Position numbers and translations under genes: made by a program. From a virus, in IMG/VR virus record IMGVR_UViG_3300031787_000358, positions 1-38,032 of that record: 38,032 nt of DNA; one strand, written 5' to 3'. Below are positions 1 through 38,032 of the stretch, in pieces. Below the pieces are notes generated by a model, which saw only the letters and a program-made list of their open reading frames with translations, had not been told where the DNA came from and did no database searches. The number at the start of each line of letters is the position of its first letter. The first letter of the stretch is position 1.

Positions 1-10
1 AATCTCAAAC
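1..10. repeat. 10-bp direct terminal repeat, left copy
   Basis: The first ten bases (AATCTCAAAC) are identical to the last ten of the window (38023-38032). This indicates a closed or completely represented phage genome. The repeat could be a short assembly overlap or filled-in cohesive ends. It sits between the HNH genes and the terminase genes, where cos sites of HK97-type phages lie. Confidence 0.75.
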
Positions 11-35
11 CCCACGGTTTCCTTCCGCGTGCGCG

Positions 36-59
36 GCCGCAAAAATCAGCGGCGTTTTT
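36..59 (+). terminator. Hairpin with T-run before terminase genes
   Basis: GCCGC (36-40) and GCGGC (49-53) form a 5-bp stem around an 8-nt loop, followed by G and five T (55-59). It could terminate transcripts entering from the HNH genes across the circular junction, or be part of the packaging-start region. The stem is short, so either role is tentative. Confidence 0.4.
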
Positions 60-69
60 GAGGTGAGCC

Positions 70-540
70 ATGGCCAGAGGCCGAAAGCCGATCCCGGAGG
101 CGGCTAAGCGTCTGGCCGGCAACCCAGGCAAGCGAAAGATCCGTCCCGATCTGCCGGCCCCGGCTGGATCGCCGCCGATGCCGAAGCGTCTCATGGTCGA
201 GCCGCTCGCCGTGGAGAAGTGGAACGAGCTCGTGCCGATCCTGCTGGGCCTCGGCACGCTCACTACTGCTGACGGCGAAGCGTTGGCGACTTTGTGCGAG
301 GTGTACGCTGCGACGCAGGCGTGCCTACTCGAGCTGCGGGCCACTGGCCCGGTGATGCGAACCGACCTGGGTGGCGTCAAACCGAATCCGGCTGGCCCGT
401 TGTATCGCAGTTTAGTGGCGCTGCAGGCTTCGCTAATGGGCGAGTTTGGGCTGACCCCGAGCAGTAGGACGCGGCTAGGTGGCAAGGAAGAAAAGCCAAC
501 CGACGAAGTCGAAGAGTTCTTTAAGCTCCACGGTGCCTGA
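70..540 (+). CDS. terS: Terminase small subunit (P27-like)
   Basis: This 156-residue protein is the DNA-recognition subunit of the packaging motor. It would bind the packaging start site and load the large subunit. The basic N-terminus with GRKP and AGNPGKR motifs, the helical middle and the acidic C-terminus (DEVEEFF) match the P27 family of small terminases. The start is supported by GAGGTGAG a few bases upstream. It overlaps the large terminase gene by 62 bp, which is normal for this pair. Family assignment is by pattern recognition only. Confidence 0.9.
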   Translation: MARGRKPIPEAAKRLAGNPGKRKIRPDLPAPAGSPPMPKRLMVEPLAVEKWNELVPILLGLGTLTTADGEALATLCEVYAATQACLLELRATGPVMRTDLGGVKPNPAGPLYRSLVALQASLMGEFGLTPSSRTRLGGKEEKPTDEVEEFFKLHGA

Positions 541-2080
541 TCTCTGCAAAGAGGGGCAAGCCAAGTACGAGCGGGTGGTGCACTTCTTCGAGAAGATCTT
601 GCGCCACAGCAAGGGGCAGAACGCCGGCAAGCCGTTCACGCTTCTGCCGTGGCAGCACCACGTCATGCGTGAACTCTTCGGCCGGCTGAACCATGACGGG
701 TTGCGGCAGCATCGAGTCGGGTACATCGAGCTCCCTAAGAAGCAGGGCAAGTCCACCACGCTTGCTGGCATCGCTCTCTACATGACCGCCTTCGACTCCG
801 AGCCGGGGGCCGAAGTCTACGGTGCGGCCTGCGATCGAGAGCAGGCGGGCATCATCTACCGGGAAGCGGCTTCGATGGTGCGGGCTTCGCCGGCGTTGTC
901 GCGCCATCTCGAGGTGATCGACAGCCGGAAGACGATCGTTCACAAGGCGAGCAACTCGTTCTATCGCGTGCTCTCGGCTGACGCGTTCCGTGCGGAAGGG
1001 CTGAACATTCACGCCCTGCTCTTTGACGAATTGCACGCCCAGCGAGACCGGCGATTGTGGGACGCCCTGCGGTACGGCGGTGCGGCTCGCCGGCAGCCGC
1101 TCATCCTGTCAATCACCACGGCGGGCTATGACCGCAAGTCGATCTGCTGGGAGCAGCACGCCTACGCTGAGCGGTGCATTGCCGACCCCACAGTTGATCC
1201 GGCTTTCTTCGGGTGCATTTACGCCGCGTCGCCCGAGGACGATTGGAAAGACCCGAAGACGTGGCACAAAGCCAACCCGTCGCTGGGCGAGACGATCACG
1301 GTGGATTCTTTCGCGGCCGACGCCCGCGAAGCCGAGCAATCGCCGTCGAAGCTCAATTCGTTCCTGCGGTATCGGCTTAACGTCTGGACTACCCAGGACG
1401 TACGGTGGCTCTCGCCTGACAACTGGGCAAAGTGCGGCAAGCCGCTGTCTGGCGACCTGGAGAAGCGTGAGTGGTACGCCGGGCTTGACCTTGCGACCAC
1501 CTACGACTTGTCGGCCCTGGTGCTCGTGAGCCAGGCCGAGGACGGCACCTTCGATGTCCTGCCGTTCTTCTGGGTTCCGCAGGAGAACGCTGCCGAGCGG
1601 ACGCAGCGTGACAAGGTGGACTACATCGGGTGGATTCGGGACGGGTACATCAGGGCCACCGATGGCAACGTCACGGACTACGACGTGATCCGGCGAGACA
1701 TCGTTGAGCTCTCGCAGAAGTTCAATATCCGGCAGGTGGGAATCGACCGCTGGAACGCCACGCAACTCGCTACCCAACTGCAAGGGGAAGGCGTGAATGT
1801 GACAGGCTTTGGACAGGGCTACGGATCCATGAGCAGCCCGAGCAAGCAGCTGGAGAACCTCGTGCTCTCGGAGAAGATCCGCCACGGGAATCATCCGGTG
1901 CTGTCGTGGATGGCTGGCAACGTGGCAGTGCAGACCGACCACCAGGGCAACATCAAGCCGAGCAAGGCGAAAAGCACGGAACGCATCGACGGCATTGTCT
2001 CGCTGGTGATGGGCCTCGGACTGCACGCCGTGGCGACTGCGAAACCAGCCGAGCAGAACTGGGACATCATCACCCTATGA
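479..2080 (+). CDS. terL: Terminase large subunit
   Basis: This is the ATPase/nuclease motor that pumps DNA into the prohead and cuts concatemers (533 aa, HK97-like Terminase_1 family). A Walker-A-like loop ELPKKQGKST lies at about residues 84-93 and Walker B LLFDE at about 180-184. The C-terminal RNase-H-like nuclease domain opens with GLDLATTYDLSAL near residue 334, with the first catalytic Asp near 336. The start is a GTG inside the small-subunit gene. The stop overlaps the portal start (ATGA). Length and domain order are typical and nothing looks broken. Confidence 0.96.
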   Translation: MARKKSQPTKSKSSLSSTVPDLCKEGQAKYERVVHFFEKILRHSKGQNAGKPFTLLPWQHHVMRELFGRLNHDGLRQHRVGYIELPKKQGKSTTLAGIALYMTAFDSEPGAEVYGAACDREQAGIIYREAASMVRASPALSRHLEVIDSRKTIVHKASNSFYRVLSADAFRAEGLNIHALLFDELHAQRDRRLWDALRYGGAARRQPLILSITTAGYDRKSICWEQHAYAERCIADPTVDPAFFGCIYAASPEDDWKDPKTWHKANPSLGETITVDSFAADAREAEQSPSKLNSFLRYRLNVWTTQDVRWLSPDNWAKCGKPLSGDLEKREWYAGLDLATTYDLSALVLVSQAEDGTFDVLPFFWVPQENAAERTQRDKVDYIGWIRDGYIRATDGNVTDYDVIRRDIVELSQKFNIRQVGIDRWNATQLATQLQGEGVNVTGFGQGYGSMSSPSKQLENLVLSEKIRHGNHPVLSWMAGNVAVQTDHQGNIKPSKAKSTERIDGIVSLVMGLGLHAVATAKPAEQNWDIITL

Positions 2081-3369
2081 ACGAAAACGCCGTCGCCGAC
2101 TACAAGATGTTCGACCTGCGTGGCATCGACTGGCCCGAGGTTTCGCCGAGCCGCACGCCGTCTGGCGTTCGCGTCAACGCCGACAACTCGATGGCGTGCT
2201 CTGCGTACACGGCCTGCATCCGGGTGATCTCTGATGCGGTGTCGGCCCTGCCGCTCCACGTCTACGAGCGGCTCGCCAATGGTGGCAAGCAGAAGGCCAC
2301 GAGCCACCCCGTGTATCGCCTGCTGCACATGCAGCCCAACCCGTGGCAGACGGCCCAAGAGTTTCGGGATTGGATGACGGGCATGTACCTCCACTACGGT
2401 GCGAGCTACGCCGAGATCCGCCCAGGTGCTCGCGGTGCCGTGTCGGAACTGTGGCCGCTGCATTCGTCTCGGATGGAAGCCGAGCGGCTGGAAGACGGCA
2501 CGCTGCGGTATCGCTACCGCGAGCCGAGCGGCAGGCAGACGGTCTACAGCCAAGAGCAGATCTTCGCATTGCGGTTCACGACCGAGGACGGCATCAAGCC
2601 GATCCCCACGTACAAGCTGTTCCAAAACGTGATCGGGCTTTCGCAGGCCCTTGAGGCTCACGCGGCGACATTCTTTGGGAACAATGCACGCCCTGGGATT
2701 GTCCTTGAATCCGACAACCCGATACCGGCTGAGGCTGCCGAAAGGCTCCGCGAGCAGTGGGAGCGGATGCACCGTGGGGCAGACAAGGCGTTTCGCACGG
2801 CAGTGCTTCCAAACGGCGTGAAAGCTCACGAACTCTCAAGCAGCAATGAGGCTGCCCAGATGCTTGAGAGTCGCAACTTTGCTGTGACCGAGTGCGCCAG
2901 GATCTTTCGCGTGCCCTGTCACATGATCCAACAGCTGGACCGCAGTACATACAACAACATTGAGGTGCAAGGCACGGAGTTCGTGCAGCACTGCCTGCTG
3001 CCTCATCTCAAGCGATGGGAAGCCGCAATCTCGCGTGATCTGATCGTGGACGACGAGCGGTATTTCGCCGAGCACAGCGTCTCTGGCCTACTGCGTGGCG
3101 ACCACGCGAGCCGGTCGGCCTACTACGTCTCGGCCCTGCAAAACGGGTGGATGACGATCAACGAGATTCGGGAACTGGAAAACCTGAACCCAATCGGACC
3201 GGAAGGCGACAAGCACTTCGTGCAGTTGAACATGACCACGCTGGACAAGGTGGGCCAGGAGCCACCGGCACCGGAGCCGATGCCCGAGCCGCCCGTCGAG
3301 GACGAGGAAAGCCCGGCCGATGACGCCGAAGACCAGGCCGAAGAGGAGGACACGACAGATGGAAATTGA
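2077..3369 (+). CDS. Portal protein (HK97 type)
   Basis: The portal is the dodecameric ring at the head vertex through which DNA enters and leaves. The 430-residue product shows the usual signature: an N-terminal segment with AYTACIRVISDAVSALPLHVY, a PNPWQTAQEFRDWM stretch, then a crown region, and a C-terminal acidic Pro/Glu-rich tail. I chose the ATG at 2077 because it overlaps the terminase stop; a longer open frame reaching back to 1906 lies inside terL. The acidic tail overlaps the protease start. Confidence 0.94.
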   Translation: MNENAVADYKMFDLRGIDWPEVSPSRTPSGVRVNADNSMACSAYTACIRVISDAVSALPLHVYERLANGGKQKATSHPVYRLLHMQPNPWQTAQEFRDWMTGMYLHYGASYAEIRPGARGAVSELWPLHSSRMEAERLEDGTLRYRYREPSGRQTVYSQEQIFALRFTTEDGIKPIPTYKLFQNVIGLSQALEAHAATFFGNNARPGIVLESDNPIPAEAAERLREQWERMHRGADKAFRTAVLPNGVKAHELSSSNEAAQMLESRNFAVTECARIFRVPCHMIQQLDRSTYNNIEVQGTEFVQHCLLPHLKRWEAAISRDLIVDDERYFAEHSVSGLLRGDHASRSAYYVSALQNGWMTINEIRELENLNPIGPEGDKHFVQLNMTTLDKVGQEPPAPEPMPEPPVEDEESPADDAEDQAEEEDTTDGN

Positions 3370-4009
3370 ACGCCGCGACTTTGCCTTTGAGGACGAGCAC
3401 GAACTGATCGTGGAAAGCCGTGCCGATGGCCGGGCCGCGATCATCGGCTATGCCGCCGTCTACAACCGGCTTTCTCTTGACCTTGGCGGGTTCAAGGAAG
3501 AGATCCTGCCGGGGGCGTTCGACAGGATCCTCAACCGCCAGCGGGGCAAGGGCGACGTGGTGGCCCTGTTCAATCACGACAGCAACATCGTCCTCGGTCG
3601 CACGTCTTCCGGCACGCTGGAACTCTCGTCTGACGAGAAGGGCCTGCGGTACGTGGTGACGCCGCCCGTGAGCCGGGCTGACGTGCTCGAGCTCATCCAG
3701 CGGCGTGACGTGCGTGGCTCGTCGTTCGCCTTCACGGTGGACCCGAAGAACGAATCGTTCCGCACCGGTGAAGACGGCAAGGCAGTGCGGCAGATCCGCG
3801 AGGTGAGCGGGCTGTACGACGTTGGCCCGGTTCTGGTGCCCGCGTACCCGTCAACGTCGGCCGGCGTCGCCATGCGTTCCTATGAAGCGTGGCTGGCGTC
3901 GCAGACCGAGCCCACGCCCGAGCCTGCGGCCCAGGCGGATCGTTCGCGTTCGGCCCTGCGGGGCGTCGCCGCCGCCTGGGCTGCTTCTCTGAGGCTTCGC
4001 AATGGCTGA
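3359..4009 (+). CDS. Prohead protease (HK97 gp4-like)
   Basis: A 216-residue serine protease of the U35/S78 type, which cleaves the capsid scaffold (delta) domain during head maturation. It has the GYAAVYN opening strand, the catalytic-His region ALFNHDSNIVLGR, and the Ser region GSSFAF. The ATG at 3359 is preceded by GAGGAGG about 10 nt upstream and overlaps the portal end by 11 bp. An upstream ATG at 3320 in the same frame lacks such a site. The Ala/Arg-rich C-terminus is probably a removable tail. Confidence 0.93.
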   Translation: MEIERRDFAFEDEHELIVESRADGRAAIIGYAAVYNRLSLDLGGFKEEILPGAFDRILNRQRGKGDVVALFNHDSNIVLGRTSSGTLELSSDEKGLRYVVTPPVSRADVLELIQRRDVRGSSFAFTVDPKNESFRTGEDGKAVRQIREVSGLYDVGPVLVPAYPSTSAGVAMRSYEAWLASQTEPTPEPAAQADRSRSALRGVAAAWAASLRLRNG

Positions 4010-4172
4010 GCCACGCTGCACATGCGGCGAGAAGTTGCGTTGTCGTTCCAGCCGCCCGTGCGGTGACGAGCGGCAGCGGTACTTGCGTTGCCCGAGGTGC
4101 GGTGCCCGTGCGGTGGCGTTTGTGAAAACAACACTTTCCGAAGTGCGGTTCTGCAAGAGAAGCACGAGGTAG
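4002..4172 (+). CDS. Small zinc-ribbon protein
   Basis: A 56-residue product starting inside the protease stop (8-bp overlap). It carries paired cysteines CTC (6-8), C14, C20 and CPRC (30-33), a pattern typical of zinc ribbons, and a basic C-terminus. It sits between protease and capsid genes. Its role is unknown; small zinc proteins in this slot are not a standard head component. The overlap with the upstream gene and the ordered Cys spacing argue that it is real. Confidence 0.6.
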   Translation: MAEPRCTCGEKLRCRSSRPCGDERQRYLRCPRCGARAVAFVKTTLSEVRFCKRSTR

Positions 4173-4220
4173 TGCGACGTTGGACTCCATCGGCAATACC
4201 GCCGGCGGAGACATCACACA

Positions 4221-5534
4221 GTGGACAACCTCAAGAAGCTGCAGGACGAGGCCGTTGCCCTCGCCAACCGGATCGACGCCGTGCGTGCCATCGAAGGCGA
4301 CGCGGACAAGAACGCCGAGCGTGACCTCGAACTCGAGACGCTGACGGCAGACGCCGCCAAGCTCGCCAAGAAGATCGACTTCGAGAAGTCGGTTGCCGAG
4401 TCGGCGAAGAATCTCCGCAGCGTGGTTGATCGCTGCTCGCCGGCCCCCGAGGCCACCGAGGAGCGGAGCGAGAAGGTCCGCGTTGAGGCGGTCCCGTTCT
4501 CGGGTCGGCTCCGTGCGTTCGAGAACGCCAAGGACGCGTACTCGGTCGGCATGTGGTTCAAGGCCAAGGGCGGCGACGTTGAGGCCAAGCGGTGGTGCCA
4601 GGACCACGGCGTTGAGGCTCGTGCCCAGGGTTCGACCGGTTCCACGACCGGTGCGGCCTTCGTGCCTGACGTGCTCTCTTCGACCGTGATCCGGCTCGTG
4701 GACCAGTATTCCGCCTTCGCTCAGAACGCCACCAACGTGGTGATGCCGAGCGACGTGCTGCTTTTTCCTCGCAGAAGCGCGGGAGCCACCGCGTACTGGA
4801 TCGATGAGAACTCGGCAATCACTGCCAGCGACCCGACCTCCAATCAGGTCACGCTGACGGCGAAGAAGGTGACCGGGGCGGTGGTCATCGCGTCGGAGCT
4901 CCTGCAGGACTCCATCGTGTCGATCGCCGACTGGATCGCCGCCGAGCTGGCCCTGACGCTGAGCAACGCCGTCGAGACGGCTGCGTTCAGCGGCAACCCG
5001 AGCAACGCCCCTGGCGTGGCCGGTCTTGTGACCAGCCACACGGGTGGCCTCCTTCAGTCCTCGACCTACACGGCTTCGCTCGTGACGGCTGCCGGCGACA
5101 CGCCCGACGAGGTCACGAAGGCCAATCTCCTGGCGATGATGGCGGCGGTTCCGCAGCACTCGCGTCAGGGTGCCAAGTGGTTCTGCTCGCCGTTCTTCTT
5201 CGCCACCTGCATGCAGAATCTCGATCTCGCCCAGGGCGGGTCGGTCGGCATGGCGGCTGGCATGGGTCCGACCTTCCTGGGTTCGCCGGTGGTTCTCACC
5301 GACCGGCTCCCGAGCGGTGCGGACTCGACGGGTGCGATCATGGCCCTTTACGGGAACATGGCGAACTCGAGCTACTACGGCATCCGCCAGGCCATCGAGA
5401 TCGCGTCCAGCGATCAGGTGAACTTCCTGAGCGACCAGACCGTGATCCGTGCGGTGGCTCGCGTGGCGATCACGCACGCCAACCTCGGCACCTCGACGGT
5501 GGCCGGCCCGATCATCGGCCTGGTCGGTGCGTGA
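4221..5534 (+). CDS. Major capsid protein (HK97 fold)
   Basis: The 437-residue shell subunit. The first ~110 residues are a charged coiled coil (DNLKKLQDEAVALANRIDAV onward), the delta/scaffold domain expected to be removed by the adjacent protease. The rest has HK97-fold hallmarks: a GSTGSTTGAAFVPDVLSSTVI junction, a spine-helix region, and a C-terminal AVARVAITHANLG segment. The start is GTG at 4221 with GGAG about 10 nt upstream. A strong hairpin follows the stop. Confidence 0.95.
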   Translation: MDNLKKLQDEAVALANRIDAVRAIEGDADKNAERDLELETLTADAAKLAKKIDFEKSVAESAKNLRSVVDRCSPAPEATEERSEKVRVEAVPFSGRLRAFENAKDAYSVGMWFKAKGGDVEAKRWCQDHGVEARAQGSTGSTTGAAFVPDVLSSTVIRLVDQYSAFAQNATNVVMPSDVLLFPRRSAGATAYWIDENSAITASDPTSNQVTLTAKKVTGAVVIASELLQDSIVSIADWIAAELALTLSNAVETAAFSGNPSNAPGVAGLVTSHTGGLLQSSTYTASLVTAAGDTPDEVTKANLLAMMAAVPQHSRQGAKWFCSPFFFATCMQNLDLAQGGSVGMAAGMGPTFLGSPVVLTDRLPSGADSTGAIMALYGNMANSSYYGIRQAIEIASSDQVNFLSDQTVIRAVARVAITHANLGTSTVAGPIIGLVGA

Positions 5535-5563
5535 GCCTGACGGCTTGACGTGATGTGCAAACT

Positions 5564-5596
5564 GGGCGGGCCGCTCCACAACGGGGCGGCCCGCTC
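5564..5596 (+). terminator. 14-bp GC-rich hairpin after capsid gene
   Basis: Positions 5564-5577 pair with 5583-5596 (14 bp including two G-T wobbles) around an ACAAC loop, followed by TCGTTT. It lies 30 bp after the capsid stop and before the glycosyltransferase. It probably acts as a terminator or a processing/stability hairpin that raises capsid mRNA over downstream genes. The T-run is short, so termination may be partial. Confidence 0.7.
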
Positions 5597-5614
5597 TCGT
5601 TTGCGAGGTTGACA

Positions 5615-6349
5615 ATGCTGGTCAAGGTCGGCGGCACGGAAGTTGACATCCGTGTGGAAGCCATCCTGTCGATGCCCAGGTTGAGTTTTACGGCCAACCA
5701 TTTCGCCTGGGCTCAGGCACTCATGCCGCTTGGCATTCGCCCCACGATGGGCACCGGTGCGTTCTGGAGCCAGGTGAATACCCGCGTGATGGAGCAGTTC
5801 ATTGACAAGGCCGAATACCTGCTGGCCATCGACTACGACACGTTCTTCACGAAGGAAGACATTGAGCACCTCTTCGCCCTTGCGATGACGTTCCAATGCG
5901 ATGCCATCACGGGCCTGCAGACTAAGCGGGAAGACGGCCGCCCGATGCTCACGCTGAAGGGCATGCTGGACAACCCGCCGCCGGACGGCAGCACCAAGGT
6001 TGATAAGGCGTGGTTCGCCGAGCCGGTGCAGGAAGTGGACTCTGCTCACTTTGGGCTGACCGTCATCAGCACGGCGGCTCTCAAGCGGTGCAAGAAGCCA
6101 TGGTTCTGGTCGAAACCCGGCCCTGACGGCTCGTGGCATGAAGGCCGCGTCGATGACGATATTTGGTTCTGGAAGAACTGGCGCGAGAGCGGGAACAAGG
6201 TCTACGTCTCGCCACGCGTCGTGCTAGGCCACGGCGAGTACGTCGTGACGTGGCCCGGCAAGAATCTCAGCAGCCCTGTTTTCCAGTGGGCTACCGAGTT
6301 CACGAACACGCTGAAACGCCCTGAGTCTGCATGGAGTGTCCCCCAATGA
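5615..6349 (+). CDS. Glycosyltransferase (GT-A-like)
   Basis: This 244-residue protein resembles GT-A glycosyltransferases: a Rossmann-like start, a central metal-binding motif of DxD type (IDYDTFF, about residues 72-78), and a later DDDIWFWKNW acidic segment suited to acceptor or catalytic roles. I chose the ATG at 5615; an upstream in-frame start at 5555 would run through the terminator hairpin. It sits between the capsid and connector genes, an unusual slot. It may modify the capsid or another virion protein. The donor sugar is unknown. Confidence 0.75.
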   Translation: MLVKVGGTEVDIRVEAILSMPRLSFTANHFAWAQALMPLGIRPTMGTGAFWSQVNTRVMEQFIDKAEYLLAIDYDTFFTKEDIEHLFALAMTFQCDAITGLQTKREDGRPMLTLKGMLDNPPPDGSTKVDKAWFAEPVQEVDSAHFGLTVISTAALKRCKKPWFWSKPGPDGSWHEGRVDDDIWFWKNWRESGNKVYVSPRVVLGHGEYVVTWPGKNLSSPVFQWATEFTNTLKRPESAWSVPQ

Positions 6350-6585
6350 AGAAAATCACATTTACCCGTGCGTGGCGTGCCTACCGCAAGGGGCAGTCGG
6401 TAGAGATGACGGGCGGGCTGGCGACGCAGCTGGTGGCCCAGGGCGTGGCCATCGAAGACCGGCAGCAGGATCTGATCGAGACGGCCGCCATCGAGCACGA
6501 CGCCGAGACGGCAGACGCCACGCCCAGGAGACGAGGACGCCGTGCAGTACCGAAGTCTGACCAGAGCGACGCCGCCAGCAGTTGA
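6346..6585 (+). CDS. Small head-module protein
   Basis: A 79-residue product whose ATG overlaps the glycosyltransferase stop. The N-terminus (KKITFTRAWRAYRKGQSVEM) and the following GLATQLVAQGVA resemble small proteins commonly encoded just before the head-tail connector in HK97-like phages. The C-terminus is Arg-rich and low in structure. It overlaps the connector gene by 44 bp. The function is unknown. Confidence 0.75.
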   Translation: MKKITFTRAWRAYRKGQSVEMTGGLATQLVAQGVAIEDRQQDLIETAAIEHDAETADATPRRRGRRAVPKSDQSDAASS

Positions 6586-7156
6586 GCCCGTCACGCTCGC
6601 CGAGGCCAAGGCCCACCTGCGGGTCGATACCAGCGACGATGACACCTACATCGGCACGCTGATCGCTGCGGCCCGTGAGTGGTGCGAAGAGTATCTCGAC
6701 CGCACGCTGGTGCATACGCAGTGGGTGGTGCGGTTCGACACGTTCCCGCCGGACGGGACGCACGACATCGAACTGCCGCGCCCGCCAATGGCTACCGCTG
6801 GCACGACCACGGCGGTGGCTCTGACTTTCACGTTTGAGAACGGCACCACGTCCACCTACTCGACGGCGAGCTACCGCGTGGACCGTGCCGGCACGCCTGG
6901 CACCGTGAAGACGCTCTACGGCCAGACGTGGCCGCCGCATCTGCGGGATGACAACGCTATCAGCGTGACGTGGTGGGGCGGGTACGGGGCGAGCGGCACG
7001 AGTGTGCCGGCGGCTATCCGGCACGCGATCCTGATGCTGGTGGGTCACTGGTACGACGGTGCCCGCAGCGGCGTGCTCACGGGCAGTATCTCCAAGGAAG
7101 TCGAGTTCGGCGTGAAGTCCCTGCTCGACTCGCAACGCTGGGGCTCTTACCGATGA
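6542..7156 (+). CDS. Head-tail connector (HK97 gp6-like)
   Basis: A 204-residue adaptor predicted to form a ring below the portal. The N-terminal VEPVTLAEAKAHLRVDTSDDDTYIGTLIAAAREWCEEYLDRTL is characteristic of the phage connector family (HK97 gp6 / SPP1 gp15 type). A beta-rich insert follows, then the final helix AIRHAILMLVGHWYDGA. The start is GTG at 6542, inside the preceding gene. The stop overlaps the head-closure start (ATGA). Confidence 0.9.
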   Translation: MQYRSLTRATPPAVEPVTLAEAKAHLRVDTSDDDTYIGTLIAAAREWCEEYLDRTLVHTQWVVRFDTFPPDGTHDIELPRPPMATAGTTTAVALTFTFENGTTSTYSTASYRVDRAGTPGTVKTLYGQTWPPHLRDDNAISVTWWGGYGASGTSVPAAIRHAILMLVGHWYDGARSGVLTGSISKEVEFGVKSLLDSQRWGSYR

Positions 7157-7473
7157 TCGACGCCGGCCGGCTCCGCGAGCGTGTCACGGTGCAGATTGCC
7201 AGCGGCACGACGAACGCCCTCGGCGAGCAGGTGCTGTCGTGGAGCAATTCGTCGGCCGTGTGGGCAAGCGTGGAAGGCGTGAGTGCACGCGAGTCGCTGG
7301 GGCTGGGACAGCAAGAGATCGGCGTCACGCATCGCGTGCGGATGCGTTACCTGCCGGGGCTGACGCAGAACATGCGGTTCGCCTGGCGGAACCGGACGCT
7401 AGAGATTGTCAGTCTGCTCGAGCGGGGCAACCGCAGCGAGCACGAGATCATCTGCCAGGAGACGATCCCGTAA
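7153..7473 (+). CDS. Head closure / head-tail joining protein
   Basis: This 106-residue protein starts MIDAGRLRERVTVQ and contains WASVEGVSARES and THRVRMRYLPGL, the standard pattern of the phage head-tail joining family (SPP1 gp16-like stopper). It would seal the filled head and accept the tail. The ATG overlaps the connector stop. A much longer in-frame open frame upstream lies within the connector and is not used. Confidence 0.9.
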   Translation: MIDAGRLRERVTVQIASGTTNALGEQVLSWSNSSAVWASVEGVSARESLGLGQQEIGVTHRVRMRYLPGLTQNMRFAWRNRTLEIVSLLERGNRSEHEIICQETIP

Positions 7474-8255
7474 TGGCGAGCGTCTTCGCTGGCGGCAGCG
7501 ATAGGCCGCTGATCAAGTTGGCACTCGGAAAAGGCAAGAAGGCGAAAGCCTTGTTTGCCGTTGAGCCGCTGGCAGACGTGGCGGCCGAGCTCAAGAAGCT
7601 GCCGCGAGACATCAGCACGAAGTACCAGCTGCGTGCACTCAAGAAAGCGGCGAAGCCAGGCCAGGAAGCGTTGCGGAAGAACGTCGCCGCCCTCGGTGAA
7701 GTCACTGGCAACCTGCTGGCGAGCGTCAGCCAGGTCAGCAGGAAGTACACAAACAACAAGGCAAAGCTGCCGGTGGGCGTTGTCGTGGTTGGCTTTCGTC
7801 GCCCGGTGAACAGCAAGAGCCAGAAGGGTGCCACGCCAGCCTTCATCGGCGGCACAGTCCTGAAGGGTCCAAATCGGGCGTACCACTCGCATCTCGTCGA
7901 GTACGGCACGCAGCCCAGGTCTGCTGGCAAGTCCAAGCGTGTCAGCCGTCGCCGTGTGATCCTCGGCGGCAGGATTCGCACGCTCACGGAACGGGCGAAG
8001 GAGAAGCCGTCCGGCCGTGGCGTCCTGTCATCGTTCAAGACTCGCGGGCCGTTCTTCCGGCCTGGCGTCCGCCGCTACCCCGTTGACTTCATCGCAACAG
8101 GCACCGTCCGTGGGAGCCCGGCTCGCCGGCCGCTGACGCGGGCCTTCCAGTCCACGAAGAGCCAGATGCAGAGCATCTTGGACGTGGAGATGCGTAAGGC
8201 CCTGACGGCAGCGATCCGTGCAACCCAGAAGAAATACGGAGACTTCGGCCTATGA
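7473..8255 (+). CDS. HK97 gp10-like tail completion protein
   Basis: A 260-residue, strongly basic product. It has an N-terminal helix (LADVAAELKKLPRDISTKYQLRALKKAAKPG) and a later HLVEYGTQPR motif, as in the HK97 gp10 family of tail-completion proteins. It is longer than the usual ~150 residues because of basic loops in the middle. The TAATG junction couples it to the head-closure gene, and the 3' end overlaps the tail terminator gene by 4 bp. Confidence 0.82.
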   Translation: MASVFAGGSDRPLIKLALGKGKKAKALFAVEPLADVAAELKKLPRDISTKYQLRALKKAAKPGQEALRKNVAALGEVTGNLLASVSQVSRKYTNNKAKLPVGVVVVGFRRPVNSKSQKGATPAFIGGTVLKGPNRAYHSHLVEYGTQPRSAGKSKRVSRRRVILGGRIRTLTERAKEKPSGRGVLSSFKTRGPFFRPGVRRYPVDFIATGTVRGSPARRPLTRAFQSTKSQMQSILDVEMRKALTAAIRATQKKYGDFGL

Positions 8256-8662
8256 AATCGCCAGAAGCCGTCCTGCGTACCGCCCTGGTTGGCAGCACGG
8301 CCGTCACCACGCTCGTCGGCACGCGGATCTACCCGGTGCTCGCCCCGGCGTCAGCCACGCTGCCGTTTGTCACATGGCGGCGTACTGGCATCCAGCGAGA
8401 GCAGACGCTGCGAAACCCGATGGGCATGCCGCGCGTCACCCTGGAGTATCAGGTGTACGGCGTCACGTATGACCAGACCCGCGAGGTGGCGGACGCCATG
8501 CGTGTCGTTCTGGATGGCTACGGGGGCCAGTCGGAAAATACGGTGGTGGAGCAGGTGTCGTTGGAGAACGAATCCGACGACTTCGTTTCACTCGGCGGAG
8601 CAGAGATGCCGCCGGCGTATCAGATCACGCAGACCTACGACATCCGCTGGCAGGAGAGCTGA
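8252..8662 (+). CDS. Tail terminator (DUF3168-like)
   Basis: A 136-residue protein of the DUF3168/tail-terminator type: the N-terminal helix SPEAVLRTALVGSTAVTTLVGTRIYP, the PFVTWRR strand, and the C-terminal YQITQTYDIRW strand. In siphophages this ring stops tail-tube polymerisation and joins the tail to the head. It starts with ATGA coupling and is followed 3 bp later by the tail tube gene. Confidence 0.82.
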   Translation: MKSPEAVLRTALVGSTAVTTLVGTRIYPVLAPASATLPFVTWRRTGIQREQTLRNPMGMPRVTLEYQVYGVTYDQTREVADAMRVVLDGYGGQSENTVVEQVSLENESDDFVSLGGAEMPPAYQITQTYDIRWQES

Positions 8663-8665
8663 CGA

Positions 8666-9043
8666 ATGGCCACGACCCCGCATGCTGGTTCCGGCACGAC
8701 GTTTTCTTTCGCCGGTGTGAATTACACCGTCACGAGCATTACCTACACGATTGGTGCCACGGGCGGCGGGGCCGACAACATTGACATCTCGCACCTTGGC
8801 CAGACCACCGGCGAGAGCGTGAGGACGCTGAGCCGGCCGCTCGTCGGCACGCAGGGCGGCGACACGGGCAAGAGCGTCAGCATCGAGTACATCGGCACCA
8901 GCGTCATCGCCCAGAACACGACCGGCACGCTGGCGATCACCGGCGGCATCAGCGTCTCGGCGACGGCGACCTGCAACTCGTCTTCTGTCACGCTGACGGT
9001 GAACGACGCCATCCGTGGTTCGGCCGAGTTCCAGCTGGCTTGA
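8666..9043 (+). CDS. Tail tube-like protein 1
   Basis: A 125-residue beta-rich, Ser/Thr/Gly-rich protein with few charges, placed where the major tail protein is expected. The pattern GTTFSFAGVNYTVTSITYTIG followed by a DNIDISHLGQ loop matches small tail-tube proteins. AGGAGAG lies upstream of the ATG. A second, similar gene follows at 9059, so it is uncertain which one forms the tube. Confidence 0.68.
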   Translation: MATTPHAGSGTTFSFAGVNYTVTSITYTIGATGGGADNIDISHLGQTTGESVRTLSRPLVGTQGGDTGKSVSIEYIGTSVIAQNTTGTLAITGGISVSATATCNSSSVTLTVNDAIRGSAEFQLA

Positions 9044-9058
9044 GCCACGGAGGGTTCC

Positions 9059-9379
9059 GTGGCCACGTACAGCACTGGGATCACGGCTACCTTCGGCAGC
9101 AATACGTTCACCGAGGTCACTGACCTTTCTTGGACGTACGGCGGCAGTCTGCCAAGGGGTCGTGATACCACGTGGACCGACGAAGTGGGCACTGTCACTC
9201 TGACGTGCCTCGGATCGGTCGGTATCTCGACGGCCAACTACGGCCTGCGGAATGACCTGACGATCAGCGGTGGCGGCGCCTCCTTGACGTGCAAGGCAGT
9301 CTATGAGGGTGTGAACGTCGCGCCCGAGCTGAACGGCGTGACCCGTTACACCGTGACGTTCCGATTACTCGACGGGTGA
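9059..9379 (+). CDS. Tail tube-like protein 2
   Basis: A 106-residue beta-rich protein with a GTG start (GGAGGG upstream). Its layout, ITATFGSNTFTEVTDLSWTYGG then an acidic loop and a final RYTVTFRLLDG strand, parallels the preceding gene product. The two may be diverged paralogues; alternatively one is the tube subunit and the other a tube decoration or minor tail protein. This is a positional and pattern inference. Confidence 0.62.
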   Translation: MATYSTGITATFGSNTFTEVTDLSWTYGGSLPRGRDTTWTDEVGTVTLTCLGSVGISTANYGLRNDLTISGGGASLTCKAVYEGVNVAPELNGVTRYTVTFRLLDG

Positions 9380-9382
9380 ACC

Positions 9383-9736
9383 ATGGCAGTGTTGACGCGA
9401 GATCAGATCGAGCAGACGAGTGACGCCAAGATCATCAAGGTGCCGGCATGGGGCGGTGAGGTGTGCATCCGCCTGATGACCGTTGGCGACCGCGACAGCT
9501 ACGAAGTGAAGCTTCTTGAGGCGCAGTCCAAGGCCGTGCCGGTGATTCCCGACTTCCGCTCCGAGCTGCTTGCCCGCTGCCTGTGCGATGACAAGGGCGT
9601 GCTGCTGTTTCCCGGCGACGAAGGCGTGGCGGCCCTGCGCCGCAAGAGCGTCGATCAGATCCATGGATTGTGGAAGGCGGCCCTGAAGCACAACGCATTG
9701 ACCGAGGAGGAGATTGAGAAACTGGCGGGGGAATGA
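9383..9736 (+). CDS. Tail assembly chaperone, first ORF
   Basis: A 117-residue mostly helical protein between the tail tube and the tape measure, the standard position of the lambda gpG-like chaperone. It has a beta N-terminal part (IIKVPAWGGEVCIRLMT), then the helical LLARCLCDDKGVLLFPGDEGVAAL segment, and an acidic end (TEEEIEKLAGE). It is expected to coat the tape measure before tube polymerisation. The stop overlaps the next ATG. I see no canonical slippery heptamer at the junction. Confidence 0.75.
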   Translation: MAVLTRDQIEQTSDAKIIKVPAWGGEVCIRLMTVGDRDSYEVKLLEAQSKAVPVIPDFRSELLARCLCDDKGVLLFPGDEGVAALRRKSVDQIHGLWKAALKHNALTEEEIEKLAGE

Positions 9737-10041
9737 ACGCCAGGCCGAGCTTGCGATTCAAGTTCGACCTGGCCTCGCACCTCAAGAAGACCGTGGCTGA
9801 AATCGACGCGATGGACTCTCGGGAGTTCTCGTACTGGATCGGCTACAGCCGATGGTGTCGCCCGCTGGATAACCCGTGGCTTCAGACGGGAATGCTGGCA
9901 AGTTCGGTCCTGGCTCCCTACTGCAAAAACAAAGTCCCCGACGCTCAAGACTTCATCCCCATCGAAGGCCACGCCCCGCAGCACCCGACGCAGATCGCTG
10001 AGACGCTCAAGCAGATGGCGGCCGACCTCGGCCAAAAGTGA
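9733..10041 (+). CDS. Tail assembly chaperone, second ORF
   Basis: This 102-residue product lies in the -1 frame relative to the preceding gene, as the T part of lambda G/GT does. It has its own ATG overlapping the upstream stop. Helix-forming sequence (LKKTVAEIDAMDSREFSYWIGYSRW) resembles second chaperone ORFs before tape measures. Start-stop coupling rather than frameshifting is the simpler reading. Function is inferred from position. Confidence 0.65.
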   Translation: MNARPSLRFKFDLASHLKKTVAEIDAMDSREFSYWIGYSRWCRPLDNPWLQTGMLASSVLAPYCKNKVPDAQDFIPIEGHAPQHPTQIAETLKQMAADLGQK

Positions 10042-10044
10042 AAC

Positions 10045-12243
10045 ATGGCAACCCTGGGCATCGGATTTCAGTTGTCGGCATCTGCCGTGGGCATGGCCCA
10101 GGGCATCAACGCCGGCGTCGTGGAATTGCAGAAGCTTGGCTACGCCGCCAAGCAGACGGCCCGTGATGTCTCCACGCTGAAGACGCTGGAGATTTCCAAG
10201 GCGTTCATCAGCGGCATCTCTTCGATTGCCAACACGTTCCAGGCGTTCACAAGCGGGGCACTCAACGCCATCGACAACACGCGGCAACTGGCCGCGAGCC
10301 TGGGCGTGTCTTACCAAGAACTGCGGACACTGCAGGTTGCGGCCGACTTGTCCGGTGCATCGAGCGAGGAACTGGCCAAGGCGTTTACGCGGGCGCAGGT
10401 GACGATCAGCAATGCCGCTGGTGGCAGCAAGGAGGCCACGAAGGCCCTGTCTGCCCTTGGGCTGTCCGTGGATGACTTGGCCACGCAGACGAGCACGCAG
10501 CAGTTCCAGGCGATTGCCACGGCCATCAACGGCATTGAGAACCCTGCCCAGCGTGCAGCGGCTGCCGTCGCCATCTTTGGCAAGAGCGGCGCGTTGCTGC
10601 TCCCGACGTTCCGCGAGTTGCCCGAGAACCTGAAGACGGCCCAGACGTTTCTGGGCGGGTTCCGCGACGGCGTCAACGGCATCAACCCAGACAAGATTGA
10701 CGCCATTGGCGATTCGTTCGGGCTCGCCGGCCAGGCGATGCAGGAGCTCGCCGGCCGCATCCTGACGCAGTTGCAACCGGCCCTGACTCAAGGCACGGAC
10801 AACTTCATCAAGTTCGTGCAGAGCATCGACGTGCCGGCTGCGGCACGGACCTTAAGCACGCTGCTCGAAGACGTTGGCAACGCGTTGGCGTTCGTCGGCC
10901 GCGTGGCGGTCCCGCTGGCCCAGAACCTGCTGCCCGCGATTGGCGGATACTTGGCGTTCATCAACCGGCAGGCGATTGCCGGTGCTATCACCGGACTCGC
11001 TTCAGCGTTTGCGGCTTCAGCCCGCGCGGCCCTTGGTTACAGTGCAGCCGCTGGCACTGCCGCAACTGCGACAGTTGGTCTCGGCGTTGCGATCCGTAGC
11101 GTGCTTGCGTCCACGGGCATCGGTCTTCTTGTCGTCGGTCTCGGGCTTGCTAGCGGTGCCCTGCTGGAATGGTCCATCGCAGGTGCAAATGCTGGGGCCA
11201 ACACAGAGTTGGCGATTGCCGACACTGAGTCGGCAATGAAGCGTTTCCGCCAGGAAACCGACCGGGCCGGCGTCGCCGCCTTCAATCTCGGCGAAGAAGT
11301 GAAGAAGGCCCTGAAGGTACCAGAGCAAATCAGCATCGACGAGTTCGCCCAAGGTGCACTGAACGAAGCCCGCTCGGCGATCGTGTCGCTAGCCAAGGAA
11401 CTCGGCGGACTCGACAAGGTTCCTGCCGATGTGCTTGAGCGGTTCAACGGCATCCGCGACTACGCCAGCGAGATCACTGAAGAAGTGCAGAACCAGGGCC
11501 AGGCGTTGCGGTTTGTGGATCAGAACTCGCAGGCGCTGATTGCCACGGTTCAGCGTCTTACTGAAGCGGAAAAGGCAAAGGCAGAAGCGGCGAAGGCGTC
11601 GGCGGAATCCGCACGCAAGGCGGCAGAAGAGTCACGCAAGCGCGTCACAGAGCTCGCGTCGCAAGGACTGACCGCTGCCGAGTCATCCCGCGTCCAGTTG
11701 AACCGCGATCTGCTGGACATCGCCAACGAGCAGCGTGCCGCAGAGGAAGCGTTGCAGGCGGCACGCAAGGCAGGCGACGCTGCGGCTTTGTCAGCAGCCA
11801 ACGAGCGTCTGCGTCTCGCCCAGGCTGCTACGGCGGAAGCCAAGGCCCAGGATCGACAGCGGCAACTCGACGCTCTCGGCATTGACGACAAACTGCTGAA
11901 GCCGGCTACGACGATTGCGGACCAGTTCAAAGCCGTCCGCAAGGCGTTTGACGCCAAGCTCATCGACGGCGGCGAAGCCCGGCAGGCGTTGCGGAACCTG
12001 GCTGCCGAAGGCGTGCAGATCCGCCAGGAGATCGCAGCCGAGTTGAGCCGGCCCGCACGCCAGGCACTGCAGGTGAACGACATCCGGTCACAGGAAGGCA
12101 TCTCGCAGGTTCTGGCCTTGGCAACCGGCCGCGAAGATCCGGCGATTGAGCAACGCCGCGAGCAACTCAACAAGCTCGAGCAGATTCGCCGCGAGTTGGC
12201 CAACGTCGGCGCTCGGCCGGTTGACATTCTCGGAGGTGCATAA
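10045..12243 (+). CDS. Tail tape measure protein
   Basis: This is the longest gene in the window (732 aa). It has an N-terminal helical region rich in Ala, a segment ALGVSYQELRTLQVAADLSGAS typical of tape measures, hydrophobic stretches near residues 290-380 that may cross a membrane during DNA entry, and a long Ala/Glu/Arg coiled coil from about 500 to 620. At roughly 0.15 nm per residue it would set a tail near 110 nm. It starts 3 bp after the chaperone stop and ends in a TAATG overlap. Confidence 0.92.
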   Translation: MATLGIGFQLSASAVGMAQGINAGVVELQKLGYAAKQTARDVSTLKTLEISKAFISGISSIANTFQAFTSGALNAIDNTRQLAASLGVSYQELRTLQVAADLSGASSEELAKAFTRAQVTISNAAGGSKEATKALSALGLSVDDLATQTSTQQFQAIATAINGIENPAQRAAAAVAIFGKSGALLLPTFRELPENLKTAQTFLGGFRDGVNGINPDKIDAIGDSFGLAGQAMQELAGRILTQLQPALTQGTDNFIKFVQSIDVPAAARTLSTLLEDVGNALAFVGRVAVPLAQNLLPAIGGYLAFINRQAIAGAITGLASAFAASARAALGYSAAAGTAATATVGLGVAIRSVLASTGIGLLVVGLGLASGALLEWSIAGANAGANTELAIADTESAMKRFRQETDRAGVAAFNLGEEVKKALKVPEQISIDEFAQGALNEARSAIVSLAKELGGLDKVPADVLERFNGIRDYASEITEEVQNQGQALRFVDQNSQALIATVQRLTEAEKAKAEAAKASAESARKAAEESRKRVTELASQGLTAAESSRVQLNRDLLDIANEQRAAEEALQAARKAGDAAALSAANERLRLAQAATAEAKAQDRQRQLDALGIDDKLLKPATTIADQFKAVRKAFDAKLIDGGEARQALRNLAAEGVQIRQEIAAELSRPARQALQVNDIRSQEGISQVLALATGREDPAIEQRREQLNKLEQIRRELANVGARPVDILGGA

Positions 12244-13109
12244 TGGCCGTCATCTCCTACCGCGAAGTCATCCCGCGTACGGCGTCGCATCGCTTTGGCG
12301 AGGCACCTACCGCCGAACGGAAATACATCGTCACCGTCGATGAGCCGACGCCGACGCAAACGCTGGTCAACGCGGTTGGCATTTTCCATGCTTCTGCTCA
12401 CCCCGAGTTTTCGTACCTCAAGTGCCTGAACATTCAGGTCACGGAGACGGATCGGCACCACGCCGAGATTACGTACAGCTACGAACTGCCGAAGCAGGAA
12501 GAACTCGACCCGAATCCGCTGGCACGGCCCGACGTGTGGTCGTTCTCTACTGGCGGTGCTCAGGTGCCGGCGCTCGTCTACTACGACGGCAGCGGCAACA
12601 GCAACAAGAAACCGCTGCAGAATACGGCCAAGGATTTCTTTGAGGGACTGACCACGCTCGAGGCGGAAGTGCGAGCGTCGATCTCGGGCAACCGCCCTAC
12701 GTTCCCGCTGGCCAATGCGGCAGCGGTCACGAACAGCGTGAACTCGTCTTCTTACCTTGGTGGTGCCGCTCACACCTGGCTATGTGCTGGGATCAGCGGG
12801 CAGCAGGCCACCGAGGTGGTTAACGACGTGGAGTTGCGGTATTGGCAGATCACCGTCGAGCTTGTCTACCGGGCCAGCGGCCACGATCTGCTTCTGCCGA
12901 ATGTCGGCTGGAACTATCTCGAAGGCGGCGAGAAGAAACGCGTCTGGGTGAGAGACCCAGAGTCTGGCGAGAAGGTGGCGTCGGGCTCGCCGCGTGCGTT
13001 GACCAATACAGGCGGGCTCAAGGCAGACGATCAAGAGCCCGACATCCTCACGCGCCGCGTGTACCCAGAAGCAGACTTTTCCAATTACTTCGGCACGCCG
13101 CCGTTCTAA
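12243..13109 (+). CDS. Putative distal tail/baseplate protein
   Basis: A 288-residue protein directly after the tape measure, where distal tail (Dit-like) or baseplate proteins are found. It is predicted beta-rich, with aromatic-rich strands (HPEFSYLKCLNIQVTE, RYWQITVELVYR) and a C-terminal DILTRRVYPEADFSNYFG. I do not recognise a named family. The position and the TAATG coupling support a structural tail role. Confidence 0.6.
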   Translation: MAVISYREVIPRTASHRFGEAPTAERKYIVTVDEPTPTQTLVNAVGIFHASAHPEFSYLKCLNIQVTETDRHHAEITYSYELPKQEELDPNPLARPDVWSFSTGGAQVPALVYYDGSGNSNKKPLQNTAKDFFEGLTTLEAEVRASISGNRPTFPLANAAAVTNSVNSSSYLGGAAHTWLCAGISGQQATEVVNDVELRYWQITVELVYRASGHDLLLPNVGWNYLEGGEKKRVWVRDPESGEKVASGSPRALTNTGGLKADDQEPDILTRRVYPEADFSNYFGTPPF

Positions 13110-13118
13110 GGAGCACCG

Positions 13119-13487
13119 ATGCCCGACATCAGTTACACCATCACCGGCCAGGTCAGCAAAGGTGCCCTGTCGCAGTCATTCGCAGCGTCTGGCGTCACGG
13201 CCGACATTGCCACAGCTGGCGTTCTCTCGGTCACGCTGAACCTGGGCACGGCCGTCACGCAGATTTCCACGGCCACGCTCGGCTCGCTTGGGCTGTGCTT
13301 CGCCCGTTCGCTGGCCAGTGCCACGACGCACACGGTGAGCTTCGGCCGCTACGCTGGCGGCACGCTGCATGAAACCGCCCGGCTCAAGGCTGGCGAGGCC
13401 GCTGTGCTTCGGCTGGCGGCTGGGGACTACGCCGCCAAGGCGGCCGTCGAAGGCACCCGCCTGGTGCTCACCGTCTACGAGGACTGA
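13119..13487 (+). CDS. Small beta-rich tail protein
   Basis: A 122-residue Ala/Thr/Ser-rich, predicted beta-sandwich-like protein with a good ribosome site (AAGGAG). Strand-like segments repeat (ISYTITGQVSKG, VLSVTLNLGTA, TRLVLTVYED). No family is recognised. It probably belongs to the tail tip or is a decoration protein, judged only by place and composition. Confidence 0.6.
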   Translation: MPDISYTITGQVSKGALSQSFAASGVTADIATAGVLSVTLNLGTAVTQISTATLGSLGLCFARSLASATTHTVSFGRYAGGTLHETARLKAGEAAVLRLAAGDYAAKAAVEGTRLVLTVYED

Positions 13488-13490
13488 GCC

Positions 13491-13985
13491 GTGGCACAGA
13501 GGCCAGACGGCAAAGCCGCGAAGACCGAGCGGGTGACATTCACTCGCCCGGCGGCAGAGCGTATTGCCAGGACCGTGCGGCGCGTCGAGCAAGGCGACCG
13601 TGGGGCGAAGCCGCTGACATTTGAGCGGATCGGCGGCGGGTTGCCGTACCGTCTTAGCGTCGCCACGTTCACGGGGGCATGGGCGACTGGCGAATCCAAG
13701 ACGGTGACGCTGGTTGGTAGCACAAACACGGCGACGGTCTACAACTGGTGCAACGCAGCAGAGAATGGCGGGCACGTCGTTTTCGGCAAAGCCAGCGGCA
13801 CCAATAGTGCCGTGGAAATCACCATGGGCGGCACTGCTACCTGCCGCATGACGCTCGGTGGCGTAGACCTGACGGAGTTGTCTGGCTACGACGCTGCCTC
13901 CATTCAGTTGCTCGGGCATAACACCACGGGGCCGTGCCTTGAGTGGTACTCGATCGCCACCTGCGCAACAGCCACCGCCGCATGA
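13491..13985 (+). CDS. Hypothetical tail-region protein
   Basis: A 164-residue product with GTG start. The basic N-terminal ~50 residues (RPAAERIARTVRRVEQGDRG) precede a beta-rich domain with TGAWATGESKTVTLVG and several cysteines toward the end. The stop overlaps the next gene's ATG. It is a probable tail-tip component; no family is recognised. The basic helix plus beta domain could be an adaptor to the Cys-rich neighbour. Confidence 0.6.
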   Translation: MAQRPDGKAAKTERVTFTRPAAERIARTVRRVEQGDRGAKPLTFERIGGGLPYRLSVATFTGAWATGESKTVTLVGSTNTATVYNWCNAAENGGHVVFGKASGTNSAVEITMGGTATCRMTLGGVDLTELSGYDAASIQLLGHNTTGPCLEWYSIATCATATAA

Positions 13986-14662
13986 CGCTCATCACGTTTC
14001 AAAACGGCAAGCCCGTCATGCGTGACGGTGCGGTTGGGACGGAGCAGGCGTGTTGCTGTGGCAAGTGTGGCCGCTGCATCATCGACGGTGAATGGGACTG
14101 CCGCTACACAACAAAAGCACAGTGCGAGGAATGCACCACTACGTACTACTGCGAAAACCTTGAGACGGCCGAGGTGACCGTTGTCGCTGATTGCAGCGAG
14201 TGCGTGGGCGATACGCTGTCTTGCTATGGCGTCAGTGAAGGACCGTGCGGAACTTGGGACGCAAACGCTCCATGCGAGCCTTGCCCGTGCGAACAAAACT
14301 CCGATTGCCCTGATGGGAAACTCTGCTGCGACGGCGTGTGCAGGGATCCGCTGTGCCCTGAGACCAAGTACTACCACATCGTTTTCCACATTCCTGCGGT
14401 CCCTGGGCCGGCTGGAACGTCCAAGGTTTGCGAGATTGTTGTGCCGCAATGTGGAGTTGCCGTAATAACCCGCGCCGTTTCGTACGGGCCGTTCTCGAGT
14501 TGCACCCTTGCGGTCTCAGCAGAAATCGGTGAAGGCTGCGTCTTGCAAAACATCGTCGTGACGCAGAGCAGCGGCGGTGCTTGCGATGACAACAAGCCCG
14601 AGTTTGTTGAGATCGTTGAGATCGACGAAGCAGACTGCGAAACCGTGTTTATCCCTGACTGA
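13982..14662 (+). CDS. Cysteine-rich tail-region protein
   Basis: A 226-residue product with 27 cysteines. They cluster in the first ~135 residues as closely spaced CCCGKCGRC, CEEC and CEPCPC, and then SDCPDGKLCCDGVC, which resembles the CC-containing core of small disulfide-knot modules. The C-terminal ~90 residues are beta-like with sparse Cys. It has no signal peptide. Starts by ATGA coupling. It is likely a virion or tail-tip protein whose cysteines bind metal or form disulfides after release. The function is not known. Confidence 0.65.
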   Translation: MTLITFQNGKPVMRDGAVGTEQACCCGKCGRCIIDGEWDCRYTTKAQCEECTTTYYCENLETAEVTVVADCSECVGDTLSCYGVSEGPCGTWDANAPCEPCPCEQNSDCPDGKLCCDGVCRDPLCPETKYYHIVFHIPAVPGPAGTSKVCEIVVPQCGVAVITRAVSYGPFSSCTLAVSAEIGEGCVLQNIVVTQSSGGACDDNKPEFVEIVEIDEADCETVFIPD

Positions 14663-14664
14663 TC

Positions 14665-14964
14665 ATGGCAAAGATGCAGCTGACGCCGATGGCCTGCACG
14701 CCGCACAGTGACGGCTGGGAATGCGTCTGCCAGTGCGGCTATGTGACGCACGCAAAGGCTGGCACGGCGTATCACGTCTGCGAGACCAGCAAGCCGCGAG
14801 CGAAGCCAGGCCTGGGCGACATGGTGGCCGCCGGGCTCGACGCCATCGGCGTCACCAAGCAGCGTGTGCAAGCCGTGGCGTCTGCGGTTGGCGTGAAGGA
14901 CTGCGGGTGCAAGAAGCGGCAGGAAGCGTTGAACAACCTCGGCCGCAAGTTCGGCATCGGTTGA
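14665..14964 (+). CDS. Small Cys-containing protein
   Basis: A 99-residue protein with N-terminal CVCQCG (zinc-ribbon-like with C11 and a downstream HVC) and a C-terminal CGCKKRQEALNNLGRKFGIG. A short CGC(K/E)KRxxxLN tail of this kind recurs in phage proteins near tail genes in my recollection, but no function is established. The middle is an amphipathic helix. It follows the Cys-rich gene by 2 bp and may work with it. Confidence 0.6.
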   Translation: MAKMQLTPMACTPHSDGWECVCQCGYVTHAKAGTAYHVCETSKPRAKPGLGDMVAAGLDAIGVTKQRVQAVASAVGVKDCGCKKRQEALNNLGRKFGIG

Positions 14965-14965
14965 C

Positions 14966-14982
14966 GCCACCGCTAGGGTGGC
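14966..14982 (+). other. Short hairpin before two-TM gene
   Basis: GCCACC (14966-14971) and GGTGGC (14977-14982) form a perfect 6-bp stem with a GCTAG loop, right after the stop of the preceding gene. No T-run follows, so it is not a standard terminator. It may modulate translation of the gene at 15000. Confidence 0.3.
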
Positions 14983-14999
14983 CGGTGAAAGGACTCGCC

Positions 15000-15146
15000 A
15001 TGGCCGGCTGGCTCATCGCACTCACCGGATTCGTCTACGCCTACGTCGCGGCAGATCTCGCGTGGCATGGGAAGTCGGGCCTGGCCATCGCGTACCTCGG
15101 CTACGCGTTCGCCAACGTCGGACTCTACATGGCGGCCACGAGGTGA
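15000..15146 (+). CDS. Two-TM miniprotein
   Basis: A 48-residue membrane protein with two hydrophobic segments, about residues 4-22 (WLIALTGFVYAYVAADLAW) and 27-45 (GLAIAYLGYAFANVGLYMA), joined by a short basic turn. AAAGGA lies 6-7 nt before the ATG. It sits between tail genes and a peptidase-like gene. It could be a holin-like or superinfection-related protein. A weaker in-frame GTG exists at 14985. Confidence 0.6.
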   Translation: MAGWLIALTGFVYAYVAADLAWHGKSGLAIAYLGYAFANVGLYMAATR

Positions 15147-15149
15147 CGC

Positions 15150-15437
15150 ATGCCCGACGATCACGTCTTTACGTTAAACGGTGACGAGCGGTGGCTCCTG
15201 CGGTTCACCACGCTCAAGGGTGCGGCCTACGGCTACACGTTCTCGCAGAAGGCGAAGAACCCGCGAATCATCTTGGACGCTCGCATGCGTGGGCGGAAGA
15301 AACTCGAGGTGTTGGTGCACGAGCTGCTGCACGCGTTGAATCCGACGCAGAGCGAAGAGCACGTCGAGCAGCAAGGGAAGGACATCGCCAAGGTTCTGTG
15401 GGCTCTTGGGTATAGGGAGGTGCAGGATGGCCCGTAA
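15150..15437 (+). CDS. Small HExxH metallopeptidase-like protein
   Basis: A 95-residue product with the motif VLVHELLHALNPTQSEEHVEQQG: HExxH with a downstream Glu (EEHVE) placed as in gluzincin/SprT-like folds. It is short for a protease, so it is either a minimal metallopeptidase or a fold relic. It is followed, with 11-bp overlap, by a phosphoesterase gene. Similar short HExxH proteins occur in phages, usually without assigned targets. Confidence 0.6.
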   Translation: MPDDHVFTLNGDERWLLRFTTLKGAAYGYTFSQKAKNPRIILDARMRGRKKLEVLVHELLHALNPTQSEEHVEQQGKDIAKVLWALGYREVQDGP

Positions 15438-16329
15438 CGCCACGACGTTCCGCCGGAAGAATGCCTCCGATCCGTGGCTCGTCACGTCACTTGACGGCGG
15501 CGTCACTCGCATCGACTTCCAGACGCGACTTTGGGTGCTGCTCTCAAGCGATTGGCACTGGGACTCGACCAAGTGCAACCGCGAGAAGCTGGCCTCGGAT
15601 CTACAGAAGGCGAAAGAACTCAACGCCGCAGTGCTGTCAATCGGCGACCACTTCGACGCCATGGGTGGCAAGTACGATCCACGCAGTAACGGCAAGTGGG
15701 ACGTTCGACCAGAGTTCCAACGTGGCAACTACTACGACGACATCGTGACGCAGTGTGCCGAGTGGCTTGAGCCGTACCGTGAGCAGATGGCTCTCATCAC
15801 GCCCGGCAATCACGAGACGGCCGTGCGGAAACGCATGGAGACGTGCCTTACCACCAGACTCGTGGAGCAGCTGCGGGTGCGTGGCTCCAAGGTGCGGCAC
15901 GCTGGCTACTCAGGGTGGATTCTGTTTCGTGCCAAGAACGGCAAAACCAACTCGGCTCTATATCGACTCTGGTATCACCACGGCTACGGCGGCGGCGGCC
16001 CTGTCACTCGCGGTGTGATCGACTACAGCCGATACCTCGTGGACGTGGACGCCGACTGCATCCACGCCGGGCACGTGCATCAGCGGACGCTGATTGAGGC
16101 GAGCCGGCAGCGGTTATCGCCTAACGGCATCCCTCGCATCCGGCCGATGCACCTCGTCCGCTCAGCGGCCTACAAGCAAGAGTGCTTGACCGATGGCTGG
16201 GCTGTCGAGAAAGGCATGAGTGCTAGACCGCTCGGCGGCTGGTGGATGCTGCTGCGATGGAACACGGACAACACGGAGTTGCGTGCGTCGTTTCACGACT
16301 CGCCGCGTGATGACAACGACGACACTTGA
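15427..16329 (+). CDS. Calcineurin-like metallophosphoesterase
   Basis: A 300-residue phosphoesterase with the full metal-site set: SDWHWD (D42, H44), GDHFD (D74), GNHE (127-130), the HHGYGGG region, and GHVHQ near residue 215. It would hydrolyse phosphodiesters or phosphomonoesters; the substrate is unknown (nucleotides, cell-wall phosphates or DNA ends are all possible). ATG 15427 is preceded by GGGAGG. It overlaps the HExxH gene by 11 bp. The next gene starts after a 51-bp gap. Confidence 0.85.
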   Translation: MARNATTFRRKNASDPWLVTSLDGGVTRIDFQTRLWVLLSSDWHWDSTKCNREKLASDLQKAKELNAAVLSIGDHFDAMGGKYDPRSNGKWDVRPEFQRGNYYDDIVTQCAEWLEPYREQMALITPGNHETAVRKRMETCLTTRLVEQLRVRGSKVRHAGYSGWILFRAKNGKTNSALYRLWYHHGYGGGGPVTRGVIDYSRYLVDVDADCIHAGHVHQRTLIEASRQRLSPNGIPRIRPMHLVRSAAYKQECLTDGWAVEKGMSARPLGGWWMLLRWNTDNTELRASFHDSPRDDNDDT

Positions 16330-16380
16330 CGCACGCCGCAGACTGCGACTTTCGCAATTCGCAAATCACGAAAGGGCACC

Positions 16381-16908
16381 ATGAGCACGACACTTGAAGC
16401 CGCCAACGACGCAATGAGGGCGGCAGTGAAGACCAGGCTGGACGCTACACCAAAAGATGACCCGAAGATGGTGGGCTATAGGCCGCCAGTCCTGGCGGGG
16501 TGCAAGCCGGCCGAAGAGTGTGCGGCGGATCTGCTGAGCCGGGCCGCGTCGTGCTGCGAAGGCCAGCGGATGCGTGGCGACGGGCTGCTTGAGTCGGACG
16601 TGCACCCAACAAGCCAGGCGTTTTTCGATCTGTGCGATGCCCTGAAAGAAATGCACCGCCGCAAGAGCCGGGATTACGGCTGTCCTAGCGGTGAAGACCC
16701 GCTGGCGAACATCCGCAACGGGGCGAAGTTCGTCGGCATCCCGTCGTGGAAAGGCGCGATGGTTCGCCTGTCCGACAAGGTGACGCGGCTTGCCGCGTAC
16801 AACGCAACCGGGCGACTGGAGAACGAGTCGCTCGAAGACAACCTCTTTGACCTGGCGTCGTACTCGCTGCTCGCCCTCCTGCTGCACCGCGAGGAACGCG
16901 ATGGCTGA
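16381..16908 (+). CDS. DUF1599-like nucleotide-modification-associated protein
   Basis: A 175-residue protein. The C-terminal ~80 residues (RRKSRDYGCPSGEDPLANIRNG, then MVRLSDKVTRLAAY and ESLEDNLFDLASYSLLALL) match the all-alpha nucleotide-modification-associated / DUF1599 family, which is distantly like MazG-type helical enzymes. This suggests binding or processing of nucleotides. The N-terminal half has unassigned cysteines. AAAGGG precedes the ATG. The final codons overlap the next gene. Confidence 0.7.
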   Translation: MSTTLEAANDAMRAAVKTRLDATPKDDPKMVGYRPPVLAGCKPAEECAADLLSRAASCCEGQRMRGDGLLESDVHPTSQAFFDLCDALKEMHRRKSRDYGCPSGEDPLANIRNGAKFVGIPSWKGAMVRLSDKVTRLAAYNATGRLENESLEDNLFDLASYSLLALLLHREERDG

Positions 16909-17107
16909 GCCACTGTCTGACGCCTACCTCCAGCAGTGCGAGTTCGACGCTCGCCGTTTCCAGGGCGCCTACACCGGGACGGCTGGCACGCTCGCCGGTC
17001 ACGTGATGCGACTGCTCGCGGAACTCTCCCGCGTGAAAGGACGCCTGGCCGTGACCATCGCCCAGCGTGACGAGCGGCCGTGCCTGTCGCACATCCGTGG
17101 AGATTGA
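16901..17107 (+). CDS. Small phage protein
   Basis: A 68-residue helical protein starting inside the preceding gene (8-bp overlap). It contains FDARRFQGAYTGTAGTLAGHVMRLLAEL, an amphipathic helical pattern. No known function. It is the last + strand gene before the convergent integrase. Confidence 0.55.
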   Translation: MAEPLSDAYLQQCEFDARRFQGAYTGTAGTLAGHVMRLLAELSRVKGRLAVTIAQRDERPCLSHIRGD

Positions 17108-17108
17108 G

Positions 17109-17173
17109 CCGGGCGGCGGGTTGAGGCGGCGTAGGGTCATCCTTTCCCCCGCGACGCCTCCCCGCTTGCCCGG
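17109..17173. terminator. Bidirectional hairpin between convergent genes
   Basis: CCGGGC (17109-17114) pairs with GCCCGG (17168-17173), CGGG (17117-17120) with CCCG (17161-17164), and GAGGCG (17123-17128) with CGCCTC (17155-17160), giving a long imperfect hairpin. It lies exactly between the + strand gene ending at 17107 and the integrase stop at 17184. It is a plausible two-way terminator. Confidence 0.55.
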
Positions 17174-17183
17174 TTGACATACG

Positions 17184-18092
17184 TTAAGCCGCTGGCCTAT
17201 CGCCTCCCTGCGGCGGCTCGTTCAGGTCTAGCGGCGGGAGGAAGTCCAGCCCCCGGCTCGTCTCTGTGATCCTCGGATCAAGGTAGTGCCCGCGAGTCAT
17301 CGCCGGATCGGCATGGCCAAGGTGGGCGGTGGCGTCCCCTCCGGCAGCCGCGACGTATGAGGCGGACGCCTTGCGGATCGCGTGGAACGCCCTGGATGGC
17401 ACGCCAGCCCGTTTGCACAGCAGACGCATAGACGCATAGTGCGACAGCGGATGGCCCGTCCTGGGCCACACCAGAGCGTCTGGCGAGCGTCTGAACTTCT
17501 CCAGTTCAGCGGCGAGCTCGGCGGTGATCGGGGCCACGAGATCCCGTTCCCGGCCCTTGCGGGTTTCCGCGAGGAACAGCAGCCGACCGTGCGTCGTGTC
17601 CACCTCGCGCCACCGCAGGGCCAGGAGTTCTCCGATGCGGCACCCAGTCTGCCACGCTGTCTGCAGCAGGGTGCTCCACCACCAGGCGGACGGCAGCCCA
17701 GACATGAGCGTGCGGCGTTCCCTAGCCGTCTTCACGAGTTTGCTCATCTCCTCGACCGTGTACGCCGTTGGTGCCCGCTTCACCTTCTTCTGTCGCGGCA
17801 GGCCCGGCCATTCGCCTGGGTGGAGCTTCTTCCGGCAAGCCCAGTTCCAGATCGCCAGCAACTGGCTGCGATCCTTGGCAACCGTATGCGGGCTGACCAC
17901 GCGGCCTCGGCACGGGTTGGTCGCCCGCCACCGCAGGAACTTGGACACCGTCACGTCTTCGAGGTCCGTGACCAGCGGCTCGCGCCCCAGGAACTCCTTG
18001 AACTTGTCGATCGTGTGACCATAGAGCGACACCGACCGATCCGACAGATTCATCAGCAGTGCGTACCTCTCCAGCAACTCGTGCAACGTCAT
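17184..18092 (-). CDS. int: Tyrosine recombinase integrase
   Basis: A 302-residue integrase for site-specific lysogeny. It has an N-terminal SAM-like core-binding domain (residues ~1-95) and a catalytic domain with R152 (TGCRIGE), K179 (TRKGRE), H237 and R240 (FHAIRK), H260 (LGHADPAM) and nucleophile Y270 (HYLDP). AGGGAGGTG precedes the ATG on the - strand. It is the only clear - strand gene and is convergent with the late genes. The length and motifs fit a phage integrase; I see no sign of the extra helix of integron IntI. Confidence 0.95.
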   Translation of the reverse strand: MTLHELLERYALLMNLSDRSVSLYGHTIDKFKEFLGREPLVTDLEDVTVSKFLRWRATNPCRGRVVSPHTVAKDRSQLLAIWNWACRKKLHPGEWPGLPRQKKVKRAPTAYTVEEMSKLVKTARERRTLMSGLPSAWWWSTLLQTAWQTGCRIGELLALRWREVDTTHGRLLFLAETRKGRERDLVAPITAELAAELEKFRRSPDALVWPRTGHPLSHYASMRLLCKRAGVPSRAFHAIRKASASYVAAAGGDATAHLGHADPAMTRGHYLDPRITETSRGLDFLPPLDLNEPPQGGDRPAA

Positions 18093-18164
18093 CTGACACC
18101 TCCCTTTCTGGCCTTAAGCCTACCGAGGTGTACAAGCGTTCAATGGAGCCCTCTCCGCTGAAAC

Positions 18165-18210
18165 TTGCCCCCGGCAGTCGATCCTAAGACGGGTCGGCTC
18201 GCCGGGGCAA
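18165..18210. repeat. Inverted repeat in int promoter region
   Basis: TTGCCCCCGGC (18165-18175) and GCCGGGGCAA (18201-18210) are reverse complements except for one extra C, separated by 25 nt. Possible integrase/excisionase arm sites or a regulator operator. Confidence 0.5.
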
Positions 18211-18236
18211 ACGGCAGGATTGAAAGTGCGGGCGGT

Positions 18237-18264
18237 TTGACTGTTGCGGCTCCGCCACTACGAT
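18237..18264 (+). promoter_or_regulatory. Sigma70-like promoter, leaderless regulator
   Basis: TTGACT (18237-18242), a 16-nt spacer and TACGAT (18259-18264). The predicted start of transcription falls at or next to the ATG at 18271, so the mRNA may be leaderless. The spacer contains the interrupted palindrome GCGG-CT-CCGC (18246-18255), a candidate operator. Confidence 0.6.
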
Positions 18265-18270
18265 TGGGGC

Positions 18271-18555
18271 ATGATTGCAATGGCGGTTCAAGACGATTGG
18301 ATTTCGGTCTCCAGGGCCGCCGAGATCGCGGACTGCTCTGAGCAGTTCATCCGACGAGAGCTCCACGAGCACCTGCCACGTGACGCCAACGGCAAACCCA
18401 CGGCAGACCGAACTAGCGGCGGCCGCCTCGACGGCTGGCTCGTCAACGGGCGAGCCTGGAGCGTGAGCCGTGTGTCGGCGGAAGCCCTAAAGGTCACTCT
18501 GTCCAGCCGAGCTGGCCGGCGGAAGCGTGCCGCCAAGAAGCGGAAGTCCCGCTAA
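18271..18555 (+). CDS. Excisionase-like HTH DNA-binding protein
   Basis: A 94-residue basic protein. The first half (DDWISVSRAAEIADCSEQFIRREL) is an excisionase/MerR-type helix-turn-helix; a wing-like region (RLDGWLVNGRAWSVSRVS) and a Lys/Arg-rich tail follow. It is transcribed divergently from the integrase, the normal place for an excisionase or lysogeny regulator. I chose ATG 18271; ATG 18280 is an alternative, and upstream in-frame starts would lie inside the promoter. No ribosome site is evident, consistent with leaderless translation. Confidence 0.75.
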   Translation: MIAMAVQDDWISVSRAAEIADCSEQFIRRELHEHLPRDANGKPTADRTSGGRLDGWLVNGRAWSVSRVSAEALKVTLSSRAGRRKRAAKKRKSR

Positions 18556-18599
18556 TCCCCGGCAAAAACGGGGTCCGAAAAAAATCTTCTCAAGCCCCC

Positions 18600-18627
18600 T
18601 TGCACGAAGTTGCGATACTGCTACTAT
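18600..18627 (+). promoter_or_regulatory. Sigma70-like promoter
   Basis: TTGCAC (18600-18605), a 16-nt spacer and TACTAT (18622-18627), upstream of the 58-residue gene at 18680. The predicted transcript begins around 18633-18635, inside the inverted repeat at 18632-18656. Confidence 0.65.
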
Positions 18628-18631
18628 GTGG

Positions 18632-18656
18632 GCGTCAGGCACATGAGACCTGACGC
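18632..18656 (+). promoter_or_regulatory. Operator-like inverted repeat at transcript start
   Basis: GCGTCAGG (18632-18639) and CCTGACGC (18649-18656) are perfect 8-bp inverted repeats with a 9-nt centre. They overlap the predicted start of transcription. As DNA this suits a dimeric repressor; as RNA it would form a 5' hairpin ahead of the ribosome site at about 18668. Confidence 0.6.
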
Positions 18657-18679
18657 AACGCCAGCCTGGAGGCGAAACG

Positions 18680-18856
18680 ATGAACACTTACCGCAACACC
18701 AACTACACGAAGCGTGACTACGAGACGACCAACCTTGTGGCCTGCGTGGCCGACGTGGCCCCTGGTCCGGCTTGGGAGCTGTGCGACGCAACGATCCTTG
18801 ACGGACTCTCCCAGCTGTGGATGCAAGCCGGAGTCCGGTACTACGGACACCTGTAG
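18680..18856 (+). CDS. 58-residue early/regulatory protein
   Basis: A short gene with a strong ribosome site (GGAGGCG), its own promoter, an operator-like repeat and a terminator right after the stop, so it is a single-gene unit. The product is polar at the N-terminus (NTYRNTNYTKRDYETTN) and helical later, with two Cys and a YYGHL end. No family is recognised. Its control region suggests an early regulator or immunity factor. This is an inference from context. Confidence 0.65.
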   Translation: MNTYRNTNYTKRDYETTNLVACVADVAPGPAWELCDATILDGLSQLWMQAGVRYYGHL

Positions 18857-18870
18857 GAAACCACCCTGCC

Positions 18871-18897
18871 AGCCGGCAACAGGGCCGGCTTGTTTTT
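18871..18897 (+). terminator. Rho-independent terminator
   Basis: AGCCGGC (18871-18877), loop AACAGG, GCCGGCT (18884-18890), then TGTTTTT. It is the clearest intrinsic terminator in the window, 15 bp after the 58-residue gene. The ribosome site of the next small gene (GGAGGG) begins just after it, so read-through would express that gene. Confidence 0.88.
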
Positions 18898-18916
18898 GGC
18901 CAAGGAGGGCCATGTC

Positions 18917-19066
18917 ATGAAACGCCGCTGGAACGCAGCGATGCAGGCTTTGGTTCTGATCCGCATCGGCCAGGAGCTCGGCACGGATTCGCCAGCGGCA
19001 CGCGCGGTGCACGATCTGCTCGAGCTTCTGGCCTCTGTTCCGTGGAAAATTCTTGGTTGCCCATAG
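18917..19066 (+). CDS. 49-residue protein
   Basis: MKRRWNAAMQ at the start is followed by amphipathic helices (ALVLIRIGQELG, ARAVHDLLELLASVPW). GGAGGG lies 7 nt before the ATG. It lies just past the terminator at 18871-18897, so its expression may depend on read-through or antitermination. No family is recognised. A helical early protein or small inhibitor is possible. Confidence 0.5.
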   Translation: MKRRWNAAMQALVLIRIGQELGTDSPAARAVHDLLELLASVPWKILGCP

Positions 19067-19127
19067 TTGCCGTACCGCAACAGGTGCACGCAATTTCCAG
19101 TACCCTCATTTTGTTGGTTGCCCCCGC

Positions 19128-19155
19128 TTGACGACGCGCTGAACACCCGTATAGT
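19128..19155 (+). promoter_or_regulatory. Strong sigma70-like promoter
   Basis: TTGACG (19128-19133), a 16-nt spacer and TATAGT (19150-19155), the best promoter match in the window. It drives the gene at 19183 and probably the whole recombination/replication block. A 10-bp direct repeat TTGGTTGCCC occurs at 19053-19062 and 19114-19123; the second copy abuts the -35 region and may bind a regulator. Confidence 0.75.
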
Positions 19156-19182
19156 TTCGACCCAACCAAAAGGAGAATCGCC

Positions 19183-19455
19183 ATGCACGCTGATCCCCAC
19201 GCCCGTGAGTACCTCGCCGCCGTCGCCGCCATGCCCGAGCACACCGTATCGGGCGGCACGACGCGGCTCATCGACGGGCAGCTGGTCACGACCTACGCGG
19301 TTGGCGACCGCATCCGGTTCATCGAGAAGGGCCAGAAGCTGAACGGAGTCGTGGTGGAGGTGCTGTCCGACGACACGTACCACGTCCGCCGGCACGTGCC
19401 CGATCACGGCAACCTGCACTACGCGGTGACGGCCGACCAGATCACGCCGTTCTGA
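19183..19455 (+). CDS. Early protein with SH3-like segment
   Basis: A 90-residue protein with ribosome site AAAAGGAG. The C-terminal half (YAVGDRIRFIEKGQKLNGVVVEVLSDDTYHVRRH) reads as a small SH3/KOW-like beta barrel. It is the first gene after the best promoter. The function is unknown; such domains bind nucleic acid or proteins. Confidence 0.65.
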   Translation: MHADPHAREYLAAVAAMPEHTVSGGTTRLIDGQLVTTYAVGDRIRFIEKGQKLNGVVVEVLSDDTYHVRRHVPDHGNLHYAVTADQITPF

Positions 19456-19589
19456 ACGAAGCAAAGGACCGTCGCCTGGTGGAACCAGACGGCGGAAGGA
19501 GCCCGGTGGAACCGGGGCAGCAAGGACGCACGAACCACCCGCAACGCAGGACGCCGAGCGGGATTTTCACAACGCAGAAAGGACGCGAG

Positions 19590-20450
19590 ATGAGCACGGA
19601 AATCAGCACACAACGGGCAGGCGGACTTGCCCTCCAGACGTTTGACGATGCTTTCAAGTTTGCTCGCATGGTTTCGGCCAGCGAGTTCGCCCCGAAGGAC
19701 TTCAGGGGCAAGCCCGAGTCGTGCATGCTGGCGATCCAGCACGGCAGCGAAGTCGGCCTGTCGCCGATGCAATCGCTGCAGTCGATTGCCGTGATCAACG
19801 GTCGCCCGACGATCTGGGGCGATGCCGCTCTGGCCCTGGTGCAGAGCAGCCCGGTCTGCGAGTACGTCCGCGAGTACACGGAAGGCGAAGGCGACGGCCT
19901 GGTGGCCGTCTGCGAAGCCAAGCGGCGTGGCTACCCGGCCCCGACCGTCGTGCGGTTCTCGGTGGCCGACGCGAAGAAGGCCGGGCTGTGGGGCAAGACC
20001 GGCCCGTGGCAGCAGTACCCAGCCCGCATGATGACGCTGCGAGCCCGAGGCTTCGCCCTGCGTAACGCCTTCGCAGACGCTCTGCGTGGGCTCATAACGG
20101 CCGAGGAAGCGCAGGACTACCCGACGCCTGCCACGGCCCCTGAGCCGGCACGCGAGCCCGTGGTCGTTCGGCCGAAGTTCGACGCCACGGCGCCGGCTCC
20201 AGCCGCGAAGGCGACCGAGGAAGACCTGCAGAAAAGCCGCCTCTCGGTCAATCGCACTAGCGACCTGGCGGTGCTCAAGGTGATGCGGTCGAAGGTGGAC
20301 GAACGGCTGAAGTCGGGCTTCTACACGCCCGCCCAGGCAGACGAACTGCTGAACCTCATCGCCGGCAAGATCGAGTTCCTCACCATCGAGCCCGAGGACA
20401 GCGGCACCGACTTCGCCCACGAGGCGGCCGAGCATGAGGTGCAAGCATGA
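19590..20450 (+). CDS. recT: RecT-family annealing protein
   Basis: A 286-residue RecT-like single-strand annealing protein, used in phage recombination and concatemer formation. Characteristic segments are LALQTFDDAFKFARMV, SCMLAIQHGSEVGLSPMQSLQSIAVINGRPTIWGDAALALV, and MMTLRARGFALRNAFADALRGLITAEEAQD. The C-terminus is a lower-complexity linker plus a short helical domain. ATG 19590 has AAAGGA upstream; a longer frame from 19479 has none. No recE-type exonuclease is adjacent; the nuclease at 23835 is the nearest candidate partner. Confidence 0.88.
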   Translation: MSTEISTQRAGGLALQTFDDAFKFARMVSASEFAPKDFRGKPESCMLAIQHGSEVGLSPMQSLQSIAVINGRPTIWGDAALALVQSSPVCEYVREYTEGEGDGLVAVCEAKRRGYPAPTVVRFSVADAKKAGLWGKTGPWQQYPARMMTLRARGFALRNAFADALRGLITAEEAQDYPTPATAPEPAREPVVVRPKFDATAPAPAAKATEEDLQKSRLSVNRTSDLAVLKVMRSKVDERLKSGFYTPAQADELLNLIAGKIEFLTIEPEDSGTDFAHEAAEHEVQA

Positions 20451-20728
20451 ACTGGGTCATTCGCCAACACGGCACCGCGATCGGCGTCGGCTCCGCAGCC
20501 GACATCGTCGTGGGCCGACTGGAGTACCTCGTTGAGAAGCAGCCCGCCAACCCGCGACGGTTGCTTGCGGAAGCCTTGGACTACGCCCGCGCCTTGCGTG
20601 GATGGGTCAAGGAGAACCAGCCGCCGTTCACGATTCGCGGACTTGTGACTGGCGAGCAGCAGCACGGCGTGGATACACGGAACGGCGTAAGGCCAGGAGG
20701 AAAGCCGGGGCCAATGAGCGACGGGTGA
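20447..20728 (+). CDS. Small early protein
   Basis: A 93-residue product, ATGA-coupled to recT. It has a helical middle (ADIVVGRLEYLVEKQPANPRRLLAEALDYARALRGWV) and a disordered Gly/Pro-rich end. The family is not recognised. Coupling suggests a role with the annealing protein. Confidence 0.55.
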   Translation: MNWVIRQHGTAIGVGSAADIVVGRLEYLVEKQPANPRRLLAEALDYARALRGWVKENQPPFTIRGLVTGEQQHGVDTRNGVRPGGKPGPMSDG

Positions 20729-20881
20729 CACAGAGGCACGCCATTGCCCCAGCGGCTGCATCGGGCCGCATTGGTCGCCAAGCGGTGAGTGGCGAGTAAC
20801 GACCGCAGTCGCTGCGTCACCTCCCGACGTGAGGCGACCGCGCCGGGCGTAACCCGGCAAATACACCACGGAAGGAATGAC
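20729..20881 (+). other. Intergenic stretch with small hairpin
   Basis: About 150 bp without a convincing gene. GCCGGG (20842-20847) and CCCGGC (20853-20858) form a 6-bp hairpin with a CGTAA loop, 24 bp before the next start codon. No T-run follows. It may be an mRNA-stability or translational element. Confidence 0.35.
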
Positions 20882-20986
20882 ATGAAACGCATTTGCAACC
20901 GCTGCAACACCAAGCGAAGCCCGCGAGTGACGCGGTGTTTGAAGTGTGGCAGCCCAGAGTTTCGCACTGAAGGGGAGAAGAAATGA
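20882..20986 (+). CDS. 34-residue zinc-ribbon protein
   Basis: A tiny protein with CNRC (5-8) and CLKC (19-22), a classical four-cysteine zinc ribbon, and a charged tail. The ATG follows GGAAGGA at good spacing, and the stop overlaps the helicase start (ATGA). It may be a DNA- or protein-binding accessory of the helicase. Confidence 0.6.
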   Translation: MKRICNRCNTKRSPRVTRCLKCGSPEFRTEGEKK

Positions 20987-22365
20987 TTGCAGTATCTGGC
21001 CGATATGCGGCGTTCCTTGAATCGAAGCAGCAACTCGACGGCGACCACGGGTTCACGCCAGAGTTCCTGCCTGGCTGGCTCTTCGACTACCAGCGGCACC
21101 TCATCGAGTGGGCTTGCCGCAAGGGTCGCTCGGCGATCTTCGCCGACTGCGGCATGGGTAAGACGCCAATGCAGTTGGTGTGGGCTGAGAACATCCGCCA
21201 GCAAACAGGCAAGCCGGTGCTGATCGCGACCCCTCTCGCTGTCAGTTACCAAACAGTCGAAGAGGCGAAGCGGTTCGGTATCGACGCGGTGCGGTCGAGT
21301 GGCGGCAAGCCGGAAGCCGGCATCGTGGTCACGAACTACGAACGGCTGCACAACTTCGCCCAGGGCGATTACGGCGGGATGGTCTGCGACGAGTCGAGCA
21401 TCCTTAAGAACTTCGACGGCTCAACAAAGGCTCTCGTCACCGAGTTCATGCGTCTGATTCCGTATCGGCTGCTGTGCACTGCAACGGCCGCCCCAAACGA
21501 CTACCACGAACTTGGTACGTCCAGCGAAGCCTTGGGCTATCTCGGCTATCAAGACATGCTCTCGCGGTTTTTCAAAGAGGATGTCATCAAGGACTACCTC
21601 GGCTGGGGCCGCAAAAGCTATCGCTTTCGCGGGCACGCCGAGGAACCATTCTGGCGGTGGGTTTGCTCGTGGGCGAGGGCGTGCCGCAAGCCGAGCGACC
21701 TCGGATTCGATGACGGAAAACTCGTCTTGCCGCCGCTCCGCGAACACGAGCACGTCGTGCATAGCAGCAAGACGCGGGCCGGGATGCTTTTCTCACTGCC
21801 GGCCGACACCCTGCAAGAGCAGCGCGAGGAGCGGCGAATCACGCTCGAGGACCGCTGCGAGGCGGCGGCTGGACTCGTGGCATCACATTCCGGTTCGTCA
21901 GTTGTGTGGTGCCATCTGAATGACGAAGCCGACCTGCTGGAGAGGGTCATTCCAGACTGCCGGCAAGTAAGCGGGTCGCAGAGCGAAGGCGAGAAAGAGG
22001 AGCTCTTGCTTGCGTTTCAGTCGGGACAGCTGAAGCGGCTGGTTACCAAGCCGAAGATCGGTTGTTTCGGGTTGAACTGGCAGCACTGCCACAACGTCGT
22101 GACGTTCGCCTCTCACTCATGGGAGCAGTACTACCAGGCCGTGCGGCGGTGCTGGCGATTCGGTCAGACGCAGCCCGTAGATGTGCATGTCATCGCCACT
22201 GAGGGCGAAGTAGGTGTGCTCGCGAATCTGCGACGCAAGGCCAACGCCGCCGACCGCATGTTTGAGTCACTTGTTCGGCACATGGGTAATGCCATGGCCG
22301 TTGATCATCGAAGGACGTTTCCCCACAACGAAAGGATTCCGTCATGGCTGTCAGCGACCAAGTAA
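20983..22365 (+). CDS. SNF2-like superfamily 2 helicase
   Basis: A 460-residue DNA-dependent ATPase. Motif I is CGMGKT (56-61), motif Ia IATPLAVSY, motif II DESS (136-139), motif III LCTATAAPND, motif V KIGCFGLNWQHC, and motif VI QYYQAVRRCWRFGQTQ. This set is SNF2-like and short, without extra domains. It overlaps the methyltransferase gene by 22 bp, so the two are co-translated. It may unwind or remodel DNA in replication or recombination. Confidence 0.88.
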   Translation: MIAVSGRYAAFLESKQQLDGDHGFTPEFLPGWLFDYQRHLIEWACRKGRSAIFADCGMGKTPMQLVWAENIRQQTGKPVLIATPLAVSYQTVEEAKRFGIDAVRSSGGKPEAGIVVTNYERLHNFAQGDYGGMVCDESSILKNFDGSTKALVTEFMRLIPYRLLCTATAAPNDYHELGTSSEALGYLGYQDMLSRFFKEDVIKDYLGWGRKSYRFRGHAEEPFWRWVCSWARACRKPSDLGFDDGKLVLPPLREHEHVVHSSKTRAGMLFSLPADTLQEQREERRITLEDRCEAAAGLVASHSGSSVVWCHLNDEADLLERVIPDCRQVSGSQSEGEKEELLLAFQSGQLKRLVTKPKIGCFGLNWQHCHNVVTFASHSWEQYYQAVRRCWRFGQTQPVDVHVIATEGEVGVLANLRRKANAADRMFESLVRHMGNAMAVDHRRTFPHNERIPSWLSATK

Positions 22366-23327
22366 TCACAAACGAGTACGCGATTTACAACGGCGACTGC
22401 TGCGAGGTTCTCCAGAGCATCCCAGACGAGTCGGTACACCTCTCGATCTACTCGCCGCCGTTTGCGGCGGATGGGGCTGGGTGCCTGTACCACTACTCCA
22501 GTTCGGAGCGTGACTTGTCGAACTGCCGCAGTCACCAGGAGTTCTTCGACCACTATGCCTTCGTGGTGGGCGAGATCCACCGGGTGACGATGCCTGGCCG
22601 GCTGTCTGCCGTGCATTGCATGGACATTCCCAGGAAGACATCGCCTGGAGGGCTGGTCGATTTCCCGGGCGAAATCATCCGACTGCATGAGTCGCTCGGC
22701 TGGCGGTTCTGGTGCCGGCACTTTATCTGGAAGGAGCCGCTCGGTGTCCGCAATCGCACGATGGCGAAGGGGCTCGCCCACAAGCAAGTTGTGACCGACG
22801 CGAGCCTGTGCGACGTTGCATCTGCGGATTGCCTGTTGCTTTTCCGCAAGGAAGGGGAGAACCAGGTGCCGGTCGCGAACCCGAACGGGCTGCTGGAGTA
22901 CGCGGGCGAGCGTGAGATCCCGGCCGAGTTGCTTACCTATCGCGGGCACAAGGGCAAGCAGATCGAGAACCGCTATTCACACTGGATCTGGCGGCAGTAC
23001 GCATCGGCTTTCTGGGATGACATACGAATCGAGCGGACGCTGCCCTACAAGCAGGCCCGCGAGGACGATGACGAGCGGCACATGCACCCGCTGCAACTCG
23101 ACGTGATCGAGCGGATCGTGCATCTGCGGAGCCTGCCCGGCGAGACGGTGCTCACACCTTTTATGGGCGTTGGCAGCGAGGCGTACGGGGCTGTGCTCAA
23201 CGGTCGCAAAGCGATCGGGGTGGAGCTGAAGCCGGCGTACTACAGACAGGCTGTAAAGAACATGGAAGAGGCGGCCCGCGGCCGGAAGGCCGAGGCGACC
23301 CTCTTCGACGCGGAGGCCGTGGCATGA
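22344..23327 (+). CDS. DNA methyltransferase (beta class, probably N4-C)
   Basis: A 327-residue methyltransferase with the catalytic motif SPPF (37-40) first and the AdoMet-binding region last (TPFMGVGSEA, then GRKAIGVEL, from about 268), the order of beta-class enzymes. SPP(F/Y/W) favours N4-cytosine, although N6-adenine cannot be excluded. The usual motif I D/N-PFxGxG is TPFMGVG here. No restriction enzyme is adjacent, so self-protection against host restriction is likely. Confidence 0.85.
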   Translation: MAVSDQVITNEYAIYNGDCCEVLQSIPDESVHLSIYSPPFAADGAGCLYHYSSSERDLSNCRSHQEFFDHYAFVVGEIHRVTMPGRLSAVHCMDIPRKTSPGGLVDFPGEIIRLHESLGWRFWCRHFIWKEPLGVRNRTMAKGLAHKQVVTDASLCDVASADCLLLFRKEGENQVPVANPNGLLEYAGEREIPAELLTYRGHKGKQIENRYSHWIWRQYASAFWDDIRIERTLPYKQAREDDDERHMHPLQLDVIERIVHLRSLPGETVLTPFMGVGSEAYGAVLNGRKAIGVELKPAYYRQAVKNMEEAARGRKAEATLFDAEAVA

Positions 23328-23644
23328 GCGTCTTCCTCGACTCCAAGTGCGATCTTCCGCTGTTCACGCAGCGAGCCCCGAGCGTCAACGGCTCGATCAC
23401 ATCGGCCAAGGCGGCCGACTCGCTCGGGCCGGCGACGCTGAACGCGATGCAACGGCGTGTGCTCGAGCTGCTCGCGGCGACGCCGGACGGGCTCACTGAC
23501 GAAGAACAGCAGCGGCTGCTTGGGATGAACCCGTCCACGCAGCGGCCACGGCGGATCGAACTTGCACGGCGTGGTCTTGTGGTTGAGGCCGGGACCAGGC
23601 GGACGGCGAGCGGACGGATGGCCACTGTGTGGAGGGTTGCGTGA
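23324..23644 (+). CDS. Winged-helix DNA-binding protein
   Basis: A 106-residue product with an N-terminal linker and a winged helix: NAMQRRVLELLAATPDGLTDEEQQRLLGM, then STQRPRRIELARRGLVVEAG and TVWRV. Such small wHTH proteins recur in phage replication blocks. It is ATGA-coupled to the methyltransferase. It may regulate the early operon. Confidence 0.7.
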   Translation: MSVFLDSKCDLPLFTQRAPSVNGSITSAKAADSLGPATLNAMQRRVLELLAATPDGLTDEEQQRLLGMNPSTQRPRRIELARRGLVVEAGTRRTASGRMATVWRVA

Positions 23645-23838
23645 TGGCGAAGCCGCAGTGGCTGCAGGACAAGGAACGCGACGACCTGGCGGAGCGCAAG
23701 GCCAAGTACGAGCAGACGCGAGATCTCGATTTGGAGGAGTGCGTCATCGCCTACTGCAACTGGCGAACTGACGGGCACCAAGGCTCGTTCGATTTGTTCA
23801 AACGCGATTGGTACGCGCGACGCGGGAAGGCCATATGA
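23644..23838 (+). CDS. Small hypothetical protein
   Basis: A 64-residue charged helical protein (WLQDKERDDLAERKAKYEQTRDLDLEE) with a Trp/Arg-rich end. Its start codon overlaps the preceding stop by one base, and its own stop overlaps the next start (ATGA). No family is recognised. Confidence 0.6.
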   Translation: MAKPQWLQDKERDDLAERKAKYEQTRDLDLEECVIAYCNWRTDGHQGSFDLFKRDWYARRGKAI

Positions 23839-25016
23839 CTGCCGAAGATGGCGTGGAGCGTGACGTGGCTGACGACGCAACTAACACAATCGAATCGATT
23901 GAGAATCTCAAGATTGAGCCTCTGTATGCACCAGAGGAAAAGTTTGCCAACCCGCGAGACCACATGGGCCGAACGGCGATTGACGTTAAGTCGCTTTGCG
24001 ACAAAACATCTGAGTGCAAGTGCCCTGTATGTGACCACAAACTCATTGTCCGCGCTGGCGAGCAAATTGCGGTTCATTTCGCGCACGCAAAGGGACGCAA
24101 AGACACATCGTGCAAAGGCGGATTCGAAACTCCTTGGCACAGATGCGCAAAACTGGCCGCCGGTATGCGTGAAGGATGGTTGCACGAGTTCACTGACAAG
24201 ACAGACAGGCATAGCAGGTTCGATGCCTATAACGCATTTACACATCAAGCGTTTGAGGCCGTTCACTCTCTGAGCGAAACGTACGTTGACAAGCAGAGGT
24301 CGCTTGCCGGCCTAGGAATATCTTGTCAGTGGCTTTTTGACTCAGCAGGAGATTTCGCAAACAGGAATCCTCTACCTCTAAACATAGACAGCGCAGTTGA
24401 CGGATTGCTTGAGTGCCACGATCTGCTTAGCAAAAAGGCTATTGAGATAATTCAGGAAATTGGCCCAGAGCATTGCTTTCTTCACTACCTGGGCCTTGCT
24501 TGGAAATGGGTCGGAGTTGACAGGTGGCAGGCTTGCTCGCCTGTTAGCGACATACAGAAGCTGTGTACAGGCGAGCGAGGTATTAACAGGCTCTTGATTG
24601 ACCTTCGCGCGCGAGGCGATATGCCGCAGGAAAAACTGGCGTTTCGCAATGGCGATCTTGTAAGCACAGCCTGGCAGGAAATTACACCGCAAAAGTTGCT
24701 TTTCGCTGTCAACGAACGCAAAGAGCAACTGCTTGAGCACTGGCGTCGAATCAAGCGAAATAGGCAATACAGCCGTCGCAAGAAAGGCACGCAGCAGTAT
24801 CGACCGAGCACTGAGCAAGACATTGCAACTCGGTCAAGACCTGTGTGCGAACTGATCGCAGAGCGTGCCGCTCTTTCGGAGCAACTTAATTCGTACAGCC
24901 CAACGCTATCGCAATCGGCAGACGATCAGTCTGGATGCACTGCCACGGAAGATCCGTTTGCTCGAATCCGCAGGACTTGGGTTGAGTATTGCGAGTCGCG
25001 TGGGTGGCGGCAGTAA
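23835..25016 (+). CDS. CoiA-like nuclease-fold protein
   Basis: A 393-residue protein resembling the competence-protein CoiA family. It has a zinc-knuckle CPVC (63-66), HFAH (81-84) with C93, then ETPWHRCAKL (98-107) and a PD-(D/E)xK-like core: SRFDAY (D130) and AFEAVHS (E141) followed by GISCQWLFD. In typical CoiA proteins the last motif is E-x-Q; here the Q position is Val. A long C-terminal extension is Arg-rich. Codon and base use look AT-richer than its neighbours, suggesting later acquisition. It may nick or process DNA, perhaps with RecT, or act against rivals. Confidence 0.7.
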   Translation: MTAEDGVERDVADDATNTIESIENLKIEPLYAPEEKFANPRDHMGRTAIDVKSLCDKTSECKCPVCDHKLIVRAGEQIAVHFAHAKGRKDTSCKGGFETPWHRCAKLAAGMREGWLHEFTDKTDRHSRFDAYNAFTHQAFEAVHSLSETYVDKQRSLAGLGISCQWLFDSAGDFANRNPLPLNIDSAVDGLLECHDLLSKKAIEIIQEIGPEHCFLHYLGLAWKWVGVDRWQACSPVSDIQKLCTGERGINRLLIDLRARGDMPQEKLAFRNGDLVSTAWQEITPQKLLFAVNERKEQLLEHWRRIKRNRQYSRRKKGTQQYRPSTEQDIATRSRPVCELIAERAALSEQLNSYSPTLSQSADDQSGCTATEDPFARIRRTWVEYCESRGWRQ

Positions 25017-25025
25017 GAGGCAAGG

Positions 25026-25250
25026 ATGCAACACAAAAAGACATTCACGCAGCTGCTGCTACGTGAGATCCGTGCTCACTTTGAGCACAAGGCCACCGAC
25101 CCGTCCGTGCCGTACCAGCACGCCGACGTGTACTACGCCGTGGCTAGAGAGATCGGACGCATGACGCCGCAGTTTGTTGCCGAGGCTCGCAGGCAACTCG
25201 GATGGCAGGACGCTGTGCAGCAGCACGAGGAGGCTAGTCGTGGCCGCTGA
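25026..25250 (+). CDS. Small hypothetical protein
   Basis: A 74-residue protein with a basic N-terminus (KKTFTQLLLREIRAHFEHKATD) and a C-terminal helix (TPQFVAEARRQLGWQDAVQ). Ribosome site AGAGGCAAGG is close to the ATG. The end overlaps the DUF1376 gene by 11 bp. The function is unknown. Confidence 0.6.
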   Translation: MQHKKTFTQLLLREIRAHFEHKATDPSVPYQHADVYYAVAREIGRMTPQFVAEARRQLGWQDAVQQHEEASRGR

Positions 25251-26136
25251 CACTCGCGTTGACGTTTACCTGCCGCTGTACGTTCGTGACTTCCTCACCA
25301 GCACAATCGGCTGGACTGCGGAGGAACGCGGCCACTACCTGACTCTACTGATGATCCAGTGGGACAGAGGCTGTCTGCCGGCTGACCTGGCTGACCTTGA
25401 GCGGCTTTCTGCTGGCGTCGGCAAGTGCTGGAACGTCCTGTCGGAGAAGTTCCCGACCTGCGAAGACGGCACCAGGCGGAACGCCAAGCTTGAGGAGCAC
25501 CGCTGCCGGTGCGTCGAGATCCGCGAGAAGCGATCACAGGCTGCGAAGTCTGCGGCGTCTGGGAGGTGGTGCGGCGATGCGTCACGCATAGCAAACGCAC
25601 AGCAAACGCATAGCAAACGCATGGCAAACGGATGCCATCCAACGTCAACGTCAACGTCAACGTCAAATGCAGGGATTTCTCCTGACGGAGAAATCATTCA
25701 ACCGGCTGCGCCGGTTGTTGCTACGAGCGATCCGCCGAAGCGGCGGACACGCTCGCAGCACCACGAGCCGATCCGCTGGACTTTGGATGCGGGCTGGGAG
25801 GGAATCACCGAGGCAGACCGCAAGACTTGGGCCGAGGCGTACCCAGCGTGCCTGGTTGACATCGAGCTCCTGCGTGCGGCCGAGTGGCTGCGTGGGAATC
25901 CGACGAAGGCCAAGAAGTCGAACTGGCGTCGGTTCTTCGTGGCATGGCTGACACGCTCGCAGGACAAGGGCGGCACGAATCGCAGCGCTGGCAAGACGCC
26001 TGAAGACGTTGCCAAGCGTGCGGCCTTGGATCGCAAGGCGAGGGAGTTTGCCGAGTACCGACCCGCCACCTATCGACGCCCCAAGGAAGTCGCCGCGCTT
26101 GCGGCTGGAATGAAACTCAAGGAGGAGGATCTATGA
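25240..26136 (+). CDS. DUF1376 replication initiator-like protein
   Basis: A 298-residue protein. Its N-terminal ~85 residues (DVYLPLYVRDFLTSTIGWTAEERGHYLTLLMIQWD, then LERLSAGVG) match DUF1376/YdaU-type domains found in phage replication modules, and a C-terminal basic domain follows. The middle is a low-complexity linker encoded by tandem repeats and hairpins (25584-25747). The start is GTG 25240 with GAGGAGG. It probably acts as an initiator or primosome organiser, with its own binding sites in the gene. Confidence 0.75.
   Translation: MAADTRVDVYLPLYVRDFLTSTIGWTAEERGHYLTLLMIQWDRGCLPADLADLERLSAGVGKCWNVLSEKFPTCEDGTRRNAKLEEHRCRCVEIREKRSQAAKSAASGRWCGDASRIANAQQTHSKRMANGCHPTSTSTSTSNAGISPDGEIIQPAAPVVATSDPPKRRTRSQHHEPIRWTLDAGWEGITEADRKTWAEAYPACLVDIELLRAAEWLRGNPTKAKKSNWRRFFVAWLTRSQDKGGTNRSAGKTPEDVAKRAALDRKAREFAEYRPATYRRPKEVAALAAGMKLKEEDL
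25584..25627 (+). repeat. Four 11-bp direct repeats (iteron-like)
   Basis: Four consecutive 11-bp units, ACGCATAGCAA with changes at one position in units 2 and 4 (25584-25594, 25595-25605, 25606-25616, 25617-25627). Since 11 bp is not a multiple of three, the protein does not repeat; the DNA does. One turn per unit suggests same-face binding by an initiator. Confidence 0.8.
25641..25664 (+). repeat. Four AACGTC hexamer repeats
   Basis: AACGTC repeated four times exactly (25641-25664), coding for alternating Thr-Ser. It is separated from the 11-bp array by GGATG-C-CATCC (25630-25640), a 5-bp palindrome with a one-base centre. Confidence 0.8.
25674..25747. repeat. Three consecutive perfect hairpins
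   Basis: Hairpin 1: GATTTCTCC/GGAGAAATC (25674-25682, 25687-25695, 4-nt loop). Hairpin 2: CAACCGGC/GCCGGTTG (25699-25706, 25710-25717, 3-nt loop). Hairpin 3: TCCGCCG/CGGCGGA (25731-25737, 25741-25747, 3-nt loop). All are perfect. Together with the upstream repeats this is a candidate replication origin. Confidence 0.75.
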
Positions 26137-26354
26137 GCGAGACGATTCAGCCACCAGCAACCGACCGCCAGCGAGAGATCCTCGACTTCGTCCGCGAACG
26201 CACCGCGATCTGCGGCCCGACCGTCCGCGAGATCATGGAGCACTTTGGGTTCCGCAGCCCCAACGGTGCCATGTGCCACATCCTGGCCCTGGAGCGGAAG
26301 GGTCTCATCCGCCGTCGCGCCGGCCAGACGCGTGGAATCGAGGTGGTGTCATGA
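26133..26354 (+). CDS. LexA-type DNA-binding domain protein
   Basis: A 73-residue protein that is a near-complete LexA N-terminal winged helix: TDRQREILDFVRERTAICGPTVREIMEHFGF, then SPNGAMCHILALERKGLIRRRAGQTRGIEVV. The C-terminal self-cleaving peptidase is absent. It could bind LexA-like boxes without SOS cleavage. ATGA-coupled to the DUF1376 gene. Confidence 0.85.
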   Translation: MSETIQPPATDRQREILDFVRERTAICGPTVREIMEHFGFRSPNGAMCHILALERKGLIRRRAGQTRGIEVVS

Positions 26355-26581
26355 GCCGCCGCAAGCCTTCCCCGCAAGCCGTCGCTGATGTCTGCCTAGC
26401 CTCGGCGTGGCGTGACGAGATTGACGATGAGTCGAGACTGCTGTTGGAGCAGGCCCACGACACGATCGTCGCGCTGATGGCTCGCCTGGTGGCCACCAGC
26501 AAGGTGCTTGAGGTGGTCGAGGCCGAGATGGCGTCGATGCGTTTTCCGCTGCTCGGGGACGATCCGGGGATGTCGCTATGA
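26351..26581 (+). CDS. Small helical protein
   Basis: A 76-residue acidic helical protein (WRDEIDDESRLLLEQAHDTIVALMARLVATSKVLEVVEAEMASM), possibly a coiled coil. It is ATGA-coupled on both sides. The family is not recognised. It may be a partner of the LexA-domain protein or of the clamp. Confidence 0.6.
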   Translation: MSRRKPSPQAVADVCLASAWRDEIDDESRLLLEQAHDTIVALMARLVATSKVLEVVEAEMASMRFPLLGDDPGMSL

Positions 26582-26829
26582 CGCTCGAGCAATTCGCCCT
26601 GATTTCACTGGGCCACATAAGTCTCGCCTGCACGTTCGTGTTGGGCGTTTTGGTTGGTTGTTCTCTCTCAAAGAAAAGGATTTCACATGGCTACGGCAAC
26701 GAAGGAACGTCGCAAGACTGGTGGCATCACATTGAGCGCCGCCGATTTGAAGAGTGCTCTCGCCGCTGTCAGCCCGGCGGTGCCAACAAGGGCACCAAAG
26801 CCGGTCCTGACGAACGTGCGTCTCGGTGA
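26578..26829 (+). CDS. Possible single-TM protein overlapping dnaN
   Basis: An 83-codon frame, ATGA-coupled to the previous gene, with an N-terminal hydrophobic segment (FALISLGHISLACTFVLGVLVGCSL) and a basic start of the soluble part. Its last 143 bp overlap dnaN in another frame, so the tail may be only dnaN-constrained sequence. The TM part before dnaN reads as a real membrane peptide, but the gene is uncertain. Confidence 0.4.
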   Translation: MTLEQFALISLGHISLACTFVLGVLVGCSLSKKRISHGYGNEGTSQDWWHHIERRRFEECSRRCQPGGANKGTKAGPDERASR

Positions 26830-27799
26830 CGGGCTCGTCACCGGCACGGACCTCGAGGTGCGGATCGACGCCGCCATCGACTACCACGGCGATGCGATGC
26901 TGCTGCCGCACTCGCGGCTCATGGCGATCCTGAACGCCGCCGGTGGCGACGAGGTGACGCTGGAGCAGAAGGGCACGTCGTGCGTCGTGCGGTGTGGGCA
27001 CGGCACGTGGACGCTGCCCGTCGAGGACGCGGCGGAATACCCGATCTGGGAACCGAAGGACGCCAAGCCCGTGACGCGGCTCCCGGCGGACCAGTTCGCT
27101 CGTGCGGTGCGTGGTGTGGTGTTCGCGGCCGACCAGGAGTCGAGCCGCTATGCCCTCGGGGCGGTGCTGGTGGACGTAAAGGACGGCGTGGTCAACTTCG
27201 TGGCCACGGACGGCCGCCGGCTGTGCTCGTGCGAGATGGAGCACGACCTGGCGGTGGATGACTCCACGACGCTGGTGCCGAGCCGGGTGATGCAGATCAT
27301 GGCCCGCGTCGCGGTGGCGGCCGGCGAGGACTCGGTGCAGCTGGAGGCCACGGCGAACGAGCTCCTGGCCACCATCGGTGGCACGACCGTCACGGCCAGG
27401 CTGACCGAGGGCCGCTTCCCCCGGTGGCGCGACGTGATCCCGGCGGACGGTGGCGAGCCGACCACGGTGCTGGCCACGGAACTGCTGTCGGCGACCAGGG
27501 CGGCAGCCATCGTGACGAGCGAGCAGTCGAAGGGCGTGCAGTACACGTTTACGAAAGAGGGCATCCACCTGCACGGGCAGTCTGCCGAGGCCGGCGAGTC
27601 AAGCGTGACGTGCGAGATCGTGGAGGCCGGCAAGGCGTGCAGCGTGAAGCTCGATCCGGTGTTCGTCCGCGAGTGGCTCTCGGGCCTGCCGGCTGACGGC
27701 GAGCCCACGGTGAGCGTCCAGGCCACTGATTCGCAGTCGGCCGTCGTGCTTCGCACGGACACGTTCACCGGCGTCATCATGCCCCTGGCCACGGAGTGA
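26687..27799 (+). CDS. dnaN: DNA polymerase III sliding clamp (beta)
   Basis: A 370-residue sliding clamp, full length for the family. Recognisable segments are FARAVRGVVFAADQESSRYALGAVLVDV, NFVATDGRRLCSCEM, a TEGRFPRWRDVIP loop, and the C-terminal VVLRTDTFTGVIMPLATE. AAAAGGA precedes ATG 26687. No phage DNA polymerase is present, so it probably joins the host polymerase, perhaps redirecting it to phage DNA. An in-frame upstream start (26654) is less likely. Confidence 0.92.
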   Translation: MATATKERRKTGGITLSAADLKSALAAVSPAVPTRAPKPVLTNVRLGDGLVTGTDLEVRIDAAIDYHGDAMLLPHSRLMAILNAAGGDEVTLEQKGTSCVVRCGHGTWTLPVEDAAEYPIWEPKDAKPVTRLPADQFARAVRGVVFAADQESSRYALGAVLVDVKDGVVNFVATDGRRLCSCEMEHDLAVDDSTTLVPSRVMQIMARVAVAAGEDSVQLEATANELLATIGGTTVTARLTEGRFPRWRDVIPADGGEPTTVLATELLSATRAAAIVTSEQSKGVQYTFTKEGIHLHGQSAEAGESSVTCEIVEAGKACSVKLDPVFVREWLSGLPADGEPTVSVQATDSQSAVVLRTDTFTGVIMPLATE

Positions 27800-27801
27800 C
27801 C

Positions 27802-28263
27802 ATGGCAGCCCGTATCGACTACGACAAACTGCTGGTGCTGCGGTCTGAGGGGCTCACGGCATCTCAGATCGCAGCCCAGCTGGGCTGCTCCGAGGACAGC
27901 GTGCACCGAGCCACGCGGAAGTTCGGCCTGGAGCGACGCAGCAGCGGCAAGCGGCCGAAGCTGTCCGCAGCCGAGATCCATCGGCTGTGGGTGGAGCGAG
28001 TTCCGACGCAGGAGATCGCCGACAGGTGCGGCGTGTCCATCGGCACGATGTACTCGTACGCCCAGCGGATGAAGTTGCCGAAGCGGCCGAAGGTGGAGAA
28101 GGAACGCAGCACGGTGGACCCGTCGCCAGACGAGATCGAGCGGCTGAAGGCAATGCTGAAGGAACGGCACATCCAAGAGCGGATGCGTGAGGACGTGACG
28201 AACACGCACAGCAAGGTGAGCAAGTGGCGGCGAGGGACATTTCAGCCGAGAGGTGTGGCATAA
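27802..28263 (+). CDS. Double-HTH DNA-binding protein
   Basis: A 153-residue basic protein with two helix-turn-helix segments: LRSEGLTASQIAAQLGCSEDSVHRATRKFGL (about residues 12-43) and VERVPTQEIADRCGVSIGTMYSYAQRMKL (about 62-92), then a charged helical tail. ATG 27802 has GGAG upstream; a GTG at 27796 overlaps the clamp stop. It probably regulates transcription or marks origin/packaging sites. Its stop codon (TAA) lies inside the R'' box of attC1. Confidence 0.75.
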   Translation: MAARIDYDKLLVLRSEGLTASQIAAQLGCSEDSVHRATRKFGLERRSSGKRPKLSAAEIHRLWVERVPTQEIADRCGVSIGTMYSYAQRMKLPKRPKVEKERSTVDPSPDEIERLKAMLKERHIQERMREDVTNTHSKVSKWRRGTFQPRGVA

Positions 28264-28313
28264 CGCACAGGATAAGCGGCGGCTTCGCCGTCCGCTTCAT
28301 CCGCTGGTTATGG
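28258..28313 (+). repeat. attC1-like integron recombination site
   Basis: R'' is GCATAAC (28258-28264), then L'' CAGGAT, an outer stem AAGCGG/CCGCTT (28274-28279, 28292-28297), an inner stem CGGC/GCCG with TTC loop and a single bulged T (28291), L' ATCCGCTG (28299-28306) with a GC bulge, and R' GTTATGG (28307-28313). Recombination would occur within G^TT at 28307/28308. The layout is that of an attC site. Confidence 0.8.
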
Positions 28314-28335
28314 CTTGAGCCACACTGGAGAAAGC

Positions 28336-28602
28336 ATGAGTTACGACTACCAAAAAGAACGAGCAGGGTTGTTCACCGAGCACGGCGTGGAAACTCTGAC
28401 CGTGATTCGCGACAACGCCAAGCTGTTGTTGAAGGCGGCTGGAGCGTTCACGGCGGGCCACGCTTTTGAAAAGGCGACCGGCAGTTCTTGGACGATGCTC
28501 GCGGCGCTGGACTATCTGGTCGAAAAAGGCGAAATCGTTCGCGTCACGCGCGATGGCGATACATGGGGGCAGCATCAGGTTTTCACGGCACCACGCCAAT
28601 AG
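28336..28602 (+). CDS. Cassette 1 protein, winged-helix-like
   Basis: An 88-residue product with GGAG upstream of ATG 28336, the only gene of cassette 1. The sequence LTVIRDNAKLLLKAAGAFTAGHAFEKATGSSWTMLAALDYLVEKGEIVRV reads as a winged-helix domain ending in a WGQHQVF strand. Its stop abuts the R'' box of attC2, as is usual for cassette genes. The function is unknown; possibly a DNA-binding regulator. Confidence 0.75.
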   Translation: MSYDYQKERAGLFTEHGVETLTVIRDNAKLLLKAAGAFTAGHAFEKATGSSWTMLAALDYLVEKGEIVRVTRDGDTWGQHQVFTAPRQ

Positions 28603-28660
28603 CCATAACGCGGAAGCTGAGCGGCGGCCCCTGGCCGTCCGCTCCAGCGCTTGGTTCTCA
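28603..28660 (+). repeat. attC2-like integron recombination site
   Basis: R'' CCATAAC (28603-28609), L'' GGAAGCT, outer stem GAGCGG/CCGCTC (28619-28624, 28639-28644) with bulged T28638, inner stem CGGCC/GGCCG with CCT loop, L' AGCGCTT with GC bulge, R' GTTCTCA (28654-28660). R'' pairs with the start of cassette 1, not with this R', as expected for an integrated cassette. Confidence 0.85.
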
Positions 28661-28692
28661 GGTATGATTCTTCAAACCAAAAGGAGGGATTT

Positions 28693-29064
28693 ATGACGAC
28701 CAAAGCGAAGGATGAGGGCGATTTGTTTCTTGCTGATTGGAATGATGCCTCGCAGGTTAACACCGTCGAGCGGTGGACCGAACTTTGGGACAAGTGGTTC
28801 ATTTGCAGGTTTTCGGAACTGCGAAAGCAGGTCGAGGTCGATGGTGGATTCGGAGACAACGAAGACGAAGCTCCATGCGTGTACGCAACCCATGACGAGA
28901 TGGTGAACTGCGAGTTGGGCGGCGGTGGCAACGTCACTCCACGGGAATCTTTGGAGAACGTCATTGCGTCCTACTTCGAGCTCAAGGACGGCGACGAAGC
29001 CGAGGCCGCAATCCGAGCGGCAGTCGAACGTGGGATCGCCAAGGGGCGGGAGCGGTTTGCCTGA
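28693..29064 (+). CDS. Cassette 2 acidic protein
   Basis: A 123-residue protein with strong ribosome site AAGGAGG. It is acidic and Trp-rich in the N-terminal half (FLADWNDASQVNTVERWTELWDKWFICRF), then GGFGDNEDEAP and a helical C-terminus (DEAEAAIRAAVERGIAKGRERF). The stop codon overlaps the R'' box of attC3. No family is recognised, which is common for cassette genes. Confidence 0.8.
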   Translation: MTTKAKDEGDLFLADWNDASQVNTVERWTELWDKWFICRFSELRKQVEVDGGFGDNEDEAPCVYATHDEMVNCELGGGGNVTPRESLENVIASYFELKDGDEAEAAIRAAVERGIAKGRERFA

Positions 29065-29151
29065 GAACGCCAGCGATCAGCGGCCCGCGACCTATGGCCA
29101 TGAACAAACCAACCGACGCTCTCGCGGGTCCGCTGCATCGCGTGGTTCTCA
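29062..29151 (+). repeat. attC3-like integron recombination site
   Basis: R'' TGAGAAC (29062-29068), L'' CAGCGAT, outer stem CAGCGG/CCGCTG (29078-29083, 29130-29135) with bulged T29129, extended stem CCCGCGA/TCGCGGG (29084-29090, 29122-29128), a 31-nt variable loop, L' ATCGCGTG, R' GTTCTCA (29145-29151). It is longer than sites 1 and 2 because of the variable terminal structure. R'' and R' are fully complementary here. Confidence 0.85.
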
Positions 29152-29210
29152 CGGCATCGCTACTGGCCGGAACTGCATGGACTTCAGAGCCTCGCGGGCA
29201 GGAGTACGCT

Positions 29211-29366
29211 TTGCGGCATGGAGACGCCGTGCTGTTTTGGATTGCCGACGAGCGACAACCGGCCTATGGAGAGGTCTGTTATTTATGGGGCTACGTTCCT
29301 GCGATTCATAGCGGCGGCCGGACGTTCCGTTTTTGCGACGTTGAGTGGTGCTACGGCGGACTGTAG
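29211..29366 (+). CDS. Cassette 3 protein
   Basis: A frame ending at 29366 encodes a compact, aromatic- and Cys-containing protein (GDAVLFWIADERQPAYGEVCYLWGYVP, then RTFRFCDVEWCYGG). Within the cassette the best start is TTG 29211 with GCAGGAG six bases upstream (51 residues). A GTG at 29142 or ATG 29094 would start inside attC3 and would change on recombination. The protein looks real, but the start is uncertain. Confidence 0.45.
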   Translation: MRHGDAVLFWIADERQPAYGEVCYLWGYVPAIHSGGRTFRFCDVEWCYGGL

Positions 29367-29581
29367 GCACAAGTGAGAACCAGTGTTTCTACGGACCCGT
29401 ATAAACGCCCGGCCCGCTGGATAACACGCCGCATGGATGCGCCGTTCGGCCGCGAGGCACGCGGCGGTGCCAGATAACGTGCCGGATAATGTTGCGAACG
29501 CTGCCGTGACTCCTTGACGTTTGACACGCATGCCATCTTCCGTTTGACCCGGCTGACACCGGGCTCTCACGGAGGATTGCC
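29367..29581 (+). other. Gap with attC remnant and degenerate sequence
   Basis: 215 bp without a clear gene. It starts with the R'' box TGAGAAC (29374-29380) and, four bases on, GTTTCTA (29385-29391), an attC apparently reduced to R'' and R' with the hairpin lost. A TATAAA at 29399 and three TTGAC motifs (29514, 29521, 29544) occur without matching partners. CCCGG/CCGGG (29548-29552, 29559-29563) forms a small hairpin before the next ribosome site. Confidence 0.55.
29374..29391 (+). repeat. attC4 remnant at array end
   Basis: GTGAGAAC at 29373-29380 is the exact reverse complement of the start of cassette 3 (GTTCTCAC at 29145-29152), so the R'' box of its attC survives. The core hairpin and L boxes are missing. 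GTTTCTA at 29385-29391 could be the following R'. Confidence 0.6.
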
Positions 29582-29863
29582 ATGCGTTTCTTTCTCGCCT
29601 GCCTTGTGGGATTGGCCTGCTTCACGGTTGAAGCCGCCGGCCCGACTGTCGTGGTGACGGCCCAGGATCACGCCACGATCATCGCCCGTCGCGGCGTGCT
29701 CGTGCACTCGTCGTGCGGCCAGTACGAAGGGATCGGGTGCGGCTCGACGCCCGAGCAGGCCCGGCGGAACTGCTGCTACTTCGGCAAGCGGGTGATCGTC
29801 GAGGAAGGCGTCGCCTACTCGCCGGCCCGTCGCCAGTGGTTCGCCGTGATTCGATACCGGTGA
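29582..29863 (+). CDS. Small exported Cys-containing protein
   Basis: A 93-residue product with a clear signal peptide (MRFFLACLVGLACFTVEA, likely cleaved near AEA/AG). The mature part has CGQYEGIGCG and ARRNCCYFGKR, so disulfides are likely in an oxidising compartment. GGAGG precedes the ATG. It may act in the cell envelope, for example in superinfection exclusion. It lies directly after the cassette array. The function is unknown. Confidence 0.7.
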   Translation: MRFFLACLVGLACFTVEAAGPTVVVTAQDHATIIARRGVLVHSSCGQYEGIGCGSTPEQARRNCCYFGKRVIVEEGVAYSPARRQWFAVIRYR

Positions 29864-29866
29864 GCC

Positions 29867-30265
29867 GTGGCCATCACGTTTTCTGTACCTGGCAAGCCAA
29901 TTCCGCAGCCACGCGTAAAAGTGACTCGGAGAGGCCATGCGTACACGCCAGATAACGGAATCGTGGCGTACCGACAGGCGATAGCCCTGGCGGCGAAAGC
30001 CGCCGGGGCGTTGCCTACAGACGAAGCCCCGCTCACGCTCATCATCGACCTTGTTTTCGTCAGGCCAAAGTCGCACTTCAAGGCCAGCGGCGAACTAAAT
30101 CCACGCACTGCGTTGCGTCTCCCGCCAGGGGATTGCTCGAACTACCAGAAGGGAGTTGAGGACGCATTGAACGGCGTGGCATGGGTTGATGACGTGCAGA
30201 TCGGAAAAGTCATCACGGAGAAAACGTACGGCACGGAGGCACGGACTACCGTGCGAATCGGATGA
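29867..30265 (+). CDS. rusA: RusA-like Holliday junction resolvase
   Basis: A 132-residue RusA-family endonuclease that resolves branched DNA before packaging. The signature region has D89, N92, K95, D99, ALNG (100-103), W106 and D108-D109 (GDCSNYQKGVEDALNGVAW, then VDDVQI). The canonical DxDN is D-C-S-N here, one spacing variant to check. The start is GTG 29867. The stop overlaps the glycosyltransferase start (ATGA). Confidence 0.88.
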   Translation: MAITFSVPGKPIPQPRVKVTRRGHAYTPDNGIVAYRQAIALAAKAAGALPTDEAPLTLIIDLVFVRPKSHFKASGELNPRTALRLPPGDCSNYQKGVEDALNGVAWVDDVQIGKVITEKTYGTEARTTVRIG

Positions 30266-31038
30266 GCGTTGCCGTCATCATCCCCAGCCGCAACATGGCC
30301 GCGACGCTGCATAATTCGCTCGGCAGCGCGTGCCATCAAGGCCCAGACGAGGTGGTTGTCATTGACGATGCCAGCACCGATGACAGCCTGGCCGTTGTCG
30401 AGCACTGGGCCAACCAGTTCCCGTGCGTTCGGCTCATCCGCCACGAGGAAAAGACGCCTTGCCACTTGGAAGCGATGCGGGACGCCTACGAATCCGTGGC
30501 GAGCCGGCACATCATCGCCCTGAGTGCCGACGACATCCTGCTGCCTGGGCTGGTAACGGCGATCCGGCGGCACATCGAGTCGCCCGTCTTGTTCACCACC
30601 TACGACGTGGTTCGGCCTGACGGATCTTACATTCACGCCGTCAGCCAGGACGTGAGCGAACCGTGCTTGATGACGCCCAAACGCGTGCGTGAGCGTCTGC
30701 AGTCAGGACGAAACGCCACCGAGACTGGCATTGGCTCGTCTCTGCGTGCGGACGTGGCCGCCTGGCTCTGGCGTCACCGCTGGCAGGACATGGGGCCTCA
30801 CATGGACTCCATCGGCTACGCGGCAGCAGCTGCGATCCACGGCGCCACATACCTGCCGATCACCGGGGCTGCTTACACGATGACCGAGAGCAGTTACGGC
30901 CGCGACTCAGTGAACACGCAAGAGAAGGCGTTGCAATGGGCGAAGCGTTGTCACGAGTTCCTGGCTCGCGTTGGTGTAGATGACGAGACATCGGACGCAC
31001 TGATCATGAAACGATGTGGTGTGAGGGTTGAACGATGA
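30262..31038 (+). CDS. Family 2-like glycosyltransferase
   Basis: A 258-residue GT-A enzyme: VAVIIPSRNMAATLHNSL start, VVVIDDASTDDS (about 31-42) for nucleotide binding, and SADD (88-91) as the metal-binding DxD-type motif. It is cytoplasmic, with no TM segment. ATGA-coupled to rusA and to the next glycosyltransferase. Likely targets are phage DNA, virion proteins or host surface glycans. Confidence 0.88.
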   Translation: MSVAVIIPSRNMAATLHNSLGSACHQGPDEVVVIDDASTDDSLAVVEHWANQFPCVRLIRHEEKTPCHLEAMRDAYESVASRHIIALSADDILLPGLVTAIRRHIESPVLFTTYDVVRPDGSYIHAVSQDVSEPCLMTPKRVRERLQSGRNATETGIGSSLRADVAAWLWRHRWQDMGPHMDSIGYAAAAAIHGATYLPITGAAYTMTESSYGRDSVNTQEKALQWAKRCHEFLARVGVDDETSDALIMKRCGVRVER

Positions 31039-31943
31039 ACATCCCCGACCATCTCATTTACCCGCTGGAGCCGTTTGCCGAGCTGTACCAGAAACGGTAC
31101 GCGGAAGGCATGGCCCGGCTGGCCCATTCAAAGGTGGCCTTTGTTGGCCTAGCTCGCAACTGTGCCGTGCGGCTGGCTGAGAACCTCGGGCGGCTCGAGT
31201 ACCTCGTGCGGTCGTGCAAGTCGTGGGCACTGCACATCGAAGAGAACGACAGCACGGATCAGACGCTTGAAGTGCTGCAGGCATTCGCCGAGGCGTACAA
31301 GCAGGCCACGTTCACGTCTCAGACGCTTGGCCGCGAGCACTATGGGGCCGAGTTCGCAGGACGCAGGACGATTGCCCTGGCCGAGTACCGCGACGCGTGC
31401 CAACGGTGGGTGCGGGATTGTGCCGCAGACGCCGACTACGTGATCGTCATCGACTGGGACCAATGGGGCGGCTGGTCGCACACTGGGCTTCTCAACGGGA
31501 TCGGGTGGCTTGTGGAGATGCCTGGGGCTTACGGCATGGCAAGCGTCTCGCTGGTTGAGCATCCTGTCATGGCCATGGGCGAAGACAAAAAGCCGGCCAT
31601 CACAAAAGGATGGCTGCAATATGACTGCTGGGCGCTGCGTGGAGTTGGCCAGGCGGACTGCTACTTGGATGACTACACAGCTGGGCTCGGCGGATGGAAG
31701 CACCAGTGGCTGCCGCCGGTTGGTTCGCCGCCCGTGCTCGTCTCGTCTGCCTTTGGCGGGCTGTGCATTTACCGCACGGAAGCCTTCCTGCAAGGCACAT
31801 ACGACGGCGTGAAAGACTGCGAGCACGTTCCGAAGCACGCAAGCATCGCTAAGGCGACGGGCCAGCACTTGTACTTGAACCCGTCGCAGCGATGCGTCAT
31901 GGCTTGGATGAAAGACGATGAAGGGCATCACGGCGACCATTAG
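31035..31943 (+). CDS. Second glycosyltransferase-like protein
   Basis: A 302-residue protein with VAFVGLARNCAVRLAENLGRL, IEENDSTDQTLEVL and VIVIDWDQWGGW (D140, D142 as the DxD-type motif), then an FGGLCIYRTEAF acceptor-like segment. It resembles glycosyltransferases of the CAP59/GT69 type. Coupled to the previous gene, so the two probably build one modification, such as a disaccharide. Confidence 0.82.
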   Translation: MNIPDHLIYPLEPFAELYQKRYAEGMARLAHSKVAFVGLARNCAVRLAENLGRLEYLVRSCKSWALHIEENDSTDQTLEVLQAFAEAYKQATFTSQTLGREHYGAEFAGRRTIALAEYRDACQRWVRDCAADADYVIVIDWDQWGGWSHTGLLNGIGWLVEMPGAYGMASVSLVEHPVMAMGEDKKPAITKGWLQYDCWALRGVGQADCYLDDYTAGLGGWKHQWLPPVGSPPVLVSSAFGGLCIYRTEAFLQGTYDGVKDCEHVPKHASIAKATGQHLYLNPSQRCVMAWMKDDEGHHGDH

Positions 31944-32280
31944 CGTTGCCGCATTCCGAGCCGATTGGCTAACGCACATGCCGATGCGGGCACTGTGCCA
32001 GCGGTGGACTATTAGCCGCGACCAAGTCATCCGACTGAAGCATGTCTGGCATCTGCCACCACGGCACGACAGGCGACTACGGGCCAAGCCAGTACGGCAG
32101 CGTGACCCGACGCCCCGCGAGATCCTGCAGGCCACGAAGGAGATCCAGGCGACGTGGACCGAGGAAGTCCGCGAGGACCGCCGCGTCATCAAGACGCAGG
32201 TGGTGACGCTCAAACGGATCGAGATGACCGACGAAGCCCGCGAGGCGTTTGAGGACCAGGCCGGCGAGGTGCAGTGGTGA
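31918..32280 (+). CDS. Basic HTH-like protein
   Basis: A 120-residue basic protein overlapping the glycosyltransferase by 26 bp. The N-terminal half (DWLTHMPMRALCQRWTISRDQVIRLKHVWHLPPRHDRR) fits a helix-turn-helix with a basic tail, followed by a charged helix. It probably binds DNA as a regulator of late genes, but no family is recognised. Confidence 0.65.
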   Translation: MKGITATISVAAFRADWLTHMPMRALCQRWTISRDQVIRLKHVWHLPPRHDRRLRAKPVRQRDPTPREILQATKEIQATWTEEVREDRRVIKTQVVTLKRIEMTDEAREAFEDQAGEVQW

Positions 32281-32543
32281 GCGGCAGCGATCACGTACAT
32301 CGGCGGATCGTTGTGGAGTACGGGCAACTGTACGCGTACTGCTACATGACTGACGGGAACGGCAAGGTGCTCGAAGAAGAGCGGTTCCGCCAGCCGCTTC
32401 GCCTGGACCGCAAGGACGTGGCAGACGAGGCCGAGGACTGCTACCGCTCGGTGTGGGATTGGCTGAACGACACCGTCAACGTCACGCCGCTGCAAGGGGA
32501 TGAGGACGAGGGGGCAGAATCGGGGGAGGAGGACACGCCGTGA
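32277..32543 (+). CDS. Small acidic protein
   Basis: An 88-residue protein starting with GTG 32277 (GAGGTG five bases upstream; another GTG at 32274). It has a beta start (RRIVVEYGQLYAYCYMTDGNGKVLEEERF), then a helical part and a strongly acidic C-terminus (EDEGAESGEED). The function is unknown. Confidence 0.6.
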   Translation: MSGSDHVHRRIVVEYGQLYAYCYMTDGNGKVLEEERFRQPLRLDRKDVADEAEDCYRSVWDWLNDTVNVTPLQGDEDEGAESGEEDTP

Positions 32544-32842
32544 CGAACTACGAAGCCACGCCCGCCGAGCTCGATAAGTACGGCACCAACTTGAACATCT
32601 GGCAGCAGATCCAGCTGCTCTCGGCTTGGTCGCCGCTCATCGGCTACGGCCAGCGGTTCGTCAATGAAGTCGATCCGTACAAGCGAAGCATCATCGTCGG
32701 CGAAGCCTGCGAATGGCTGGCATCGAAGACCAAGGCCGTGACCGATGACCAACTCGTGCGGCTCATCTCGGACGTGCTGAAAACCAAGGAAGGCGAGGCA
32801 CTGGTGCGGTTCGCCCTGCTCCAAGTCGAGGGCCGCAAGTGA
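32540..32842 (+). CDS. Helical hypothetical protein
   Basis: A 100-residue helical protein, GTG start coupled to the previous stop (GTGA), with LNIWQQIQLLSAWSPLIGYG and DDQLVRLISDVLKTKEGEALVRF segments. No family recognised. It belongs to the run of small genes leading to the lysis-type block. Confidence 0.6.
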   Translation: MTNYEATPAELDKYGTNLNIWQQIQLLSAWSPLIGYGQRFVNEVDPYKRSIIVGEACEWLASKTKAVTDDQLVRLISDVLKTKEGEALVRFALLQVEGRK

Positions 32843-33447
32843 ATGTTGAACACGCATTTCGTGCCGGTGCCCTCGCTCTGGCGGTTGCTCTCGCGGTGGC
32901 TCCCTACTGGCCGCAGATCAGAGCGGCCGCGAGTCGTGCGTTGGAAGCCGCAAAAGAAAAAGCCGGTCTCCTGAGTCGCCTTGCCGCCATTGCTCTGCTG
33001 GTCGCTGCCGCCTGGGGCAAGGTGCCGCTGCCGACGTTGCCAGCCAGCCCCGTGGCTCCCGTGGCCGTCGAGACGCCGAGTGCCGAGATGCAGACGTTGG
33101 TGCAGCCGATTGCCGATGCCCTGCGTGGTGCGTCGGCCGTGGATCGTGCCCTGTGGGCCGAAGTCTGGAACAAGGCCGCGACGGTGGCGGCTGGCGATGC
33201 CGTCACCACCGAGGTGGTCTTCACGGACACTCGCTCGCTGCGGGCGTTTACGGCGTTGGCCGTGGACATCGCCTGGCGTCGAATCGGGCAGCATGTGCCC
33301 GGCTCCAATGAATCGCTGCGGACGGCCGTAGAGGCCGCGTACGGGTCCGCTGTTGGCACGGACGTTGTGCCGGTCACTGCGGACCTGCGGGGCCGTTATG
33401 TGGCGTTCTGTCGTGCCGTGGCATGGGCCGGCGTCAACGGGGGCTGA
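32839..33447 (+). CDS. Two-TM membrane-associated protein
   Basis: A 202-residue Ala/Val-rich protein. Hydrophobic segments lie near residues 10-22 (GALALAVALAVAPYW) and 45-60 (LLSRLAAIALLVAAAW), separated by a charged stretch, followed by a Pro-rich linker and a helical C-terminal domain. GTG start, GTGA coupling. It may anchor lysis or virion-entry proteins. Family not recognised. Confidence 0.65.
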   Translation: MNVEHAFRAGALALAVALAVAPYWPQIRAAASRALEAAKEKAGLLSRLAAIALLVAAAWGKVPLPTLPASPVAPVAVETPSAEMQTLVQPIADALRGASAVDRALWAEVWNKAATVAAGDAVTTEVVFTDTRSLRAFTALAVDIAWRRIGQHVPGSNESLRTAVEAAYGSAVGTDVVPVTADLRGRYVAFCRAVAWAGVNGG

Positions 33448-33450
33448 CGC

Positions 33451-34374
33451 ATGGCCGAGCATGGCATGGGCTACGTCCCCGACCCAGAAGGTGCCGAGGC
33501 GTTCGTAGCGACGCTGCCGCATCCGACGCTCGCAACGGCCGGGCCGGATCTCAAGGCGGCCGATCAGGACGTGCTTCTGTACCCAGCCCTGTTGGCGTGC
33601 GACAGCAAGTGGAAGCGTGGCTCGCAAGGCAACGTCGGCTCATGCGTCGGCTGGGGCGCGAGCCTGGCCGTAGACGTGCTCGCCGCGTGCGACATTCACT
33701 GGCGGAAAGAGCCGGAAGCCTGGCACGGCCGCACCATTGAGGCGAGCTTGTACGGCTTCTCGCGGGTGGAGGCTCGGGGCCAGCGCACGAACACCGGAGG
33801 CGACGGCAGCACGGGCTTCCATGCCGCGAAAGCCATCCGTGACTTCGGCTGCCTGCACTACGGCGTTGATTACGGCGGCACAGTGATCCGCGAGGAAGGA
33901 AAGCAGCAGCGGGACCGTGAGTGGGGCCGCTCTGGAGTGCCCGAGGTGCTCGAGCCGTTCGCCAAGCAGCGGCGGTGCAGCGAAACGACGCTTGTTCTGT
34001 CGTTTGATGACTGTGCCCGAGCCATCAGCAATGGCTATGGGGTCGTTTTCTGCAGTGGCCAAGGCTTCAGCATGAGCCGCGATGAAGATGGCTTTTGCAA
34101 GGCCGGCGGGGTCTGGTGGCATTGCCTCTTTGGGGGCGGAGTCCGGTTCGGCAAACGCCCAGGCGTGCATATCTGGAACAGTTGGGGCGAATCCAACACA
34201 GTCGGTAAGCACTACCCAAACGACATGCCGCAGGCCGTGCGTAACTGCTCGTTCTGGGCTGATGCGGATGTGATTGACCGCATGTGCTCGGGCCGTGATT
34301 CCTACGTCTACGCCGGGTACAGCGGGTTCAAGCCGTCGCAGATGCCCGGCAACTGGCTGGAGGGCATCCTGTGA
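33451..34374 (+). CDS. Papain-fold cysteine peptidase-like protein
   Basis: A 307-residue protein with papain (C1-type) catalytic features: Q59 and C65 in SQGNVGSCVGWG (same six-residue spacing as papain Q19-C25), H224 in WWHCLFGGGV and N243 in IWNSWGES. No signal peptide. It precedes small lipoprotein and TM genes, so it may serve lysis, or act as a virion-carried protease. The Cys is followed by V-G-W rather than W-A-F. Confidence 0.75.
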   Translation: MAEHGMGYVPDPEGAEAFVATLPHPTLATAGPDLKAADQDVLLYPALLACDSKWKRGSQGNVGSCVGWGASLAVDVLAACDIHWRKEPEAWHGRTIEASLYGFSRVEARGQRTNTGGDGSTGFHAAKAIRDFGCLHYGVDYGGTVIREEGKQQRDREWGRSGVPEVLEPFAKQRRCSETTLVLSFDDCARAISNGYGVVFCSGQGFSMSRDEDGFCKAGGVWWHCLFGGGVRFGKRPGVHIWNSWGESNTVGKHYPNDMPQAVRNCSFWADADVIDRMCSGRDSYVYAGYSGFKPSQMPGNWLEGIL

Positions 34375-34610
34375 GATTCCTGCTGGCATTCGCCGTCGTG
34401 CTCGTTGGATGCGTTGCCACGCTGCCCGGTGACAACGGCGTCACCGCCGACCTGGCCTGCGAGACAGCCCGCATGGTCGTGCAGCTGCGGCACGAGATCG
34501 CCCCCAGCCCGGCCAGCGACAAGTGTGACAACTGCGACGGCACCGGGAAGATCGGCGACGGCCGCATCGTCATGCCTTGCCCGATCTGTAAAGGAACTGG
34601 CAGAAAATGA
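34371..34610 (+). CDS. Lipoprotein with DnaJ-type zinc motifs
   Basis: A 79-residue protein: a signal/lipobox start (FLLAFAVVLVGC, Cys14) and a C-terminal pair of DnaJ-like CxxCxGxG motifs (CDNCDGTGK and CPICKGTGR) forming one zinc site. GTG start coupled to the papain-like gene. It might be an outer-membrane spanin-like or envelope chaperone protein; a lipoprotein carrying a zinc knuckle is unusual. Confidence 0.7.
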   Translation: MRFLLAFAVVLVGCVATLPGDNGVTADLACETARMVVQLRHEIAPSPASDKCDNCDGTGKIGDGRIVMPCPICKGTGRK

Positions 34611-34957
34611 CACTTTCCGACTTGCAGACGCACGTCTGGGATCGCCTGCCGACGCTACAGCGATCGGTTGCCGGCCGTCGCATCGTCTCGCGGATCGTGA
34701 AGTCAGCCGTCCGAGGCTGGCCCCTGCCGGTGCTCGAACAGTGCAACGCCGACGAAACGCAGGTCGTGGCCAAGCACTACACCAAGCAGATCGAGCGGGC
34801 CGCCCGCCACGAGTTCGGCATGGGCATCATCCTGACGCTGGTGCTTGGGGCTCTTGTGCAAGAGGTGGTAAAGCTCTTGGTTCAATGGTGGCTCGATCGA
34901 CAGGAGAACCGCACGCAGATGCGTCTACTGATGCGTGAGGCACGGAACCATGACTGA
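34607..34957 (+). CDS. Single-TM protein
   Basis: A 116-residue protein, ATGA-coupled. Basic N-terminal half, then one hydrophobic segment about residues 71-90 (FGMGIILTLVLGALVQEVVK) and a charged C-terminus. It may be a holin or spanin partner next to the lipoprotein and another TM gene. Confidence 0.65.
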   Translation: MTLSDLQTHVWDRLPTLQRSVAGRRIVSRIVKSAVRGWPLPVLEQCNADETQVVAKHYTKQIERAARHEFGMGIILTLVLGALVQEVVKLLVQWWLDRQENRTQMRLLMREARNHD

Positions 34958-35189
34958 GGCAGCGAAAGACACCGTGTTCGGCATCATGGAGCGATGGGGC
35001 TTTCCGGTGCTCGTGGCACTCGCGGCAGGGTATATCCTGCGGAACGACGTGCTGCTGCCCCTGGTAGAAGAGCACAGGTCGTTCGTGAAGCAACTCGGCG
35101 AGACGCAACGCGAGATCAGCCAGGCCGTCGCGGAACAGACGAAGTTGCTTTACGCGTTGCAGCAAAAAGCAGCCAAGGTGGAGAACTGA
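34950..35189 (+). CDS. Holin-like protein (TM plus coiled coil)
   Basis: A 79-residue protein with one TM segment (about 16-34, WGFPVLVALAAGYILRNDV) followed by a coiled coil (EEHRSFVKQLGETQREISQAVAEQTKLLYALQQK). This BhlA/UviB-like layout is used by small phage holins. Overlaps the previous gene by 8 bp. Likely forms the membrane lesion at lysis. Confidence 0.65.
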   Translation: MTEAAKDTVFGIMERWGFPVLVALAAGYILRNDVLLPLVEEHRSFVKQLGETQREISQAVAEQTKLLYALQQKAAKVEN

Positions 35190-35192
35190 CGC

Positions 35193-35921
35193 ATGGGGAT
35201 GAGCCCGAAACTGTTGCGGCCCAGAGCGAGCGGGTTTAACCCGAAGAGCATCAGCGGGCTGTCATTGTGGCTTGATGCCTCCGACTCGTCTTCGATCACG
35301 ACATCGACCGGCGTGTCGGTCTGGGCCGACAAAAGCGGGAACGGCAGGAATGCAACACAGACAACGGGCGGAAAACAACCTGCATATACCAACACCATCA
35401 ACGGCCGAAAAGTCGTCTCGTTTTTGGGCGTTGACGACACCATGCAGATTGCCGCAAACGCGGCATTCAATGCCACATCGCAGACGATCATTATCGTCGC
35501 AAAACAAAGCACAGGCGGTAATCAGTCGCTGTGGTACAAGGCGGACGGCAGCAGCGCTAATGGCGTCATCATGCGATACAGAACTGGCGGAGTAACATTC
35601 TGGCACTACCAGAAAAACGACGGTTCCTCTGAAACAATCGGCACAAGCAGTGCTACTCTTTCAAACGTAAACGTGTGGTCGATTGTCCTTGAGCCGACAG
35701 CCCAGGCTGGATGGACTAACGGAACAGCAGCAAATACCGCCACTGTAACCACGGCCTACGACAACAATAGCGGCCCGTGGCTCGGCTCGCGGCGAGATAT
35801 CGGCGAGTATTTCATTGGCGACATCGCTGAGGTTCTTCATTGGAATAGAGCGCTGACTGCCGCAGAACGCCAGAGAGTCGAGCGGAATCTCGGCAAAAAA
35901 TGGGGAGTCACGGTCGCATGA
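35193..35921 (+). CDS. LamG/concanavalin-like putative receptor-binding protein
   Basis: A 242-residue protein with a lectin-like beta-sandwich: ISGLSLWLDASDSSSI, VWADKSGNGRNATQ, a FHWYK-type middle, and EYFIGDIAEVLHWNRALTAAERQRVERNL at the end, the usual LamG ending. It probably binds host glycans. Its middle is lower in GC than its neighbours, which is common for host-range genes exchanged between phages. Confidence 0.8.
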   Translation: MGMSPKLLRPRASGFNPKSISGLSLWLDASDSSSITTSTGVSVWADKSGNGRNATQTTGGKQPAYTNTINGRKVVSFLGVDDTMQIAANAAFNATSQTIIIVAKQSTGGNQSLWYKADGSSANGVIMRYRTGGVTFWHYQKNDGSSETIGTSSATLSNVNVWSIVLEPTAQAGWTNGTAANTATVTTAYDNNSGPWLGSRRDIGEYFIGDIAEVLHWNRALTAAERQRVERNLGKKWGVTVA

Positions 35922-36214
35922 CGCCGCACCGTTTCTTCCGCAGCGACGAGGCAACATACGAGAGCGTGCGTGCCACGCTGGATGCTGCGTGGGGACTGCC
36001 AAATGACAAAGCTACGACGACTTGCATCGCGCCCGCCAACACCGCTCCGAGAGACGCATCTGGCCGCCTGCTTGTTGGGTTGCTTCCTGAATGGCTGACC
36101 TGGGAGCCAGCGGCGACTCTGCTTCCGCAATTGCTTTCCAGCGGCGCCGTTGAGGAGATCACCGATGCCGATTACCAGGCGGCGCTCCTGCCGCCGGATC
36201 CACTGCAAGGCTAA
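35918..36214 (+). CDS. Hypothetical protein after receptor-binding gene
   Basis: A 98-residue protein, ATGA-coupled, with TYESVRATLDAAWGLPNDKATTTCIAPANTAPRDASGRLLVGL and a hydrophobic-acidic end (EITDADYQAALLP). It may be a chaperone or tail-fibre-associated protein for the upstream gene. No family recognised. Confidence 0.6.
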   Translation: MTPHRFFRSDEATYESVRATLDAAWGLPNDKATTTCIAPANTAPRDASGRLLVGLLPEWLTWEPAATLLPQLLSSGAVEEITDADYQAALLPPDPLQG

Positions 36215-36253
36215 CGCCCCCCAACCCTAGCCTAAAGACACAGGAGACCACGC

Positions 36254-36610
36254 ATGGCCGACTCGATCATCTCGCGCAAGTACCGCGACTTCGACATCAC
36301 GCTGCACACCGCCACGAGCCTGGCCACCACGCTCGACATGCGTGACGTTGCAGGGGCGGTGCTTTCGATTGGCACGATCTCCACCAATGCCAGCACGCTG
36401 CAGATGTGGGTAGGCGTAACGCCTACCGGCACGTTCCGCCGGCTGTACAAGTCGGACGGCAGCGTGGCTGATCTCACGCTTGCCGCGTCCAGCACGGACG
36501 GCCGGGCCTACTCGCTGCCCGATGAAGTGTTCGGCACCGAGTTCCTGAAGATCGTCTCGGCCACGACGAACAGCACCGGCACGGCTGGTGTCGTGATGCT
36601 CAAGAGCTAG
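36254..36610 (+). CDS. Small beta-rich virion protein
   Basis: A 118-residue beta-rich, Thr/Ser-rich protein (FDITLHTATSLATTLDMRDVAGAVLSIGTISTNASTLQMWVGV) with AGGAGA before the ATG. It looks like a capsid decoration or tail protein by composition. No family recognised. Confidence 0.6.
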   Translation: MADSIISRKYRDFDITLHTATSLATTLDMRDVAGAVLSIGTISTNASTLQMWVGVTPTGTFRRLYKSDGSVADLTLAASSTDGRAYSLPDEVFGTEFLKIVSATTNSTGTAGVVMLKS

Positions 36611-36613
36611 GGC

Positions 36614-36928
36614 ATGCCCCAGCGGATTCCAACCCACCGGCCGCTCAGGCTGCGTACCGCCGCAAGGCGTGACGAGAGCGGACGGCCCAATGCGGCACAG
36701 CGTGGGTATTGCTCTGCAGCCTGGTTCAAGACGCGTCAGGCCGTGCTGATCCGCGACGCATGGCAGTGCCAAGAGTGCGGCCGAGTCTGTGCGGACAAGC
36801 GGGAAGCCCACGTTGACCACGTGACGCCAAAGGCTCGAGGTGGCACGGACGAGCTCGGCAACCTGCGGACTCTCTGCATCCGTTGCCACGGAAGGAAGAC
36901 CATGCAGGAGCAACGGCGGAAAGTTTGA
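36614..36928 (+). CDS. HNH endonuclease (packaging-associated)
   Basis: A 104-residue HNH nuclease: CQECGRVC zinc ligands, AHVDHVTPKARGG, and NLRTLCIRCHGRKT. In circular order it lies close upstream of the small terminase. HNH proteins in this place (for example HK97 gp74) stimulate terminase cleavage at cos. Size and motif order are typical. Confidence 0.88.
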   Translation: MPQRIPTHRPLRLRTAARRDESGRPNAAQRGYCSAAWFKTRQAVLIRDAWQCQECGRVCADKREAHVDHVTPKARGGTDELGNLRTLCIRCHGRKTMQEQRRKV

Positions 36929-36967
36929 CAACGCACGCAGGCTGAACGTCACACAGGAGGTGTGGCG

Positions 36968-37972
36968 ATGGCTTGCAGGAAGTGCGGAAGCGATTGGACA
37001 ACGCCGCTCGGAAAGGACTGCAACCGCTGTCCAGTCTGCGACAAGCAGCAGCGGTTTCAAGCAAGGAAGCAGGGCAGGCTCCCTCGGGAAACGCAGAAGG
37101 CGTGCAGCGTTTGTGGGGAATTGTTTACAGCCACACCGCAGCGACAGATGGCCATGACTTGCGGCAGCGAATCATGCAGGAAAGCCGGCAATACAGAAAA
37201 GTGTCGCCGCCATAAAGCCAGGAAGCGAGCTGGCCTGTCTGTAAAGATGGCACCAAGGCAGTCCAGCCAGCGAAAAAAGACCTGCAAGCGTGAAGGCTGC
37301 GAGAATCGCGTGAAGGCACGCAAGCACGATTACTGCAGCCAGACGTGCGCCGGAGCCGATGTCAGGGAGTTCAAGCGTGGCTTCATGGGCCAACCTGCAG
37401 CAATAAGGCAGGCAGCCGCATTCGCTGCATGGTTTGTTGATGTTTGGGAGCCACAGCGGCCACGGAGACACAAAAACTACAAGACCAGGCCGCCATGCGA
37501 AGTGTGTGGCAATGAAACAAATCACTTGAACGCACGTTGCTGTAGTTATGCGTGCAAGAAGGCGTGGCGTGGGGCAAGGCCGTGCAAGTGCGGCCAGTTG
37601 GTTTTGAATGCACGGCTGTTTGGTCACCCTCATTGCGAATCCTGCAAGCGAGAAAGCCGAAGACTGCATAAGAGAATGTACGGCTCGTACCGCCGCCGAT
37701 GCCGGACATACGGAGGGCATTTCAACAAAGACGTGAGGCCCGCTGATGTGTTTAAGAGAGACAGATACGTTTGCCATATTTGTGGCAAGAAAGCACACCG
37801 CCTGTATCAAAGTCATGACCCACTGTCTGCAACTGTGGATCACCACCCGATACCATTGAGTAAAGGCGGCGACCACGACTGGCACAACGTTCGATGTGCC
37901 TGCAAGAGATGCAACGAACTGAAGGGCAACAAGTGGGACGGGCAACGTAGGCTCAGGCTTGAGTCCGCTTAG
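36968..37972 (+). CDS. Multi-zinc-finger HNH nuclease
   Basis: A 334-residue basic protein. It has at least five Cys-pair zinc segments (CRKC..CPVC, CSVC..CGSESC, CKREGC..CSQTC, CEVC..CCSYAC, CKCG..CESC) and a C-terminal HNH domain (FKRDRYVCHICGKKA, VDHHPIPLSKGGDHDWHN, CKRCNELKGNK). AGGAGGTG precedes ATG 36968. Codon and base use look more AT-rich than its neighbours. It resembles a free-standing homing-type nuclease, and may have been acquired beside the packaging HNH. Confidence 0.82.
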   Translation: MACRKCGSDWTTPLGKDCNRCPVCDKQQRFQARKQGRLPRETQKACSVCGELFTATPQRQMAMTCGSESCRKAGNTEKCRRHKARKRAGLSVKMAPRQSSQRKKTCKREGCENRVKARKHDYCSQTCAGADVREFKRGFMGQPAAIRQAAAFAAWFVDVWEPQRPRRHKNYKTRPPCEVCGNETNHLNARCCSYACKKAWRGARPCKCGQLVLNARLFGHPHCESCKRESRRLHKRMYGSYRRRCRTYGGHFNKDVRPADVFKRDRYVCHICGKKAHRLYQSHDPLSATVDHHPIPLSKGGDHDWHNVRCACKRCNELKGNKWDGQRRLRLESA

Positions 37973-38032
37973 CCGGACAGCACCACCCCCCCGAGGGCGG
38001 GGAACGCCTTCGGCTAGCGCCAAATCTCAAAC
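37973..38032. other. Terminal non-coding region, possible cos
   Basis: Sixty bases after the last gene. They contain a CCCCCCC-GAGGG-CGGGG palindrome-like stretch and GCCTTCGGC, then the 10-bp terminal repeat. Joined with 1-69, this forms a non-coding block of about 120 bp between HNH and terminase genes, the expected place for cos. Confidence 0.45.
38023..38032. repeat. 10-bp direct terminal repeat, right copy
   Basis: AATCTCAAAC, identical to positions 1-10. Confidence 0.75.

Follow-up and report, generated by a model that had tools for sequence, protein, structure and literature searches.

Can a phage maintain an array of gene cassettes of its own when its genome appears to hold no enzyme dedicated to moving them? 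The question is raised by a 38,032-base IMG/VR virus record, referred to in its entirety as the window, in which terminase, portal, capsid and tail tape measure genes occur together with a helicase gene, as expected of a phage genome. Three short genes in this record alternate with hairpins (Table 1). An earlier note on this DNA had described them as integron cassettes and phages as vehicles for their transfer, both of which are upheld here, but its remark that phage cassette arrays are rarely if ever described does not stand. According to the main text of Qi et al. 2023 (PMC9892861), phages carry both complete integrons and CALINs, that is, attC clusters without intI, and IntI1 recombined five of the six phage sites assayed there with attI1; the Shewanella prophage M16-3 has an attI on an intI-less cluster as well as a complete integron. 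The clusters in that account resemble the present one in having attC sites without intI and methyltransferase cargo, but some of the arrays are unidirectional like those of bacteria. Since such clusters were published in 2023, cassette carriage by a phage is not in itself new.

Table 1. Features of the array and its surroundings (window coordinates)
Feature	Position	Strand	Details
Ordinary phage tyrosine recombinase	17184..18092	-	PHROG integrase E 1.6e-37; PF00589 over cut-off
DNA polymerase III beta clamp gene	26654..27799	+	Pfam DNA_pol3_beta domains; upstream of array
Helix-turn-helix gene, fixed left flank	27796..28263	+	Sigma70_r4_2/HTH_23; relatives in 16 phage loci
attC 1, 5' part of cassette 1	28262..28309	+ (= attC bottom strand)	R1 28255-28316; bulges T-N6-C
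Cassette 1, predicted mobile unit	28264..28608	+	Spans the C of its left box through the AA of the following one
Cassette 1 gene from its ATG	28336..28602	+	Sub-threshold Pfam only: AbiEi_4 E 0.011, CbtA_toxin E 0.029
attC 2, 5' part of cassette 2	28607..28656	+	R1 28600-28663
Cassette 2, predicted mobile unit	28609..29067	+	95.9% identical to phage L024 cassette
Cassette 2 gene from its ATG	28693..29064	+	TGA overlaps next left box TGAGAAC
attC 3, 45-nt loop with gene 3 start codon	29066..29147	+	R1 29059-29154
Cassette 3, predicted mobile unit, adjoins attI	29068..29379	+	Homologous unit in L004, similarity from left box (29062)
Cassette 3 gene	29094..29366	+	ATG within attC loop, reads through right box
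Putative attI-type site, fixed right array end	29378..29430	+	AAC|CAGTGTTTCTACGGA plus TATAAA, GATAAC repeats
Conserved downstream gene, fixed right flank	29582..29863	+	29517-29910 at 87-90% in relatives

The hairpins were compared with attC sites of bacterial integrons using a covariance model, R1, trained on host (planctomycete) sites alone, with zero phage sequences. Planctomycetota genomes supplied the 36 training sites (L140 and L145 come from records titled otherwise). An integron integrase over the cut-off is present in the genomes that contributed 35 of these sites but not in the genome behind the last one (L147). The hairpin common to the sites is 94.9% paired, and its double-sided changes number 126, compared with 30 after shuffling. 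This search, a check that the earlier note had proposed, recovered attC 3 at 73.3 bits (E 3.4e-20), attC 2 at 47.1 bits (E 3.2e-12) and attC 1 at 46.7 bits (E 4.4e-12), all at the places originally suggested and far above the next-best match in the 38 kb window (12.1 bits, E 0.16). When the window was scanned independently for pairs of single-base bulges separated by 6 bp, only the same three sites emerged; of 100 dinucleotide shuffles scanned in this way, 86 gave no site and not one gave three. Each site combines AAC...GTT boxes with a hairpin and two extrahelical bases on one arm, attC 3 having a folding z of -3.04, and on these features the three can be taken as real attC sites. With three attC and no intI, the locus falls within the definition of a CALIN (at least two attC, intI absent). 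Rfam returned nothing at gathering thresholds, and no match to the array locus was found in a phage DNA collection.

The orientation of these sites is unusual. The bulges on the + strand of the window form the pattern T-N6-C, and published attC bottom strands are of the form T-N6-G or T-N6-C (PMC3053210); hence the + strand corresponds to the attC bottom strand, though the genes also lie on +. Genes in host arrays are on the opposite strand to such a layout, as in the planctomycete integron of G006 (identities read by eye). With polarity so inverted, a hairpin should move with the gene after it, and a test of this linkage was substituted for a comparison of longest-ORF directions (80:26 in phages, 8:20 in hosts), which is weak because antisense frames are open in GC-rich DNA. 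Among 179 phage sites, hairpin identity was 0.863 in the 46 pairs sharing only the following gene, with 54% above 0.9, but 0.622, with none above 0.9, in the 30 pairs sharing only the preceding gene, against a background of 0.643. Some identical genes nevertheless sit behind different hairpins, so leaders must also change by another route. The phage unit, as read from these comparisons, is thus a 5' attC followed by its gene, the reverse of an ordinary cassette, and the arrangement of a gene followed by its attC that the earlier note implied is not what is found. Class 1 integron cassettes share the R boxes, two-bulge hairpin and circular unit, but have attC at the 3' end (PMC4670013). Planctomycetota chromosomal integrons (G006, G009, G001) share the attC family, the type of attI and the placing of the array at attI, but they encode intI, and their genes precede the hairpin and lie on the top strand of attC. 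In three planctomycete integrons (L185, L176, L186), intI and the cassettes are codirectional and the array adjoins the 3' end of intI, opposite to the class 1 arrangement.

The limits of the units are marked by their boxes. Each left box in the window is complementary to its own right box at 5/5 positions in all three cassettes (for cassette 1, right box GTTATGGC and left box GCCATAAC), as the earlier note had claimed for the cassette ends, and two complementary R-box ends are what define an integron cassette. The same holds more widely, with an own-end complementary run of at least 4 in 71% of 103 phage cassettes, compared with 16% within sites and 15% in random pairs. Similarity between the window and the related phage L004 starts at the left box, and the TAA stop codon of the helix-turn-helix gene overlaps the first left box, CATAAC. 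Polarity, unit boundaries and box complementarity are all evident at the level of sequence.

Many phage sites also appear to supply the translation start of the gene that they precede. An ATG open for at least 40 codons past the right box is present in 114 of 155 long-loop phage sites; 109 of the ATGs are in one frame, and a Shine-Dalgarno sequence occurs at 106 sites. Such starts were seen at four of 41 host sites, one of them with a Shine-Dalgarno sequence. Within the window, only cassette 3 has a predicted loop start, cassettes 1 and 2 having short loops and ordinary starts. Neither cassettes with a 5' attC nor start codons within the loop of an attC turned up when the open literature was searched, and neither these nor planctomycete phages were found in the main text of Qi et al. 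2023 (PMC9892861). No earlier report came to light there of a 5' attC layout common to many related phages, whose closely matching cassettes are ordered differently on diverged backbones, or of loop starts.

The right end of the array had been described as a remnant attC, at 29378, but this sequence does not fold (z 0.07) and instead resembles the attI beside planctomycete integrases. The box belonging to the first cassette marks where array and intI meet in host integrons; G009 reads ggcctaac|CAGTAATTCTACAGAACTCGATAATG there, and the window has gtgagaac|CAGTGTTTCTACGGACCCGTATAAAC at the corresponding position on the same strand. A weight matrix derived from five phage ends, the window's included, was scanned over 41 host intI loci and reached 34.1 bits at the attI place of G009 and 23.2 bits at that of G001 (shuffled null: median 0.5, 95% 7.9, maximum 16.2). 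The best match falls at the corresponding place in about seven more host loci, at moderate or weak scores; the match is strong in only two loci and absent in many. Among the phages, this right end is kept across relatives, and its 18-base core occurs in ten stretches beside arrays with different last cassettes. In sequence, strand and place, the site at one fixed end of the array is that of an integron platform, and is best described as a putative attI. Another right-end type, AACAAGTATTCG, is present in 12 phage stretches and is a candidate attI variant with a slight resemblance to the host sites.

Searching with a single right-arm pattern identified at least 119 IMG/VR stretches and 14 in bacterial genomes, the latter mostly Planctomycetota; the largest arrays have about 15 sites (L039, L093). 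Had related phages carried these genes at constant spacing and without cassette boundaries, this would have spoken against the cassette interpretation; instead, relatives retain the flanks while the cassettes differ. Two cassettes 95-99% identical between L004 and L064 are in opposite order in backbones only 67-72% identical, and the backbone of L024, which shares cassette 2 with the window, is about 67% identical. Substitutions at codon positions 1, 2 and 3 number 2, 2 and 9 between the cassette 2 genes of the window and L024, and 12, 4 and 17 between the cassette 3 genes of the window and L004. The cassette orders and backbone identities in relatives indicate that the cassettes are reshuffled. 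At the array site of L008, L009 and L010 there is a 265-bp remnant with no recognisable attI, apparently an eroded array.

The absence of an integron integrase from the window, as the earlier note had reported, was confirmed: the best match to TIGR02249, the recombinase at 17184-18092, scores 24.8 bits against a cut-off of 265, and the locus is in this respect not a complete integron. None of 100 related phage records contains one over the cut-off, an absence that is provisional because many of these records are fragments; the cut-off is exceeded in 74 of 249 genomes of the planctomycete class. The locus is probably a phage integron that has no integron integrase of its own and relies on host IntI acting in trans, in a phage whose host is itself probably from the Planctomycetota. 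The enzyme most likely responsible is host IntI, with recombination during infection or lysogeny and expression through read-through. The host integrase would cut the + strand, as the attC bottom strand, at AA|C of the left box, such that hairpin, gene and left box are excised as a circle able to re-insert at the phage attI, another attC or a host array. Inversion of the genes relative to attC would bring them into the same direction as the phage operon, with transcription entering from the clamp and helix-turn-helix side and running towards attI. The unit would bring along its translation signals, which in most relatives are a Shine-Dalgarno sequence and ATG inside the attC loop, so that an inserted gene could be translated without a cassette promoter of its own. 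The window phage may be temperate, given the ordinary phage integrase that it encodes.

That integrase might instead have taken over recombination at attC and attI, and 37 of 50 related records, like the window, do encode tyrosine recombinases. It scores, however, as an ordinary phage integrase and is without a stretch carried by all three compared host IntIs before the C-terminal motifs; this insert, helix I2, is the part that handles folded attC. Furthermore, the phage enzymes vary widely in sequence (26-54% identity) whereas the sites are uniform, and 13 of the 50 array-bearing records, some of them fragments, show no such enzyme; this alternative is regarded as quite improbable. In L226, a phage tyrosine recombinase gene (8009-8920) adjoins the array, unlike in the window, where the two are 10 kb apart. 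A somewhat better, but still unlikely, proposition is that an array of integron origin today owes all its reshuffling to homologous or phage recombination between near-identical hairpin arms, IntI being inactive there. The arms, 20-30 nt long, are nearly identical between sites, the same gene occurs with swapped hairpins, no IntI was found in the phage records and L008-L010 look eroded; yet exchange through the arms would scramble the complementarity of each cassette's own boxes, which survives well above the controls, an attI-type end is retained in divergent phages, and a bacterial integron has captured phage-type cassettes.

The view that ordinary cassettes with a 3' attC were acquired by chance from a bacterium accounts for the box pattern and accords with the known occurrence of such clusters in phages. 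It can be given very little credence, as the hairpin is linked to the following gene, the bulge polarity and the strand matched by the model are those of inverted sites, genes in host arrays are on the opposite strand and attI is at the right end. That the hairpins are terminators or replication signals rather than attC would fit GC-rich hairpins between genes, but they match host attC sites that neighbour intI (best E 3e-20) and have the exact bulge spacing at all three sites; as far as sequence allows, this idea is refuted.

If host IntI does act in trans, phages would be users of the integron system with a landing site of their own, rather than accidental carriers, and their cassettes would be rebuilt, each bringing its own translation start. 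This would be a natural system with inverted cassette orientation, would make cassette spread between bacterial lineages testable, and would mean that surveys assigning attC to the preceding gene misplace cassette borders in such phages. There is perhaps an even chance that the whole phage group has its own cassette economy, consisting of a phage attI, mirror-image cassettes and host integrases as movers. Because their orientations are opposite, neither host cassettes placed in phages nor phage cassettes placed in host arrays would then be expressed, and one enzyme would serve two separate gene pools, each still able to carry the other's genes. Transfer might even cross phyla, as with planctomycete-type phage cassettes in a cyanobacterium. 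Three inverted cassettes of the phage type lie inside an integron of Cyanobium sp. FGCU52 that has its own intI (L183, reverse complement 1623-2663), between canonical MazEF-like cassettes and intI; the surrounding genes look cyanobacterial by eye. As only one of 201 genomes of its family carries a phage-type site, Cyanobium was rejected as the phage host and its cassettes are read as a capture. The phage lineage probably infects Planctomycetota, but this assignment is indirect, the best portal match in planctomycete genomes reaching 38% identity. The TerL family is present in 25 of 50 related records. Terminase matches with one or two in-frame stops were observed in related phage records G047, G056, G012, G036, G044 and G060, and likewise in G045, G031, G027, G032, G038 and G016.

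The three cassette proteins of the window matched no family, and no PHROGs match was found for cassette proteins. That of cassette 1 has no relative in GTDB genomes, and its gene shows 54% identity over 75% to a Polaromonas plasmid; cassette 2 has no match in plasmids and its protein none in Pfam. Across the phages, the 179 cassette proteins form 92 clusters, including DUF551, methyltransferase and HNH proteins. Many have an attC-encoded N-terminus near MSAASRGS and a C-terminus of the form LTDxERxA..LLER, the motif being present in 28 of the 179.
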